Of a stretch of 49,058 nucleotides of DNA, positions 1 through 49,058 are shown one piece after another. The DNA is taken from positions 1 through 49,058 of the forward strand of contig JAKOPZ010000079.1 of assembly GCA_029778615.1 (NCBI GenBank), given 5' to 3'. Source of the DNA: Chloroflexota bacterium (GTDB lineage: Bacteria > Chloroflexota > Anaerolineae > UBA4142 > SHND01). The notes under the pieces are model-generated. The model saw only the letters and a program-made list of their open reading frames with translations. It did no database searches and was not told where the DNA came from. The translations under genes were made by a program, and so were the position numbers. Numbering within the stretch: the first letter of the stretch is position 1; every line of letters begins with the position of its first letter.

Positions 1-2
1 GC

Positions 3-446
3 TTTTGTCAATTGATGTTGGCGAGTGAATCGGGACGCGCCGCGTGCATTGCGTCGTGGCGCAAACTCGCGCAGCAAAAGACGCCGCAACCCCATTTTGT
101 GGAATGTCACGCGGGCTTGCAATACGCGCGTGCGCGCATCGAAACGGAAGGCGCGCTCACGGCAACGCTCGTCGCCGGACAATTTTACGCGGACGAACCG
201 AACGCGCGCGAGGAAACGAACCGAGTCCACGCGCTCGCGGCAACACACGGCATTGACGAAAATGAATTACGCGACGCCGCGCGCGCGGTGCCGCGTCTCG
301 ACGCACGCAAGCGTTCCGAAATCGGACGCTGGCTGGAACGCGTCGCGCATACGTTTGAACAAATCGGCGGCGAACGCGCGAATCTGCTCGCGCGTCTCAA
401 ACAGATTGCGGCAATGAGTACGTTCGGCGCGCCGATGACAAATTAA
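3..446 (+). CDS. PocR-domain sensory protein, C-terminal end (5' truncated by window)
   Basis: The reading frame is open to the left edge, so only the last 147 codons are seen. The residues fit the second half of a PocR ligand-binding domain: FCQLM near the edge, a Cys in the AACIASW segment, then a VAGQFY-like core strand and a closing helix pair ending near ARLKQIA. PocR domains sense small organic ligands and usually sit in front of histidine kinase, GGDEF or HTH modules; here the domain is the C-terminal part of the protein. It lies just upstream of the hydrogenase/sulfur gene set and could belong to its control, but a terminator-like hairpin at 515-554 separates them. The family assignment is fairly good; any ligand or partner is unknown. 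Confidence 0.6.
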   Translation, partial: FCQLMLASESGRAACIASWRKLAQQKTPQPHFVECHAGLQYARARIETEGALTATLVAGQFYADEPNAREETNRVHALAATHGIDENELRDAARAVPRLDARKRSEIGRWLERVAHTFEQIGGERANLLARLKQIAAMSTFGAPMTN

Positions 447-514
447 AGACGCGCCGAAATTTTTCGCGTGCGCGATGCTGCGCGCGCAATATATTTTCAA
501 TCCGCAGGTGATGA

Positions 515-554
515 ATGCCTGTCTCGCTGGATGCGGGACAGGCATAATTTTTTT
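515..554 (+). terminator. Terminator-like hairpin or attenuator ahead of tusA
   Basis: Positions 515-527 pair with 533-545 (13 pairs, one of them G-T) around a 5-nt loop, and a run of seven T follows at 548-554. This looks like a rho-independent terminator for the PocR gene. The run of T ends only ten bases before the tusA ribosome binding site, leaving no room for a promoter between them. Transcripts of tusA must therefore pass through the hairpin, so attenuation is possible. Confidence 0.6.
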
Positions 555-574
555 CGACGATACGGAGGAATGGA

Positions 575-811
575 ATGGACATCAAAGCAGACCAAGTTCT
601 CGATTGCAGTGGACTCTCGTGTCCGATGCCAATCATCAAAACCAAAAAAGCGATTGACGCGCTCCAAATCGGTCAAGTGTTGGAAATGATTGCTACCGAC
701 CCGGGTTCAAAAAGCGATATGGACGCGTGGACGAAAAAGACCGGACACCAACTCCTCGATTCGCAAGAGGCAGGTGGAAAATTCATGTTCTTTATCCAGA
801 AAGCGAAATAG
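575..811 (+). CDS. tusA: TusA/SirA-family sulfur carrier protein
   Basis: This 78-residue protein is a TusA-type sulfur carrier. Such proteins hold a persulfide on a conserved Cys and pass it to DsrE-type partners. The signature CPMP is at residues 16-19, with C16 as the expected sulfur-carrying residue and a second Cys at C11. The length matches the family. The start at 575 has a GGAGGA ribosome binding site at 564-569. It is followed after six bases by a DsrE2 gene, then DsrE and a lipoate-binding protein. In known sulfur-oxidising bacteria this combination feeds sulfur to an Hdr-like complex. Here it precedes a hydrogenase with an HdrD-like subunit, so the role is probably sulfur relay rather than tRNA thiolation, which is inference. 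Confidence 0.9.
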   Translation: MDIKADQVLDCSGLSCPMPIIKTKKAIDALQIGQVLEMIATDPGSKSDMDAWTKKTGHQLLDSQEAGGKFMFFIQKAK

Positions 812-820
812 AGGTGTGTG

Positions 821-1312
821 ATGGAAAACGGTAAAGCCACACGCATGGCAATCATCGCCGCGCACGGTACGCTCGATATGGCGTACCCGCCGTTGATTCT
901 TGCGACGGCGGCGGCGGCGATGGATATGGAAGTTACAATTTTTTTCACATTCTACGGATTAGAGATTTTGAAAAAGGGCAAGAACGAACATTTGCAAGTC
1001 GCCCCGCTCGGCAATCCCGCAATGCCCGCTGTCGTCGGCGATATGCACGTTCCAAACATCGTCGGCGTGTTACCCGGCATGACCGCGATGGCGACGAGCA
1101 TGATGCACGAATGGATGAAACGCGCGAACGTTGCATCCATTCCCGAATTGCTCGATGCCGCGCGCGAGCTCGGCGTGAAACTCGTCGCGTGCCAAATGAC
1201 GATGGATGTGCTCGGTGTGAAAAAAGAAGAACTCATCGAAGGACTCGAAATCGGCGGCGCGGCAACGTTCATTGATTTTGCGAGCGAGAACGCGATTACA
1301 TTGGCATTTTAG
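821..1312 (+). CDS. dsrE2: DsrE2-like (DsrE/F peroxiredoxin-like) sulfurtransferase
   Basis: This 163-residue protein fits the DsrE2 branch of the DsrE/DsrF/DrsH-like family. It has an N-terminal AIIAAHGTLDMAYPPLILA-type strand-helix, a hydrophobic TIFFTFYG strand and a single cysteine, C124, in the ACQMTMD motif typical of the group. That Cys would carry a persulfide exchanged with TusA. Some DsrE2 proteins are membrane-bound, but this copy has no clear membrane helix. ATG at 821 is preferred over GTG at 818 because GAGG at 811-814 is better spaced. The gene is six bases after the tusA ribosome binding region, so co-translation is likely. The spacer after it is built of heptanucleotide repeats. 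Confidence 0.85.
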   Translation: MENGKATRMAIIAAHGTLDMAYPPLILATAAAAMDMEVTIFFTFYGLEILKKGKNEHLQVAPLGNPAMPAVVGDMHVPNIVGVLPGMTAMATSMMHEWMKRANVASIPELLDAARELGVKLVACQMTMDVLGVKKEELIEGLEIGGAATFIDFASENAITLAF

Positions 1313-1393
1313 GAGAACACAGAATGCAGATAACAGAACACAGATAGTAAAGGTCTGGCGTCGGTGTTCTGACCTCTGTGATCTGAGGCAAAT
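1313..1393. repeat. Heptanucleotide repeat spacer with inverted arms (dsrE2-dsrE)
   Basis: Left arm 1317-1344 is four heptamers of the type ACACAGA. A 21-nt core follows, then right-arm heptamers such as GTTCTGA and GATCTGA at 1366-1393 that run exactly up to the next ATG. The arms are roughly complementary (CAGA against TCTG), so the spacer can fold back on itself. The last arm also contributes the GAGG ribosome binding site at 1385-1388. Confidence 0.8.
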
Positions 1394-1762
1394 ATGGCTG
1401 ACGATAAAGTAATGATTGTGATGACGAGCGGACCCGATACGCCGCATCGCTGCGCGACGCCGTTTTTCTTTGCCACGCTCGCGGCGTCAATGGATTATGA
1501 CGTGACCATGTTTTTTACGATTGACGGCACCGTGCTTTTGAAAAAAGGTGTGGCGGATACGGTATTTCCAAAACCCGGCGCGAAACCTGTCGGCGAATTT
1601 TTGCGCGGCGCGCTGGAAGCGGGCGTGAAATTTCTCGCCTGCACCGCGTCCACCGAACTCAACGACATTGACCTCAACGATTTGATTCCCGAAGTGAAAA
1701 TGGTCGGCGGCGCGACGATGTGGCAAATTGCCGAAGAGTGCAAGACGGTGATGACGTTTTGA
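1394..1762 (+). CDS. dsrE: DsrE-family sulfur-transfer protein
   Basis: This 122-residue single-domain DsrE/DsrF-like protein has the fold's MIVMTSGPD first strand, a DVTMFFTIDG second strand and a conserved Cys, C83, in the FLACTAST segment. C20 and C116 are additional cysteines. By family it should bind sulfur as a persulfide and exchange it with TusA. It is clearly related to the upstream dsrE2 product in arrangement but shorter, so the locus carries two different DsrE-type carriers. The start at 1394 has GAGG at 1385-1388. It lies between dsrE2 and the lipoate-binding protein gene. It could also be called a generic DsrE-like protein, since the exact subgroup cannot be settled by eye. Confidence 0.85.
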   Translation: MADDKVMIVMTSGPDTPHRCATPFFFATLAASMDYDVTMFFTIDGTVLLKKGVADTVFPKPGAKPVGEFLRGALEAGVKFLACTASTELNDIDLNDLIPEVKMVGGATMWQIAEECKTVMTF

Positions 1763-1852
1763 AAGCAGACGACAGAACACAGACAGCAGAACACAGAAAA
1801 GAATCGTGCGGTCTGTACTCTGTCATCTGTACTCTGGTATCTGGAGACAACC
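1763..1852. repeat. Heptanucleotide repeat spacer with inverted arms (dsrE-lbpA)
   Basis: Five heptamers of the type ACACAGA occupy 1763-1797 directly after the dsrE stop. A 13-nt core is followed by six heptamers of the ATCTGTA type at 1811-1852, which end at the next ATG. The arms are complementary in outline, and GGAG within the last copies can act as the ribosome binding site. Confidence 0.85.
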
Positions 1853-2299
1853 ATGGCTACGATTCGCGGGTGTAATTTACCCGAAGATTTATTTTACAAC
1901 ATTGAAAAACATGTGTGGGCGAAAACGTTGGACGGCGGAGTTTTGCGCGTGGGCATGACGTCGGTCGCGGGCAAACTCGCGGGCGGCAAATTGAACGCGG
2001 TGACGGTCAAAGCAAAAAATATCGGACAAGAAATCAAACAAGCAAAAAGTCTTGCGACTGTCGAGAGCAGTAAATTTGTCGGACCCGTGCCGATTCCCGT
2101 GAGCGGGATTGTTTTGCGCGCGAACGAAAAACTCGCGGCGGACCCGAACATCGCCATCAGCGACCCGTACGGCGAAGGATGGATTGCGGAAATTCAACCG
2201 ACCGCGTGGGACGCTGAACAAGGCGCGCTCGTCAGCGGTGCGGACGGCGTCGCCAAATACCAAGCGAAACTCGAAGCGGAAAACATATCATGTGATTGA
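1853..2299 (+). CDS. lbpA: GcvH-like lipoate-binding protein (LbpA type)
   Basis: The 148-residue product has the lipoyl-domain fold of glycine cleavage H protein. The lipoyl-lysine is expected at K74 in the ESSK motif, followed by PIPVSG and the PYGEGW segment. No glycine cleavage genes (gcvT, gcvP) are nearby. Instead it stands with TusA, two DsrE proteins, an HdrD-like subunit and a lipoate ligase. That context matches LbpA, the lipoate-binding protein of the sHdr sulfur-oxidation pathway, where the lipoyl arm carries the sulfur intermediate. An unusual Cys (C147) sits at the extreme C-terminus, encoded next to the repeat that supplies the stop codon. A role as a sulfur or disulfide-carrying arm is inferred from context. 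Confidence 0.85.
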   Translation: MATIRGCNLPEDLFYNIEKHVWAKTLDGGVLRVGMTSVAGKLAGGKLNAVTVKAKNIGQEIKQAKSLATVESSKFVGPVPIPVSGIVLRANEKLAADPNIAISDPYGEGWIAEIQPTAWDAEQGALVSGADGVAKYQAKLEAENISCD

Positions 2300-2382
2300 T
2301 GATTTTTGATTTGTGATTTCTGATTTCCCATCACGGCGAATCAAATCATAAATCTTGAATCATCAATCAAAAATTCCTCACC
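2293..2382. repeat. Heptanucleotide repeat spacer with inverted arms (lbpA-hynS)
   Basis: Five heptamers of the type TGATTTC (2293-2327) include the lbpA stop codon. An 11-nt core follows, then five heptamers such as TCATCAA at 2339-2373. The arms are complementary in type (TGATT against AATCA). No ribosome binding site is visible before the hynS start. Confidence 0.85.
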
Positions 2383-3489
2383 ATGTCCGAACCATCCATT
2401 TGGGAACACATGCAGCAACAAGGCGTCACGCGGCGGCAATTTATGCAAATCTGCGGCGTGATGGTGGGTGCAATGGGTTTGCGCGTTGCGCCGCCCGTGC
2501 GCGAAAGCGGCTTGCCCGCGCAAATGGCGCGCGGATACAGTCCCATCGCCACCGTCGCGCACGCGTTGCAAACGAAACCGCGCGTGCCCGTCATCTGGCT
2601 CGAATTTCAAGATTGCGCGGGCTGCTCGGAAGCGTTGACGCGTTCGCACAATCCCTCGCTCATTGACCTCGTGCTGCAATACATTTCGATTGATTATCAC
2701 GAAACGTTGATGGCAGCCGCAGGTTTTCAAGCCGAACAATCGAAACAAGACGCGATGAAAAAATACGCGGGACAGTACGTTCTCGTCGTCGAAGGTTCGA
2801 TTCCGTCCGCGCAAGATGGCGTGTACTGCACCATCGGCGGACGCAGCGCGGTGGATATTTTGAAAGAAGCGGCAGCGGGCGCGGCGGCAATTATTTCGAC
2901 GGGCAACTGCGCGGCGTTCGGCGGCATTCCGAAAGCGAAACCGAATCCGACGGACGCAAAAGGCGTTTGGGAAATCATCACCGATAAACCTGTTGTGAAC
3001 ATTTCGGGTTGTCCCGCGATTCCCGAAGCGACGACGGGAACGATTTTCAATTTCATCGTTTTCGGCGCGCTGCCCGAACTCGATTATTTGAATCGTCCCA
3101 AAACGTTTTACGCACAGACGATTCACGACCGCTGCTTGCGCCGCCCGTTTTACGAAGCGGGAAAATTCGCGGAATCGTTTGACGACGAAGGCGCGCGCAA
3201 AGGATATTGTCTGTACAAACTGGGCTGCAAAGGTCCGACGACATACAACGCGTGTGCGACGATGAAATGGAACAGCGGCTTGTCGTTCCCGATTCAAGCG
3301 GGGCATCCATGTCTCGGCTGCTCGGAACCAAATTTCTGGGACGGCGGCGGATTTTATCAAGGACAATCCGCGCCGCTTGACCGCCCGACCATTCTCGCGG
3401 CGGGCGCGGCGGCAGCGGTTGGCGTCGTCGCGGGCGCGGGGATTGCAATGGCGAATCGCGGACAAAAGAAAGGGACTGCGGGCGAATAG
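2383..3489 (+). CDS. hynS: [NiFe] hydrogenase small subunit, Tat-exported, C-terminally anchored
   Basis: This 368-residue electron-transfer subunit carries three Fe-S clusters. A Tat signal with twin Arg (R17, R18, TRRQF) leads it out of the cytoplasm. Proximal cluster ligands are C78, C81, C176 and C210. Distal ligands are H248, C251, C276 and C282. The medial 3Fe-4S ligands are C291, C310 and C313. A C-terminal hydrophobic helix at about 336-357 anchors it to the membrane. Downstream are a cytochrome b, an HdrD-like protein and the large subunit, the S-isp1-isp2-L order known from Isp-type (HynSL) hydrogenases. The stop codon lies inside the first copy of a 101-bp tandem repeat. Confidence 0.95.
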   Translation: MSEPSIWEHMQQQGVTRRQFMQICGVMVGAMGLRVAPPVRESGLPAQMARGYSPIATVAHALQTKPRVPVIWLEFQDCAGCSEALTRSHNPSLIDLVLQYISIDYHETLMAAAGFQAEQSKQDAMKKYAGQYVLVVEGSIPSAQDGVYCTIGGRSAVDILKEAAAGAAAIISTGNCAAFGGIPKAKPNPTDAKGVWEIITDKPVVNISGCPAIPEATTGTIFNFIVFGALPELDYLNRPKTFYAQTIHDRCLRRPFYEAGKFAESFDDEGARKGYCLYKLGCKGPTTYNACATMKWNSGLSFPIQAGHPCLGCSEPNFWDGGGFYQGQSAPLDRPTILAAGAAAAVGVVAGAGIAMANRGQKKGTAGE

Positions 3490-3877
3490 AATTCGCGGCA
3501 ACGCATGGCAAAACCGACCTTCGTCGGTTCAGTCAACGTAGGTTGACTTGACAATGGGTTGCTGCGGTTTGAACAACGGGCGAATAGAATTCGCAGCAAC
3601 GCATGGCAAATTCGACCTGTGTCGAATTCCAAGTCAACGTAGGTTGACTTGGCAATGGGTTGCTGCGGTTTGAACAACGGGCGAATAGAATTCGCAGCAA
3701 CGCATGGCAAATTCGACCTGTGTCGAATTCCAAGTCAACGTAGGTTGACTTGACAATGGGTTGCTGCGGTTTGAACAACGGGCGAATAGAATTCGCAGCA
3801 ACGCATGGCAAATTCGACCTGTGTCGAATTCCAAGTCAACGTAGGTTGACTTGGCAATGGGTTGCTGCGGTTTGAAC
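3480..3877 (+). repeat. Four tandem ~101-bp repeats with cloverleaf-like potential
   Basis: Units start at 3480, 3578, 3679 and 3780 (lengths 98, 101, 101 and ~98). Each holds GCGAAT-AGA-ATTCGC, a long-range pair GCAGCAAC...GTTGCTGC (unit 1 has a G-T pair here), an inner hairpin, and AGTCAAC-GTAG-GTTGACT. In unit 1 the inner hairpin is AACCGAC/GTCGGTT. In units 2-4 it is ATTCGAC/GTCGAAT, so two pairs changed on both sides. The array fills the gap between hynS and isp1. There are no spacers, so it is not CRISPR. Small reading frames across it are by-products. Confidence 0.9.
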
Positions 3878-3895
3878 CGCCACGCGAGGAAAACT

Positions 3896-4573
3896 ATGAA
3901 CTGGAGTGACATTCTCGAATTTGCGCGCGGTCCATTTTTTTACGCCGCGCTCCTCTTTTTCATCGCGGGCATGTTGTTTCGATTCACGCGCATTGTGTTG
4001 TTGGGATGGGGCAAGGACCGCGTGAAAAGTAAAGGCAGTAAACTCGGCGGCGTTGCCAAAACGTACGCCAAAGCGATTCTCGTCTGGCCCTTTATTCCGT
4101 GGGTGAAAAACACGTTCAACCGCAATCCCATCATTTACATCGCGGGCGGACTTTTTCATCTCGGCTTGTTCGTCGTGATTTTTCTCGGCGCGGCGCACAT
4201 GCTCGTATGGAAATCGCTCATCGGGTTCGGCTGGCCCACATTGCCGTTGCCGATTGTGGACTGGCTCGCGGCGGTGGCGATTATTGCGATGCTGATTCTG
4301 TTTGTAAATCGGCTCATCAATCCCGTACTGAAACTCATCAGCGGACCTGCCGAATGGTTGAACTTGCTCGTCGTGTTCTTGCCGATGGTGACGGGTTACA
4401 TGATGACGCATCATCTCTTTTTTCAATATGAGATGCTGTACAGCTTGCACATGCTCGCGGTGGACGCGTTGTTGATTTGGATTCCGTTGAGCCGCATTTC
4501 GCATTTCATGTTTTATTTTTTCTCGCGCACGATTCACGGCGCGCAATTTGGCAAACGCGCGGTGTCACCGTAA
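3896..4573 (+). CDS. isp1: Isp1: cytochrome b-like membrane subunit of the hydrogenase
   Basis: This 225-residue membrane protein resembles the gamma subunit of nitrate reductase and DsrM. About five membrane helices lie near 12-36, 79-101, 121-140, 156-173 and 182-209. Histidines H88, H101, H172/H173, H185 and H203 within or at the ends of helices are candidate heme b ligands. In Isp-type hydrogenases this subunit passes electrons from the periplasmic small subunit across the membrane to Isp2. ATG 3896 is chosen because GAGGA at 3886-3890 is well placed and the hydrophobic start follows. An upstream in-frame extension would run into the tandem repeats and is unlikely. The next gene starts 12 bases later. 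Confidence 0.9.
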   Translation: MNWSDILEFARGPFFYAALLFFIAGMLFRFTRIVLLGWGKDRVKSKGSKLGGVAKTYAKAILVWPFIPWVKNTFNRNPIIYIAGGLFHLGLFVVIFLGAAHMLVWKSLIGFGWPTLPLPIVDWLAAVAIIAMLILFVNRLINPVLKLISGPAEWLNLLVVFLPMVTGYMMTHHLFFQYEMLYSLHMLAVDALLIWIPLSRISHFMFYFFSRTIHGAQFGKRAVSP

Positions 4574-4585
4574 CGGGGGCAACAC

Positions 4586-5848
4586 ATGACCACGACACAG
4601 ACAGCAATCAATACTTTTGTTCACGAAACGGGCGCGTGGGTTGCTTCCCAGCTCGAAGCGTGTACGCGCTGCGGCATGTGCGCGGAAGCGTGCCACTTTT
4701 ATCAAGCGACGGGCAATCCCGAATACGCGCCCGTGTGGAAAATTGAACTCGTGCGCCGCGCGTACGAACAGCGTTTCACCCTCGGCGGAAAAATGCGCGT
4801 CGCAATGGGTTTGGACAAACCGATTCGCGATGAGGAATTGGGCGCGTGGAGCAAAATTGTGTACGAAGCGTGCACCATGTGCAACAAATGCGCGCTCGTG
4901 TGTCCGATGGGCATTCAACTCGGACCGATTATTCACAACGTGCGCGCGGGTCTGTCCGACGCGGGACTCGTTCCCGAAGATTTGAAAGCGGCGGTGCAAA
5001 AACAAAAAGAAATCGGCAGTCCGCTCGGCGCGACGGATTCGGTGTACGACCAGCGCATCGAATGGGTCGCCGACGAATGGGAAGTGGATTTGCCGATGGA
5101 TGTGCAAGGCGCGGATACACTCGTCGTCTTTTCGTCTATCGAAGTGATGAAGTTCCCCGAAAACATCGCGGCGATTGCAAAAATTCTAAACAAAGCGGGC
5201 GAAAAGTGGACGCTCAGTCACAAAGCGCGTGAAGTCGTCAACTTTGGTTTTTACGAAGGCAACGAAGAGCTCACCAAACTTTTCATGAAACGCGTATTCG
5301 ACGGCGCGCGCGAGCTCGGCGTGAAACGAATTCTCGTGACGGAATGTGGTCACGCGTACGACGCGCTGCGTTGGACTGCCGCGAACATTATGGATGTGCC
5401 CGATGTGGAAATCACGCACGTCGCGGGCTACATTTGGAATTTGGTCGGCGCGGGTCGCATCAAACTCAAACAAGGCGCGTTGGACGACAAGGGCGTGATT
5501 ACCTTTCACGACGCGTGCAAGATTCAACGACGGGGCGGGCACATTGACGAACCGCGCGAACTTTTGAAAATTCTCGCGCCGAACGCGTTCAAGGAAATGA
5601 CGCCGAACAAAGAGCAAGCGATTTGTTGCGGCGGCGGCGGCGGCGTGATTGCGATTAAAGAGGCAGACCCGCAGAGATATAAAGTGTTTGAAATGAAAAT
5701 GGAACAAGCGAACCGCATCGGCGCAAAAACCGTCGCGATGTTTTGCTCCAACTGCCGCCTCCAATTCACCGACGGCGTGCAAAAATACAATCCGCCGTTC
5801 AAGGTCGCGGGCATGTCGCAGTTGGTGGCGGACGCGTTGGTAGAGTGA
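4586..5848 (+). CDS. isp2: Isp2: HdrD/DsrK-like Fe-S protein of the hydrogenase
   Basis: This 420-residue cytoplasmic protein is related to heterodisulfide reductase HdrD and DsrK. Two ferredoxin-type 4Fe-4S motifs are clear: C26, C29, C32, C36 and C96, C99, C102, C106. The C-terminal half has the cysteine-rich catalytic pattern: HDACKIQRR, then an ICCGGGGG motif, then CSNC. This type of site holds the noncubane-type cluster that cleaves disulfides in HdrB/HdrD. The first Cys-rich half is degenerate, with only a TECGHAYDA remnant. Electrons from Isp1 should arrive here and be delivered to a disulfide or persulfide. The upstream TusA, DsrE and lipoyl protein are candidate partners. The start has GGGGG at 4575-4579. 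Confidence 0.92.
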   Translation: MTTTQTAINTFVHETGAWVASQLEACTRCGMCAEACHFYQATGNPEYAPVWKIELVRRAYEQRFTLGGKMRVAMGLDKPIRDEELGAWSKIVYEACTMCNKCALVCPMGIQLGPIIHNVRAGLSDAGLVPEDLKAAVQKQKEIGSPLGATDSVYDQRIEWVADEWEVDLPMDVQGADTLVVFSSIEVMKFPENIAAIAKILNKAGEKWTLSHKAREVVNFGFYEGNEELTKLFMKRVFDGARELGVKRILVTECGHAYDALRWTAANIMDVPDVEITHVAGYIWNLVGAGRIKLKQGALDDKGVITFHDACKIQRRGGHIDEPRELLKILAPNAFKEMTPNKEQAICCGGGGGVIAIKEADPQRYKVFEMKMEQANRIGAKTVAMFCSNCRLQFTDGVQKYNPPFKVAGMSQLVADALVE

Positions 5849-5915
5849 ATCGTCTCCAGTCTCTAATCTCTAGTTATTCGAGATTGGCGACTGGAGACTA
5901 GAGATTGAACATCCT
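5849..5915. repeat. Heptanucleotide repeat spacer with inverted arms (isp2-hynL)
   Basis: Three heptamers (GTCTCCA type) at 5852-5872 face heptamers such as GAGACTA at 5880-5907 across a 7-nt core. The arms are largely complementary and could form a hairpin just ahead of the hydrogenase large-subunit start. Confidence 0.85.
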
Positions 5916-7655
5916 ATGGCACAACGAATCGTTATAGACCCCATCACGCGCATTGAAGGACATTTGCGGATTGAAGCGGCGCTGGACGCGAGCAATAACG
6001 TGAGCGAAGCGTTTTCGTCAGGCACGATGGTGCGCGGACTGGAAATTATTCTAAGAGGACGCGACCCGCGCGAGGCGTGGGCGTTCGCGCAGCGCGCGTG
6101 CGGTGTGTGTACGACGGTGCATTCGTTCGCAAGCATTCGTTCCGTCGAAGACGCGCTCGGTATTCGTATTCCGCGCGCGGCAAATCTCATTCGCAATTTG
6201 ATGATTGCGCAGCAGTACGTTCACGACCACGTGATGCACTTTTATCATTTGCACGCGCTCGATTGGGTGGACGTGGTGAACGCGCTCCAAGCCGACCCCA
6301 TCAAAACATCCGACTTGCAGCAGTCACTTTCGACGTGGGGAAATTCAGCGCCCGCGTATTTCGCGGATGTGCGGAATAAAGTGCAAGCGATTGTGGACAG
6401 CGGACAGCTTTCCATTTTTGCGAACGCGTATTGGGGACATCCCGCGTACAAACTTCCGCCCGAAGTGAATTTGCTCGCGGTCGCGCATTATCTCGAAGCG
6501 TTGGATTGGCAATCGCACGCGACAAAAATTCACACCATCTTTGGCGGAAAAAATCCGCATCCAAATTTCGTCGTCGGCGGCGTGCCGATGCCGATTGATT
6601 TGAACAGCGACACCGCGCTCAACGCCAACACACTCGCCATCATTGACGATTCGATTACCAAGATGATAGAGTTTGTGGACCAAGTGTATATTCCCGACCT
6701 CATCGCGATTGCGGGATTTTATAAAGACTATGCGGCGATTGGCGGCGGACTGGGAAACTTTTTAACGTGGGGCGAATTTCCAGGGGACGACGTGAACGAC
6801 ACCTCCAAATATCTCGTGCCGCGCGGCGTCATCGTGAATAAAGATTTGAAAAATATCGTCGAGCCCGACCCGCGCGATATGGACAAGATGAAAGAATTTA
6901 TCGCGCACTCGTGGTACAACTATGCGGGCGGCGACGGCGTTGGTTTGCATCCGTGGGCGGGCGAAACCGCGTTCAACTATACGGGACCAAAACCGCCGTA
7001 CGAACTTTTGCAAGTGGAGCAAAAGTATTCGTGGCTCAAAGCGCCGCGCTGGAACGAGACCGCGATGGAAGTGGGACCGCTCGCGCGCGTGGTGATGATG
7101 TATGCGAAAGGACACGCGCAAACGCAAACGTTGGTCAACGCGATTTTGGAAAAATTGAACGCGCCGATTGATGCAGTGTTCTCGACGCTCGGACGCACCG
7201 CCGCGCGCGGTGTAGAGACCAAAGTGATTGCGGACGCGATGCGCGTGTACTATAACGACCTCGTCGCCGAAATCAAAGCGGGCAATACGAAAACATTCGA
7301 AGGCAGTAAATGGGAACCGACCACGTGGCAATCGAACGCGCGCGGATTCGGATTTATGGAAGCGCCCCGCGGCGCGCTCGGACATTGGGTCGTCATCCAA
7401 AACGGCAAAATTGAAAATTATCAACTCGTCGTACCGACAACGTGGAACGCATCGCCGCGCGACCACAAAGGGCAAATCGGCGCGTACGAAGCCGCGCTCG
7501 TTGGCACACCGCTTGCGAAACCCGAATGGCCCCTCGAAATTTTACGCACCGTGCATTCGTTCGACCCGTGCATGGCGTGCGCGATTCACATGGTGGACGC
7601 GCAGGGAAATGATTTGGGTGAAGTCGCGAGCGGTTTGAATGTGTGTGTGATGTGA
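5916..7655 (+). CDS. hynL: [NiFe] hydrogenase large (catalytic) subunit
   Basis: The 579-residue catalytic subunit binds the NiFe(CN)2CO centre. The N-terminal L1 motif RACGVC is at residues 60-65 with H69 following. The C-terminal L2 motif DPCMACAIH is at 550-558. The four nickel-binding cysteines C62, C65, C552 and C555 are therefore all present. A 21-residue tail after H558 should be removed by the protease encoded at 8778. Size and motifs fit membrane-bound uptake (group 1) hydrogenases, and the isp1/isp2 genes between the subunits point to the Isp subgroup (group 1e in common classifications). It would be carried out through the Tat pathway with the small subunit. A direction of H2 oxidation is likely but not provable from sequence. 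Confidence 0.95.
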   Translation: MAQRIVIDPITRIEGHLRIEAALDASNNVSEAFSSGTMVRGLEIILRGRDPREAWAFAQRACGVCTTVHSFASIRSVEDALGIRIPRAANLIRNLMIAQQYVHDHVMHFYHLHALDWVDVVNALQADPIKTSDLQQSLSTWGNSAPAYFADVRNKVQAIVDSGQLSIFANAYWGHPAYKLPPEVNLLAVAHYLEALDWQSHATKIHTIFGGKNPHPNFVVGGVPMPIDLNSDTALNANTLAIIDDSITKMIEFVDQVYIPDLIAIAGFYKDYAAIGGGLGNFLTWGEFPGDDVNDTSKYLVPRGVIVNKDLKNIVEPDPRDMDKMKEFIAHSWYNYAGGDGVGLHPWAGETAFNYTGPKPPYELLQVEQKYSWLKAPRWNETAMEVGPLARVVMMYAKGHAQTQTLVNAILEKLNAPIDAVFSTLGRTAARGVETKVIADAMRVYYNDLVAEIKAGNTKTFEGSKWEPTTWQSNARGFGFMEAPRGALGHWVVIQNGKIENYQLVVPTTWNASPRDHKGQIGAYEAALVGTPLAKPEWPLEILRTVHSFDPCMACAIHMVDAQGNDLGEVASGLNVCVM

Positions 7656-7667
7656 CCCTCACCCCTG

Positions 7668-7690
7668 CCCCTCTCCCATTGGGAGAGGGG
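7668..7690. repeat. Small palindromic element CCCCTCTCCC/GGGAGAGGGG
   Basis: A perfect 10-bp inverted repeat with a 3-nt loop lies between the large subunit and the lipoate ligase genes. A near-identical hairpin occurs inside hypF at 10944-10966. It has no T run, so it is better seen as an interspersed element or mRNA hairpin than as a terminator. Confidence 0.8.
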
Positions 7691-7707
7691 TCGAAGGGAT
7701 TTTAAAC

Positions 7708-8778
7708 ATGCAACCAATTCGCTTACTCGACCTCGGACTCGTTCCGCCCGTACGCTCGCAAACGATTTATCATGCCGTCGCGTACGCGCTGGATGAAAAT
7801 TCTCCCGATACGATAATTCTCGTCGGACCTGATGCGCCGTATGTTTGCATCGGCTTTCATCAAGAACTCGATAAAGAAGTGGACGTGGAATACTGCCGCG
7901 CACACGGTTTGCCGATGTTTCGACGCGAAGTCGGCGGCGGCGCGGTCTATCTCGACCAGAATCAAGTTTTCACGCAGTGGGTGTTTCAGCGCGGCGCGCT
8001 GCCCACGAGCATTGACGAACGCTTTGCACTGTATGTGAAACCATTGGTGGAAACGTACAACGCGCTCGGCATTCCCGCGACGTATCGTCCCATCAACGAC
8101 ATTCACGTCAACGGCAAAAAAATCGGCGGCACGGGCGCGGCGCAAATGGGCGACGCCGAAGTGGTCGTCGGTTCGTTGATGTTTGATTTCAATTTTGAAT
8201 TGATGTCGAAAGTGTTGAAGGTGTCGTCCGAAAAAATGCGTGACAAAATTTTTCAATCGCTTAACGAATACATGACGACCATGACGCGCCAACTCGGCGA
8301 GACACCTGACCGCGACGCTGTCGTTGACCTTTACATTGAAAAATGCGCGGCGGCTTTGAATCGCACGATTGTCCCCGGCGACCCGACGGACAAAGAACTC
8401 GTACTCGCAGCAGAACTCGACGCGCAGTTTTCAACGGACGAATGGTTGTATCAAAAAGGCGGCTTGCGTCAGAACGGCGTCAAGATTCACGAGGACGTGC
8501 GCGTAACGGAAAGCGCGTTCAAAGCGCCCGGCGGTCTGATTCGCGTCACCGCGCGGACACGCGAAGGACGCGTGGACGACCTGACACTTTCGGGCGATTT
8601 CACAATGCTCCCAAAATTCGCGCCCGGCGCGTTGGAACTTGGCTTGCGCGGCGCGGCGTTGAACGCGGACGCGTTGAAGACGCGCGTGAACGAAGTGTAT
8701 CGCACCGTGCAAATTCAATCGCCCGGCGTCACGCCCGACGATTTGACCACCGCAATTTTGCAAACGGTGCAAGCGTGA
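7708..8778 (+). CDS. lplA: Lipoate-protein ligase (LplA-type, with accessory domain)
   Basis: This 356-residue enzyme attaches lipoate to a protein lysine, using ATP. The biotin/lipoate ligase core (about 1-250) shows RREVGGGAV at 72-80 and NDIHVNGKKIGGTGAAQ at 130-146 with the active-site lysine K137/K138. The C-terminal part (about 255-340) resembles the accessory LplB-type domain. No pyruvate dehydrogenase or glycine cleavage genes are in the window. The only visible lipoyl acceptor is the lbpA product encoded upstream. In sHdr sulfur-oxidising clusters a dedicated ligase (sLpl) loads LbpA, so this copy is probably that type. It sits between hynL and the hydrogenase protease, and its stop overlaps the next start. 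Confidence 0.9.
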   Translation: MQPIRLLDLGLVPPVRSQTIYHAVAYALDENSPDTIILVGPDAPYVCIGFHQELDKEVDVEYCRAHGLPMFRREVGGGAVYLDQNQVFTQWVFQRGALPTSIDERFALYVKPLVETYNALGIPATYRPINDIHVNGKKIGGTGAAQMGDAEVVVGSLMFDFNFELMSKVLKVSSEKMRDKIFQSLNEYMTTMTRQLGETPDRDAVVDLYIEKCAAALNRTIVPGDPTDKELVLAAELDAQFSTDEWLYQKGGLRQNGVKIHEDVRVTESAFKAPGGLIRVTARTREGRVDDLTLSGDFTMLPKFAPGALELGLRGAALNADALKTRVNEVYRTVQIQSPGVTPDDLTTAILQTVQA

Positions 8779-9257
8779 TGGAAAAACGCGTTGTGGTTTT
8801 GGGCTTGGGCAATTTGCTCAACAGCGATGAAGGCGTCGGTGTTCACGCAGTGCGCGTGATGCAAAAGGAATGGCGCGCGCGTTTTCCATCCGTCGAATTT
8901 GTGGACGGCGGAACGTTGGGGCTGAATCTCTTGCCGTGGGTGGAAAACGCGACGCATCTTGTATTGCTCGACTGCATCAATGCGAATCAAGCGCCCGCGA
9001 CATTGATTGAAATGACGCGCGAGGAAATTCCATTGTTCGCCCAAGTGAAAATGTCTATTCATCAATTGACGTTTCAAGAAGTGTTGGGCATTGCGAAAAT
9101 GCGCGGCAAGCTGCCGCAACACGTGCATCTAATTGGCGTGCAGCCCGCGAGTTTGGAAATTAGTACTGCGTTAAGCGACGCGGTGCAAGCACAAATCCCC
9201 GCCATGTTACAGCGCGCGGAAAGTGTTCTGGAGCAGTGGACATTTTCCGCGCCTTGA
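8778..9257 (+). CDS. Hydrogenase maturation protease (HyaD/HybD family)
   Basis: This 159-residue endopeptidase of the HybD family trims the C-terminal tail of the large subunit after nickel insertion. Visible family features are GLGNLLNSDEGVGV at residues 9-22, with E18 a likely nickel ligand, D65 in LVLLDCIN and H95 in the MSIHQL segment. The ATG overlaps the preceding ligase stop by one base (TGATG), indicating translational coupling. Its substrate is most likely the hynL product, whose tail of 21 residues follows DPCMACAIH. It is followed by the hyp genes. Confidence 0.92.
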   Translation: MEKRVVVLGLGNLLNSDEGVGVHAVRVMQKEWRARFPSVEFVDGGTLGLNLLPWVENATHLVLLDCINANQAPATLIEMTREEIPLFAQVKMSIHQLTFQEVLGIAKMRGKLPQHVHLIGVQPASLEISTALSDAVQAQIPAMLQRAESVLEQWTFSAP

Positions 9258-9337
9258 AAATTGTCCCTCTAAACGCGGTATCAATTGCACTTGATGCGCG
9301 CAGTGTGTTCGCATAAGCTCTGACGAGAGGTCTTGCC

Positions 9338-9679
9338 ATGCATGAACTGGGCGTCGCACAGCAAATGGTGCATCTCGCGCTCGAATACGCAAAAGAAAAC
9401 AACGCGTCGAAAATCACCCAATTTACCATCGAGATGAGTCAAGCGGTGGACGAAAGCGAAGATTCGCTGCGCTTTCATCTCGAAACGCTCGCCCGCGGCA
9501 CGATTGCCGAAGGCGCGCAGTTTGACATTCAACGCGTGCCCGTGCATCTGCATTGTTTGAAATGCGGCAATGAATTTTCGCAAGACTATTTGGGCGAAGC
9601 GTGTCCGAATTGTCACAGCGCGCGCGTCGTCCCTCAAGTGCATGACGAGTTCAAACTAGCCAGTATAGAAATCGAGTGA
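9338..9679 (+). CDS. hypA: Hydrogenase nickel incorporation protein HypA
   Basis: This 113-residue nickel chaperone has the invariant MHE start (H2 is the nickel ligand) and a zinc site formed by two CxxC pairs, CLKC and CPNC, in the C-terminal half. HypA normally acts with the GTPase HypB, but no hypB is found in this window. The start at 9338 has GAGAGG nearby. An 80-base spacer separates it from the protease gene, and its end overlaps the hypF start by four bases. HypA delivers nickel to the large subunit before the protease acts. Confidence 0.93.
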   Translation: MHELGVAQQMVHLALEYAKENNASKITQFTIEMSQAVDESEDSLRFHLETLARGTIAEGAQFDIQRVPVHLHCLKCGNEFSQDYLGEACPNCHSARVVPQVHDEFKLASIEIE

Positions 9680-12174
9680 CGATGCTCCGAACGTTTCATG
9701 TGACCGGCGTCGTGCAAGGCGTCGGCTTTCGCCCATTCGTCTATCAATTGGCGACGCGCGCGGCGCTGCGCGGTTGGGTGATGAATACTTCGGCGGGCGT
9801 GGAGATTCAGGTTCAAGGCGACCTGTCCGCGCTCGAAAATTTCTCGCGTGCGTTGGTCAATGAAAAACCCCCGCTCGCGCGCATTGATTCCCTCTCGTTC
9901 GTTGATTCTCCCACAAACGGTCATTCTCTTTTTGAAAATTTTGAAATCCGCGCGAGTGTCGCGTTCGAAGGCGCATTTCAACCCATCTCGCCCGACATTG
10001 CGATTTGCGCCGATTGTTTGCGCGAATTGTTTGACCCCGCTGACCGCCGCTATCGTTATCCGTTCATCAATTGCACCAACTGCGGACCGCGTTTCACCAT
10101 CATTCAAGATATTCCGTATGACCGTCCGCAAACGACCATGCGCGATTTTGAACTGTGCGACGATTGCGCGCGCGAATATCACGACCCCATGAATCGCCGC
10201 TTTCACGCGCAGCCCGTCGCGTGCGCGAAATGTGGACCGCGTGTGTGGATGGAATATAGTAATCAGTTATCAGTGAGCAGTAATCAGTTATCAGTGAGCA
10301 GTAATCAGTTATCTGTGAACAGTAAGCAGTCTCCAGTCTCCAGTCCCCAATCTCTTCAAGACGACGCGATTTTCGCAACGCAACAACTTTTGGCGCACGG
10401 AAAAATTGTCGCGGTCAAAGGACTAGGCGGCTTTCATCTCGCGTGTGATGCGACGAACGCGGACGCGGTGAACCTTTTGCGCGAACGAAAACGGCGCGTG
10501 GAAAAACCATTCGCGTTGATGCTGCGCGATTTGGAAACAGTTGAACAGCATTGTTTTGTCAATGACGCGGAAGGCGAATTGTTGCAGTCGCGCGAGCGTC
10601 CGATTGTTTTATTGAAACGTCGTCCCGAATCAAATATCGCGCGCGAGGTTGCGCCGAATCAAGATACACTCGGCGTCATGCTGCCGTACACACCGTTACA
10701 TTGTTTGCTGATGGCAGATGGCAGATGGCAGACGGCAGATAGCACATTACGCGACGAGATACGAGATACGAGATGCGAGATGCCAACCGCGCTTGTTCTT
10801 ACGAGTGGAAACTTGAGCGAAGAACCTATCGCGTACACGAATGATGAGGCGCGCGAACGATTGGCAAAGCTCGCCGACGCGTTTTTATTGCACGACCGCG
10901 ACATTCATATTCGCACGGATGATTCGGTTGTGCGCGTGCTTTTCCCCTCTCCTAATAGGAGAGGGGGAGGGGGAGAGGTCTATCCCTTGCGTCGTTCGCG
11001 CGGGTACGCGCCGTTCCCTGTTCACTTGCCGTTCGATGCGCCGCCGATTCTCGCGGTGGGCGGCGAATTGAAAAATACCTTTTGCGTCACACGTGACCGT
11101 TACGCGTTCATGTCGCATCACATCGGCGATTTGGAAAATTACGAAACGCTGCGTTCGTTCGAGCAGGGCATCGCGCATTTTGAGAAATTGTTTCGCATTG
11201 CGCCGCAAGTGATTGCGTACGATTTGCATCCGAATTATTTGGCGACGCGTTATGCGTTGGAACGCGCGGCACGCGAAAACATTCGCGCAATCGGTGTGCA
11301 GCATCATCACGCGCACATCGCCGCGTGCATGGCAGAAAATGGTTTGGACGGAGCGCGCCCCGTCATCGGCGTTGCGTTCGACGGAACGGGGTATGGCGAC
11401 GACGGCGCGATTTGGGGCGGAGAATTTTTGATTGCCGATTATCGCGGCTATAAACGCGCGGCGCATCTCGCGTACGTTCCCTTGCCCGGCGGCGACAAAG
11501 CAACGCGCGAACCGTGGCGCATCGCGTTGGCGTACCTACAACGCGCGGGCGTCGAGTGGGGCGATGACCTTGCCCCCGTGCGCGCGGCGAACGAACACGC
11601 GCGGCGCATTGTGCAGCAGCAAATTGAACGCAACATCAACGCGCCGTTGACATCGAGCATGGGACGTTTGTTTGATGCCGTCGCGTCATTGATTGGAATT
11701 CGGCAAACGGTGAATTACGAAGCGCAGGCGGCGATAGAGTTGGAAGCGCTGGTAGATGACAATGAGAATGGCGCGTATGAGTGGGAGACTGGAGATTGGA
11801 GACTAGAGACTAGAGATTTGAGATTCGAGATTGATAGTTCGTCGTTGATTCGCGCGATTGTGGCGGATGTGCGCGCGGGAGTTTCCAGTTCCATTATCGC
11901 TGCGCGATTTCACAACAGCATCGCATTGATGACGCGAAATGTGTGTCGTGAGTTGCGCGAGGAATTTGGTTTGAACGAAATCGCGTTGAGCGGCGGCGTG
12001 TGGCAAAACATGACGCTGTTGCAAAAAACGCTTTCACTTTTGCGCGACGAAAATTTTATTGTGTATATTCATCGGCTTGTGCCGGCGAATGATGGCGGGA
12101 TTGCATTGGGGCAAGCGATGATTGCAAGTTTTCGTAGTAACGATTTTAATCGTTCCGCCGCCCCGAACGAATGA
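9676..12174 (+). CDS. hypF: Carbamoyltransferase HypF with repeat-encoded insertions
   Basis: HypF makes the thiocarbamate on HypE from carbamoyl phosphate and ATP, the precursor of the cyanide ligands. All domains are present: acylphosphatase (VQGVGFRPF near 14-22), two zinc-finger pairs (CADC, CTNCGPRF, CDDC, CAKCGPR), the YrdC-like domain (KGLGGFHLACDA) and the Kae1-like domain (HHHAHIAAC, FDGTGYGDDG, LSGGVWQN). At 832 residues it is longer than the usual 750-780. The excess is at four places whose DNA matches intergenic repeat families: residues ~195-226, ~346-370, ~423-431 and ~704-717. Each falls at a domain edge or loop. The last residues and the stop are encoded by a fifth element. 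The frame is intact, so the protein is probably functional. Confidence 0.95.
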   Translation: MTMLRTFHVTGVVQGVGFRPFVYQLATRAALRGWVMNTSAGVEIQVQGDLSALENFSRALVNEKPPLARIDSLSFVDSPTNGHSLFENFEIRASVAFEGAFQPISPDIAICADCLRELFDPADRRYRYPFINCTNCGPRFTIIQDIPYDRPQTTMRDFELCDDCAREYHDPMNRRFHAQPVACAKCGPRVWMEYSNQLSVSSNQLSVSSNQLSVNSKQSPVSSPQSLQDDAIFATQQLLAHGKIVAVKGLGGFHLACDATNADAVNLLRERKRRVEKPFALMLRDLETVEQHCFVNDAEGELLQSRERPIVLLKRRPESNIAREVAPNQDTLGVMLPYTPLHCLLMADGRWQTADSTLRDEIRDTRCEMPTALVLTSGNLSEEPIAYTNDEARERLAKLADAFLLHDRDIHIRTDDSVVRVLFPSPNRRGGGGEVYPLRRSRGYAPFPVHLPFDAPPILAVGGELKNTFCVTRDRYAFMSHHIGDLENYETLRSFEQGIAHFEKLFRIAPQVIAYDLHPNYLATRYALERAARENIRAIGVQHHHAHIAACMAENGLDGARPVIGVAFDGTGYGDDGAIWGGEFLIADYRGYKRAAHLAYVPLPGGDKATREPWRIALAYLQRAGVEWGDDLAPVRAANEHARRIVQQQIERNINAPLTSSMGRLFDAVASLIGIRQTVNYEAQAAIELEALVDDNENGAYEWETGDWRLETRDLRFEIDSSSLIRAIVADVRAGVSSSIIAARFHNSIALMTRNVCRELREEFGLNEIALSGGVWQNMTLLQKTLSLLRDENFIVYIHRLVPANDGGIALGQAMIASFRSNDFNRSAAPNE
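10258..10354. repeat. In-frame heptanucleotide array inside hypF (first)
   Basis: Three 21-bp units, each made of three heptamers (AGTAATC, AGTTATC, AGTGAGC), are followed by AGTCTCC-type heptamers. The protein shows the seven-residue repeat NQLSVSS. It lies between the second zinc finger and the YrdC-like domain. Confidence 0.9.
10711..10785. repeat. In-frame heptanucleotide array inside hypF (second)
   Basis: Five ATGGCAG-type heptamers (10711-10745) and four GATACGA-type heptamers (10758-10785) lie between PYTPLHCLL and ALVLTSGN. In HypF relatives these two segments are usually separated by only a few residues. Confidence 0.85.
10944..10966. repeat. Palindromic element inside hypF
   Basis: A perfect 10-bp inverted repeat, CCCCTCTCCT/AGGAGAGGGG, has a 3-nt loop and is followed by a G-rich stretch. 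It is nearly the same as the intergenic hairpin at 7668-7690. It encodes the extra PSPNRRGGGG residues before the LRRSRGYAPFP segment. Confidence 0.85.
11786..11834. repeat. In-frame heptanucleotide array inside hypF (third)
   Basis: Seven consecutive heptamers of the types AGACTGG, AGACTAG and AGATTTG give the odd WETGDWRLETRDLRFEI stretch in the Kae1-like domain. They are the same family as the spacers at 5849, 12493 and 13662. Confidence 0.9.
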
Positions 12175-12187
12175 ATTCGTTACTACG
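12133..12187. repeat. Palindromic element carrying the hypF stop codon
   Basis: CGTAGTAACGA (12133-12143) is inverted exactly at 12177-12187, and inner segments also pair (ATCGTTC with GAACGA, mismatched centre). The hypF stop TGA (12172-12174) is inside it, so the last residues of HypF (about FRSNDFNRSAAPNE) are element-encoded. Confidence 0.8.
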
Positions 12188-12212
12188 GGTCGTCCTTCAA
12201 GGAGAATCCATT

Positions 12213-12509
12213 ATGTGTCTCGGTGTTCCCGGAAAAATTGTCGAGATTCATCAAGCGAACGGTTTAAAAATGGGCAAGGTGGATTTTGGCGGTGTGATGC
12301 GCGAAGCATGTCTCGCGTATGTGCCTGACGCGCAAGTCGGCGATTACACGGTCATTCACGTTGGCTTTGCCATCAGCCGCTTGAGCGAACAAGAAGCGCA
12401 AGCGTCGCTCGAAACGTTGCGCGAGATGGTGAATTTGGAAGAAGAGATTGAACCCGAAAAAATTTTTGGGAAATCTCCGCCGCGTCAGCAAGTGGAGACT
12501 GGAGACTAG
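12213..12509 (+). CDS. hypC: Hydrogenase assembly chaperone HypC
   Basis: This 98-residue chaperone starts with the diagnostic MCLGVPGKI; the Cys at position 2 binds the iron being assembled with its CN and CO ligands. HypC works with HypD and then hands the Fe(CN)2CO unit to the large subunit. AAGGAG at 12199-12204, eight bases before the ATG, is the best ribosome binding site of the locus. The last residues (VETGD) and the stop are encoded by heptanucleotide repeats, so the natural C-terminus was probably altered or extended by a few residues. Confidence 0.95.
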   Translation: MCLGVPGKIVEIHQANGLKMGKVDFGGVMREACLAYVPDAQVGDYTVIHVGFAISRLSEQEAQASLETLREMVNLEEEIEPEKIFGKSPPRQQVETGD

Positions 12510-12563
12510 AGGCTGCGCTTACGATACTCCAGTCTCCAATCTCTAATCTCCAATCTCTAAATC
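12493..12563. repeat. Heptanucleotide repeat spacer with inverted arms (hypC-hypD)
   Basis: TGGAGAC-type heptamers (12493-12513) carry the hypC stop. After a 14-nt core, TCCAATC-type heptamers (12528-12563) run to the hypD start. The arms are complementary, and no ribosome binding site is visible for hypD. Confidence 0.85.
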
Positions 12564-13664
12564 ATGAAATACATTACCGAATACCGCGATGCAAAACTCG
12601 TGCACGGCGTGTTGGAAGAAATTCGCCGCACGGTCACGCGTCCGTGGACGTTGATGGAAATTTGCGGCGGACAAACGCACGCGATTGTGCGACATGGGAT
12701 TGACCAACTCTTGCCGCGCGAGGTGGAGCTCGTTCACGGACCCGGCTGCCCCGTGTGTGTGACGCCGCTTGAATTGATTGACAAAGCGTTGGCGATTGCG
12801 TCGCGTCCCGATGTGATTTTCACGTCGTATGGCGACATGCTGCGCGTACCGGGCAGCGGACGCGATTTGTTTTCGATTCGCGCGAATGGCGGCGATGTGC
12901 GCGTGGTGTATTCGCCGCTCGACGCGGTAAAAATCGCGCAGCAAAATCCTGACAAGCAAGTGGTGTTTTTCGCGATTGGTTTTGAAACGACCGCGCCCGC
13001 AAACGCGATGAGTGTGGTGCAGGCAAAAGCATTGGGCGTAAAAAATTTTTCGATTCTCGTTTCGCACGTGTGCGTGCCGCCCGCGATGCACGCGATTTTG
13101 AGTTCGTCAGTCAATCGCGTGCAAGGTTTTCTTGCAGCGGGACATGTGAACGCGGTGATGGGCTATTGGGAATATCCGCCGCTCGCGGAAAAATATCACG
13201 TGCCGATTGTGGTGACGGGTTTTGAGCCGCTGGACATTGCGCAAGGAATTTTGGTCGCGGTGCAAATGTTGGAGCAAGGCCGCGTCGGCGTGGAAAACGC
13301 GTACGCGCGCGCGGTGACGCGCGACGGCAATTTGCCCGCGCAGCAAGTGATTGACCAAGTGTTTGAATTGTGTGACCGCAAATGGCGCGGCATTGGAACG
13401 ATTCCGCTGAGCGGCTGGCGCTTGCGTCCCGCATACGCGGAATTCGATGCCGAGTCGCGCTTTGATGTTTCCAATATCGAAACGAACGAATCGCCCTTGT
13501 GCATTGCGGGACAAATTTTGCAAGGTTTGAAAAAACCACACGACTGTTCTGCGTTCGGAACACTTTGCACGCCCGAACATCCGCTCGGCGCGACAATGGT
13601 TTCCAGTGAAGGCGCGTGCGCGGCGTATTACAAATATGGGAGACACATGATTTTGGAAAATTAG
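12564..13664 (+). CDS. hypD: Hydrogenase formation protein HypD
   Basis: This 366-residue Fe-S scaffold is where, with HypC, the Fe(CN)2CO group is built. Conserved motifs are all visible: [10 protein letters not shown] at 32-41, GPGCPVC at about 56-62, the IGFETTAP segment and C-terminal cysteines in [15 protein letters not shown] and near the end. Length is typical. The ATG is preceded by heptamer repeats and lacks a Shine-Dalgarno sequence. The stop codon TAG is part of the next heptamer array, so the gene lies between two repeat arms. Confidence 0.95.
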
Positions 13665-13771
13665 AGACTAGAGATTAGAGACTAGAGATTGAAAAATTGT
13701 TGACCCAAATATGGTACGGAATCTGCCTTCTTTAGTCTCCAGTCTCCAGTCTCTAGTCGTTAATCTCAACC
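13662..13771. repeat. Heptanucleotide repeat spacer with inverted arms (hypD-hypE)
   Basis: Four TAGAGAC/TAGAGAT heptamers (13662-13689) start with the hypD stop codon. A 43-nt unique core is followed by five TAGTCTC-type heptamers (13733-13767), four bases before the hypE ATG. Confidence 0.85.
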
Positions 13772-14830
13772 ATGAACGAACAAATCACTCTCGAAGGTCT
13801 TGCGTGTCCAATGCCTCTGCCGCACGGCGAACAAATTGTGCTCGGACATGGCAGCGGCGGAAAACTTTCGCGCGATTTGATTGCGAAATTATTTTTGCCG
13901 CCGTTCGACAATCCGATTTTGCGCGCGGGCGATGACGCGGGCGTTGTAAATTTTGACCTGACGCGGCTCGCCATCAGCACCGATTCGCATGTCGTCGCGC
14001 CGTTATTTTTTCCCGGCGGCGATATTGGAAAACTCGCGGTGTGCGGCACGGTGAACGATTTGGCGATGCTCGGCGCGACGCCGCGTTATCTCACGGCAGG
14101 ATTTATTTTGGAAGAAGGTTTGGAAATTTCTGTCCTCGAGCGCGTAGTGGATTCGATGCGCGAAGCGGCACAAGAAGCGCGCGTACAAATTATCGCGGGC
14201 GATACCAAAGTGGTGCAGCGCGGCAAAGCGGATAGTTTGTACATCAACACGGCGGGCGTGGGTGAAATTGCGTGCGATGTTCACATTAGCGGCGCGAACG
14301 CGCGCGCGGGCGATGTGGTGATTCTTTCGGGGACAATGGGCGACCACGGGATTGCGGTGTTGAGCGCGCGCGGCGATTTGGATTTTGAAGCGAATGTGGT
14401 GAGCGATGTCGCGCCATTGAATCATCTCGTCGCGGCGATGTTGGAGACGGGCGCGCGAATTCATGTGCTGCGCGACCCGACGCGCGGCGGTGTCGCGACG
14501 ACGTTGAATGAAATCGCGCAGCAATCGAACATCGGCATTGTGTTGCATGAAGACGCGCTGCCGATTCAACCTGCGGTTGCGGCGGCGTGTGAAATGTTGG
14601 GCTTTGACCCGCTGTATGTGGCGAACGAAGGCAAGTTGATTGCGATTGTCGCGCGTGACGATGCGGAAAAAATTTTGCGCGTAATGCGCGCCGCGCGTTA
14701 TGGTGAAAACGCTGCCATCATCGGACACGTTTCGAATGAACCGCGCGGGCGCGTGTTGATGAAAACGTCCATCGGCAGTACGCGCGTGGTGGATGTGCTG
14801 ATGGGCGAAATGCTGCCGCGCATTTGTTGA
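13772..14830 (+). CDS. hypE: Hydrogenase expression/formation protein HypE
   Basis: HypE converts the carbamoyl group received from HypF into a thiocyanate on its C-terminal cysteine. The 352-residue protein ends in PRIC, the invariant tail that carries the group. It also has the GHGSGGKLS nucleotide-binding start region and the GDTKVV motif of the PurM-like ATPase fold. It closes the hyp set A-F-C-D-E. The ATG follows a heptamer array without a clear ribosome binding site. The next gene is 105 bases away with its own possible promoter, so hypE is probably the last gene of the hydrogenase operon. Confidence 0.95.
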   Translation: MNEQITLEGLACPMPLPHGEQIVLGHGSGGKLSRDLIAKLFLPPFDNPILRAGDDAGVVNFDLTRLAISTDSHVVAPLFFPGGDIGKLAVCGTVNDLAMLGATPRYLTAGFILEEGLEISVLERVVDSMREAAQEARVQIIAGDTKVVQRGKADSLYINTAGVGEIACDVHISGANARAGDVVILSGTMGDHGIAVLSARGDLDFEANVVSDVAPLNHLVAAMLETGARIHVLRDPTRGGVATTLNEIAQQSNIGIVLHEDALPIQPAVAAACEMLGFDPLYVANEGKLIAIVARDDAEKILRVMRAARYGENAAIIGHVSNEPRGRVLMKTSIGSTRVVDVLMGEMLPRIC

Positions 14831-14875
14831 CCGCGCGCTTGAATTTTTTCCACGCAAAACATTCGGCGTCGCATT

Positions 14876-14903
14876 TTGCCATTTCCAACGTTATTTTTAT
14901 AGA
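14876..14903 (+). promoter_or_regulatory. Possible promoter before the small gene at 14936
   Basis: TTGCCA (14876-14881) and TATAGA (14898-14903) are spaced by 16 bases in an AT-rich stretch after hypE. The match is moderate. Confidence 0.4.
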
Positions 14904-14935
14904 GCCAGCGCAAATCTCGAAATGGAGGCAGTAAT

Positions 14936-15244
14936 ATGGCACAAGAAATCACGTTGCAACAGGCGATGGACGCATTGAAAAAACAGTACGGCGAAAGACT
15001 GGAAGCCGGACGGGAAGAAGGTCGCGAGTTGATGGCGGATGTACTGAGCGCACAGCTGGACATTCCCAAAGAACGCGCGCGCGGAGTGGTAGAAGATTTG
15101 GAAGCAGCGGGTTCGATTCGGTGGCGCGAACGCCACACGCGCGAACCCGGCGTGCCGCCGAGTTTGGCGGTGCAAGGCACTTCCGGCTCGAACGTGTCGC
15201 CGATTATGGTCAGTACGAATATAGAAGGATATTGGCGTTTCTAA
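14936..15244 (+). CDS. Small hypothetical protein, possible winged-helix type
   Basis: This 102-residue protein is not recognised by name. The first two thirds are charged and helical. The segment ELMADVLSAQL to LEAAGSIRW reads like a helix-turn-helix followed by a wing strand, so a small DNA-binding protein is possible. The last 30 residues are Ser/Gly-rich without cysteines. GGAGG at 14924-14928 supports the start. The stop codon TAA overlaps a TCTAAAGGGCGCGG motif that recurs 61 bases downstream in a hairpin. It lies between hypE and the rhamnose regulator and could belong to either region. Confidence 0.6.
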   Translation: MAQEITLQQAMDALKKQYGERLEAGREEGRELMADVLSAQLDIPKERARGVVEDLEAAGSIRWRERHTREPGVPPSLAVQGTSGSNVSPIMVSTNIEGYWRF

Positions 15245-15300
15245 AGGGCGCGGACGCGTTGCAGGTCCGGCGCGCGTCGCGTTCCAAAATCAATCCCGCC

Positions 15301-15352
15301 TCTAAAGGGCGCGGCGTCATCTGCTCTGACCGGTGATGCCGCGCCCTTTAGA
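15301..15352. terminator. Long hairpin ahead of the DeoR promoter
   Basis: TCTAAAGGGCGCGGC at 15301-15315 is inverted perfectly at 15338-15352 (15 pairs). The first 14 bases also occur as a lone half copy at 15240-15253, overlapping the stop of the small gene. There is no T run, so it may be an interspersed element that acts as a boundary. Confidence 0.55.
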
Positions 15353-15361
15353 AATTGGCTC

Positions 15362-15390
15362 TTGACATCGCCGTCACGTCTTGTTATACT
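15362..15390 (+). promoter_or_regulatory. Near-consensus housekeeping promoter of the rhamnose operon
   Basis: TTGACA (15362-15367) and TATACT (15385-15390) are separated by exactly 17 bases. Transcription should start near 15397. Confidence 0.9.
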
Positions 15391-15398
15391 CTTGCGCA

Positions 15399-15447
15399 TC
15401 GAAAGTAAACGCAAGTAAAAGCAAACAAACGCAAGCAACCGAAAGTG
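15399..15447 (+). promoter_or_regulatory. Candidate DeoR operator repeats in the leader
   Basis: Directly after the expected start site, short direct repeats of CGAAAGT, CGCAAGTA and CGCAAGC types occur about every ten bases. On the other strand this is a TTTCG/TTGCGTTT pattern like the operators of GlpR/AgaR-type DeoR regulators. This is an inference from position and style. Confidence 0.45.
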
Positions 15448-15477
15448 GCGTAACCACAGCGCTTGCGCGTGCCGACG

Positions 15478-16257
15478 ATGGCAGTCTCTTTTCCCCTCTC
15501 CCAACCGGAACGTTTTTCTCGCATCGAAGATTCCCTTCAAACGCAAACGCGCGTGACGGTCGAACAATTGGCGCGCGCGTTAAAAGTTTCCCCCGTCACC
15601 GTGCGCGCCGATTTGTCCGAACTCGAACGGCGCGGGCGGCTCGTCCGCATTCACGGCGGCGCGATGGCGGCGAACAAAGCCGCGCACGAACTCAATTTTG
15701 AAGCCCGCGCGCAAATTCAACACACCGCCAAACGCGCCATTGGCAAATACGCCGCCTCGCTCGTGCGCGACGGCGACAGCATTTTCCTCGACGCCAGCAC
15801 CACCGCGCTCGAACTCGCGCGCCAAGTGAGTGACCGCCGCGAATTGACTGTCGTAACAAATTCCATTCGTTCCGCGCAAGAGCTTGCCACCTTTCCAAAT
15901 ATCACCGTCATCATGCCCGGCGGCATTGTGCGCCGCGAAGCATTTTCCCTCGTCGGCAGATGGAGCGCCGACCTCATTCAACAATTCCACATCAGCCGCG
16001 CGTTCATGGGCGCGCGCGGATTCACCTTGCAAGAAGGTCTCACCGACGTAAATCCCGATGAAGTCGCGCTCAAACGCGCGATTGTGCAGGTTGCCAAACA
16101 AGTGGTGGCGTTGATTGACCACACCAAATGGAATCAAGTCGCGCTCGCGTCATTTTGCAGCGTCGAGCAATTGACCACTATCATCACCGACAAACGCGCC
16201 CCGCGCAAAATGGTAAAAGAGACCCAAGCGCGCGGGATTCAAGTAGTACTAATTTAA
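15478..16257 (+). CDS. DeoR-family transcriptional regulator of rhamnose genes
   Basis: This 259-residue regulator has an N-terminal DeoR helix-turn-helix (about 13-65; VTVEQLARALKVSPVTVRADL) and a C-terminal sugar-phosphate-sensing domain with DASTTALELA and VTNSIRSAQEL segments. DeoR proteins control sugar catabolism and respond to phosphorylated sugars. Here it heads the rhamnose genes, like RhaR in bacilli. ATG 15478 is favoured; a TTG at 15463 would add five residues. The leader of about 80 nt holds repeated CGAAAGT-like sites, suggesting autoregulation. The stop codon is inside a 22-bp perfect palindrome. Confidence 0.88.
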   Translation: MAVSFPLSQPERFSRIEDSLQTQTRVTVEQLARALKVSPVTVRADLSELERRGRLVRIHGGAMAANKAAHELNFEARAQIQHTAKRAIGKYAASLVRDGDSIFLDASTTALELARQVSDRRELTVVTNSIRSAQELATFPNITVIMPGGIVRREAFSLVGRWSADLIQQFHISRAFMGARGFTLQEGLTDVNPDEVALKRAIVQVAKQVVALIDHTKWNQVALASFCSVEQLTTIITDKRAPRKMVKETQARGIQVVLI

Positions 16258-16298
16258 TTTTCAAAAATTTTTCAGAGAAAAATTTTTGAAAATTAAAT
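16252..16298. repeat. Perfect AT-rich 22-bp inverted repeat between deoR and rhaI
   Basis: Positions 16252-16273 are exactly complementary to 16277-16298 around an AGA loop. It contains the deoR stop (16255-16257) and two bases of an alternative rhaI ATG (16297). There is no T run outside the stem. It may be an interspersed element or a control point for rha expression. Confidence 0.85.
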
Positions 16299-16308
16299 GT
16301 TGCCCTCC

Positions 16309-17553
16309 ATGTCTTTTTCTGCTGCGTATAACGTTTTGACAGAGCAACTTGCACGGGATGGCATTGACGTTGAGTTTGTAAAAATGCAACTCAAACAGCA
16401 GCACATCGAAACACCATCGTGGGGTTACGCCAACAGCGGCACGCGTTTCAAAACCTTTCCGCACGCGGGCGCGGCGCGCACCACGCGCGAAAAATTGGAC
16501 GACGCCGCGATGGTGCATCAATTGACAGGCATTGCGCCGTCGGTGGCATTGCACATTCCTTGGGACAAACCCGAAGATGACGATTATGACGCACTGCGTC
16601 AATACGCGGAATCGAAACACATCGCGCTCGGCGCCATCAATCCGAATGTGTTTCAGGACGAAATCTACAAACTCGGCTCGTTCGGCAATCCGAACGCGGG
16701 AACGCGCGAAATGGCGCTCGACCACATTCTCGAATGTTGCGAGATTATGACGAAAACGCACAGCGATAGTTTGTCGTTGTGGTTCGCGGATGGCACAAAT
16801 TACGCAGGGCAAGATTCACTGCGCGCGCGGAAAAAACGTTTTGAAGAAAATCTAAAAATTGTGTACGAACATTTGCCTGCGAACGGACGAATGTTGCTCG
16901 AGTACAAATTTTTTGAACCCGCGTTTTATTCCACCGACATTCCCGATTGGGGCGTCGCGTACGCGTTTGCGTTGAAACTCGGCGAACGCGCGCAAGTGTT
17001 GGTGGACTTGGGACATCACGCGCAAGGCGTCAACATTGAGCAAATCGTCGCGTTTTTGTTGGACGAAGGAAAACTCGGCGGCTTTCATTTCAACAATCGC
17101 AAATACGCGGACGATGATTTGATTGTGGGCAGTGTGAATCCGTACGAACTCTTTTTGATTTACAACGAACTCACCGATGCCGCGCAATCGCCCGATGAAC
17201 TTGCGCGCACAACATCACAACGCGTCGCCTACATGATTGACCAATCGCACAACATCGAAGGCAAAATGCTGCCAATGATTTTGTCGGTTTTGAATTGCCA
17301 AGAAGCATACGCAAAAAGTTTGCTCGTTCCGCGCAAAATATGGCAAGACGCGCAAGCGGATGGCGATGTCATGGGCGCGCACGAAATTTTGAACAACGCA
17401 TACAAAACCGACGTGCGCCCGTTATTGATTCAAGTGCGCGCGGAATTGAATGTGCCGACCGACCCCATCGCCGCATACCGCGCGAGCGGTTACGAAGAAA
17501 AAATCGCAAACGAACGTGGAATGGCAACGCGGACGGGGGGGTATCAGAGTTAA
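16309..17553 (+). CDS. rhaI: L-rhamnose isomerase (RhaI type)
   Basis: This enzyme interconverts L-rhamnose and L-rhamnulose, the first committed step. The 414-residue sequence matches the RhaI branch (Pseudomonas/Gram-positive type), a TIM barrel with metal ligands. [15 protein letters not shown] near the start, [14 protein letters not shown] and [15 protein letters not shown] are family-like segments. ATG 16309 is preferred because ATG 16297 sits in the palindrome; neither has a good ribosome binding site. The end is G-rich, and the stop TAA adjoins a heptamer array. The next gene of the pathway follows after 58 bases. Confidence 0.92.
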
Positions 17554-17611
17554 TGCACAATGCACAATGCACGCGACTCTCGACTATTGACTAACGACTA
17601 GAGACTAACCT
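17552..17611. repeat. Heptanucleotide arrays (rhaI-rhaEW)
   Basis: Three exact AATGCAC heptamers (17552-17572) are followed by five GACTnnn heptamers (17575-17609) that end two bases before the rhaEW ATG. Unlike the hydrogenase spacers, the two arms are not complementary. Confidence 0.9.
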
Positions 17612-19690
17612 ATGCCAAAAATTCTCTGGAACGATTCCGAAGCACAAGGTTTAGACGACCTCGATTTGCTCGTCTATCGCTCGCATTTATTGGGCGCGGA
17701 CCGCGCGGTGTGCAACATTTACGGCGGCAACACGGGGAGCAAAACCATCGAGCAAGATTTTCGCGGCAATCCTGTGCGAACGCTGTGGGTCAAAGGTTCG
17801 GGTTCCGATTTGGCGACGATGCAGCGCAAAGATTTCGCGGGTCTGCGGATGGACGACATCGAGCCGCTGCTCGAACGCGACGCGATGAGCGATCAAGAAA
17901 TGACCGCGTATCTGACGCAGTGCCTCATCGCGCTCAACATGCCGCGTCAATCCATCGAAACACTTTTGCACGGATTCATTCCCGCCGCGCACACTGACCA
18001 CACGCATCCCGACGCGGTGATTTCGCTCGCGTGTTCGCCGAATGGAAAAAATTGGATGCGCGAGATTTACGGCGAACGCGCGGCGTGGGTGGATTACATT
18101 CGTCCGGGATTCACCTTATCGAAACAAATTGGTCTCGCCGTTCGCAACAACCCGCAAATCGAATGTGTGGTGATGGGCAAGCACGGACTCGTCACGTGGG
18201 GCGACGAACCGAAAGCAACCTACGCACACACGATTTCGATTATTCAAGAGGCGGAAGATTTCATTGCAAACCGCGCGAATGGAAAAAAAGTTTTCGGCGC
18301 AATTTCGACATCGCAATTCAACGAAACAGGACGCCGCGAAATTGCCGAAAGCATTATGCCTGTCTTGCGCGGCGCGGCGGGCATTCCGCGTTCCATTTTG
18401 CGTTTCGACGATTCGCCCGATGTTTTGGACTTTGTAAATTCCGAACGCGCGCGCGAGTTCTCACAAATCGGCGCGGCGTGTCCCGACCATCTCGTCCACA
18501 CAAAACGCGTTCCAATGTTTGTCGAATGGGACGCAGATCCCTCGGCTCCGCTCGGGACAAGTCTCCAGTCTCTAGTCTCCAATCTCCGCGAAGAGATGGC
18601 GGGCTATGTTGAAAATTATCGAACGTACTTTGACGCCAACAAAACCGACGGCGACAAAATGTTTCATCCCGCGCCGCGCGTCGTGTTGATTCCGAACGTT
18701 GGGATGATTACGACAGGCAAAGACGCGCAACTCGCGCAAGTGAGTGCGGACTTGTATCATCGTGCAATCAATGTGATGGGCGGCTCGAACGTGTTGGATG
18801 AATTCAATTCGTTGAGCGCGGCGGAATCGTATGCAATCGAGTACTGGCCCCTCGAACTGTACAAATTGTCGCAGCGTCCGCCTGACCGCGAACTCACGGG
18901 ACGCGTTGCCTTCATCACGGGCGCGGCGTCGGGCATCGGACGCGCAACCGCGTATCGCCTCGCGCAAGAAGGCGCGCATGTTGTGGTTGCCGATTTGAAT
19001 CTCGAAGGCGCGCAAAATGTCGCGGCGGACATTACGAAACGTTTTGGTTTCAAACGCGGACTCGCCGTCCAGTGCAACGTCACCGACGAAGAACAAGTGG
19101 CGAACGCATTCCGCGAAACCGCGCGCGCGTATGGCGGCGTGGATATTGTGGTGAACAACGCGGGGCTTGCGTCGTCGTTTTCTGTGACGGAAACGACGCT
19201 CGCGGAATGGAACAAATTGTTTGATGTGTTGGCGAAAGGATATTTTCTCGTCGCGCGCGAAGCGTTCAAAATTTTTCAACAGCAGCAATTGGGCGGCAGT
19301 GTGATTTTTGTTGCGAGTAAAAATGGTTTGATTGCGAGCAAAAACGCGAGCGCGTACAACGCGGCAAAGGCGGCAGAAATTCATCTGGCGCGTTCGCTCG
19401 CGGAAGAAGGCGGCGCGATGGGCGTGCGCGTCAACGTGGTGAATCCCGACGCGGTGCTGCAAGGTTCGAGCATTTGGGATGCGGGTTGGCGCGAGGCGCG
19501 CGCAAAAGGGATGGGCATTGCGCCCGACCAACTCGAAGAAGCGTATCGCCAACGCACGACGTTAAAAGTGAATGTGTATCCCGAAGACATTGCCGAAGCG
19601 ATTTTATTTTTCGCGTCGGAACGTTCGAACAAAACAACGGGTGGAATTTTGAATGTGGATGGTGGGCTTGTCGCGGCGTACGTACGCTGA
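17612..19690 (+). CDS. rhaEW: Bifunctional rhamnulose-1-phosphate aldolase / lactaldehyde dehydrogenase
   Basis: This 692-residue fusion cleaves L-rhamnulose-1-phosphate to DHAP and L-lactaldehyde (class II aldolase, about 1-410) and oxidises the lactaldehyde with an SDR domain (about 430-692). The aldolase has the metal-binding HTDHTHPD at about 127-134. The SDR has GAASGIG at about 436-442 and catalytic Y582 and K586. A short odd stretch, SLQSLVSNL, near residue 320 is encoded by heptamers at 18561-18588, inserted in frame at a helix boundary. The reading frame is complete, so activity is expected. Confidence 0.93.
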   Translation: MPKILWNDSEAQGLDDLDLLVYRSHLLGADRAVCNIYGGNTGSKTIEQDFRGNPVRTLWVKGSGSDLATMQRKDFAGLRMDDIEPLLERDAMSDQEMTAYLTQCLIALNMPRQSIETLLHGFIPAAHTDHTHPDAVISLACSPNGKNWMREIYGERAAWVDYIRPGFTLSKQIGLAVRNNPQIECVVMGKHGLVTWGDEPKATYAHTISIIQEAEDFIANRANGKKVFGAISTSQFNETGRREIAESIMPVLRGAAGIPRSILRFDDSPDVLDFVNSERAREFSQIGAACPDHLVHTKRVPMFVEWDADPSAPLGTSLQSLVSNLREEMAGYVENYRTYFDANKTDGDKMFHPAPRVVLIPNVGMITTGKDAQLAQVSADLYHRAINVMGGSNVLDEFNSLSAAESYAIEYWPLELYKLSQRPPDRELTGRVAFITGAASGIGRATAYRLAQEGAHVVVADLNLEGAQNVAADITKRFGFKRGLAVQCNVTDEEQVANAFRETARAYGGVDIVVNNAGLASSFSVTETTLAEWNKLFDVLAKGYFLVAREAFKIFQQQQLGGSVIFVASKNGLIASKNASAYNAAKAAEIHLARSLAEEGGAMGVRVNVVNPDAVLQGSSIWDAGWREARAKGMGIAPDQLEEAYRQRTTLKVNVYPEDIAEAILFFASERSNKTTGGILNVDGGLVAAYVR
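18561..18588. repeat. In-frame heptanucleotide array inside rhaEW
   Basis: Four heptamers (GTCTCCA, GTCTCTA and close variants) code for part of SLQSLVSNL. The same heptamers form the spacer at 5852-5872. Confidence 0.85.
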
Positions 19691-19696
19691 GACCAA

Positions 19697-19877
19697 GTTA
19701 AAAGTTAAAAGTTAAAAGCTGATGTTACGCATGTCATTTCGAACCCCTCAATCCTTCGGGGTAAACTCTGTGAGAAATCTCGGTTTTCCACTGAGATTTC
19801 TCGCAAGAACGGCTCGAAATGACAGCTACTGCGTAAGGTGAGTTAAAAGCTAAAAGCGCAAAGGTAAAAGGGAAAAA
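19697..19877. repeat. GTTAAAA heptamer array interrupted by a palindromic element
   Basis: Three GTTAAAA heptamers (19697-19717) and a second run (GTTAAAA, GCTAAAA and variants, 19842-19876) flank the palindromic element at 19732-19824. Both flanks contain GTTAAAAGCT in the same orientation, as if one array had been split by an insertion. The right arm ends one base before the rhaM ATG. Confidence 0.8.
19732..19824. mobile_element. MITE-like palindromic element, copy 1
   Basis: The terminal inverted repeats are TGTCATTTCGA (19732-19742) and TCGAAATGACA (19814-19824). An inner pair GAGAAATCTC (19772-19781) / GAGATTTCTC (19793-19802) forms a second stem. It shares both motifs with the element at 45695-45768. 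There is no coding capacity. Confidence 0.75.
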
Positions 19878-20201
19878 ATGAAACGCGTTGGATTTCTTCT
19901 CAAGGTCAAACCCGACAAAATCGAGGAATACAAAAAACATCACGAAAACGTGTGGCAAGAAATGTTGGACGCGCTGCGCCGAACAGGGTGGCACAATTAT
20001 TCGCTGTTCTTGCGCGACGATGGTTTGTTGTTTGGTTATTTTGAAGCAGAGGAAAGTTTTCAAAAATCGCTAGAGGGAATGGCGCGCGAAGAGGTGAACA
20101 AACGTTGGCAAGATTTCATGGCGCCGTATTTTGAAAATCTCGGCGGCATCCACGCGGACAAGAGTATGCAAGAGTTGGTGGAAGTGTTTCATTTGGATTG
20201 A
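19878..20201 (+). CDS. rhaM: L-rhamnose mutarotase
   Basis: This 107-residue protein interconverts the alpha and beta anomers of L-rhamnose, supplying the form used by the isomerase. It matches the RhaM dimeric ferredoxin-like fold: KRVGFLLKVKPDKIEEYKKHH at the start (the His is catalytic in the family), WHNYSLFLR in the middle and WQDFM near the end. Length and position within the rha operon agree. GGGAAAAA directly before the ATG is part of a heptamer array; no strong ribosome binding site is seen. Confidence 0.93.
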   Translation: MKRVGFLLKVKPDKIEEYKKHHENVWQEMLDALRRTGWHNYSLFLRDDGLLFGYFEAEESFQKSLEGMAREEVNKRWQDFMAPYFENLGGIHADKSMQELVEVFHLD

Positions 20202-20210
20202 TTTGCGTTT

Positions 20211-20281
20211 GTGGGGGCGAAGCATTCACATGCGCGGATGTTCAAGTGCCGCGAATGTTTCTGTGAATGTTTCGCCTCTAC
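20211..20281. repeat. Palindromic element before rhaB
   Basis: Positions 20211-20230 can pair with 20262-20281 over all 20 bases. The three differences from perfect complementarity are all C-to-T changes that still allow G-U pairs in RNA. This matches the style of interspersed GGGGCGAAGCATTC elements. Confidence 0.7.
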
Positions 20282-20289
20282 GATTTTTC

Positions 20290-21792
20290 ATGTCATCCAA
20301 AAAATTCATCGCATTCGATTTGGGCGCGGAGAGTGGACGCGCGATGGTGGCTTCGTTCGACGGCGAACGCATTACGCTGCATGAAGCGCATCGTTTTGCA
20401 AATGTGGCTGTGCGCGTGTTGAACAGTTTGCATTGGGACGCGCTGCGTTTATTTGACGACATGAAAAATGGTTTGCAAAACATTGCGCGCGAACATCGCG
20501 ACATTGCAGGAATTGGCGTGGATACGTGGGGTGTGGATTTTGCGCTGCTCGGACGCGACGATGAATTGTTGGGCAATCCATTTCATTACCGCGATGCGCG
20601 CACGCACGGGATGATGGCGCGCGTGTTTGAAACTGTGCCGCGCGAAACGGTGTTTGAACAAACGGGCGTGCAATTTATGGAAATCAATTCGCTGTATCAA
20701 TTGTACGCGATGCAATTGCAGAACGCGCCCGCGTTGAAACACGCGCAAACGTTTTTGCTCATGCCCGATTTGTTCAACTTTTGGTTGACGGGAAACATAG
20801 CGTGCGAGTTCACCAACGCGACGACGACGCAATGTTTTGACCCGCGCGTGAAAACTTGGGCGTACCCGTTATTGCAAGCGTTGGAAATTCCAACCGAAAT
20901 TTTTCCGCAAGTCATTTCGCCGGGGACAGTGTTGGGAAAATTGCATACAAGTATCGCGGACGAAAGCGGAATCGAAAATGTTGTGGTGATTGCGCCGGCG
21001 ACGCATGACACAGGCTCTGCCGTCGCGGGCGCGCCGTTGGAAAATGAAAACGTCGCGTGGTTGAGTTGCGGAACGTGGAGTATTTTGGGCGCGAATGTTG
21101 CGGAACCCATCATCAACGCGGCGAGTTTGGAATACAATTTTACGAACGAGGGGGGGGTAGGGGGGAGGTATCGTTTGTGCAAAAATGTGATGGGGTTGTG
21201 GATTTTGCAAGAGTGCCGCCGCGAGTGGCGAAAACAAAACGCGGAACTTGAATACGCGGACTTGGTGGCGGAAGCAGAACGCGCACCCGCGTTACGTTCG
21301 TGGATTGACCCCGACGATGATTTGTTTTTGCGCCCCGGCGATATGCCAACGCGCATTGCGGAATTTTGCGCGCGCACGCAGCAGGCGATTCCACAAACGC
21401 GCGGGGAAATAACGCGTTGTGTGTTGGAGAGTTTGGCAATGAAATATCGTTTTCAATTGGAACGTTTGGAAAAGATGTTGGAAAAGAGATTTGAACAAAT
21501 TCAGATGTTTGGCGGCGGAATTCAAAATCAATTGTTGTGTCAATTCACGGCGAATGCGACGACTAGAGTTGTCACTACGGGACCCGTTGAGGCGACAACG
21601 TTGGGGAATGTGGTGATGCAAATGTTGGCGTTAGGATACATTGGTTCGCTTGAACAAGGGCGCGCGGTGATTCGGCAATCGTTTGAAATGAAAACGTACG
21701 AGCCCCACGCAACCGCGCGTTGGCAAGAAGCGTATGCGCGTTTGGGCGCGCGTTGGGACGCGCCCCCCGAACCTCCGCGCGCGACCATTTGA
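20290..21792 (+). CDS. rhaB: Rhamnulokinase
   Basis: This 500-residue FGGY-family kinase phosphorylates L-rhamnulose before aldol cleavage. AFDLGAESGRAM (about 8-19) is the phosphate-binding start, GVDTWGVDFALLG is a family segment, and TNEGGVGG and GGGIQNQLLCQ lie in the ATP domain. The start at 20290 is chosen because the homologous N-terminus begins there; upstream in-frame codons come from a palindromic element. Codons for GGVGG are unusually all GGG, giving a G8-TA-G6 tract at 21150-21165. It is the last gene of the rhamnose set. Confidence 0.93.
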   Translation: MSSKKFIAFDLGAESGRAMVASFDGERITLHEAHRFANVAVRVLNSLHWDALRLFDDMKNGLQNIAREHRDIAGIGVDTWGVDFALLGRDDELLGNPFHYRDARTHGMMARVFETVPRETVFEQTGVQFMEINSLYQLYAMQLQNAPALKHAQTFLLMPDLFNFWLTGNIACEFTNATTTQCFDPRVKTWAYPLLQALEIPTEIFPQVISPGTVLGKLHTSIADESGIENVVVIAPATHDTGSAVAGAPLENENVAWLSCGTWSILGANVAEPIINAASLEYNFTNEGGVGGRYRLCKNVMGLWILQECRREWRKQNAELEYADLVAEAERAPALRSWIDPDDDLFLRPGDMPTRIAEFCARTQQAIPQTRGEITRCVLESLAMKYRFQLERLEKMLEKRFEQIQMFGGGIQNQLLCQFTANATTRVVTTGPVEATTLGNVVMQMLALGYIGSLEQGRAVIRQSFEMKTYEPHATARWQEAYARLGARWDAPPEPPRATI

Positions 21793-21841
21793 ATTGATTT
21801 GTGCCCCGGCTAGGTCAGTCCTCTTTTTACCCGCGACCCTA

Positions 21842-21871
21842 TTGACAAGGGAGGCAGTTTTCATGTAGTAT
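21842..21871 (+). promoter_or_regulatory. Promoter of the LacI/inositol operon
   Basis: TTGACA (21842-21847) and TAGTAT (21866-21871) are 18 bases apart. The predicted start near 21878 falls within the first ACACGTGT box. Confidence 0.8.
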
Positions 21872-21876
21872 CTTGC

Positions 21877-21906
21877 ACACGTGTTCATCCCCTAATACAC
21901 ACGTGT
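21877..21906 (+). promoter_or_regulatory. Tandem ACACGTGT operator boxes
   Basis: Two identical palindromes ACACGTGT (21877-21884 and 21899-21906) have centres 22 bp apart, about two helical turns. Overlap with the transcription start suggests repression by the LacI-family protein encoded next. Confidence 0.75.
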
Positions 21907-21938
21907 TAATTGGCTGCGACGTCGCGGCTCGAACTCCT

Positions 21939-22958
21939 ATGGCGGTTACCATCAAAGATGTGGCACAACGCGCCGGGGTTTCTCACCCCACTGTCTCGCG
22001 CGCCCTGCGCGGTGACAGCAGCGTCACTCTCGAAACCACCACCCGCATCCAGCAAATCGCCCGCGAACTCGGCTATATCCCCAGCGCCGCCGCACGCAGT
22101 CTCAAAACCAATCGCACCCGCGTTGTCGGCGTGCTGGTGCATCGTGTGTCCGACCCGTTCTATTCGCGAGTGATTGACGGAATTCAAGACACCCTGCACC
22201 CGAACGCGTATTCCATCTTTTTGGCTTCGACTAATAATGACCGCACGCGGCAGGCAGAAATTATTCGTGCCATGACCGAGCGGCGCGTGGATGGGTTGAT
22301 TCTTTGTTCGATGTTTATTACGCCCGAATATTTTCGCGAAATTCAAGCGCGCGGCGCGTCCGTTATCCTCTTGCACAACCGCGCCGCCAAAATCACGCCG
22401 TTCACCTTGTACCACAATGACCGTTACGGCGCGCGCCAGATGACGCGGCACCTTCTTGAACTGGGACATACGCGCATTGCATTTTTGGGCAACACGCGCG
22501 CGGGGCGTGAATCCGCCGAGCGGCTCAAAGGATTCAAGCAAGAATTGGACGCTGCCGGAATGACACCCAACCCGCGCTATATCGTCCATGCCGCGTTCGG
22601 GCAGCCACCTGCCGCCGCCGAACCGATACAAGCCCTGCTCGCGCTCGCGGAACCGCCCACCGCGTTGGTGTGTTTCAATGACTCGCTGGCGATTGGTGCG
22701 CTCCAAGTTTTGCACAACGCGGGCAAGCGCGTGCCCCAAGATTGGTCGGTGACCGGCTTTGACAATATCACTATTGCCGAGTTTATGAATCCGCCGCTCA
22801 CGACGTTCGACCAACCCAAGTATTCGCTCGGCGCGCAAGCGGCAAATCTGCTTTTACGTTTGATGGAGTCGCCCGGGACAGACGATTCTACTTGGAACAT
22901 TCCATCCCTGCGCGGTGAAATTCTTGTGCGCGGCTCGACCGCGCCGCCCCCGCATTGA
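21939..22958 (+). CDS. LacI-family transcriptional regulator
   Basis: This 339-residue LacI/GalR regulator has the N-terminal HTH (TIKDVAQRAGVSHPTVSRAL, residues 4-23), the hinge region SAAARSLKTNRT and a periplasmic-binding-like sensor domain. ATG 21939 gives the normal N-terminus; the longer frame back to 21873 would add 22 non-family residues. It is preceded by a good promoter and two ACACGTGT palindromes, so it is probably autoregulated. The inositol genes start 33 bases after its stop, without a separate promoter visible. It most likely senses inositol or a product of its breakdown, which is inference. Confidence 0.92.
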   Translation: MAVTIKDVAQRAGVSHPTVSRALRGDSSVTLETTTRIQQIARELGYIPSAAARSLKTNRTRVVGVLVHRVSDPFYSRVIDGIQDTLHPNAYSIFLASTNNDRTRQAEIIRAMTERRVDGLILCSMFITPEYFREIQARGASVILLHNRAAKITPFTLYHNDRYGARQMTRHLLELGHTRIAFLGNTRAGRESAERLKGFKQELDAAGMTPNPRYIVHAAFGQPPAAAEPIQALLALAEPPTALVCFNDSLAIGALQVLHNAGKRVPQDWSVTGFDNITIAEFMNPPLTTFDQPKYSLGAQAANLLLRLMESPGTDDSTWNIPSLRGEILVRGSTAPPPH

Positions 22959-22991
22959 GTTCGTTTCCTTTGATGATTTTTGAGGATGCTT

Positions 22992-24080
22992 ATGCCTGAA
23001 TACAACAGTCCGCTCGCCGAAATGGCGGCGACAACTCCCACACAGTATTGGAACGATTCCTGCTCGGTGCAGGAGCTGCAATACGCGATGGCGCGCGGCG
23101 CCATCGGCGCGACGAGCAATCCGGTCATCGTGCTCAACGTGTTGAAAAAAGAAATGGCAATGTGGGACGCGCGCATTCATGAAATCATTGCCGAGAATCC
23201 CACCGCGACCGACGCGCAAGTGAGCTGGCAGGTGTACCAAGAAATTGCCGTGAACGGCGCGCAACAACTCTTGCCCGTGTTTGAACGCGAGCATCGCAAA
23301 TTCGGTCGGCTCTCGATTCAGACCGACCCGCGCCTCTATCGCGACCGCGACGCGATTTTGGAACAAGCAGAAAAATTTTCCGCGCTCGCGCCAAACATGC
23401 AAGTCAAAATTCCTGCAACGCGCGCGGGCATCGGCATGATTGAAGAAGCGACGTATCGCGGCGTGAACTTGAACGTGACCGTGAGTTTCACCGTGCCGCA
23501 GACGCTCGCCGCCGCAGAGGCAATCGAACGCGGTTTGCAGCGCCGCGAACGCGAGGGCAAGGATGTGAACACCATGTCGCCGGTGGTCACGATGATGGTC
23601 GGACGCAATGACGATTGGATGAAAGTGGTCGTCAAGCGCGATGAAATCGAAATCAATCCCGACTATCTCGAATGGTGCGGCGTCGCGTGTTTCAAAAAAG
23701 CATATGGCATTTATCAAACGCGCGGCTATCGCGCGCGCTTGCTTTCGGCGGCGTACCGCAATTTTTATCACTGGACGGAATTTGTCGGCGGCGAAGTGAC
23801 GCTGACGATTCCGTGGGAATGGCAAGTGAAATACAACGAGTCCGACGTCAAGCCCACTGTGCGCATGCAAGAACCCGTGAACGAAGAAATTCTCGAAACG
23901 CTTTATACGCGCATTCCCGATTTTCGCCGCGCGTACGATGAGGATGGAATGACGGTGGACGAATTTGACACGTTCGGCGCGACGGTGCGTACGCTGCGTT
24001 CGTTCATCGAAGGGTATTACAACTTTGTCGCGCTGATTCGCGATTTTATGCTGCCGAACCCGGACGTGAAATCAAAATAG
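22992..24080 (+). CDS. Transaldolase-family protein in the inositol operon
   Basis: This 362-residue protein carries the transaldolase fold with the Schiff-base lysine K139 in MQVKIPAT and the GATSNPVIV segment near 39-47. It is longer than fructose-6-phosphate aldolases (about 220) and near classical transaldolases. ATG 22992 has TGAGGA at 22981-22986. It stands first after the LacI gene and before iolD, where inositol operons usually carry iolC/iolJ/iolA. It could process a keto-deoxy sugar product of IolB, or a pentose-phosphate intermediate. The substrate cannot be read from the sequence. Confidence 0.85.
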   Translation: MPEYNSPLAEMAATTPTQYWNDSCSVQELQYAMARGAIGATSNPVIVLNVLKKEMAMWDARIHEIIAENPTATDAQVSWQVYQEIAVNGAQQLLPVFEREHRKFGRLSIQTDPRLYRDRDAILEQAEKFSALAPNMQVKIPATRAGIGMIEEATYRGVNLNVTVSFTVPQTLAAAEAIERGLQRREREGKDVNTMSPVVTMMVGRNDDWMKVVVKRDEIEINPDYLEWCGVACFKKAYGIYQTRGYRARLLSAAYRNFYHWTEFVGGEVTLTIPWEWQVKYNESDVKPTVRMQEPVNEEILETLYTRIPDFRRAYDEDGMTVDEFDTFGATVRTLRSFIEGYYNFVALIRDFMLPNPDVKSK

Positions 24081-24091
24081 GAAATCCGCAC

Positions 24092-25957
24092 ATGCAACAC
24101 ACCATTCGCCTCACGATGGCGCAAGCCATCCTGCGCTTTCTCAAAAACCAATACACCGAACGCGACGGCGTCGAACAAAAATTTTTCGGCGGCATCTGGG
24201 GCATTTTCGGTCACGGCAACATCGCGGGCATCGGCGAAGCGCTCCAAGAGAATCCCGATTTTCGTTATTACCTCGTTCACAACGAACAGAACGCGGTGCA
24301 TGTCGCCGCCGCGTACGCGAAAATGTCCAATCGGCTGCGCGCGTTTGTTTGCACCAGTTCCATCGGTCCCGGCGCGACGAATATGCTTACCGGCGCGGCA
24401 GCGGCGACGATAAACCATTTGCCCGTACTGCTTTTGCCCGGCGATATTTTTGCGCGGCGAAATGTTGCGCCCGTTTTACAACAATTGGAATCGCCGCTGT
24501 CCCAAGATATTTCGGTCAACGATTGTTTCAAGCCCGTATCGCGATATTGGGACCGCATCAATCGCGCCGACCAAATCATTACCGCGCTGCCCGAAGCGAT
24601 GCGCGTGTTGACTTCGCCCGCCGATACGGGCGCGGTCACGCTCGCGCTGCCGCAGGACGCGCAAACGGAAGCGTATGACTATCCCGCCGCGTTGTTTGAA
24701 AAACGCGTGTGGCACATTCCGCGCGCGCGTCCTGACGCGGCGGCCTTGCAGCGCGCGGCGGAATGGATTCGCGCGAGCCGCGCGCCGCTCCTCGTCGCGG
24801 GCGGCGGCGTGAAATACAGCGACGCGACGGACGTACTCAAAACATTCGTCGAACGCACAGGCATTCCCGTCGGCGAAACGCACGCGGGCAAAGGCGCGCT
24901 CGCGTACAATCATCCGTTATCGCTCGGCGCCATCGGCGTGACGGGAACGCGCGCGGCGAATCTCATGGCGCGCGAAGCGGACTTGGTCATCGGCATCGGC
25001 ACGCGCTATTCCGATTTCACCACCGCGTCCAAAACCGCGTTTCAAAATCCCGCTGTGAAATTTATCAACATCAATGTCGCGGAATTCGACGCGTACAAAC
25101 ATTCCGCGCTCGCGCTCGTCGGCGATGCGCGCGAGACGTTGGAAGAATTGGGACTGGAGATTGGAGACTGGAAAACGGATGCGGAATATCGCGCGCGCGC
25201 GGAGCAATTGAACAAGGAATGGGATGCCGAAGTGAGTCGGCTTTATGGCATCGAACACGGTCCGCCGATTTCGCAAGGCGAAGTGATTGGCGCGATTAAT
25301 TCCGTCGCGGGCGAACGCGATGTGGTGCTCAACGCGGCGGGGAGCGCGCCCGGCGATTTGCACAAACTCTATCGCAGCCGCGACCCGCGCAGCTATCACA
25401 TGGAGTACGGTTATTCGACGATGGGTTATGAAATTCCCGGCGGCATGGGCACCAAGCTGGCAGACCCCACGCGCGAAGTGTTTGTGATTGTGGGCGACGG
25501 CTCGTACTTGATGATGCCGCAAGAAATTGTGACCGCCGTGCGCGAGGGTATCAAACTCAATATCATCATCATTAACAATCACGGCTTTCAAAGCATCGGC
25601 GGTTTGTCGCAGAGCATCGGCGGCGATGGTTTTGGCACGCATTACAGATATCGCGATGAAACGACGGGACAGCTTTCGGGCGAACTCTTGCCGCTTGATT
25701 TTGCCGCGAATGCGCGTTCGCTCGGCGCGCACGTGATTGAAGCAAAAGATTTGCCGTCGCTTCAAGCCGCGTTGGAAGAATCCAAACGCGCGACCAAGAC
25801 CACCGTCGTCGTCGTCGAGACCGACCGCGAAGAACGCGTGCCGGGGTACGAATCGTGGTGGGATGTGCCGCTCGCGCAAGTGGCAGAAATTAAAGCGGTG
25901 CAGGACGCCGCGCGCGAATATCAAGAAGCGAAACAAAAAGAAAAATATTTCTTATGA
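24092..25957 (+). CDS. iolD: 3D-trihydroxycyclohexane-1,2-dione hydrolase (IolD)
   Basis: This thiamine-diphosphate enzyme opens the inositol ring (cleavage of 3D-(3,5/4)-trihydroxycyclohexane-1,2-dione). The 621-residue sequence has the typical IolD start ([27 protein letters not shown]), the catalytic Glu region [17 protein letters not shown] and the ThDP/Mg motif starting [12 protein letters not shown] near residue 467 and ending NNHGFQ. A short EIGDWKTD stretch is encoded by in-frame heptamers at 25151-25171. The stop overlaps the next start (ATGA). Confidence 0.94.
25151..25171. repeat. In-frame heptanucleotide copies inside iolD
   Basis: Three heptamers, GGACTGG, AGATTGG and AGACTGG, match the hypF array at 11786-11834. 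They encode GLEIGDW between two conserved parts of IolD. Confidence 0.75.
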
Positions 25958-26850
25958 TTCAAATCGCAAATGCGCCGTGTTCGTGGGGCGTGATTGAAAA
26001 TATCGAGGGCGAGCGCATTACATACAAACAGGTGCTCGACGAAATGCACGCGACGGGTTACGTCGGCACCGAGCTCGGCGATTGGGGTTTCATGCCAACG
26101 GACCCCGCGCCGCTGCGCGCGGAATTGGACGCGCACAATTTGAAACTGCTCGGCTCGTGGGTGAATGTGTATTTGCATGACGCAGCGCGTCATGACGAGA
26201 GCATCGCCGATTGTGTCCGCACCGCGAAATTGCTGGCAGCGGTCGGCGGCGAAAACGCGTTCGTCATTTTGGGCAACGACCCGTACATGGACCCCATGCG
26301 TACAAAATACGCGGGACGCATTACGCCCGCGCAAGGCATGAACGACGCGCAGTGGGAAATTTTTGCAAATGGCGCCGAGCGCGTGGCGCGAGCCGTGCGA
26401 GATGAAACGGGACTGCGAACGATTTTTCATCATCACGTCGGCACATGGGTTGAAACGCCGCAAGAAACCGCGCGTCTTTTAGAAATGACCGACCCGAAAT
26501 TACTGGGACTCGTTTTCGATACGGGGCATTGGACGTTCGGCGGCGGCGACGCGGTGGAGGGATTGAAAAAACACGCCGACCGCATTTGGCATGTGCATTT
26601 CAAAGATTGCAGTCAACGCGTCGCGCAACAATCGCGCGCGGAAGGGTGGGATGGTCCAACCTCGCTCGGACACGGCATCTTTTCCGAACTCGGCAAAGGC
26701 GATGTGGATTTTCCCGCCGTGTTGAAACAGCTCGCCGCGATGGGTTATGCTGATTGGATTGTGGTGGAGCAAGATGTTTTGCCGGGCATGGGCACGCCGC
26801 GCGCGAGCGCGCAACGCAACCGCGATTATCTCAAGAGGATTGGTGTATGA
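25954..26850 (+). CDS. iolE: Inosose dehydratase-like TIM-barrel protein (IolE)
   Basis: This 298-residue member of the xylose-isomerase-like TIM-barrel superfamily is best read as IolE, which dehydrates 2-keto-myo-inositol. [10 protein letters not shown] opens the protein, and [36 protein letters not shown] and VVEQDV carry the expected metal-binding acidic and His residues. It overlaps iolD by four bases and iolB by four bases. IolH or a related epimerase is the alternative, but its place between iolD and iolB favours IolE. Confidence 0.82.
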
Positions 26851-27683
26851 ATCATCATCTCAAATCCGATTTCCATGCGCGTGTTCAACTGGAGGTAACG
26901 CCGGAGCGTGCGGGTTGGCGCTACTTGCGTTTTCAAATCCTCGCGCTCGACGCGGGGCAAGCGCTCACGCACGAAACGCGCGACAACGAAGTGGCATTGA
27001 CCGTGCTTGCGGGCAGGGCAAACGTGCGCGTCGCGGACGAATCCTTTGCTGTTTCACGCAAGGGGATTTTTCAAGAACTCGCATCCGTGTTGTATGTGCC
27101 GCCGCATCGAACAATCACCATCACGGCGACGACGCGTTTTGAATGCGCCATCGGCGGCGCGCCCGCGCAAGGCAAATATCCCGCGCGCCTTTTTGGTTCG
27201 GACGAAATGAAACAAGAACTGCGCGGCGGCGGCGCGGCACAGCGGCAGGTGAATCATTTGCTGGCGTATCCGCTGCCCGCCGAACGTTTGATTTTGTACG
27301 ACGCCTATTTGCCCGGCGGCATGTGGGGCGGCATTCCGCCGCATTGTCACGACGGGTACATGGACTCGCCGTATCTGGAAGAAACGTACTATTATCGCAT
27401 TACGCCAAATGACGGTTTTGCCTTTCATCGCAACTATCGCTGTGACACTGATTTCGACGAAGTGTTCACCGTGCGCGATGGCGACCTCGTTCTCGTGACG
27501 CAGGGTTTTCATCCCGTTGCCGCTGCGCCGGGCTCGAACGTTTATTTCTTGAATTATCTCGCGGGCGATTTGGTGGACGATGCGCGCAAGACGCCGCCGT
27601 ACGACGACCCCGCGTATGCGTGGCTAAAACAAAATTGGGGCGGCAACGCGTTCGCGCTGCCCATGTTTGAGAATGGCGAATGA
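26847..27683 (+). CDS. iolB: 5-deoxy-glucuronate isomerase (IolB)
   Basis: This 278-residue bicupin protein isomerises 5-deoxy-D-glucuronate to 5-dehydro-2-deoxy-D-gluconate. [21 protein letters not shown] is the characteristic metal-binding stretch, and [19 protein letters not shown] closes the second cupin. ATG 26847 overlaps the iolE stop (ATGA). The following iolG starts inside its last codons. The product would need the kinase IolC, which is not encoded here. Confidence 0.93.
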
Positions 27684-28705
27684 ATGCGCGATTGCAAATT
27701 GGCTTGATTGGCGCGGGACGCATCGGCAAAATTCACGCGGAAAATGTTGCCACGCGCGTGCGCGGCGCGCAGCTCGCGGCGATTGCGGATGTAAATCGCG
27801 CGGCGGCGGAAGAGGTTGCGAATGAATGGAACATTCCGAATGTGACGGATGACGCGCGCGCATTGCTCGATGACAAAACGATTGATGCAGTCGTCATCGC
27901 CTCGGCAACGGACACGCACGTGCCGTTGATTGAACAAGCCGCGGCGGCGGGCAAACACATTTTTTGCGAAAAACCGATTTCGAATGAGCTGGCGAAAATT
28001 GACCGCGCGTTGGATGCGGTAAAACGCGCGGGCGTGAAATTGCAAATCGGCTTTAATCGGCGTTTTGACCCGAATTTTTTAAAAGCGCAGAAACTCGTCG
28101 CGGAAGGACGCATCGGCACGCCGCATCTCTTGCACATTATCAGCCGCGACCCGTCGCCGCCGCCGCTCGAATATATTCGCGTGTCGGGCGGAATTTTTCT
28201 TGACATGACGATTCACGATTTCGACATGGCGCGTTATCTCATCGGCGAAGTGAGCGAAGTGTACGCGACGGGCGATGTGCGGATTGACCCCGCAATCGGA
28301 ACGGCGGGCGATATTGATTTGGCGGTGACGGTGCTGCGTTTTGAGAACGGTGTGATTGGGACGATTGATAACAGTCGCGGCACGAGCTATGGCTATGACC
28401 AACGCATCGAAGTATTTGGCTCGCACGGCGCGCTGACCATTTCCAACGAAGCGCCGGACGCGGCGGTGATTAGCGACACGAATGGCATCCACGCGTCGCT
28501 GCCGTATTACTTTTTTCTGGAACGGTACACGGCCGCGTATCTGGAAGAAATGCGCGCGTTTGTCGAAGCGGTGCGCCAAGACCGTCCGTCGCCGGTGACG
28601 GGACGCGATGGACGAGTTCCGGTGGTCATTGCGCTCGCCGCGAAAAAATCGCTTGACGAACATCGCCCCGTGCGCTTGTCGGAAATCGAAATGCAAAACG
28701 CGTGA
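27680..28705 (+). CDS. iolG: Inositol 2-dehydrogenase (IolG, Gfo/Idh/MocA family)
   Basis: This 341-residue NAD-dependent enzyme oxidises myo-inositol to 2-keto-myo-inositol. The Rossmann motif GLIGAGRIGKIHAEN is at 8-22, and the catalytic EKPIS lysine is at about K98. GGIFLDMTIHDFDMARYL carries the D..H pair of the family. Coupled by overlap to iolB and to the next gene. A second, more distant family member lies downstream at 30150. Confidence 0.92.
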   Translation: MNARLQIGLIGAGRIGKIHAENVATRVRGAQLAAIADVNRAAAEEVANEWNIPNVTDDARALLDDKTIDAVVIASATDTHVPLIEQAAAAGKHIFCEKPISNELAKIDRALDAVKRAGVKLQIGFNRRFDPNFLKAQKLVAEGRIGTPHLLHIISRDPSPPPLEYIRVSGGIFLDMTIHDFDMARYLIGEVSEVYATGDVRIDPAIGTAGDIDLAVTVLRFENGVIGTIDNSRGTSYGYDQRIEVFGSHGALTISNEAPDAAVISDTNGIHASLPYYFFLERYTAAYLEEMRAFVEAVRQDRPSPVTGRDGRVPVVIALAAKKSLDEHRPVRLSEIEMQNA

Positions 28706-30153
28706 TGCTGAAAAACGAAATTGTTTTCAAAGGCGAATTTGTTCCCGCACAAGAAAAAAGTTACGTGCATTTGCCGTTCGACGTTCCACCGCACACAACG
28801 CGCATCGAGGTCGAATACAGTTACAGTCAGCAAATTGATTCCGACCCTTTGCTGCGCGGCGGCAATACGATTGATTTGGGACTTTTCGACGAACGCGGGA
28901 TTGATTTTTTGAACGCAGGATTTCGCGGGTGGAGCGGCAGCGAACGATTGAACATTTTCATCGGCGAGACAGAAGCGACGCCCGGATATTTGGCGGGGGC
29001 GATTCACGCGGGACAGTGGCACGTGCTGCTGGGTCTTTACAAAATTGCGCGAGAGGGCTGCACATATCGCGTCACCGTTACGCTGACGACGCAAAACGAA
29101 AACGCCGCACGCACACATGACGCGATTCGCAAAAACGATTTGCCGTCGTCGCCCATTGCACAGCGTCACGGCAAATGGCTGCGCGGCGAAATGCACTGTC
29201 ACACGCTTCACAGCGACGGCGACAGTACGGTAGAAAATCTGGTGAACATGGCGCGCGCACGCGGACTCGATTTCTTGGCAATCACCGACCACAATTCCGT
29301 CAGCCATCAATGCGTGTTGGAAACGCTTTCCGACCCCGGACTGATTCTGATTCGCGGCGTCGAAGTCACGACGTTCAAGGGACATTGGAACGCGTGGGGC
29401 ATTCCGGATTGGATTGATTTTCGCGCGACGCGTCCCGAACAGATGCGCGCGGCGATTCAATTTGCCAATGCGCGCGGCGCGCTGACATCGTGCAATCACC
29501 CGAAACCGTTCGGACCGATGTGGGAGTACGCGGAGGTTGAGGACTATCACTGCATCGAAGTCTGGAACGGTCCTTGGCAGGCGCGGAATGAGGACTCGCT
29601 CGCGTTTTGGACAGAACGCCTCGCGCAGGGCAAACGCTTCGTCGCCGTCGGCGGGAGCGATTGGCATCATTTCCAAGAATTGGACGCGGCTCCGCCGCGC
29701 GCGCCCGGTACGCCCACGATGTGGGTTTACGTTGACGAAACGCCGAGCGCGGACACGATTTTGGATGCGATTCGTCGCGGACACGTTGCGCTTGCGGATG
29801 AACCGAACGGCGCGTTGTTGGAGCTGGCAGTTTGTCCGCTGATTCAAGAAACGGACGGCGCGCTGTATGATCTGTGCGTCGAACCGGAGCGGGCGGCGCG
29901 CGGCGGTGATGCTCTCGAACGCGCGCCCGAATCGCTCGTCCAAGTCCGCTGCCGGCGCGGCGCAGGCAACATCTTGCAAGTTTTCGACGACGCGCGCGAG
30001 TGGCTGCGGCAGGAAATTTCTCAAGACGACCAAACCATTACGTTCGCGGTACAAACCGCGCACAGCCTGTACTTGCGCGCGGAATTGCGCGATGGGCAAG
30101 GGGAAATGCAAGCGCTCACCAATCCAATTTATTTTTACGAGGCAGTTTCATGA
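28705..30153 (+). CDS. PHP-domain metallohydrolase (CehA/McbA type)
   Basis: This 482-residue protein has a beta-sandwich-like N-terminal part (about 1-150) and a PHP phosphoesterase domain. Metal-binding motifs are MHCHTLHSDG, TDHNSVS, the Glu in GVEVTTF, the His of CNHPKP and GGSDWHH. PHP enzymes hydrolyse phosphomonoesters or cyclic phosphodiesters. It sits between inositol genes and overlaps both neighbours, so its substrate is probably an inositol-derived phosphate. ATG 28705 uses the TGATG overlap. A related protein is encoded at 38095. Confidence 0.88.
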   Translation: MLKNEIVFKGEFVPAQEKSYVHLPFDVPPHTTRIEVEYSYSQQIDSDPLLRGGNTIDLGLFDERGIDFLNAGFRGWSGSERLNIFIGETEATPGYLAGAIHAGQWHVLLGLYKIAREGCTYRVTVTLTTQNENAARTHDAIRKNDLPSSPIAQRHGKWLRGEMHCHTLHSDGDSTVENLVNMARARGLDFLAITDHNSVSHQCVLETLSDPGLILIRGVEVTTFKGHWNAWGIPDWIDFRATRPEQMRAAIQFANARGALTSCNHPKPFGPMWEYAEVEDYHCIEVWNGPWQARNEDSLAFWTERLAQGKRFVAVGGSDWHHFQELDAAPPRAPGTPTMWVYVDETPSADTILDAIRRGHVALADEPNGALLELAVCPLIQETDGALYDLCVEPERAARGGDALERAPESLVQVRCRRGAGNILQVFDDAREWLRQEISQDDQTITFAVQTAHSLYLRAELRDGQGEMQALTNPIYFYEAVS

Positions 30154-31277
30154 TTGCATCGAACCGTTTGCGCGTGGGTGTCATCGGCTGCGGCGGCATC
30201 GCGCAGATGATGCACTTGCCGCATCTGGAAAAATTATCCGACCAATTTCAAATTGCCGCGTTAAGCGATATTTCGCCGGGCGTGCTGCAGCGAATGGGCG
30301 CGCGCTATCAAGTCCCCGCGAATCGGCTTTTTGCGCGCTATCAAGATTTGGCGGCGCAAGACCTCGACGCGGTGCTGATTCTCACGGGCGGCAATCATCA
30401 CGCGCAAATTTTGTCCGCACTCGACGCGGGCAAACATGTTTTCGTCGAAAAGCCGATGTGCTTTAGCGTGCGCGAAGCGGATGAGGAAATTGAACGCGCG
30501 CGCAAAATGAATCGCAAGATTTTTGTCGGTTACATGAAGCGGTTTGACCCCGGGTATCGGTACGCGCAGAAATTGATTCGCGATTTGCAAGGCGTTCGGT
30601 ATGTGCAAATCAACACGCTGCATCCCGCCGAAGAAGGATACATCGGGCATCATCGCGTGGTGCGTTTTAATGATGTGCCAAGCGATGTTTTGAATCCCTT
30701 AATTCAAGCGGACGACGCAAGCGCGGTTCACGCCGTCGGGAATGTTTCGCCGATTCTGCGCGAGACGTACACGAATGTTTTGCTCGGCAGTATGGTGCAT
30801 GATGTGAACGCGCTGCGCGGCTTGTTGGGCGAACCCGCACGCGTTTCGTTCACGCAGCTGTGGCCCCCCGACGAACGCGATGTGTGCATCACCACCGCGC
30901 TCGAATATCCGAACAATGCGCGCGTCATTTTTACGTGGGCGTATCTCGCGGAGCTGCGCGATTACTTTGAAGAAATCGCGGTCATGTCGTCGGCGCATCG
31001 GATTCGCATTCAATTCCCGTCGCCATTCCTCCGCAATTTTCCCACGCCGGTCGTGGTGCAGGGGATGGAGGACGGCGCGGAATTTACCAAGCGCGTTGTC
31101 GTTTCGTACGAGGAAGCATTCCAAGAAGAATTGCTCGCCTTTCACGCGTGCGTTGTGAATGACACGCCTTCGCCTTCCGACGGCGAAAGCGCGCGCAATG
31201 ACATTCTCGTTTTGCAAAAAATTTTTGCCAAACTCAATCCCGAAGGATTGGGCGGCGAGGCGGCAAAATACGTATGA
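30150..31277 (+). CDS. Gfo/Idh/MocA family oxidoreductase
   Basis: This 375-residue NAD(P)-dependent oxidoreductase has the Rossmann start GVIGCGGIAQMMHLP and the VEKPM catalytic lysine motif. It is distinct from iolG in length and central region (GEPARVSFTQLW). By context it may act on a different inositol isomer, such as scyllo-inositol, or on a sugar released by the PHP enzyme. It overlaps the PHP gene (ATGA) and the next epimerase gene. The substrate is not identifiable by sequence alone. Confidence 0.87.
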   Translation: MIASNRLRVGVIGCGGIAQMMHLPHLEKLSDQFQIAALSDISPGVLQRMGARYQVPANRLFARYQDLAAQDLDAVLILTGGNHHAQILSALDAGKHVFVEKPMCFSVREADEEIERARKMNRKIFVGYMKRFDPGYRYAQKLIRDLQGVRYVQINTLHPAEEGYIGHHRVVRFNDVPSDVLNPLIQADDASAVHAVGNVSPILRETYTNVLLGSMVHDVNALRGLLGEPARVSFTQLWPPDERDVCITTALEYPNNARVIFTWAYLAELRDYFEEIAVMSSAHRIRIQFPSPFLRNFPTPVVVQGMEDGAEFTKRVVVSYEEAFQEELLAFHACVVNDTPSPSDGESARNDILVLQKIFAKLNPEGLGGEAAKYV

Positions 31278-32101
31278 CACGAATTTCTGTGAATGGTTCC
31301 AGCTTTGTCGCGATGCAGTGCGGACACGGACCCAACGCGGATTGGGATGAATGTGTTGCGGCAGTGAACGCGTATTATCGTCCCGCCGAAAGGTTTGCCG
31401 AACGCTTTGAACAACATTTGCGCGACGTGCAAGCACTGGGATTCGACGCGCTCGATATTTGGACGGCGGGGCAATTGAATTGGCGTTGGGCGACGGAGGA
31501 ACAGATTGCGACGGCGCGCGCGTTATTGGACAAACACAACATCATCGTCACGAGTCTCGGAAATGATTTCGGCGACACGCGCGATGAATTTATTGCCGCG
31601 TGCAAATTAGCAGTTGGCGTCGGGACAAAACTTTTGAGCGGCGGATGTCCCGTGTTCAAAACCGAACGCGCGTTTGTAATCGAGCAGTTGGAAAAATACG
31701 ACCTGTATCTCGGTCTCGAAAATCATCCCGAAAAATCCGCGCAAGCGATGCTTGACCAAATCGGCGATGGTGGAAATGGCAGAGTTGGAACGACGATTGA
31801 CACGGGTTGGTATGCGACGCAAGCGGGCGATGTGGTGCGCGTAATCGAACAATTACGCGGACATATTTTTCACATTCACTTGAAAGATGTGCTCGCGAAT
31901 GAAGCGGACAAGAACGTGGGCTTTGGGCAAGGCATCGTGCCGATGCAGGAATGCGTGCGCGCATTACAGCAGATGGCGTACACGGGCGATTACAGCGTCG
32001 AGATTCATTCACTCGACCACGACCCAACGGCGGAATTGGAAGAAGCGGGACGAATGGTGCGCGCGTGGTTGGGAATGCCGAAAACAGTCGCGCCGCTTTG
32101 A
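31274..32101 (+). CDS. Sugar phosphate isomerase/epimerase (xylose-isomerase-like TIM barrel)
   Basis: This 275-residue TIM-barrel protein of the AP-endonuclease-2/xylose-isomerase-like group has metal-binding features LGLENHPEKS, IDTGWYATQAGD and FHIHLKD. It is a distant relative of iolE in this operon. In similar clusters such proteins isomerise inosose or keto-sugars (IolI type). It overlaps the oxidoreductase by four bases and is the last + strand gene before a convergent GDPD gene six bases away. Confidence 0.82.
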   Translation: MTRISVNGSSFVAMQCGHGPNADWDECVAAVNAYYRPAERFAERFEQHLRDVQALGFDALDIWTAGQLNWRWATEEQIATARALLDKHNIIVTSLGNDFGDTRDEFIAACKLAVGVGTKLLSGGCPVFKTERAFVIEQLEKYDLYLGLENHPEKSAQAMLDQIGDGGNGRVGTTIDTGWYATQAGDVVRVIEQLRGHIFHIHLKDVLANEADKNVGFGQGIVPMQECVRALQQMAYTGDYSVEIHSLDHDPTAELEEAGRMVRAWLGMPKTVAPL

Positions 32102-32107
32102 TTTTTT

Positions 32108-32821
32108 CTAGACCAATTTGTCCGGCGTATTCGTGCAAATCGCGTCCACGTCGAGCGTTCGCAAGATGGCAAGCTCCTCGTCGCGTTCTTCGTGCCACAG
32201 CACGATGCCGAGCTTCGCTTGACGCAGCGCAAAGAGGAGATCGTTCGTTAGAAGTTGATGCGGCTGGGGGGCGCGACGTTCCCAACACAGATGAATGTAA
32301 TCGGCGCGCGCATCGCGTGCCATCGCGACGAGTTCGTCGGCGGAGTACACGGGACCGACGAGAAGCGAAACACTGATTTCGGGCGCGAGCTCTTTGGTTT
32401 CCCGCACGAGGTTCGCTTGAAACGAACCGACGATGACTTGGACATTGGACGTGAATTGATTGGCGCGCAAAAGCGAGAGGGTGGGACGCGGCGTTTCGGG
32501 CGCTTTGAGTTCAATATAGAGACCATTCTTGCCGCGCACGAGGTCAAGCACTTGTTGCAATGGGGGAATGCGTTCGCCTTTGCCCGCGTCGAGCTGCTGC
32601 AATTCGGCAAGCGTGAGGTCGCGGACGAGACCATGCCCGTTGGTCGTTTCGTCCACGCTGGAGTTGTGCATGACGACGAGCGCGCCATCCTTGCTGAGCT
32701 GCAAATCCAATTCGCTCATGTCCGCGCCGAGTTCGATGGCGCGTTGAAAGGCGCGGAGAGTGTTTTCGGGTTCGTACGCGGACGCGCCGCGATGGGCGAC
32801 GATGCGATACTTGCGACTCAT
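32108..32821 (-). CDS. Glycerophosphodiester phosphodiesterase (GDPD)
   Basis: This 237-residue enzyme hydrolyses glycerophosphodiesters to glycerol-3-phosphate and an alcohol. All active-site features are present: AHRGASAYEPENT near the start, ELDLQLSKDG, VVMHN and IELKAPE. There is no signal peptide, so it is cytoplasmic. The start at 32821 begins right at the domain; an in-frame extension upstream has no family character. It converges on the inositol operon and is divergent from the ABC importer genes. With those neighbours, glycerophosphoinositol is an attractive substrate (inference). Confidence 0.93.
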   Translation of the reverse strand: MSRKYRIVAHRGASAYEPENTLRAFQRAIELGADMSELDLQLSKDGALVVMHNSSVDETTNGHGLVRDLTLAELQQLDAGKGERIPPLQQVLDLVRGKNGLYIELKAPETPRPTLSLLRANQFTSNVQVIVGSFQANLVRETKELAPEISVSLLVGPVYSADELVAMARDARADYIHLCWERRAPQPHQLLTNDLLFALRQAKLGIVLWHEERDEELAILRTLDVDAICTNTPDKLV

Positions 32822-33119
32822 GCGAGATGGAATTCCTTTCACTGTGCATTTTGCTTTGGGATTGTGTCCTGAAATTTTACCATCTGTTGCACCGCGCGGG
32901 CAGGCAAATGCGATGCGCGAACAAATCCGGCGACACTGCTTTGGCAAATGTTTTGGGGGCTACACACTTGAATCAAGCGGGCAAGCATCCGCAGCGCGTG
33001 AGCGAGCGCTCGCGCGAACGAGTTCGATTTACAGTCCGGGGTGATGACGCAACACTTGCTTGATTGCGGAAATGGCGGATGCTATAATTGCGCCCATCAT
33101 CTCAAGGAGGAGAAGAGAT
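32822..33119. other. Divergent intergenic region, GDPD and ABC importer
   Basis: No gene is visible. It holds the SBP promoter (33060-33088) and a 12-bp palindrome GCGAGCGCTCGC at 33002-33013 that could be an operator for either direction. No clear promoter for the minus-strand GDPD gene was found by eye. Confidence 0.5.
33060..33088 (+). promoter_or_regulatory. Promoter of the ABC importer operon
   Basis: TTGATT (33060-33065) and a perfect TATAAT (33083-33088) are 17 bases apart. A strong AAGGAGG at 33104-33110 follows. Confidence 0.85.
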
Positions 33120-34346
33120 ATGCCTTACCGCAAGTTTTTTGCAGTAACGCTTTTGGTCGGAATCCTCATTGGCGCGTTGATTGCTTGTTCCTCACCCAGC
33201 GCGCCTCCGGCGACGAGTGCGCCTGCGGCAACGAGCGCCCCCGCTGCAACGAACGCGCCGCCACCCTCTGGCGGCAAGTCCGTGGTCAACTTTTACACGG
33301 ACGGTGATACGAACATCAGCGACTGGATAGCAAACAAAGTTAAACCCGCGTTTGAAAAAGCGTATCCGCAGTACGAGCTCAAAGTGACGACTGTGCGCGG
33401 CGTTGGAAACGGCGTCGCCGATATTGCGGCACGCGCGCAGGCGGCAATGCAAACCGGCGCGGACCCTCAAGCCGAGGTATTCGATTGGGACCCGCGCGGA
33501 CGCCCCGAGTATATTCAGGCAGGTGTGTTTGAAAAGTTGAGCCCTGCCAACGTGCCCAACGCCAAGAACGTGCCCGAAGCGTACTATTTGTCCGAGTATG
33601 GAATGCCGTATCGCGGCTCGCAAGTTTTGCTCGCCTACGACAGCTCCAAAATTCCGGACAATGAAGTGCCCAAGACCTTCGCCGACCTCGTGACGTGGGT
33701 AAAAGCACATCCGGGGCAATTCGTCTACTGCCGTCCGGACAAAGGCGGTAGCGGCGGCAACTTTGTTGTGCGCGCGTTGTACGAAGTGACCGGCAAAGAC
33801 CCCAAGATTTTCCAATCTGCCGACCCCGACCCCAAGATTCTGGCAGAGTTCCCGAAAGCGTGGGAATTGCTCCGCAGTATGCACGACAGCATCTACCAGA
33901 ATGGCTCTTATCCTGCGGGCAACAATCCGGTGCTGGAACTCCTTGCGAATGGTTCGGTGAGCATGGCGACCGTTTGGTCGGACCAATCGCGTCAAGCGCT
34001 CGACAAGGGCGTGTTGCCCCCAACCATCAAAGTTGTTCAATTCACCGACCTGCCCATGCCCGGCAGCTATGCGCCGCTCTCGGTTGTAGCCGGCGCCAAG
34101 AACAAGCAGGGTGCGCTCGATTTCGTGAACTTTATGCTGTCGGTCGAGGAACAAACCTCTGTGGTCAAAGACATTGGCGGATTCCCGGCGATTGAATGGA
34201 AGTACCTGCCGCAGGACTTGCAGACGCAATTCACCAGCGTCATTACCAACAACGTTCCCTACTGGCCCGGCGGCAAGTGGAGCACCGAACGCGACAAAGG
34301 TTGGTACGAAAACGTCGCGACAAATATCAAGCAAGGTAGTCCGTAG
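33120..34346 (+). CDS. ABC transporter substrate-binding lipoprotein
   Basis: This 408-residue extracellular binding protein has a lipoprotein signal with lipobox LIAC and lipidated C23, then an Ala/Pro/Thr-rich tether to about residue 50, then a binding-protein fold of the PotD/FbpA class (VVNFYTDGDTNISDWI at the start of the domain). AAGGAGG nine bases before ATG 33120 makes it the best ribosome binding site in this region, as expected for an abundant binding protein. A long palindrome after the stop separates it from the permeases. The ligand is unknown; neighbours suggest a phosphodiester, phosphonate or polyol compound. Confidence 0.93.
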   Translation: MPYRKFFAVTLLVGILIGALIACSSPSAPPATSAPAATSAPAATNAPPPSGGKSVVNFYTDGDTNISDWIANKVKPAFEKAYPQYELKVTTVRGVGNGVADIAARAQAAMQTGADPQAEVFDWDPRGRPEYIQAGVFEKLSPANVPNAKNVPEAYYLSEYGMPYRGSQVLLAYDSSKIPDNEVPKTFADLVTWVKAHPGQFVYCRPDKGGSGGNFVVRALYEVTGKDPKIFQSADPDPKILAEFPKAWELLRSMHDSIYQNGSYPAGNNPVLELLANGSVSMATVWSDQSRQALDKGVLPPTIKVVQFTDLPMPGSYAPLSVVAGAKNKQGALDFVNFMLSVEEQTSVVKDIGGFPAIEWKYLPQDLQTQFTSVITNNVPYWPGGKWSTERDKGWYENVATNIKQGSP

Positions 34347-34353
34347 GTTCATT

Positions 34354-34384
34354 TGTAGGGGCGGGTCAGTGACCCGCCCCTACA
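34354..34384. repeat. Perfect 14-bp palindrome after the binding-protein gene
   Basis: TGTAGGGGCGGGTC (34354-34367) and GACCCGCCCCTACA (34371-34384) flank a 3-nt loop. A strong hairpin at this place could protect the upstream mRNA or lower permease expression. An A-rich stretch, not a T run, follows. Confidence 0.85.
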
Positions 34385-34401
34385 ACAGAAAAAAAATTTT
34401 C

Positions 34402-35301
34402 ATGGCTACTGCACGCGCCCTTACCGCCCAACCTGCCCCCCCTGCCGCCGCCAAACGCCGCGACCTCAGCGGATTGTTTGGTTATGTTCTCATTGCGCCG
34501 CCCGTCGCCATCATGCTGCTGCTGATTTTTTATCCGGCGATTGAAGCGGTCATCGAGACCATCTTTGTCTCGGACGCGCAAACCGGGCAGACCACGCTTT
34601 CACTTCAAAACTATATCGCGTTTTTTCAAGACCCCATCCTGCGCGCGAACCTTACCTTTACCGTTTTGGTCACGCTTGCAACTGTGTTCATGTTGTTCGT
34701 CGTCGGCTATCCGCTCGCGATGTATTTGCGTTTTTCCAAAAGCAGACTCGCGGGCACGGTCCAGGTTCTGACGCTCTTTCCTTTGTTTGTGCCGGGCGTC
34801 ATCCTCGCGTTCGCGCTGATTCGTTTTCTCGGCACCCACGGCATGTTCGATACGCTGCTGGGCATCGTCGGCATTTCGGGTTATCGCACCCCGTATTTGC
34901 AGCCGCAGGGGATTGTCATCGCGCTGGTCTGGGAACACATTCCGTTTACCGTTTTGGTGTTGACCGCAGGTTTGCGCCAAGTAGAAGATGCGGTAATTGA
35001 GAGCGCGCGCGACGTGGGCGCGAGCGGCTGGCAAATTTTTACGCGCATCCTACTGCCCTTGACCACGCGTTCGGCGCTGATTGTGTTTTGTCTGAATGTC
35101 ATCGGCGTGTTTGGCGCGTTCACGCTGCCGTATTTGCTCGGTCCCGCGCAGCCGATGATGATGGGCGTCTCGATGCAGCAAGCATTCAATAATTATCAAG
35201 ACCGTATTGGCGCATTGACCCAAGCGGTTCTCACATTTCTCATTTGTGCGGCGGTGGGCGTGCTGTATGTGCGCACGATTACGCGTCCGCGTGAACGCTA
35301 A
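34402..35301 (+). CDS. ABC transporter permease 1
   Basis: This 299-residue inner-membrane permease of the PotB/FbpB type has about six membrane helices (first at about 26-46 after a Pro/Ala-rich N-terminus) and an EAA loop (ESARDVGASGWQIFTRILLPL) that contacts the ATPase. ATG 34402 starts after the palindrome. No clear ribosome binding site is seen, so expression may be lower than the binding protein. It overlaps the second permease by one base. Confidence 0.92.
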   Translation: MATARALTAQPAPPAAAKRRDLSGLFGYVLIAPPVAIMLLLIFYPAIEAVIETIFVSDAQTGQTTLSLQNYIAFFQDPILRANLTFTVLVTLATVFMLFVVGYPLAMYLRFSKSRLAGTVQVLTLFPLFVPGVILAFALIRFLGTHGMFDTLLGIVGISGYRTPYLQPQGIVIALVWEHIPFTVLVLTAGLRQVEDAVIESARDVGASGWQIFTRILLPLTTRSALIVFCLNVIGVFGAFTLPYLLGPAQPMMMGVSMQQAFNNYQDRIGALTQAVLTFLICAAVGVLYVRTITRPRER

Positions 35302-36170
35302 TGGCAACTCTAACGTCTGCAACGCCAACGCGCGAGATGGCGCTCAACCCGACGCTCCTGTGGAAAAGAATGCGCCGTGAACTCTTGAGCGTGGTCCTCG
35401 TCGTCGTGCTGTTCATTGTCATCATCGGTCCCATGCTCACAGTGATTTTTTGGGCATTCGCCGAACAATGGCGTTATCCTTCGCTCGTGCCAACCAAATG
35501 GGGTTTGTCGTATTGGCAAGAAACACTCACGCGCGCGGATGTAACCGCCGCGCTGCCGTTGAGCATCGGACTCGCCACCATTGTCACCTTTCTTTCGGCG
35601 GTCATTTGCTTGCCCGCGTCGTACGCGTTTGCGCGCATGAATTTTCCGGGGCGGCAAGGATTTTTGCTTTCCTTTCTCGCAACGAACGCGTTTCCCCGTT
35701 TCGGGTTATACGTGAGCATTGCCGTCGTGTTTTTTCGCCTGAATCTCATCGGCACACTACCTGGTGTGATTTTGATTCAAATTGTGAACACGCTGCTTTT
35801 GATGATTTGGATTCCGACGGCGGCGTTTCAAAACATTGACCGTTCGCTGGAAGAAGCGGCGCTCGATGTGGGGGCCTCGCGCGTGCGCGTCTTTTTGCAG
35901 ATTACACTGCCGCTCGTGCTGCCCGCACTGAGCGCGGCGATTCTTTTGACCTTTGTGAGCACATTTTACGAAGCGCAGGGCGCGCTGATTATCGGCGTGC
36001 CAAATATTCAAACAATGCCCGTGTTGATGTATTCCATTATCAACAGCCAAGTCATTGTGCAGTATGGCGCGGTGATTTCACTGGTGTTGTGGCTGCCCTC
36101 ACTGTTGCTGCTCACGTTTGCCCAACGCTTTGTGCGCGGCAATACCATCTCGGCGGGGTTTGGAGTATAA
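35301..36170 (+). CDS. ABC transporter permease 2
   Basis: This 289-residue PotC-type permease has six membrane helices and the EAA loop EEAALDVGASRVRVFLQ. The TAATG overlap with the first permease shows coupling. Three bases separate it from the ATPase gene. Confidence 0.92.
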   Translation: MATLTSATPTREMALNPTLLWKRMRRELLSVVLVVVLFIVIIGPMLTVIFWAFAEQWRYPSLVPTKWGLSYWQETLTRADVTAALPLSIGLATIVTFLSAVICLPASYAFARMNFPGRQGFLLSFLATNAFPRFGLYVSIAVVFFRLNLIGTLPGVILIQIVNTLLLMIWIPTAAFQNIDRSLEEAALDVGASRVRVFLQITLPLVLPALSAAILLTFVSTFYEAQGALIIGVPNIQTMPVLMYSIINSQVIVQYGAVISLVLWLPSLLLLTFAQRFVRGNTISAGFGV

Positions 36171-36173
36171 CGC

Positions 36174-37358
36174 ATGGCAACCCTCGAACTCATCGGACTG
36201 ACAAAGAAATTTGCGGCGAACAATGCCGCGGCGGTTCATGACGTCAACCTCAACGTCGGCGACGGCGAATTCTTGTGCATTCTTGGTCCGTCGGGCTGCG
36301 GCAAATCCACCACCCTACGCATGATTGGCGGCTTTGAAGAACCAACGGCGGGCGATGTGCGGATTGACGGACAATCCGTCGTTGAACTGCCGCCAAATCG
36401 CCGTCCCACCGCGATGGTGTTTCAAAAGTACACGCTGTGGCCCCACATGCGCGTCTTTGACAATATCGCGTTCGGAATGCGCTTGCATCACGTCCCCAAG
36501 GAGCACATTGACCGCGATGTAAAGAACGCGCTGCAAATGGTTGGCTTGTCCGGGTACGAGCAGCGCTATCCTTCGCAACTGTCCGGCGGTGAACAACAGC
36601 GCGTGGCCCTCGCGCGCGCGCTCGTTTTGCAGCCGAAAATTTTGCTGCTCGACGAACCATTCAGCAATCTCGACGCGCTCTTGCGCGTGCGCTTGCGCGA
36701 AGAATTGCACGCGATTCAGCGCCGCATTCAAATCACCGCCATCTTTGTCACGCATGACCAAGAAGAGGCGCTCTCGCTCGCCGACCGAATTGCCGTGATG
36801 AACGCGGGACATTTGGAACAGCTCGACCAACCATCACAAATTTATGCGTATCCCAAAACCTTGTTCGTCGCCGATTTTATTGGCGTGATGAATATCTTTA
36901 ACGCGACGCGCACCGGGGATTCGCTGCGCGTGGGACAATACGCGCTCAAGGGCGCGACGGGCGTGAGAGGGGACAGCAACCTCAGCATTGCGGTGCGCCC
37001 CGAAGATTTTACTTTTGGCGCGCCAACCGACTCGCATAATTCGACAGAAATGTGGCGCGGCGTCATTGACCAATCCATTGACCTCGGACATTATCGCAAA
37101 GTGCTCGTCGTCGTGCCGGGACTGTTTGAAAATGAAACCACCGCACTCGCGCATCGCTTGAAAGTGTACATGCCCAAATCGGCAGATGCGAAAGAGGGCG
37201 ATTCGATTGCGTTGTATCCGACGCGCTATCTCGTATATACCGACCACACGCAGCCGATTGAAGTACGAAACCAAGCTCTCAGGACATCCGATGAAACTCG
37301 CCGCGACGACCTCTCCAGCGTTGCTGTCTCTTCTGACGCACTCGCAAATTCCGGTTGA
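36174..37358 (+). CDS. ABC transporter ATP-binding protein
   Basis: This 394-residue ATPase of the PotA/FbpC/MalK type has Walker A GPSGCGKST (about 38-46), signature LSGGEQQRVALARAL (about 136-150), Walker B LLLDEPFSNLDA and a C-terminal TOBE-like regulatory domain (about 240-360). It is coupled to the permeases. Its last 68 bases overlap the next gene in another frame, and its C-terminal tail after about residue 370 has no family counterpart. Confidence 0.94.
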   Translation: MATLELIGLTKKFAANNAAAVHDVNLNVGDGEFLCILGPSGCGKSTTLRMIGGFEEPTAGDVRIDGQSVVELPPNRRPTAMVFQKYTLWPHMRVFDNIAFGMRLHHVPKEHIDRDVKNALQMVGLSGYEQRYPSQLSGGEQQRVALARALVLQPKILLLDEPFSNLDALLRVRLREELHAIQRRIQITAIFVTHDQEEALSLADRIAVMNAGHLEQLDQPSQIYAYPKTLFVADFIGVMNIFNATRTGDSLRVGQYALKGATGVRGDSNLSIAVRPEDFTFGAPTDSHNSTEMWRGVIDQSIDLGHYRKVLVVVPGLFENETTALAHRLKVYMPKSADAKEGDSIALYPTRYLVYTDHTQPIEVRNQALRTSDETRRDDLSSVAVSSDALANSG

Positions 37359-38091
37359 TTACATTGAAGTAAATGGCGAAGAAACAATCGCCGCGCTCCA
37401 AGATGCGCTTGCACTTCGCCCCGTCCTCTTGCACGATATCTCGTACGATGTTTGGTTAAACTACGAGAATCCTTTCGACGCCGCCACGATGTCCAAAGCG
37501 CGCGCCATGATTGAAATGGCACGCCCGCCGTGGCATTCAACGGGCATTGGCGCGAGCGCGGAACCGCAAGGGCACACGACCGAGTACTGGCGCGGTGCGC
37601 CCGAGAGCGCGCTGCAGCCGCGCGAGGTCGCGCTTGCAAATATCGTGCGCAACGGCAAGTGGCTCAAAGCATGGCTCGGCGATATTCCACTGCTCCTCGA
37701 AAATTTCAATTATCATCCCACCAACGCATACGAATACATTTGCGAGCCCGAAACGTTCAGCCGCTTGATTGACGAAATCGGCGCGGACGTTTTGCTCGAC
37801 CTCGCGCACGCGCAAATCAGCGCGTTCAACATGGGCTGGAAAAATCCGCGCGCGTACCTGGAACGTTTGCCGCTGCACAAGGTTGTCGAAATTCACATCA
37901 ATCATCCGTACAACGACAATAGCAAACAAATGCTCGACCGCCACTTGCCGATTGGCGAAAGCGATATTGAATTGTTGCGTTGGGTGCTGGAACGCGCGCC
38001 CAAGGTGCAGGTGATAAATTTGGAATCGGACAAGCCGAGTGAGGACGCGTTGGAAGAGGAAGTGAGATTGGTGAAAGAGGTGATTGGTTAA
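37291..38091 (+). CDS. DUF692-family TIM-barrel protein
   Basis: This 266-residue protein fits DUF692, the family of MbnB and TglH, which are multinuclear-iron oxygenases that modify cysteine in small peptides. Matching segments are LLHDISYD near the start, LLENFNYHPTNAYEY, LLDLAHAQISAFNMG and EIHINHP with Asp/His/Glu ligands. ATG 37291 has AGGA six bases upstream and starts inside the ABC ATPase gene (68-base overlap). No precursor peptide or DUF2063 partner is seen near it. Its setting in an importer operon beside PHP and GDPD genes is unusual for the family. Confidence 0.7.
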   Translation: MKLAATTSPALLSLLTHSQIPVDYIEVNGEETIAALQDALALRPVLLHDISYDVWLNYENPFDAATMSKARAMIEMARPPWHSTGIGASAEPQGHTTEYWRGAPESALQPREVALANIVRNGKWLKAWLGDIPLLLENFNYHPTNAYEYICEPETFSRLIDEIGADVLLDLAHAQISAFNMGWKNPRAYLERLPLHKVVEIHINHPYNDNSKQMLDRHLPIGESDIELLRWVLERAPKVQVINLESDKPSEDALEEEVRLVKEVIG

Positions 38092-38094
38092 AAA

Positions 38095-39489
38095 ATGGAA
38101 ACCTTTCACGTACAGTTTACGCGCACTCTAACTTCCGCCGACGTCAAACAAAACATCCCCTTTTCGTTTTCCGTCCCCAAAGGCACAACGCAAATCACCA
38201 TTCGCCTCTCGTTCTCGCCGTGGATTGTGGATGGGCGCAAGAACATGCTCACGCTCAGCGTGTTCGACCCACACGGCTGGCGCGGCGCGGGACATCGGCA
38301 CGGCGAACAACATGATGTAATCATCCATACGGTGTCTGCGACACCGGGCTATCGCGCGGGCGAAATTCACGCGGGTGAATGGACGGTTGTCGTTGATACC
38401 CACCTCATCATGCCAAACGTACCGCTTTCGATTCAACTCGAAATCGCGGGAACGGATGATGTTGTCGAAGGTTCGCCGCAAGTGTGGACGCGCGCGGAAC
38501 ATCGCGCACGCGCACGCGGTTGGTATCGCGGCGATTTGCACGCGCACACGATTCATTCCGACGCGGCTTGGGACGTTCCCGATTTGCTCGCGTGGGCAAA
38601 AACGAATCAACTCGATTTCTGCACGTTGAGCGACCACAACAGCGTTTCAGGACTGCCGCGCATGGACGCGTTAAACAGCGCTGAATTGTTGACGATTGGC
38701 GGCTCGGAGTTGACGACGTTTTGGGGACACGCGCTCGCGCTCGGTTTGCGCGAATGGGTGGACTGGCGCGTGCGCGCGGCGAATCATGCGTACGGCGAAC
38801 GCACGATGAACCACATTGCCGATGAGGTGAACGCGCGCGGCGGCTTGTTCATCATCGCGCATCCGTGTTCCGTCGGCGACCCGCAGTGCACGGGCTGTCG
38901 CTGGATGTACGAAACGATGATGCCCGGCAACGCGCCCGCAGTGGAAGTATGGAATGAACATTGGGCGAGTCCGAGCGATAACAATGAGGACGCGTTGGCG
39001 CTCGCGTTCGATTGGCTCAATCAAGGGCATCGCCTCGCGCTCACGGCGGGGACAGACAATCATGGACGCAGTGCTGAGCAAACACGCGAGCCGTACGGCT
39101 TTAATGTTGTCTATGCCGACGAGTTGTCCGAACGCGAAATCTTGAACGCTATTCGCGCAGGACATTTGTATCTCAGTTCGGGACCCGCGCTCGAATTGAC
39201 CGCCAGCGCGGGCGACACGCGCGCAATGCTCGGCGATGTGTTGAATGTGAACGATGGCGCGCCGGTCCGCGTAACCGCGCAGTGGAATCATTCTCCCGCG
39301 CACGCGCAGCTCGCGTTGATTGTGGACGGCGTTCCGCGCGAAACGTGCACGGCAAACGAGAACGGTGCGCAAGAATGGCAATTAACAGGCGGGCGCGAAC
39401 GTTGGGGTCTCGTCACGCTGCGCGATGAAAATGGCGTGATGCTGGCATTGACGAATCCGATTTATTTCGATAGCCGAGATAAAAAATGA
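38095..39489 (+). CDS. PHP-domain metallohydrolase (CehA/McbA type), second copy
   Basis: This 464-residue relative of the protein at 28705 has the same layout: a beta-rich N-terminal part (about 1-140) and a PHP domain with DLHAHTIHSDA, SDHNSVSG, GSELTTFWGH, IIAHPCSVGD and AGTDNHG motifs. A Cys-containing loop, GDPQCTGCRWMYE, is special to this copy. It starts four bases after the DUF692 gene. A bidirectional terminator directly follows, so it ends the importer operon. It probably handles a phosphate ester brought in by the importer (inference). Confidence 0.88.
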   Translation: METFHVQFTRTLTSADVKQNIPFSFSVPKGTTQITIRLSFSPWIVDGRKNMLTLSVFDPHGWRGAGHRHGEQHDVIIHTVSATPGYRAGEIHAGEWTVVVDTHLIMPNVPLSIQLEIAGTDDVVEGSPQVWTRAEHRARARGWYRGDLHAHTIHSDAAWDVPDLLAWAKTNQLDFCTLSDHNSVSGLPRMDALNSAELLTIGGSELTTFWGHALALGLREWVDWRVRAANHAYGERTMNHIADEVNARGGLFIIAHPCSVGDPQCTGCRWMYETMMPGNAPAVEVWNEHWASPSDNNEDALALAFDWLNQGHRLALTAGTDNHGRSAEQTREPYGFNVVYADELSEREILNAIRAGHLYLSSGPALELTASAGDTRAMLGDVLNVNDGAPVRVTAQWNHSPAHAQLALIVDGVPRETCTANENGAQEWQLTGGRERWGLVTLRDENGVMLALTNPIYFDSRDKK

Positions 39490-39513
39490 GGCGAGCATTT
39501 TGCTCGCCTTTAT
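39489..39513. terminator. Bidirectional terminator between convergent genes
   Basis: AGGCGAGC (39489-39496) and GCTCGCCT (39502-39509) form an 8-bp stem with loop ATTTT, followed by TTATCTTT. On the other strand A-rich codons at the end of the PHP gene give a T run. It fills the gap between the two genes. Confidence 0.85.
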
Positions 39514-40421
39514 CTTTGATTCAAAATTTGTCCGAGCGCGCGCGGTGTGTTCGTCGTGAATAAATCACAGCCCGCGTCGCGCAACAGCACGGCATTCTCA
39601 ACCGCCGTCGCGTTGGTCACATCCATCGTCCACGCGTCCAGTTTGATGTTCTGCGCGTGCAATGTATTCGCCCAATTAAAGCCGTCGCGTAGAGATTGTG
39701 CCAGCAGGGTGTGCTCGATATAGAAAACACTGACATCGGGCACCAGTCCAATTAAACTCTCACAGCGGTCGCGCAAATAATCTGCCGTCTTCCACAAACG
39801 CCGCGTCGCGAGCATGTGGTCGTCATAATAGCCGTACGCGCCGCGCTGTTTTGGAAAGGCGCGCGGGTCGCGCACTTTATCCGCCGGTTCCCAATCTATA
39901 TAGTACATCGCATCAAACCCGAGCCGCAGCCACGGCGCCAGCCGGCGAATTTTTCGCAATTGCCAATCGGCGCCGCTGCTGACGAGCACGCGTTCGCCGA
40001 GCGGTTGAATGAGCTCGACAAGACGATAGAGTGGTTCGTCACCTGGCAGCGGAATCACATTTTTGAAATCGAGCTGCAAACGACTCGCGCCGCCGCGCGC
40101 TTGAAACAGCGCGACGACATCACTCAACAGGGCGACGGGATAATTGGTCACGACATTTTTTTGTTTGATAAACAATGCGCGCGCGTTATCCGGCGCACAG
40201 GCGGCAACCGCGCCGTGTCCGTTCGTTTCCGCTTCGAGCAAGTCATCATGCACGAGCAAATAATCGGAATGCGCGAGCGCGGTCACATCAATTTCAATAA
40301 ACGCCGCGCCCGCGTCGAGACATGCTTGAATCGCTTGGAGCGAGTTGGGCGGCGCGGCTTGATTGTCCAGCGCTGCCATGTGATGCACAATCGTCGGGGT
40401 TGAGATGTTTAGAATGGGCAT
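39510..40421 (-). CDS. Degenerate glycerophosphodiester phosphodiesterase-like protein
   Basis: This 303-residue protein has the GDPD barrel: EIDVTALAHSD, LLVHDD, LQLDFKN and the C-terminal GCDLFTTNTPRALG. The usual HRG start motif is replaced by VHHMAA, so the catalytic Arg position is Met, and PENT is replaced by PPNS. It may have changed specificity or be inactive. A second, intact GDPD is at 32108-32821. It is monocistronic and convergent with the importer operon. Confidence 0.82.
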   Translation of the reverse strand: MPILNISTPTIVHHMAALDNQAAPPNSLQAIQACLDAGAAFIEIDVTALAHSDYLLVHDDLLEAETNGHGAVAACAPDNARALFIKQKNVVTNYPVALLSDVVALFQARGGASRLQLDFKNVIPLPGDEPLYRLVELIQPLGERVLVSSGADWQLRKIRRLAPWLRLGFDAMYYIDWEPADKVRDPRAFPKQRGAYGYYDDHMLATRRLWKTADYLRDRCESLIGLVPDVSVFYIEHTLLAQSLRDGFNWANTLHAQNIKLDAWTMDVTNATAVENAVLLRDAGCDLFTTNTPRALGQILNQR

Positions 40422-40662
40422 AGGCAGGTTTGTTTTTTTCTTTGTGTTGAATTCTCCGGACGTTTATTCTCGCTGTATTGAATAAAAAATCAATTGGGCG
40501 CCAACGCTCGCTAGTGCATCATCAAACAAGCTCTTGGCATCCACGCGCAAGAACTCGTCTAGAAATCGGTCTTAGCTCAACGCGCACTCACCACAAGTTG
40601 GTTAAGGATGCACCAGCCGGCGCGAGCGAGGCAAAAAGATTTTAGCGCAACATTTACCATGT

Positions 40663-40668
40663 TATAAT
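40663..40668 (+). promoter_or_regulatory. Extended -10 promoter of the transporter-HEAT gene
   Basis: TATAAT (40663-40668) is preceded by TG at 40660-40661 (extended -10). The -35 region is poor. The rest of the 270-base region from 40422 shows no gene. Confidence 0.65.
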
Positions 40669-40691
40669 TTTCTTGTCATCGGAGACACATC

Positions 40692-43600
40692 ATGCGCAGC
40701 GTGCGGGCATTGGCGGGGGTTCTTGAATTTCGGGCGGGGGAACGCCGTCTCGTCGCTTTGCTCTTGTTGGAATATTTTTTTATCGGCATCAGCTCGGTCT
40801 TTACGCAATCCGCCGCGTTTGCTCTCTTTCTCTCCAAGTTCGGTTCGGACGCTCTGCCGTATTCCTATCTTTCGGTTGCCGTCGGCGCGTCGGCGATTGC
40901 TTTTCTTTACCTCAAGGTCAGCGAACGTTTTTCCATCTCCACCAGTCTCATCCTCAATTTGAGCACACTCGCGCTCATCAGTCTTTTGCTCTGGTTTGGA
41001 TTGATACAAACCGATGCGCCCTGGCTGGTCTTTGCGCTGCCGGTGTGGTTTCAAATTATCGCAAACCTCACCGCGCTCGCGTTATGGACGCTGGCGGCGC
41101 GGCTGCTCGACGTTCGGCAGGGGAAACGCCTTTTCGGCTTGATTGGTTCCGGCAATTGGGTCGCGGTGGCGGCAAGCGGCTTTTTGGTCGCGCCGATTGT
41201 TGCATGGCTCGGCACCACGAACCTTTTGCTTTTGGCTGGGTTGGCGCTCTTGGGCGCGCTGGCATTTCAAATTATCATTTTGAATGAACATCGCGAGCAA
41301 TTGGCATCCTCTGCCCCCGCGCGCGCGACGACGCGACGTTCCGCAGATTCCACACCGGGACTCTTGAAAAATCGCTATCTCCGCTCGATTCTCTTGCTCA
41401 TAAGTTTGGTATGGATTGGGTTCTTTTTCATTGACAATATCTTTTATGATGTCGCGGCAACGCAGCTCGCGAATGTAAATCAACTGGCGAGTTTCATTGG
41501 CACGTTGAACGCTGTGATTGGCATCATCGGTCTGCTGACGACCACGTTTATTACCGGTCCGGTCATTAGCCGCATCGGGGTCGGCAACAGTTTGTTGATT
41601 CTGCCGGGCATTGTGACTATCACCACCGCGCTGGTTGCCATGACGGGCGCGTTCGCGCAAATCGGACTTGTACTCTTTGTGCTTGCCTCGCTCACCAAAT
41701 CGCTCGATGTAGCGCTTGGCTTTACCCTCGACCTCTCGGCGCGCGCGATTCTTTACCAGCCGCTCGCGGCGACGCAGCGCGCGCGGATTCAAACCATCGC
41801 CGACGGAATCACCCAGCCCATTTCCATTGGCATCGCGGGGATGCTGCTGTTGGTTTTTAACACGTGGCTCGCGTTCAATGCCGTGCAGTTGGCATTACTC
41901 TTTCTCGTCATCGGCGCAGCGTGGTTGACGATTGCATTCCGCTTGCGTCGCCAATACCCACTTGCGTTGGTGGAGGCATTGGCAAAACGTCAGCTGGGTG
42001 AACAACCAAACGTTCAGCCCGACCACACCTCGATTGCGGTGTTACAACAAGCATTAACGAATCCACACGCAGGGACGGTGCTGTATGCGGCGCATTGTTT
42101 GGAGGAATTGGAACCGGGCGCGTTAGCCGATGCCCTGCCGCAACTCTTGGCGCATCCGTCTGCTCCGGTGCGGCGCGATGCGTTGGAGCGAATCGAACGA
42201 CAGCGTTTGACCCAAGCGTTGGCGCAACTGGAACAGCATCTTGCGACAGAGCCATCGGACGAATTGCTGGGAATGACTTTGCGTACACTGGCGCGTTTGG
42301 GCAACGCGTCCGAACGCGTCCACGTGGCAACATGGCTCACTCATGCGTCGCCGCTTGTCCGGCGCGGCGCGATACAAGGTCTGCTCGACAGCACGACAGC
42401 GGACGAACAACGCGCGGCGGAACGCGCGCTCCAAGAAATGGCGGCGTCGCCAAAGATTGATGAGCGTGAAATGGCGGCAGAGCTGCTCGGCGCGTTTTCA
42501 TCAAATCGTTATGAACCGCTTATGGTCGCGCTCTTGCATGACCCCGCCGCGAGCGTCCAACGCGCCGCGCTGCGGTCGGTTGCCCGATGGCATTCGCCTG
42601 CATTGTGGACGCTTGCGGTCAACGCTTTGGGAGTGCCCCGCCTGCGCCGCGCCGCAATGACTGCGCTCGCGGGCGGCGGTTCCGATGTGCTGCCATTTCT
42701 TCAAACTGCCTTTCGCGCACCCGACGCCGATTCAGAAACGCGCCAAGCGCTCGCTCAAGTTTGTGGAAAAATTGGCGGAGTGGGTGCAGTTGCGCTTCTC
42801 AAGGATTGGCTCGCCACACCGGACTCTTGTGCGCGCACGGCTGTCTGCGCCGCGCTGCATCATTTGAATTATCACGCCGATACGAACGACGAGGTACAAG
42901 TGCAGGCGCAGCTGCGGAACGAGATAGAGTATGCCGCGCGATTATGCGCAACCCTCGTTGATTTGGGAGAGGACCCCGCGCTTGTGTTATTGAACGCGGC
43001 GCTTGCGGCGGAGCTCAAGGGATGTCGAGACCGCGTACTCGAATTGGTCGCTTTTGTGTATGACCGCGCGGCGATGCGAAACGCGGGCAAAAATTTGAAA
43101 ATTGCCGCGTCCGAGAAACGCGCCTACGCGCTCGAAGTTTTGGATGTGACCCTGCCGCAAGCGTGGAAAGTGATTGTCTTGCCGCTCGCGGAAGGTCTTG
43201 CCCCCGCGCAAATGTTGAACAAGCTCGCGCCCCGTTTTCCGCAAACGCATTTGAGCCGCGCGGAACGACTGCGCGAAATCAGTACAACAGCGGCGTTATC
43301 CGGAAATGCGTGGCTGCAAGCCACCGCACGTTATGCTGCCGTCCGAATGGGACTCACAGGCGCGGAGACGCAAGCAGAGGGAGATGCTCTGATGTTTTCG
43401 ACTATCGAAAGGGTGCTGGTATTGAAAGGTGTTGATATTTTTGCCGAAACACCCGATGCAGTGCTTGCCGATGTGGCAACCGCATGTGACGAGCTGGTGG
43501 TCGCGCCAGATGAAACGATTTTTAACAAAGGCGATTTGGGTGAGAGTTTGTATGTCATTGTGTCAGGGCGCGTGCGCGTGCATGATGGCGCGGTGACGGT

Positions 43601-43856
43601 GAGTGAATTGGGTGAAGCGGATGTGTTTGGCGAGATGGCGCTGCTCGACCCGGAGCCGCGCAGCGCTTCGGTCACCGCGCTGGAAGAAACGCGCTTGCTG
43701 CGTCTGGCAGAAGAGCCCTTTCAAGAATTGTTGCAAGAGCAAAGTGAAATCGCGCAAAGCATCATCAAGGTTTTGACACGACGGCTGCGGGCGCGGATGC
43801 AAGACCTCACACGCGCGATAGAACGCAATGAACCCCAAATCCGACTTTCTCGTTGA
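40692..43856 (+). CDS. Transporter-like membrane protein with HEAT repeats and cyclic-nucleotide-binding domain
   Basis: This 1054-residue protein has three parts. Residues about 15-415 form about twelve membrane helices resembling the ATP/ADP carrier or MFS type. Residues about 430-900 hold HEAT-like helical repeats (LEELEPGALADALPQLL and similar). Residues about 935-1045 form a cyclic-nucleotide-binding domain with the phosphate-binding cassette FGEMALLDPEPRSASV, where the key Glu and Arg are kept, so cAMP or cGMP binding is likely. GGAG at 40681-40684 supports the start. The next gene, an HD-domain protein, starts ten bases after the stop. A ligand-gated transporter or a membrane cyclic-nucleotide sensor are both possible. 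Confidence 0.85.
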   Translation: MRSVRALAGVLEFRAGERRLVALLLLEYFFIGISSVFTQSAAFALFLSKFGSDALPYSYLSVAVGASAIAFLYLKVSERFSISTSLILNLSTLALISLLLWFGLIQTDAPWLVFALPVWFQIIANLTALALWTLAARLLDVRQGKRLFGLIGSGNWVAVAASGFLVAPIVAWLGTTNLLLLAGLALLGALAFQIIILNEHREQLASSAPARATTRRSADSTPGLLKNRYLRSILLLISLVWIGFFFIDNIFYDVAATQLANVNQLASFIGTLNAVIGIIGLLTTTFITGPVISRIGVGNSLLILPGIVTITTALVAMTGAFAQIGLVLFVLASLTKSLDVALGFTLDLSARAILYQPLAATQRARIQTIADGITQPISIGIAGMLLLVFNTWLAFNAVQLALLFLVIGAAWLTIAFRLRRQYPLALVEALAKRQLGEQPNVQPDHTSIAVLQQALTNPHAGTVLYAAHCLEELEPGALADALPQLLAHPSAPVRRDALERIERQRLTQALAQLEQHLATEPSDELLGMTLRTLARLGNASERVHVATWLTHASPLVRRGAIQGLLDSTTADEQRAAERALQEMAASPKIDEREMAAELLGAFSSNRYEPLMVALLHDPAASVQRAALRSVARWHSPALWTLAVNALGVPRLRRAAMTALAGGGSDVLPFLQTAFRAPDADSETRQALAQVCGKIGGVGAVALLKDWLATPDSCARTAVCAALHHLNYHADTNDEVQVQAQLRNEIEYAARLCATLVDLGEDPALVLLNAALAAELKGCRDRVLELVAFVYDRAAMRNAGKNLKIAASEKRAYALEVLDVTLPQAWKVIVLPLAEGLAPAQMLNKLAPRFPQTHLSRAERLREISTTAALSGNAWLQATARYAAVRMGLTGAETQAEGDALMFSTIERVLVLKGVDIFAETPDAVLADVATACDELVVAPDETIFNKGDLGESLYVIVSGRVRVHDGAVTVSELGEADVFGEMALLDPEPRSASVTALEETRLLRLAEEPFQELLQEQSEIAQSIIKVLTRRLRARMQDLTRAIERNEPQIRLSR

Positions 43857-43866
43857 GGAACCGCGC

Positions 43867-45714
43867 ATGTCTGTCCCCGCCTCGCATCCATTGGATAAAT
43901 ATCTCGCCCCGCAGATTCGGCACGCGCTGGAAGAACGTTATTACGCGCCCATCAATCAACAAGCCCGGCTCGAAGCGAGTCCCGACCCAAACCTTTTTTT
44001 GCAACCGCCGTATCCGGGATTGTGGGCAGACCATGGCGTTGTGCATGTGCGTAATGTAGCAGAAAATATCCTGCGGGTGTTGGATACTGCTAATGGCGTC
44101 ATACTGCCTCTGCGCGCGCCCAAGCGTCTTGAATTCATGAAAGCGTATGGCGTCATGCTTGCGTACGTGCATGACATTGGCATGTTTGATTTTTCGCATT
44201 TCGGGCGCGTGGTCCACCCTGAATATGCGAGCCAGACAGTCATGTCCGCGCAATTTGACGCGTTGGTTAACGCTATTTGGAATGACAAGCGCAATCCTGT
44301 GGTTACGCGTCTCAAGGAACTGGACAAGGCGCGTTTGCTCCAAGTATCGCCCACGGTCGTACTGCGTGAGCTGTTGTCTATGGCAAAAGCTCACAGCAAA
44401 AGTCAGGTGTCCGTCGCGCTGCTCAATCAACACGCGCACTTGCGTCGGGTGATGCAAAAAACGTTGAGCTCTACACTCCAATCGCTGTATCAAGCGCAAG
44501 AACTGGCAAAAGCGCGGCAGGCATTTTTGGCAGCGCCCAAATTGGAATTGGGCAAACCCGAAATCAATTTTTTGACGGCGGCGTTACGCAATGCCGAAAC
44601 CGACCATGCCCATTCGGACCCTGCCGTGCGCGCGCTCGCCGAGGCGCAGGCGCGGTACGAGAATTTCGAACGCGATTCGTACCGCTGGCTGGTCGCGCGC
44701 GACAATGCAACTCGCGCCTTGACGGAAGATGTCATTGACACGTTGCGCGCGTTGCGCTGCGCGGACGCGCTGCGTCAGCGCGGGACAGTTTTGAAAACAT
44801 CGGGACAGTATGAGATTTTTGTTGACCAACGCACCGCGAATGCGATTTATGCGTTGCGGCTGGAAGACGGGCGGCTGCTTTTGTTTCAGGTGCCGGACTA
44901 TGTGGGCGCGGGTGAAGCCAACGTTGCGAGCAGCGAGCTGGAGCGTGAGGGCAATTTGCGAATCTCATTTCATCGCGGCAGCTTTGGAAGTGAGGAGGCG
45001 TTGGCGCGCGCCGTGTATAGTGCGGTGCTGATTGTCAATGACCTACAGGCGGATGTGATTGAGAGCTTTTCGTGCGCGCCTCCATCCTCGCGCAAGGTGC
45101 TCAAGCGCGCGCAAGATATGGAGATTCTTTTGGAAGAGGTGGACGACAATCTCGATTTTGCGGACCGGGTGATGGAACAACTCAAGCGCATCAATCCACA
45201 AGCGGCGGCAAAAACGCGCACAGTCCCTTCGCTCAAAAATGCTTCGGACGCGGAACGGCAGCGCTATTTGGATGCCCAGGCGCTATCGTGGAGCAATGCC
45301 GATCGGGGCAAGGCATTGCAGAAAATCGCGCAAGCCGGACATAAAACATCTGGGATTCAACCGGACAAAGCTTTTGAACATGTCAAACTGGTCCAGCTTG
45401 AGGAAGGCGCAGTCCTCATCGAGCCGCATACGCCCGCCGGGTTCGTGTATATTCCGTTGCAACATGGTTTGGAAATTCTTCCGCTTGGCGGGTACGAGCC
45501 GATTGCGGCAAAGGAATGGATACCTCTCGGTGTCACGGGTGTCATTCGCGGCGCGGCGCGCAACGCGCGGGTCGTGGCGCGTCGCACTGTGTCGCTGTTG
45601 ATGATTCCCGCTGCCGCGTACATGAAACATTGGCACAGTACGTATTCGCCGCAAGAATTAGCCGAGCTGCTGCCACGCCAATTTCTGAAACATATGTCAT
45701 TTCGAACGCAGTGA
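43867..45714 (+). CDS. HD-domain protein with C-terminal cNMP-like region
   Basis: This 615-residue protein shows an HD-type phosphohydrolase pattern (HGVVHVRNV, then YVHDIGMFD with H102-D103), a helical and coiled middle (about 150-330) and a C-terminal region (about 490-590) like a cyclic-nucleotide-binding fold without the Arg cassette. ATG 43867 has GAGGAA at 43855-43860; an ATG at 43828 would overlap the previous gene. Substrate could be a cyclic nucleotide or alarmone, in keeping with the upstream cNMP-binding protein. The last residues (HMSFRTQ) and the stop codon come from a palindromic element. Confidence 0.72.
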   Translation: MSVPASHPLDKYLAPQIRHALEERYYAPINQQARLEASPDPNLFLQPPYPGLWADHGVVHVRNVAENILRVLDTANGVILPLRAPKRLEFMKAYGVMLAYVHDIGMFDFSHFGRVVHPEYASQTVMSAQFDALVNAIWNDKRNPVVTRLKELDKARLLQVSPTVVLRELLSMAKAHSKSQVSVALLNQHAHLRRVMQKTLSSTLQSLYQAQELAKARQAFLAAPKLELGKPEINFLTAALRNAETDHAHSDPAVRALAEAQARYENFERDSYRWLVARDNATRALTEDVIDTLRALRCADALRQRGTVLKTSGQYEIFVDQRTANAIYALRLEDGRLLLFQVPDYVGAGEANVASSELEREGNLRISFHRGSFGSEEALARAVYSAVLIVNDLQADVIESFSCAPPSSRKVLKRAQDMEILLEEVDDNLDFADRVMEQLKRINPQAAAKTRTVPSLKNASDAERQRYLDAQALSWSNADRGKALQKIAQAGHKTSGIQPDKAFEHVKLVQLEEGAVLIEPHTPAGFVYIPLQHGLEILPLGGYEPIAAKEWIPLGVTGVIRGAARNARVVARRTVSLLMIPAAAYMKHWHSTYSPQELAELLPRQFLKHMSFRTQ

Positions 45715-45768
45715 GAAATCTCGTTTGTCACGAAAGGTTGAGATTTCTCGCATCCGCTCGAAATGACA
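45695..45768. mobile_element. MITE-like palindromic element, copy 2
   Basis: Ends TGTCATTTCGA (45695-45705) and TCGAAATGACA (45758-45768), with inner GAGAAATCTC (45713-45722) and GAGATTTCTC (45740-45749). These are the same as copy 1 at 19732-19824. It overlaps the end of the HD-domain gene and gives its stop codon. Confidence 0.8.
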
Positions 45769-45813
45769 ATTGGCGCGACTTTGCAGTTGCCTTGTTGGCT
45801 CCGAAAAAAACTA

Positions 45814-45842
45814 TTGATGGGGCTCTGGATTCGTGATACAAT
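45814..45842 (+). promoter_or_regulatory. Promoter of a possible small transcript or leader
   Basis: TTGATG (45814-45819) and TACAAT (45837-45842) are 17 bases apart. A start near 45849 is expected. Confidence 0.65.
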
Positions 45843-45848
45843 CGTGTA

Positions 45849-45947
45849 CAGAATCATACCGAACCGTCCTGTCCCCGGTCCCCTTCCACTGCGGCGATTT
45901 GGTCACGGATGAGTTGATGAACCGACTCTATTGCGAGTCGGTTTTTT
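45849..45947 (+). ncRNA. Candidate ~100-nt small RNA or leader
   Basis: A predicted transcript from the promoter at 45814-45842 to the terminator at 45920-45947 would be about 99 nt and has no good reading frame. It lies between the HD-domain gene and the DUF1254 genes and could be a leader with attenuation or an independent RNA. No known RNA family was recognised. Confidence 0.4.
45920..45947 (+). terminator. Intrinsic terminator before the DUF1254 genes
   Basis: AACCGACTC (45920-45928) and GAGTCGGTT (45935-45943) form a 9-bp stem with a 6-nt loop, and T residues continue to 45947. Confidence 0.9.
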
Positions 45948-46054
45948 GTTTGTCGCCAAATGGCGAGAACGCGCAGTGAGTTGGACAGATGATTTCATTA
46001 GTTGCACGAAAACAACAAACACCGGCATGACAAGCCAAACCGAAAGGAGACACG

Positions 46055-47461
46055 ATGAATACTTTAACAGTACAGACATTGGATACGCGCATTGGCAAGC
46101 TCGACCTGGAGTTGGGCGTGCCGACGAGCGAGACCGCCGCCAAGCTCTATGACGAAATGGACTTGCAGCGCGCGGTACAGTGTTACCTCTGGGGGCTGCC
46201 TACGGTCGCCATGGAGGAGATGAAGCAAGGCGTTCAGCGGGATACCGGCGTTCGGAACGGGGATATGGCGATTTTCGAGGGCTATCGGAACGTGAGCGTC
46301 ATCCTCACGCCGAATCTGGTCACGCCGTACATCCTCGCACTGATTGACCTCGCCGAAACCGGTCCGGTGGTCGTGGATTACCCCGCGGGCATGACTGCGG
46401 GTGCGCTCATTGACTGGTGGGATCGCCCCATCACCGACTTGGGTGTTCCGGGTCCGGAAAAGGGACAAGGCGCCAAGTTCCTCTTTGTCGGTCCCGGACA
46501 GCAAGCGCCGCAAGCAGATGGTTATCGCGTCTTTCGGTCTGGCACATTCAACACCTGTTTCTTTTACCGGGTGCTTGAGACGGACCCGGTGAAAGCCCAA
46601 GCCCTGAGGACGGCTGTGCGAATCTATCCATTTAGCCAGCGCGACGACCCGCCCCCCACGCGTGTTCTTGCACCAAAAGCGGAAGCGGAACATCGAGTAC
46701 AGACGCATCCGCGTGGACTGGCTTATTGGGAACGGCTCGCGCAGGCGCTCAGCCCCGAGCCGGTCGAGGACCGCGACCGTTTCTTTGCGGCGATGCTCAA
46801 GCCGCTGGGTATCGAAAAGGGCAAGCCGTTTAACCCTGACGAGCGGCAGAAAAAGATTCTGACAGACGCCGCGCTCGTGGGCGAAGCAATGGCAAAGGCG
46901 AGCGCGTTCGAAAAGCGGATCGAGGGATACCGCTACCGGTCCGACGCGCATTGGGATTACGTCATCCCGCCCTGGTATGCGGTGGAACAGGATGTGGAGA
47001 ACTCGACGCAGTTCGAAGAGCGCACCGCTCTCTTTTACGAAGCAATCGGTATGTCTGCCGGGTCAATCCCCACTACGCCCGGTATCGGTCAATCCTACCT
47101 CGCGGCTTACCGGGACGCCAAGGGTCACGCATTCGACGGCGGCGAAACCTACCGGCTGCACGTCCCGCCCAATGTGCCCGCGAATCAATTCTGGTCCGTG
47201 ACGCTGTATGAGGTTGATACGCGCTGCCTCATCCAAAATAAAGAGCAAATCGCCGACTGCTCGTCACGTGGCGACCTTGTCAAGAACGCCGATGGCTCGG
47301 TGGACCTGTACTTGGCACCGACTGCGCCCAAGGGCATGGAGAAAAACTGGATTCCAACCGTGCCGGGCAAAGCGTGGTTCACCTACATTCGCTTTTACGG
47401 TCCGCTGCAACCCCTCTTTGACGCAAGTTGGGCGCTGCCGGATATCGAGAAATTAAATTAG
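46055..47461 (+). CDS. DUF1254/DUF1214 domain protein, first copy
   Basis: This 468-residue protein carries the DUF1254 domain (about 35-170; YLWGLPTVAMEEMKQG) and a C-terminal DUF1214 domain (about 350-460; GETYRLHVPPNVPANQFWSVTLYE). No signal peptide is visible. The molecular role of the family is not established. Codon use (CTG, ACC, GTC, GAC) differs from the genes before it. AAAGGAG at 46043-46049 supports the start. It is followed after 15 bases by a paralogue. Confidence 0.88.
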   Translation: MNTLTVQTLDTRIGKLDLELGVPTSETAAKLYDEMDLQRAVQCYLWGLPTVAMEEMKQGVQRDTGVRNGDMAIFEGYRNVSVILTPNLVTPYILALIDLAETGPVVVDYPAGMTAGALIDWWDRPITDLGVPGPEKGQGAKFLFVGPGQQAPQADGYRVFRSGTFNTCFFYRVLETDPVKAQALRTAVRIYPFSQRDDPPPTRVLAPKAEAEHRVQTHPRGLAYWERLAQALSPEPVEDRDRFFAAMLKPLGIEKGKPFNPDERQKKILTDAALVGEAMAKASAFEKRIEGYRYRSDAHWDYVIPPWYAVEQDVENSTQFEERTALFYEAIGMSAGSIPTTPGIGQSYLAAYRDAKGHAFDGGETYRLHVPPNVPANQFWSVTLYEVDTRCLIQNKEQIADCSSRGDLVKNADGSVDLYLAPTAPKGMEKNWIPTVPGKAWFTYIRFYGPLQPLFDASWALPDIEKLN

Positions 47462-47476
47462 CAGAGGACACAACCA

Positions 47477-49054
47477 ATGAATTCCAAGATGAGAACAGAG
47501 ATGCCGCCCTCCATCACCACGCCAGACCGGGTTGAGACCCGAATCGGCACACTGGAGTTCACGGACGGCATGCCGAGCCGGGAAACACTGGACAAGGTCT
47601 ATGACCACCTGGACTTGACGCACGCCTTTGAGGCGTTCATAAACGCCATGCAGGGCGTCAACATGCATGCCGTCCACCGGGGTCTTGTCGCCGCCGGCGT
47701 CAAGGACAACGAGGTCATCCTCTTTTCGGAATTGGTGGATGCCAAGTCGCTGTTACTGACAACCAACGCGGACACGGTTTACACTATGGGTTTCCTGGAC
47801 CTCACCGGTGGTCCCCAAGTGTTGGAGGTGCCACCGAAACTTCTCGGCATGGTCAACGACGACTGGGGACGTTGGGTGACCGACATCGGCGCTTCCGGTC
47901 CCGATCGCGGACTGGGCGGCAAGTACCTTATTCTGCCGCCCGGCTATGACGGTCCGACGCCGGAGGGCGGGTTCTTTACTGCGCGCGCCGAGACCATGTA
48001 TGTCCTGTGGGTCGGACGCATGTTTCTGGAAAACAGTAGCCCAAAGCCGGCGGCTGAACTGATTCATAAGTTCATCAAGATCTATCCGTACGCGGCTGGC
48101 GGGGTGGGCACGTCCTACGCCGCGTTCCTGCGCGGTGAGGCGCGACTCGGGTCTATCGCGCCGCCGCCCGACACCATCTTTCACGAGGGCACCGGCAAGG
48201 TGATGAACACCATCCCGCCCAACGACTTGAGCTATTACGAGTTGCTGAACGAGGTCGTGCAGCAAGAGCCAGCCACTTCGCTCGACCCCGAGCTGATGGG
48301 TTCGATTGCGGCGATCGGCATCGTCAAGGGCAAACCCTTTGCGCCCGATGCCCGAATGAAGAAAATCCTCGCCGAGGCAGTCAAAGTCGCCAACGCCACC
48401 GCGCGCTGCCTCGTTATGAGTCCGCGCGACCCGAGATGGTACTATTATCCGGCCTCTGCTTGGATGAATCCCTTTTTCGTCTGCGGCTGGAATTTCGAGG
48501 CGCCGCCTGCGGTGATTGAGGGTCCCGTCCAGGGGGGCGTGCGCAAGCCCGAAAAGGTCAACCCCTTCCCGCCAACCGGTTACCGCATGCTGGATGCTCG
48601 AACCTTTTTCTATTACGGCATCTACGGAATTAGCCCGGCTGAAATCATGCTCCTCAGCGGCATCGGCTCGCAGTATCTCTTTGCTACAGTGGATGCGAAC
48701 CAGCAGTACTTGGACGGCGCCAAGACCTACAGGGTGACGCTGCCAAAGGATATTCCTGCTGGGAACTTTTGGTCCTTTACCGTCTACGACCCGCAGACGC
48801 GTGCTATGCTTGACACGCCGCAGCGCTATCCGCGTGCCGGCAGCCAGAGCTATCCGTCGCCCGCCGCCGAGCAGAGCCCCGATGGGAGTACGACAGTGTA
48901 CTTTGCGCCCGAGCAGCCCGCTGGAGTGGCGCGCGGCAACTGGATCCAGACCATCCCCGGCAAGGGCTGGTATGTGTGGCTGCGCCTGTACGGTCCGCTC
49001 GAGCCGTTCTTCGACAAGACGTGGCGACCGGGGGAGATAGAGTTGATGCTGTGA
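47477..49054 (+). CDS. DUF1254/DUF1214 domain protein, second copy
   Basis: This 525-residue paralogue of the preceding protein has the same ends (TRIGTLEFTDGMPSRET at the start, WIQTIPGKGWYVWLRLYGP near the end) and a longer middle. The pair probably arose by duplication. It shares the atypical codon use. The stop is four bases before the window end, so what follows is unknown. Function unknown; a cell-envelope or oxidoreductase role has no direct support here. Confidence 0.88.
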   Translation: MNSKMRTEMPPSITTPDRVETRIGTLEFTDGMPSRETLDKVYDHLDLTHAFEAFINAMQGVNMHAVHRGLVAAGVKDNEVILFSELVDAKSLLLTTNADTVYTMGFLDLTGGPQVLEVPPKLLGMVNDDWGRWVTDIGASGPDRGLGGKYLILPPGYDGPTPEGGFFTARAETMYVLWVGRMFLENSSPKPAAELIHKFIKIYPYAAGGVGTSYAAFLRGEARLGSIAPPPDTIFHEGTGKVMNTIPPNDLSYYELLNEVVQQEPATSLDPELMGSIAAIGIVKGKPFAPDARMKKILAEAVKVANATARCLVMSPRDPRWYYYPASAWMNPFFVCGWNFEAPPAVIEGPVQGGVRKPEKVNPFPPTGYRMLDARTFFYYGIYGISPAEIMLLSGIGSQYLFATVDANQQYLDGAKTYRVTLPKDIPAGNFWSFTVYDPQTRAMLDTPQRYPRAGSQSYPSPAAEQSPDGSTTVYFAPEQPAGVARGNWIQTIPGKGWYVWLRLYGPLEPFFDKTWRPGEIELML

Positions 49055-49058
49055 GACA

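Follow-up and report, generated by a model that had tools for sequence, protein, structure and literature searches.

The closest described systems to the repeats reported here are the REPIN and BIME families with their RAYT transposases (PMC2817692, PMC3116915, PMC8266576). Many REP families prefer heterodimers, a preference with no obvious explanation, and the CGTC-tagged REPs were reported without a dedicated transposase (PMC3733652). A stabilising effect on the mRNA upstream of them has been reported for the REPs of E. coli (reviewed in PMC12306157). Among the transposases, TnpAY1 subclass 1.2, which has Y---Q--HH as its signature and a conserved C-terminal domain of its own, was listed without REPs and mostly from Cyanobacteria and Bacteroidetes (Quentin et al. 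2018, PMC6006769, Table 1), and the automatic REP search of that study required a GT[AG]G foot. In this study, we analysed a window of 49,058 nucleotides from a Chloroflexota bacterium (contig JAKOPZ010000079.1, positions 1 to 49,058), in which four tandem units lie between the hydrogenase genes hynS and isp1. We read the four units as REPIN-type doublets that together form a BIME-like tandem cluster, belonging to a new family with a non-classical transposase partner and inserted here in a lineage-specific manner, and we put the probability of this reading at roughly 0.83.

The array at the hynS/isp1 junction

A four-unit repeat between hynS and isp1 had been noticed in a preliminary description of this DNA and is confirmed by Tandem Repeats Finder (3479-3877, period 101, 4.0 copies, 96% matches). 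The array covers 3480-3881 with units of 98-102 bp (Table 1), its end being moved to about 3881, where a fourth hairpin that has been lost from the inner units closes unit 4. Each unit folds as first described, with a short hairpin at the 5' side followed by a long stem around two hairpins, and does so far better than shuffled sequences, both as DNA (z -5.3 to -8.0) and as + strand RNA (z -4.3 to -6.2). The unit is an inverted doublet of a two-hairpin half-element of about 51 nt, and the full element is symmetrical: hairpin, stem arm and hairpin, then again hairpin, stem arm and hairpin. The arrangement with the terminal hairpin recurs in other copies in the genome. An Rfam search of the window gave zero matches.

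Table 1. Features at the hynS/isp1 junction, in window positions
Feature	Position	Strand	Remarks
hynS	2383..3489	+	exported NiFe hydrogenase small subunit; TIGR00391, PF14720/PF01058; last codons altered by the insertion
unit 1	3480..3577	+	doublet, inner-hairpin stem AACCGAC; left half 70.4 bits (covariance model)
unit 1 half-elements	3480-3530; about 3531-3577	+; -	
5' hairpin GCGAATAGAATTCGC	3482-3496	+	counterpart of the terminal hairpin GCGGTTTGAACCGC
hynS stop TAG	3487..3489	+	supplied by the element edge; within unit 1
unit 2	3578..3678	+	doublet, stems ATTCGAC / AGTCAAC; 75.9 bits
unit 3	3679..3779	+	doublet, one base different from unit 2
unit 4	3780..3881	+	complete doublet with terminal fourth hairpin
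unit 4 right half	3833-3882	-	58.9 bits
terminal hairpin GCGGTTTGAACCGC	3867..3880	+	kept by the last unit only; 3' counterpart of the 5' hairpin
GAGG	3886..3889	+	likely isp1 ribosome-binding site, predicted from sequence; intact right of the insert
isp1	3896..4573	+	membrane anchor subunit; TmcC/HmcE-like, under the cut-offs of those models

The gap between hynS and isp1 is 406 nt here. In the two species whose HynS is closest to this one (78% and 75%) the junction is empty, with 2 and 9 nt between the genes. The hynS stop codon lies within the first unit, as had been pointed out, and the last residues of HynS are changed in comparison with these two orthologues; about ten other edges of the family also give a stop codon to an upstream open frame. 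Because the junctions of the two closest hydrogenase operons are empty, the array is an insertion specific to this lineage, placed where one gene meets the next, rather than a built-in control switch: a doublet would have landed at the junction in this lineage and would later have been amplified in tandem.

The preliminary description had suggested that the array could control the ratio of the hydrogenase subunits. It would then be a post-transcriptional device of the operon, like the E. coli malE-malF REPs: by protecting upstream mRNA or attenuating transcription, its hairpins would let HynS outnumber Isp1 and the subunits encoded further downstream. The location of the array in a 406-nt gap within a single operon, the stability of its units as RNA (folds of -39 to -46 kcal/mol each) and the mRNA stabilisation reported for E. 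coli REPs (PMC12306157) are consistent with such a device, which we nevertheless consider unlikely: the repeat is found all over the genome, the closest orthologous operons are without the insert, HynS must assemble with HynL, which is encoded downstream, and the imperfect pairs of the family (see below) give no sign of constraint on one RNA strand. A role in subunit ratio is thus unsupported, and an operon-specific regulatory RNA was rejected as the primary reading in view of the genome-wide copies and the empty orthologous junctions. An effect of the array on hydrogenase mRNA or on the HynS level is possible, albeit unproven, and would be incidental.

Two further observations concern the window. 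Between 818 and 9257, the neighbours of the hydrogenase genes encode two DsrE-like proteins, a GcvH/lipoate-binding-like protein, a lipoate ligase and a HycI-type protease, an arrangement that suggests a link to a sulfur-carrier system. Short tandem repeats with a 7-bp period (AGTAATC, GGAGATT, ATTAGAGACTAGAG) occur at 10258-10330, 11784-11833, 12533-12560 and 13660-13690, and resemble the heptamer repeats carried by some cyanobacteria.

Dispersed copies with paired stems and fixed loops

One array unit has 58 BLAST matches in its own genome, and at least 147 halves in these 6.0 Mb are recovered with a model of the half-element (A2, model R1), which spans 51 nt and two hairpins; both counts are lower bounds. 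Tandem arrays break assemblies, and therefore copy number is underestimated; the end of C184 and the start of C311 (L013, L025) both break inside what is apparently one tandem array. Copies occur as single halves (C318, C266, C204, C192, C264), as arrays (C176, C182, C184/C311, C236, C158, C264) and as inverted doublets, of which there are 54 among 150 aligned halves in the matches listed. With its inverted doublets, many dispersed copies and tandem clusters, the family is a repeat of the REPIN/BIME type in the broad sense. Elsewhere, 38-66 halves are found in four of the five other species of the genus, and none in the fifth with the half-element model. The half-element is present in 22 of 40 relatives, own genome included, and has matches in 37 of 249 class genomes.

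In an alignment of 132 distinct own copies, fitted to the half-element model, pairing is kept in 97.9% of stem cells, double changes number 324 as against 95.5 in shuffles, and changes occur on both sides in 12 of 13 pairs; when the partner is slid by one base, pairing falls to 26-39%. A MAFFT seed alignment agrees (98.8% paired), and copies from other genomes, which have other stem sequences, are 97.8% paired with 239 doubly changed cells versus 66. The inner 7-bp stem alone exists in 19 fully paired versions. The stems are free while the loops are fixed (CTNC; GA/NGA), and in the CTNC inner loop C, T and C are 86-97% fixed and the third base is random. Selection on structure, for which the preliminary description had argued, is strongly supported, as the changes in copies recovered genome-wide by the covariance-model search are compensated and not random. 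Imperfect pairs are of the G-T type in 22 cases and of the A-C type in 15 (p 0.32), and because the two are about equally frequent, there is no sign of selection on one RNA strand; RNA-strand-specific selection was rejected for want of a significant G-T excess.

The two halves of a doublet carry unequal stems. Doublets with two identical inner stems number 0 of 52 distinct ones in the own genome (expected 5.8, P 0.002) and 0 of 35 in other genomes (expected 2.6, P 0.06). With unequal stems, the halves cannot anneal to each other as a single long hairpin, and the fold is held to two lobes; protection against hairpin nucleases and a need of the transposase are both candidate reasons and may underlie the rule. 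A stricter rule, with G-C in one half and A-T in the other at stem position 2, was rejected, since it holds nearly always in the own genome but in only 13 of 35 doublets elsewhere; the weaker rule that the stems are never identical holds in both.

Within the array, the inner hairpin of unit 1 differs from that of units 2-4 at two positions of its 5' arm (AC to TT), and the opposite arm has changed to match. The first account of these positions was exact, but they are part of a cluster: units 1 and 3 show nine aligned differences, eight of which fall inside a 21-nt stretch (P 2e-4) that takes in the inner hairpin with its loop and the spacer. Because these differences cluster, a cassette swap is favoured over two independent compensated mutations, which were rejected, and the unit 1 difference looks as though an entire hairpin cassette had been exchanged. 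At one site, A is common to units 1 and 3 and G to units 2 and 4. A two-unit block that was duplicated, followed by a later exchange of the hairpin cassette, is a history that we infer from these patterns.

Template switching or gene conversion, by copying arms and swapping cassettes, could produce compensated changes even without selection. Besides the 21-nt hairpin stretch that holds almost all differences between units 1 and 3, the rarity of one-sided stem changes and the fact that alternative stems mostly differ at several pairs simultaneously are in favour of this process. Arm copying alone, however, fails on the fixed loops with their random third base, on the absence of doublets with identical stems in either set, and on the recurrence of the same two loops beside distant transposases (see below). 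We thus regard an origin without selection as possible but doubtful; arm copying or conversion may well operate together with selection.

An IS200-like transposase flanked by the repeats

Contig C94 carries, in single copy, a gene for an IS200-like HUH transposase (PF01797, Y1_Tnp, E 3.6e-22) that lies between complete doublets (L009, 817-918 and 1400-1502); the gene itself occupies L009:922-1386 on the - strand, and its homologue in L183 has 70% identity. Copies also adjoin the transposase in 10 of 10 class genomes having a homologue of at least 57% identity, and these ten are all within the 37 repeat-positive genomes (hypergeometric P 1.7e-9); the homologue-bearing genomes checked for adjoining copies were retrieved independently. 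Beside the closest homologues the copies are mostly on both sides (L183, L184, L185/G002, L186, G018, G019, G014, G051, G158, G252, G080, G102, G075, G242, G236), and a homologue of 60% identity (L187) has weak matches only. From the density of 147 half-elements per 6.0 Mb, about 0.015 would be expected per 600 bp. The REPtron organisation, that is, an HUH transposase gene flanked by repeats, is therefore present in C94 and in the class genomes with close homologues. The hairpin-handling DNA mechanism that had been raised as an alternative source of the variants gains support from the position of the repeats on either side of an HUH transposase of the IS200-like type. Of the 37 repeat-positive class genomes, 27 have no transposase that reaches 57% identity, which could reflect incomplete assemblies, loss or another mobiliser.

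Two other loci deserve mention. In L238 (G236; 900-2300), long tandem arrays of the doublet, with a 182-bp period, lie on both sides of a transposase gene whose reading frame looks cut short. In G000, C192 (L047:1200-2700) carries another transposase of subclass 1.2, with about 36% identity and with hairpin repeats of a different kind (GCGATTNNAAATCGCCGTCTGAAAAAA) at its flanks; with only about six mostly local copies of these in the genome, a dedicated dispersed family for this transposase was rejected.

The C94 protein contains YIANQKKHH (Y---Q--HH), NHTH and WQ, and is likely a member of TnpAY1 subclass 1.2, as judged from motifs and a tree built without the 2018 reference set. It matches NF033573 at 60.1 bits (cut-off 55) and IS608 TnpA with an E value of 1.2e-6. 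Y---Q--HH occurs in nearly all homologues and in none of four control IS200 transposases, which come from plasmids and three of which are beside TnpB or a transposase gene. The maximum-likelihood tree unites the repeat-flanked transposases in one group (support 92/70) and places the four controls outside the subclass 1.2 branch (100/99). A model-free test found repeats common to the upstream and downstream flanks of most subclass 1.2 genes with z above 8, as compared with at most 2.1 for the four controls. Beside more distant members of the subclass the stems differ and the loops recur: CTNY/RNAG tetraloops are found in 32 of 86 flanks (controls: 0 of 8 and 2 of 63), and loops of GA or TGAA recur as well (hairpins of N runs were ignored as artefacts). 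The absence of REP-like sequences ascribed to subclass 1.2 does not hold for most of the members tested here. We propose that this single-copy transposase of subclass 1.2 is the likely mobiliser of the family. Each half-element presents two hairpins with fixed loops (GA/NGA, CTNC) on stems that vary freely as long as they pair, and the transposase would read these hairpins in single-stranded DNA, probably via the loops.

Among 74 own-genome clusters, 24 lie inside two MITE-like TIR elements and 50 are without such ends. The first element (TIRs TACTACTTTGTCA...TGACAAAGTAGTA) has many near-identical copies with one doublet each (L036-L042, L045, L046), and the second (GGGTGTAGTTCA...TGAACTACACCC) also bears doublets (L020, L021, L024, L029, L030, L034). 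These MITE-like elements, with one third of the own clusters, can move on their own, and because 24 of 74 clusters ride in them, part of the spread of the family is not due to the C94 transposase. At L040:620-900, the halves of another doublet are separated by a nested copy of the first MITE, and therefore the doublet came first there. That the repeats as a whole are non-autonomous passengers of DDE transposons (MITEs), with the IS200-like gene merely a neighbour at the landing site, would agree with the 24 clusters found within TIRs TACTACTTTGTCA or GTGTAGTTCA. We hold this to be very improbable, given the 50 clusters without MITE ends, the older doublet at L040, and repeats that flank the transposase genome after genome against an expectation of about 0.015 half-elements. 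Neither excision nor transposition of a copy was observed, and at family copies no target-site signature was found beyond a weak TTC in the left flank.

Comparison with known systems

A broader reading, on which we would lay even odds, is that subclass 1.2 forms a lineage apart among the single-strand transposases and has a type of dispersed repeat to itself, defined by two loops (GA/NGA, CTNC) and not by a GTAG foot. Only loops and pairing would matter in it, stems would evolve by compensation or arm copying, and doublets would keep unlike stems and so two lobes. A transposase subclass thought to be without a DNA partner gains a concrete and testable one, and since this REP-like family stands outside the GTAG rule for finding REPs, such families have probably been missed elsewhere. 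With fixed loops on free, compensating stems, it becomes possible to test which features of a hairpin are read by a single-strand transposase, and the unequal-stem rule opens a way to test why REP dimers favour unlike partners, a preference with no obvious explanation (PMC3733652).

The IS200/IS605 elements share with the system described here the transposase superfamily and subterminal hairpins, whereas there is no TnpB beside the C94 gene, no multi-copy identical IS, and the repeats far outnumber the gene. The likeness to TnpAY1 subclass 1.2 (PMC6006769) comprises Y---Q--HH, HuH, WQ, a length of about 148 aa, low copy number and occurrence also in Bacteroidota. Unlike in the 2018 listing, most members tested here are flanked by paired hairpin repeats, and members are found in Chloroflexota, Armatimonadota and Planctomycetota. 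The CGTC-tagged REPs (PMC3733652) differ in their terminal CGTC tag and CCA tail, both absent here, but are similar in stem length (8-9 bp, 7 here), loop length (4-5 nt, 4 here), inverted dimers, common heterodimers and absence of GTAG. In comparison with REPIN/BIME and RAYT systems, the present family has two hairpins per half-element, no GT[AG]G foot, and conserved loops instead of a conserved foot or stem; the final 6 nt of the left flank contain GTAG, GTGG or GGAG in only 2 of 132 distinct copies. Unlike RAYT (TnpAREP, class 2), the C94 protein is without the motif NP(L/V)(R/K)xG and has no match to NCBIfam REP_Tyr_transpos (NF047646). Nevertheless, like the E. coli Y-Z2 BIMEs and the Pseudomonas GI REPINs, the family consists of inverted doublets in tandem clusters and many dispersed copies, with compensated stem changes and with the repeats lying to either side of a single-copy HUH transposase gene.

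Follow-up and report, generated by a model that had tools for sequence, protein, structure and literature searches.

In-frame heptamer arrays and hairpins in the loops of the carbamoyltransferase HypF of a Chloroflexota bacterium

Introduction

The window analysed here, the whole 49,058-nucleotide stretch on contig C176 of the draft genome G000 (6.0 Mb, 372 contigs) from an uncultured Anaerolineae bacterium, encodes a carbamoyltransferase HypF whose gene holds five repeat features. A preliminary description, made from the letters of the DNA, regarded them as insertions kept in frame and the gene as a hotspot, which raises the question of how repeat DNA comes to lie inside a conserved enzyme. 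The five features are real, and all of them fall within one open frame. DNA-level repeats have probably entered or grown in hypF and stayed where length matters little, namely in four loops and at the C-terminus.

Results

The hypF gene and its repeat features

The gene lies among hyp neighbours, and its product matches PDB entry 3vth (E 5e-211); alignment with the solved HypF structures 3vth and 4g9i runs over two stretches that together span nearly its full length. The acylphosphatase, zinc-finger, YrdC-like and Kae1-like regions are all present with their invariant residues kept, and the nearest relatives in named records are mostly from Anaerolineae or other Chloroflexota. Comparison of G000 with the congeners G001 and G004 gives a dN/dS of 0.17–0.22, from which hypF is concluded to be under purifying selection, while the dS of 0.8–0.9 indicates that synonymous sites are fairly diverged. 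The gene, its repeats and a repeat in its neighbourhood are as follows.

9676–12174, plus strand: hypF, 832 aa, carbamoyltransferase HypF, intact frame
10258–10355, plus strand: site 1, array of 14 in-register heptamers (98 nt), family B running into family A
10710–10785, plus strand: site 2, double array of GATGGCA (10710–10744), then (C)GAGATA (about 10752–10785)
10944–10966, no strand: site 3, hairpin CCCCTCTCC-TAATA-GGAGAGGGG with a G-rich tail to about 10977
11784–11833, plus strand: site 4, family A array (GGAGACT/GGAGATT/AGAGACT) in a loop of the Kae1-like domain, encoding WETGDWRLETRDLRFEID
12133–12187, no strand: C-terminal hairpin, GTAG-tagged, CGTAGTAACGATTTTAATCGTTC...GAACGAATGAATTCGTTACTACG, encoding the HypF C-terminus RSNDFNRSAAPNE and the TGA stop
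12494–12558, no strand: convergent family A hairpin between hypC and hypD; the TAG inside it is the hypC stop (after ...QQVETGD)

Tandem Repeats Finder and the open reading frame bear out the five features that had been described in hypF, with corrections to three of them. The site 1 array, located between the second zinc finger and the YrdC-like domain and encoding SNQLSVSSNQLSVSSNQLSVNSKQSPVSSPQSL, had been given as nine heptamers of exactly 63 nt. These 63 nt are its first part, consisting of three triplets of the family B units AGTAATC/AGTTATC/AGTGAGC, the third degenerate, and they are followed without a break by AGTAAGC and the family-A-like AGTCTCC, AGTCTCC, AGTCCCC and AATCTCT (family A units at this site, AGTCTCC/AATCTCT). 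The array at site 2, in a YrdC-domain loop flanked by MLPYTPLH and LVLTSGN, is present as described but consists of two adjacent families rather than one. The 3' palindrome is likewise present, and the TGA stop of HypF itself lies inside it.

Sites 1, 2 and 4 are direct heptamer arrays, with Tandem Repeats Finder scores of 125 (10258–10330, period 21), 56 and 49 (10710–10744 and 10754–10781), and 64 (11785–11830, period 21), respectively; at all three, in both G000 and G001, lag-7 matching within the loop exceeds that of all 2000 shuffles. The two remaining features are hairpins of 23 nt (site 3, in the loop ahead of LRRSRGYAP, encoding FPSPNRRGGGGE) and 55 nt (C-terminal). The latter is a GTAG-tagged palindrome which is multi-copy and mostly intergenic in the sample of its own genome, where 8 of the 9 occurrences of its arm GTAGTAACGA lie outside coding sequences (CDS). 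The insert peptides of HypF include NQLSVSS, ADGRWQTADSTLR, RGGGGEVYPLR and LETRDLR. Elsewhere in the window, a 101-bp unit stands in four tandem copies at 3479–3877 (96% match), the series starting at the 3' end of the hydrogenase small-subunit-like gene.

Comparison with congeners

The comparison set comprises five congeners, all compared genomes being drafts that are probably metagenome-assembled, and loop lengths were counted between fixed anchors. At sites 1 to 4 the loops measure 50, 31, 15 and 35 aa in G000 and 52, 106, 26 and 50 aa in G001, as against 27, 13, 6 and 30 aa in G004; the corresponding values are 23, 18, 6 and 29 aa in G002 and 24, 11, 9 and 29 aa in G005. Relative to G004, whose HypF is 74.4% identical to that of G000, the G000 protein is longer by 23, 18, 9 and 5 aa at the four sites (55 aa in total) and that of G001 by 158 aa, 93 of them at site 2. 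Insertion events are read from the comparison of genomes, and at site 4 the difference is just 5 aa.

G001, at 80.8% identity over common columns, carries repeats at the same four loops. Its site 1 is family B followed by family A, in register, its site 2 is GATGGCA followed by a (C)GCGATA-type array, these being related families in the same order as in G000, and its site 3 consists of CCCTCTCC hairpins in a version longer than that of G000; site 4 contains TTGGAAG/AAAATTC heptamers in place of family A. The two proteins differ in loop length by 2, 75, 11 and 15 aa at sites 1 to 4. Because the order of families matches at sites 1 to 3, shared ancestry with later divergence in length is indicated, and as four of the five additions sit where G001 has inserts too, these four probably date from a common ancestor. 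The hypF genes of G001 and G004 lack the C-terminal hairpin.

The hypF gene of G004 is without inserts, clear-cut at sites 2 and 3, where G002 and G005 have short loops as well. Its site 2 already reads GATGGCGGATG, a seed of 1.5 units. At site 1 a weak lag-7 signal is found in the normal-length loop of G004 and likewise of G005; G004 was therefore dropped as a perfect empty site for site 1, where an old array may have been replaced in the course of time. The inserted residues thus come from in-frame translation of repeat DNA and are located at loops or domain borders, as had been proposed, and the relatives lack them or differ; alignment with close relatives revealed no case of the same residues encoded by non-repetitive codons.

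The same loops in 85 HypF proteins

A set of 85 HypFs was assembled from 80 HypFs of named genomes and the five of the G000 and congener set, with a consensus of 762 columns. The four loops cover a minor share of this consensus and hold 32 of the 40 insertions of at least 8 aa, and most HypFs have no such inserts. Lag-7 periodicity occurs in 13 of 339 loop segments, whereas among control windows cut from these genes it is seen in 3 of 1349 (Fisher p 2e-7). Related HypFs enter this comparison separately, and p values, here and below, are optimistic, since heptamers belonging to the same array are not independent observations. The remaining lags between 4 and 13 add up to four loop segments.

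The heptamers differ from lineage to lineage. L151, from the uncultured Chloroflexi CFX4, contains GGTAATC/GGACTTC and CACTGCT heptamers at sites 1 and 3, while site 1 carries ACGAAWG in G005 and GAAAGAA in L140, site 2 a mixed 7/8 unit in L142, site 3 GGGAAGT in L141 and site 4 AATATCC in L158. GGTAATC has 428 dispersed matches in the CFX4 genome and ACGAAWG has 54 in G005. For GGGAAGT and AATATCC no further exact pattern match was found in the respective genomes, and local slippage alone may account for some arrays; dispersal and local slippage both seem to feed HypF loops. In the CFX4 genome (G405), GGTAATC also occurs at several loci as plus-then-minus pairs with 35-nt spacing, which suggests a defined hairpin element. 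The HypF of another Anaerolineae genome (L179) contains several CCCTCTCC-type hairpins in site 4 (about 3370–3684), and this loop measures 105 aa between anchors vs a median of 32.

Repeat families through the genomes and in other proteins

Family A (consensus GGAGAYT) has about 610 pattern matches in G000 vs 7 for the reversed control, and 401 in G003, 124 in G001, 31 in G005, 6 in G002 and 1 in G004. Its distribution in the phylum is patchy, with any match in 26 of 400 genomes. Family B has 925 matches in G001 and 10 in G000. Array statistics were taken from 1.07 Mb with home-made gene calls, comprising 652 kb of G000, mostly in contig order, with the window itself included and C340 added after an earlier match, together with pieces of G003 (231 kb) and G001 (191 kb), some of them from contigs in which arrays were already known, which biases the densities of these two genomes. 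In the 652 kb sample 18 of 40 family arrays are CDS-interior, and per kb the arrays are enriched outside CDS. Family A arrays in the sample are often convergent inverted pairs (11 plus-minus, 1 minus-plus).

In-frame arrays were also found in AroA, a dimethylglycine-dehydrogenase-like (DMGDH-like) protein and others, in the GDWRLE or LQSPVS reading, as well as in MutL of G003 and a copper ATPase of G001. Stop-capable AGAGAYT heptamers make up 9 of 64 in CDS arrays vs 46 of 117 outside (p 3.6e-4, three genomes, 1.07 Mb). Arrays of GGAGAYT, GGCAGAT and CGAGATA contain no stop in any of the six frames, which would explain how these families persist inside genes. The expectation that copy number changes in multiples of 21 bp holds for site 1, where a 21-nt period is dominant in both G000 and G001; beyond these site 1 arrays, CDS arrays showed no period-21 excess over intergenic ones.

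Further occurrences were observed in the window and nearby data. An aldolase/short-chain-dehydrogenase fusion (17612–19690) contains a second in-frame family A array at 18560–18587 (SLQSLVSNLR), and G001 (C36) has an array at the same place; an intergenic dispersed element at 19725–19848 has many matches in G001, G002, G003 and G005. On contig C3 of G000 (L079), two adjacent dimethylglycine-dehydrogenase-like genes (23313–26000, minus strand, and 27077–29674, plus strand) each contain an inverted family A pair at an apparently corresponding position (RLETRDS..LQSPVS).

Comparison with known repeat systems

Rickettsia palindromic elements (Ogata et al. 2000) are dispersed and occur in frame in many unrelated functional proteins (PMC10969869), as do the repeats described here (HypF, AroA, MutL, copper ATPase and DMGDH-like protein). 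They are, however, palindromes of about 100–150 bp with a conserved peptide, whereas the present repeats are 7-nt direct arrays and hairpins of 23 and 55 nt. Intragenic GTAG/CGTC REPs are small palindromes in conserved genes that in some cases, as in recB, recur at nearly the same position across species (PMC3733652), and the C-terminal element of hypF is likewise a GTAG-tagged, multi-copy, mostly intergenic palindrome. REPs measure 20–40 bp, and the GTAG ones are linked to RAYT genes (PMC3733652), whereas the heptamer arrays are not palindromic.

Among heptamer repeats, TAACTGA of Beggiatoaceae and cyanobacteria is mostly intergenic and in ORFs lies mainly near ends or in hypothetical proteins (PMC4679880). 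Family B is similar to it, both being genome-dispersed tandem 7-nt units, and the reverse orientation of TAACTGA encodes LSVISYQ where NQLSVSS is encoded here, but the hypF arrays lie inside a conserved enzyme. The GGGGA(C/T)T heptamers of Nostoc are one base apart from family A (GGAGAYT); of the Nostoc repeats 68% lie between genes and about a third within them, and heptamer families are known in Xanthomonas as well (PMC4692102); no analysis of loops or orthologues was seen in that paper, whereas the present repeats are placed in the loops of known enzymes. Geobacter metallireducens contains dispersed elements of four heptamers, some within genes, which are interpreted as regulatory (PMC2700814), while the hypF arrays are read as protein. 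In-ORF tandem repeats of Borgs create new low-complexity or disordered regions with the frame unbroken (PMC9879509), similar to the hypF arrays. All the Borg units are divisible by three, whereas the hypF unit is 7 and only site 1 has a dominant 21-nt higher-order unit; since 7 is coprime to 3, the frame of hypF is kept only by the insert as a whole. Among the papers searched, none on heptamers in Anaerolineae proteins was found. What is new here is the presence of 7-nt arrays inside conserved enzyme domains, with different repeat families converging on the same loops.

Discussion

Probable tolerance rather than targeting

The view of hypF as a hotspot, in the sense of insertion targeting, fares poorly. 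Under the sampled rate, the probability that a single 2.5 kb gene collects three clustered array events is about 3.5e-5, and about 0.065 genes with three such events are expected genome-wide at a uniform rate, which is only modestly unlikely; as the gene was picked as extreme and rates differ among genes, a rate-based hotspot is suggestive only, and by rate it was set aside as marginal. The evidence favours explaining the clustering by a tolerance of HypF loops for insertions, seen in many bacteria, over targeting.

Origin of the arrays

If each array had arisen in situ by slippage from a chance seed in hypF, dispersed copies would not be involved. The L141 and L158 arrays, found nowhere else in their genomes by exact pattern, and the 1.5-unit seed of G004 are consistent with this; since families A, B, GGTAATC and ACGAAWG occur throughout their genomes, and since in G000 as well as G001 two dispersed families meet in register at site 1, slippage as the sole source is unlikely.

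It is quite unlikely that the repeats are non-autonomous mobile hairpins moved by a Y1/HUH (RAYT-type) transposase, although the C-terminal element is a palindrome with a GTAG tag, arrays of family A often form convergent inverted pairs, CFX4 has its GGTAATC pairs 35 nt apart, and Y1_Tnp matches number four per array-rich genome vs 1–2 in array-poor ones (n = 6 genomes). The hypF heptamer arrays are direct repeats, and the four Y1_Tnp loci inspected, with flanks of at most about 1.5 kb, contain no family A or B arrays, no GTAG element and no GTAGTAACG. No RAYT link was found from the counts in six genomes and these four loci, and RAYT-driven spread was set aside as improbable.

Repeated use of the same loops and a kept frame might also be expected of functional linkers or binding regions under protein-level selection. 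This is improbable, as the peptide is wholly different between genera and tracks the DNA repeat instead of a protein motif, most HypFs do without inserts, and peptides like GDWRLE, LQSPVS and QLSVSS occur in unrelated enzymes. A pseudogene or an assembly artefact is scarcely credible: the draft has 372 contigs and repeats are error-prone in assembly, but the dN/dS is about 0.2, the conserved residues and the frame are intact, and a second genome has inserts at the same sites.

Proposed course of events

The preferred reading, that repeat DNA entered or grew in hypF and was retained where length matters little, would proceed as follows. This Anaerolineae lineage contains families of tandem 7-nt arrays, together with small hairpins, scattered over the genome, as the counts demonstrate. 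Judging from their sharing, arrays would have entered or expanded in hypF before the split of G000 and G001, and the C-terminal hairpin later. Selection would then have kept only frame-preserving, stop-avoiding insertions in permissive loops, a filter indicated by the dN/dS, the clustering in loops across bacteria and the fewer stop-capable heptamers in CDS arrays. Copy number may afterwards have shifted by frame-preserving steps. For the spread itself, template-switch or strand-slippage copying during replication or repair from microhomology seeds, such as the one at site 2 of G004, is the preferred guess, a dedicated transposase being disfavoured. The peptides encoded by the inserts most likely serve as neutral linkers on the protein surface.

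Significance

HypF provides a testable case of a conserved enzyme extended by repeat DNA, in which sites can be compared within one genus and convergent repeats are found in other genera. With a unit of 7, which is coprime to 3, the reading frame filters both array length and stop content, so that selection can be measured by comparing coding with non-coding copies. Unusual low-complexity segments of Chloroflexota proteins, such as GDWRLE, LQSPVS, QLSVSS and PSPxRRG, may be DNA repeats and not domains, a point that bears on annotation and structure prediction. Repeat DNA would thus recurrently lengthen a working HypF where little harm is done. More tentatively, and with some doubt, many Anaerolineae might share a process that spreads arrays of fixed 7-nt period and free sequence and remodels the loops of conserved enzymes, in which case the HypF loops would be its record across genera.
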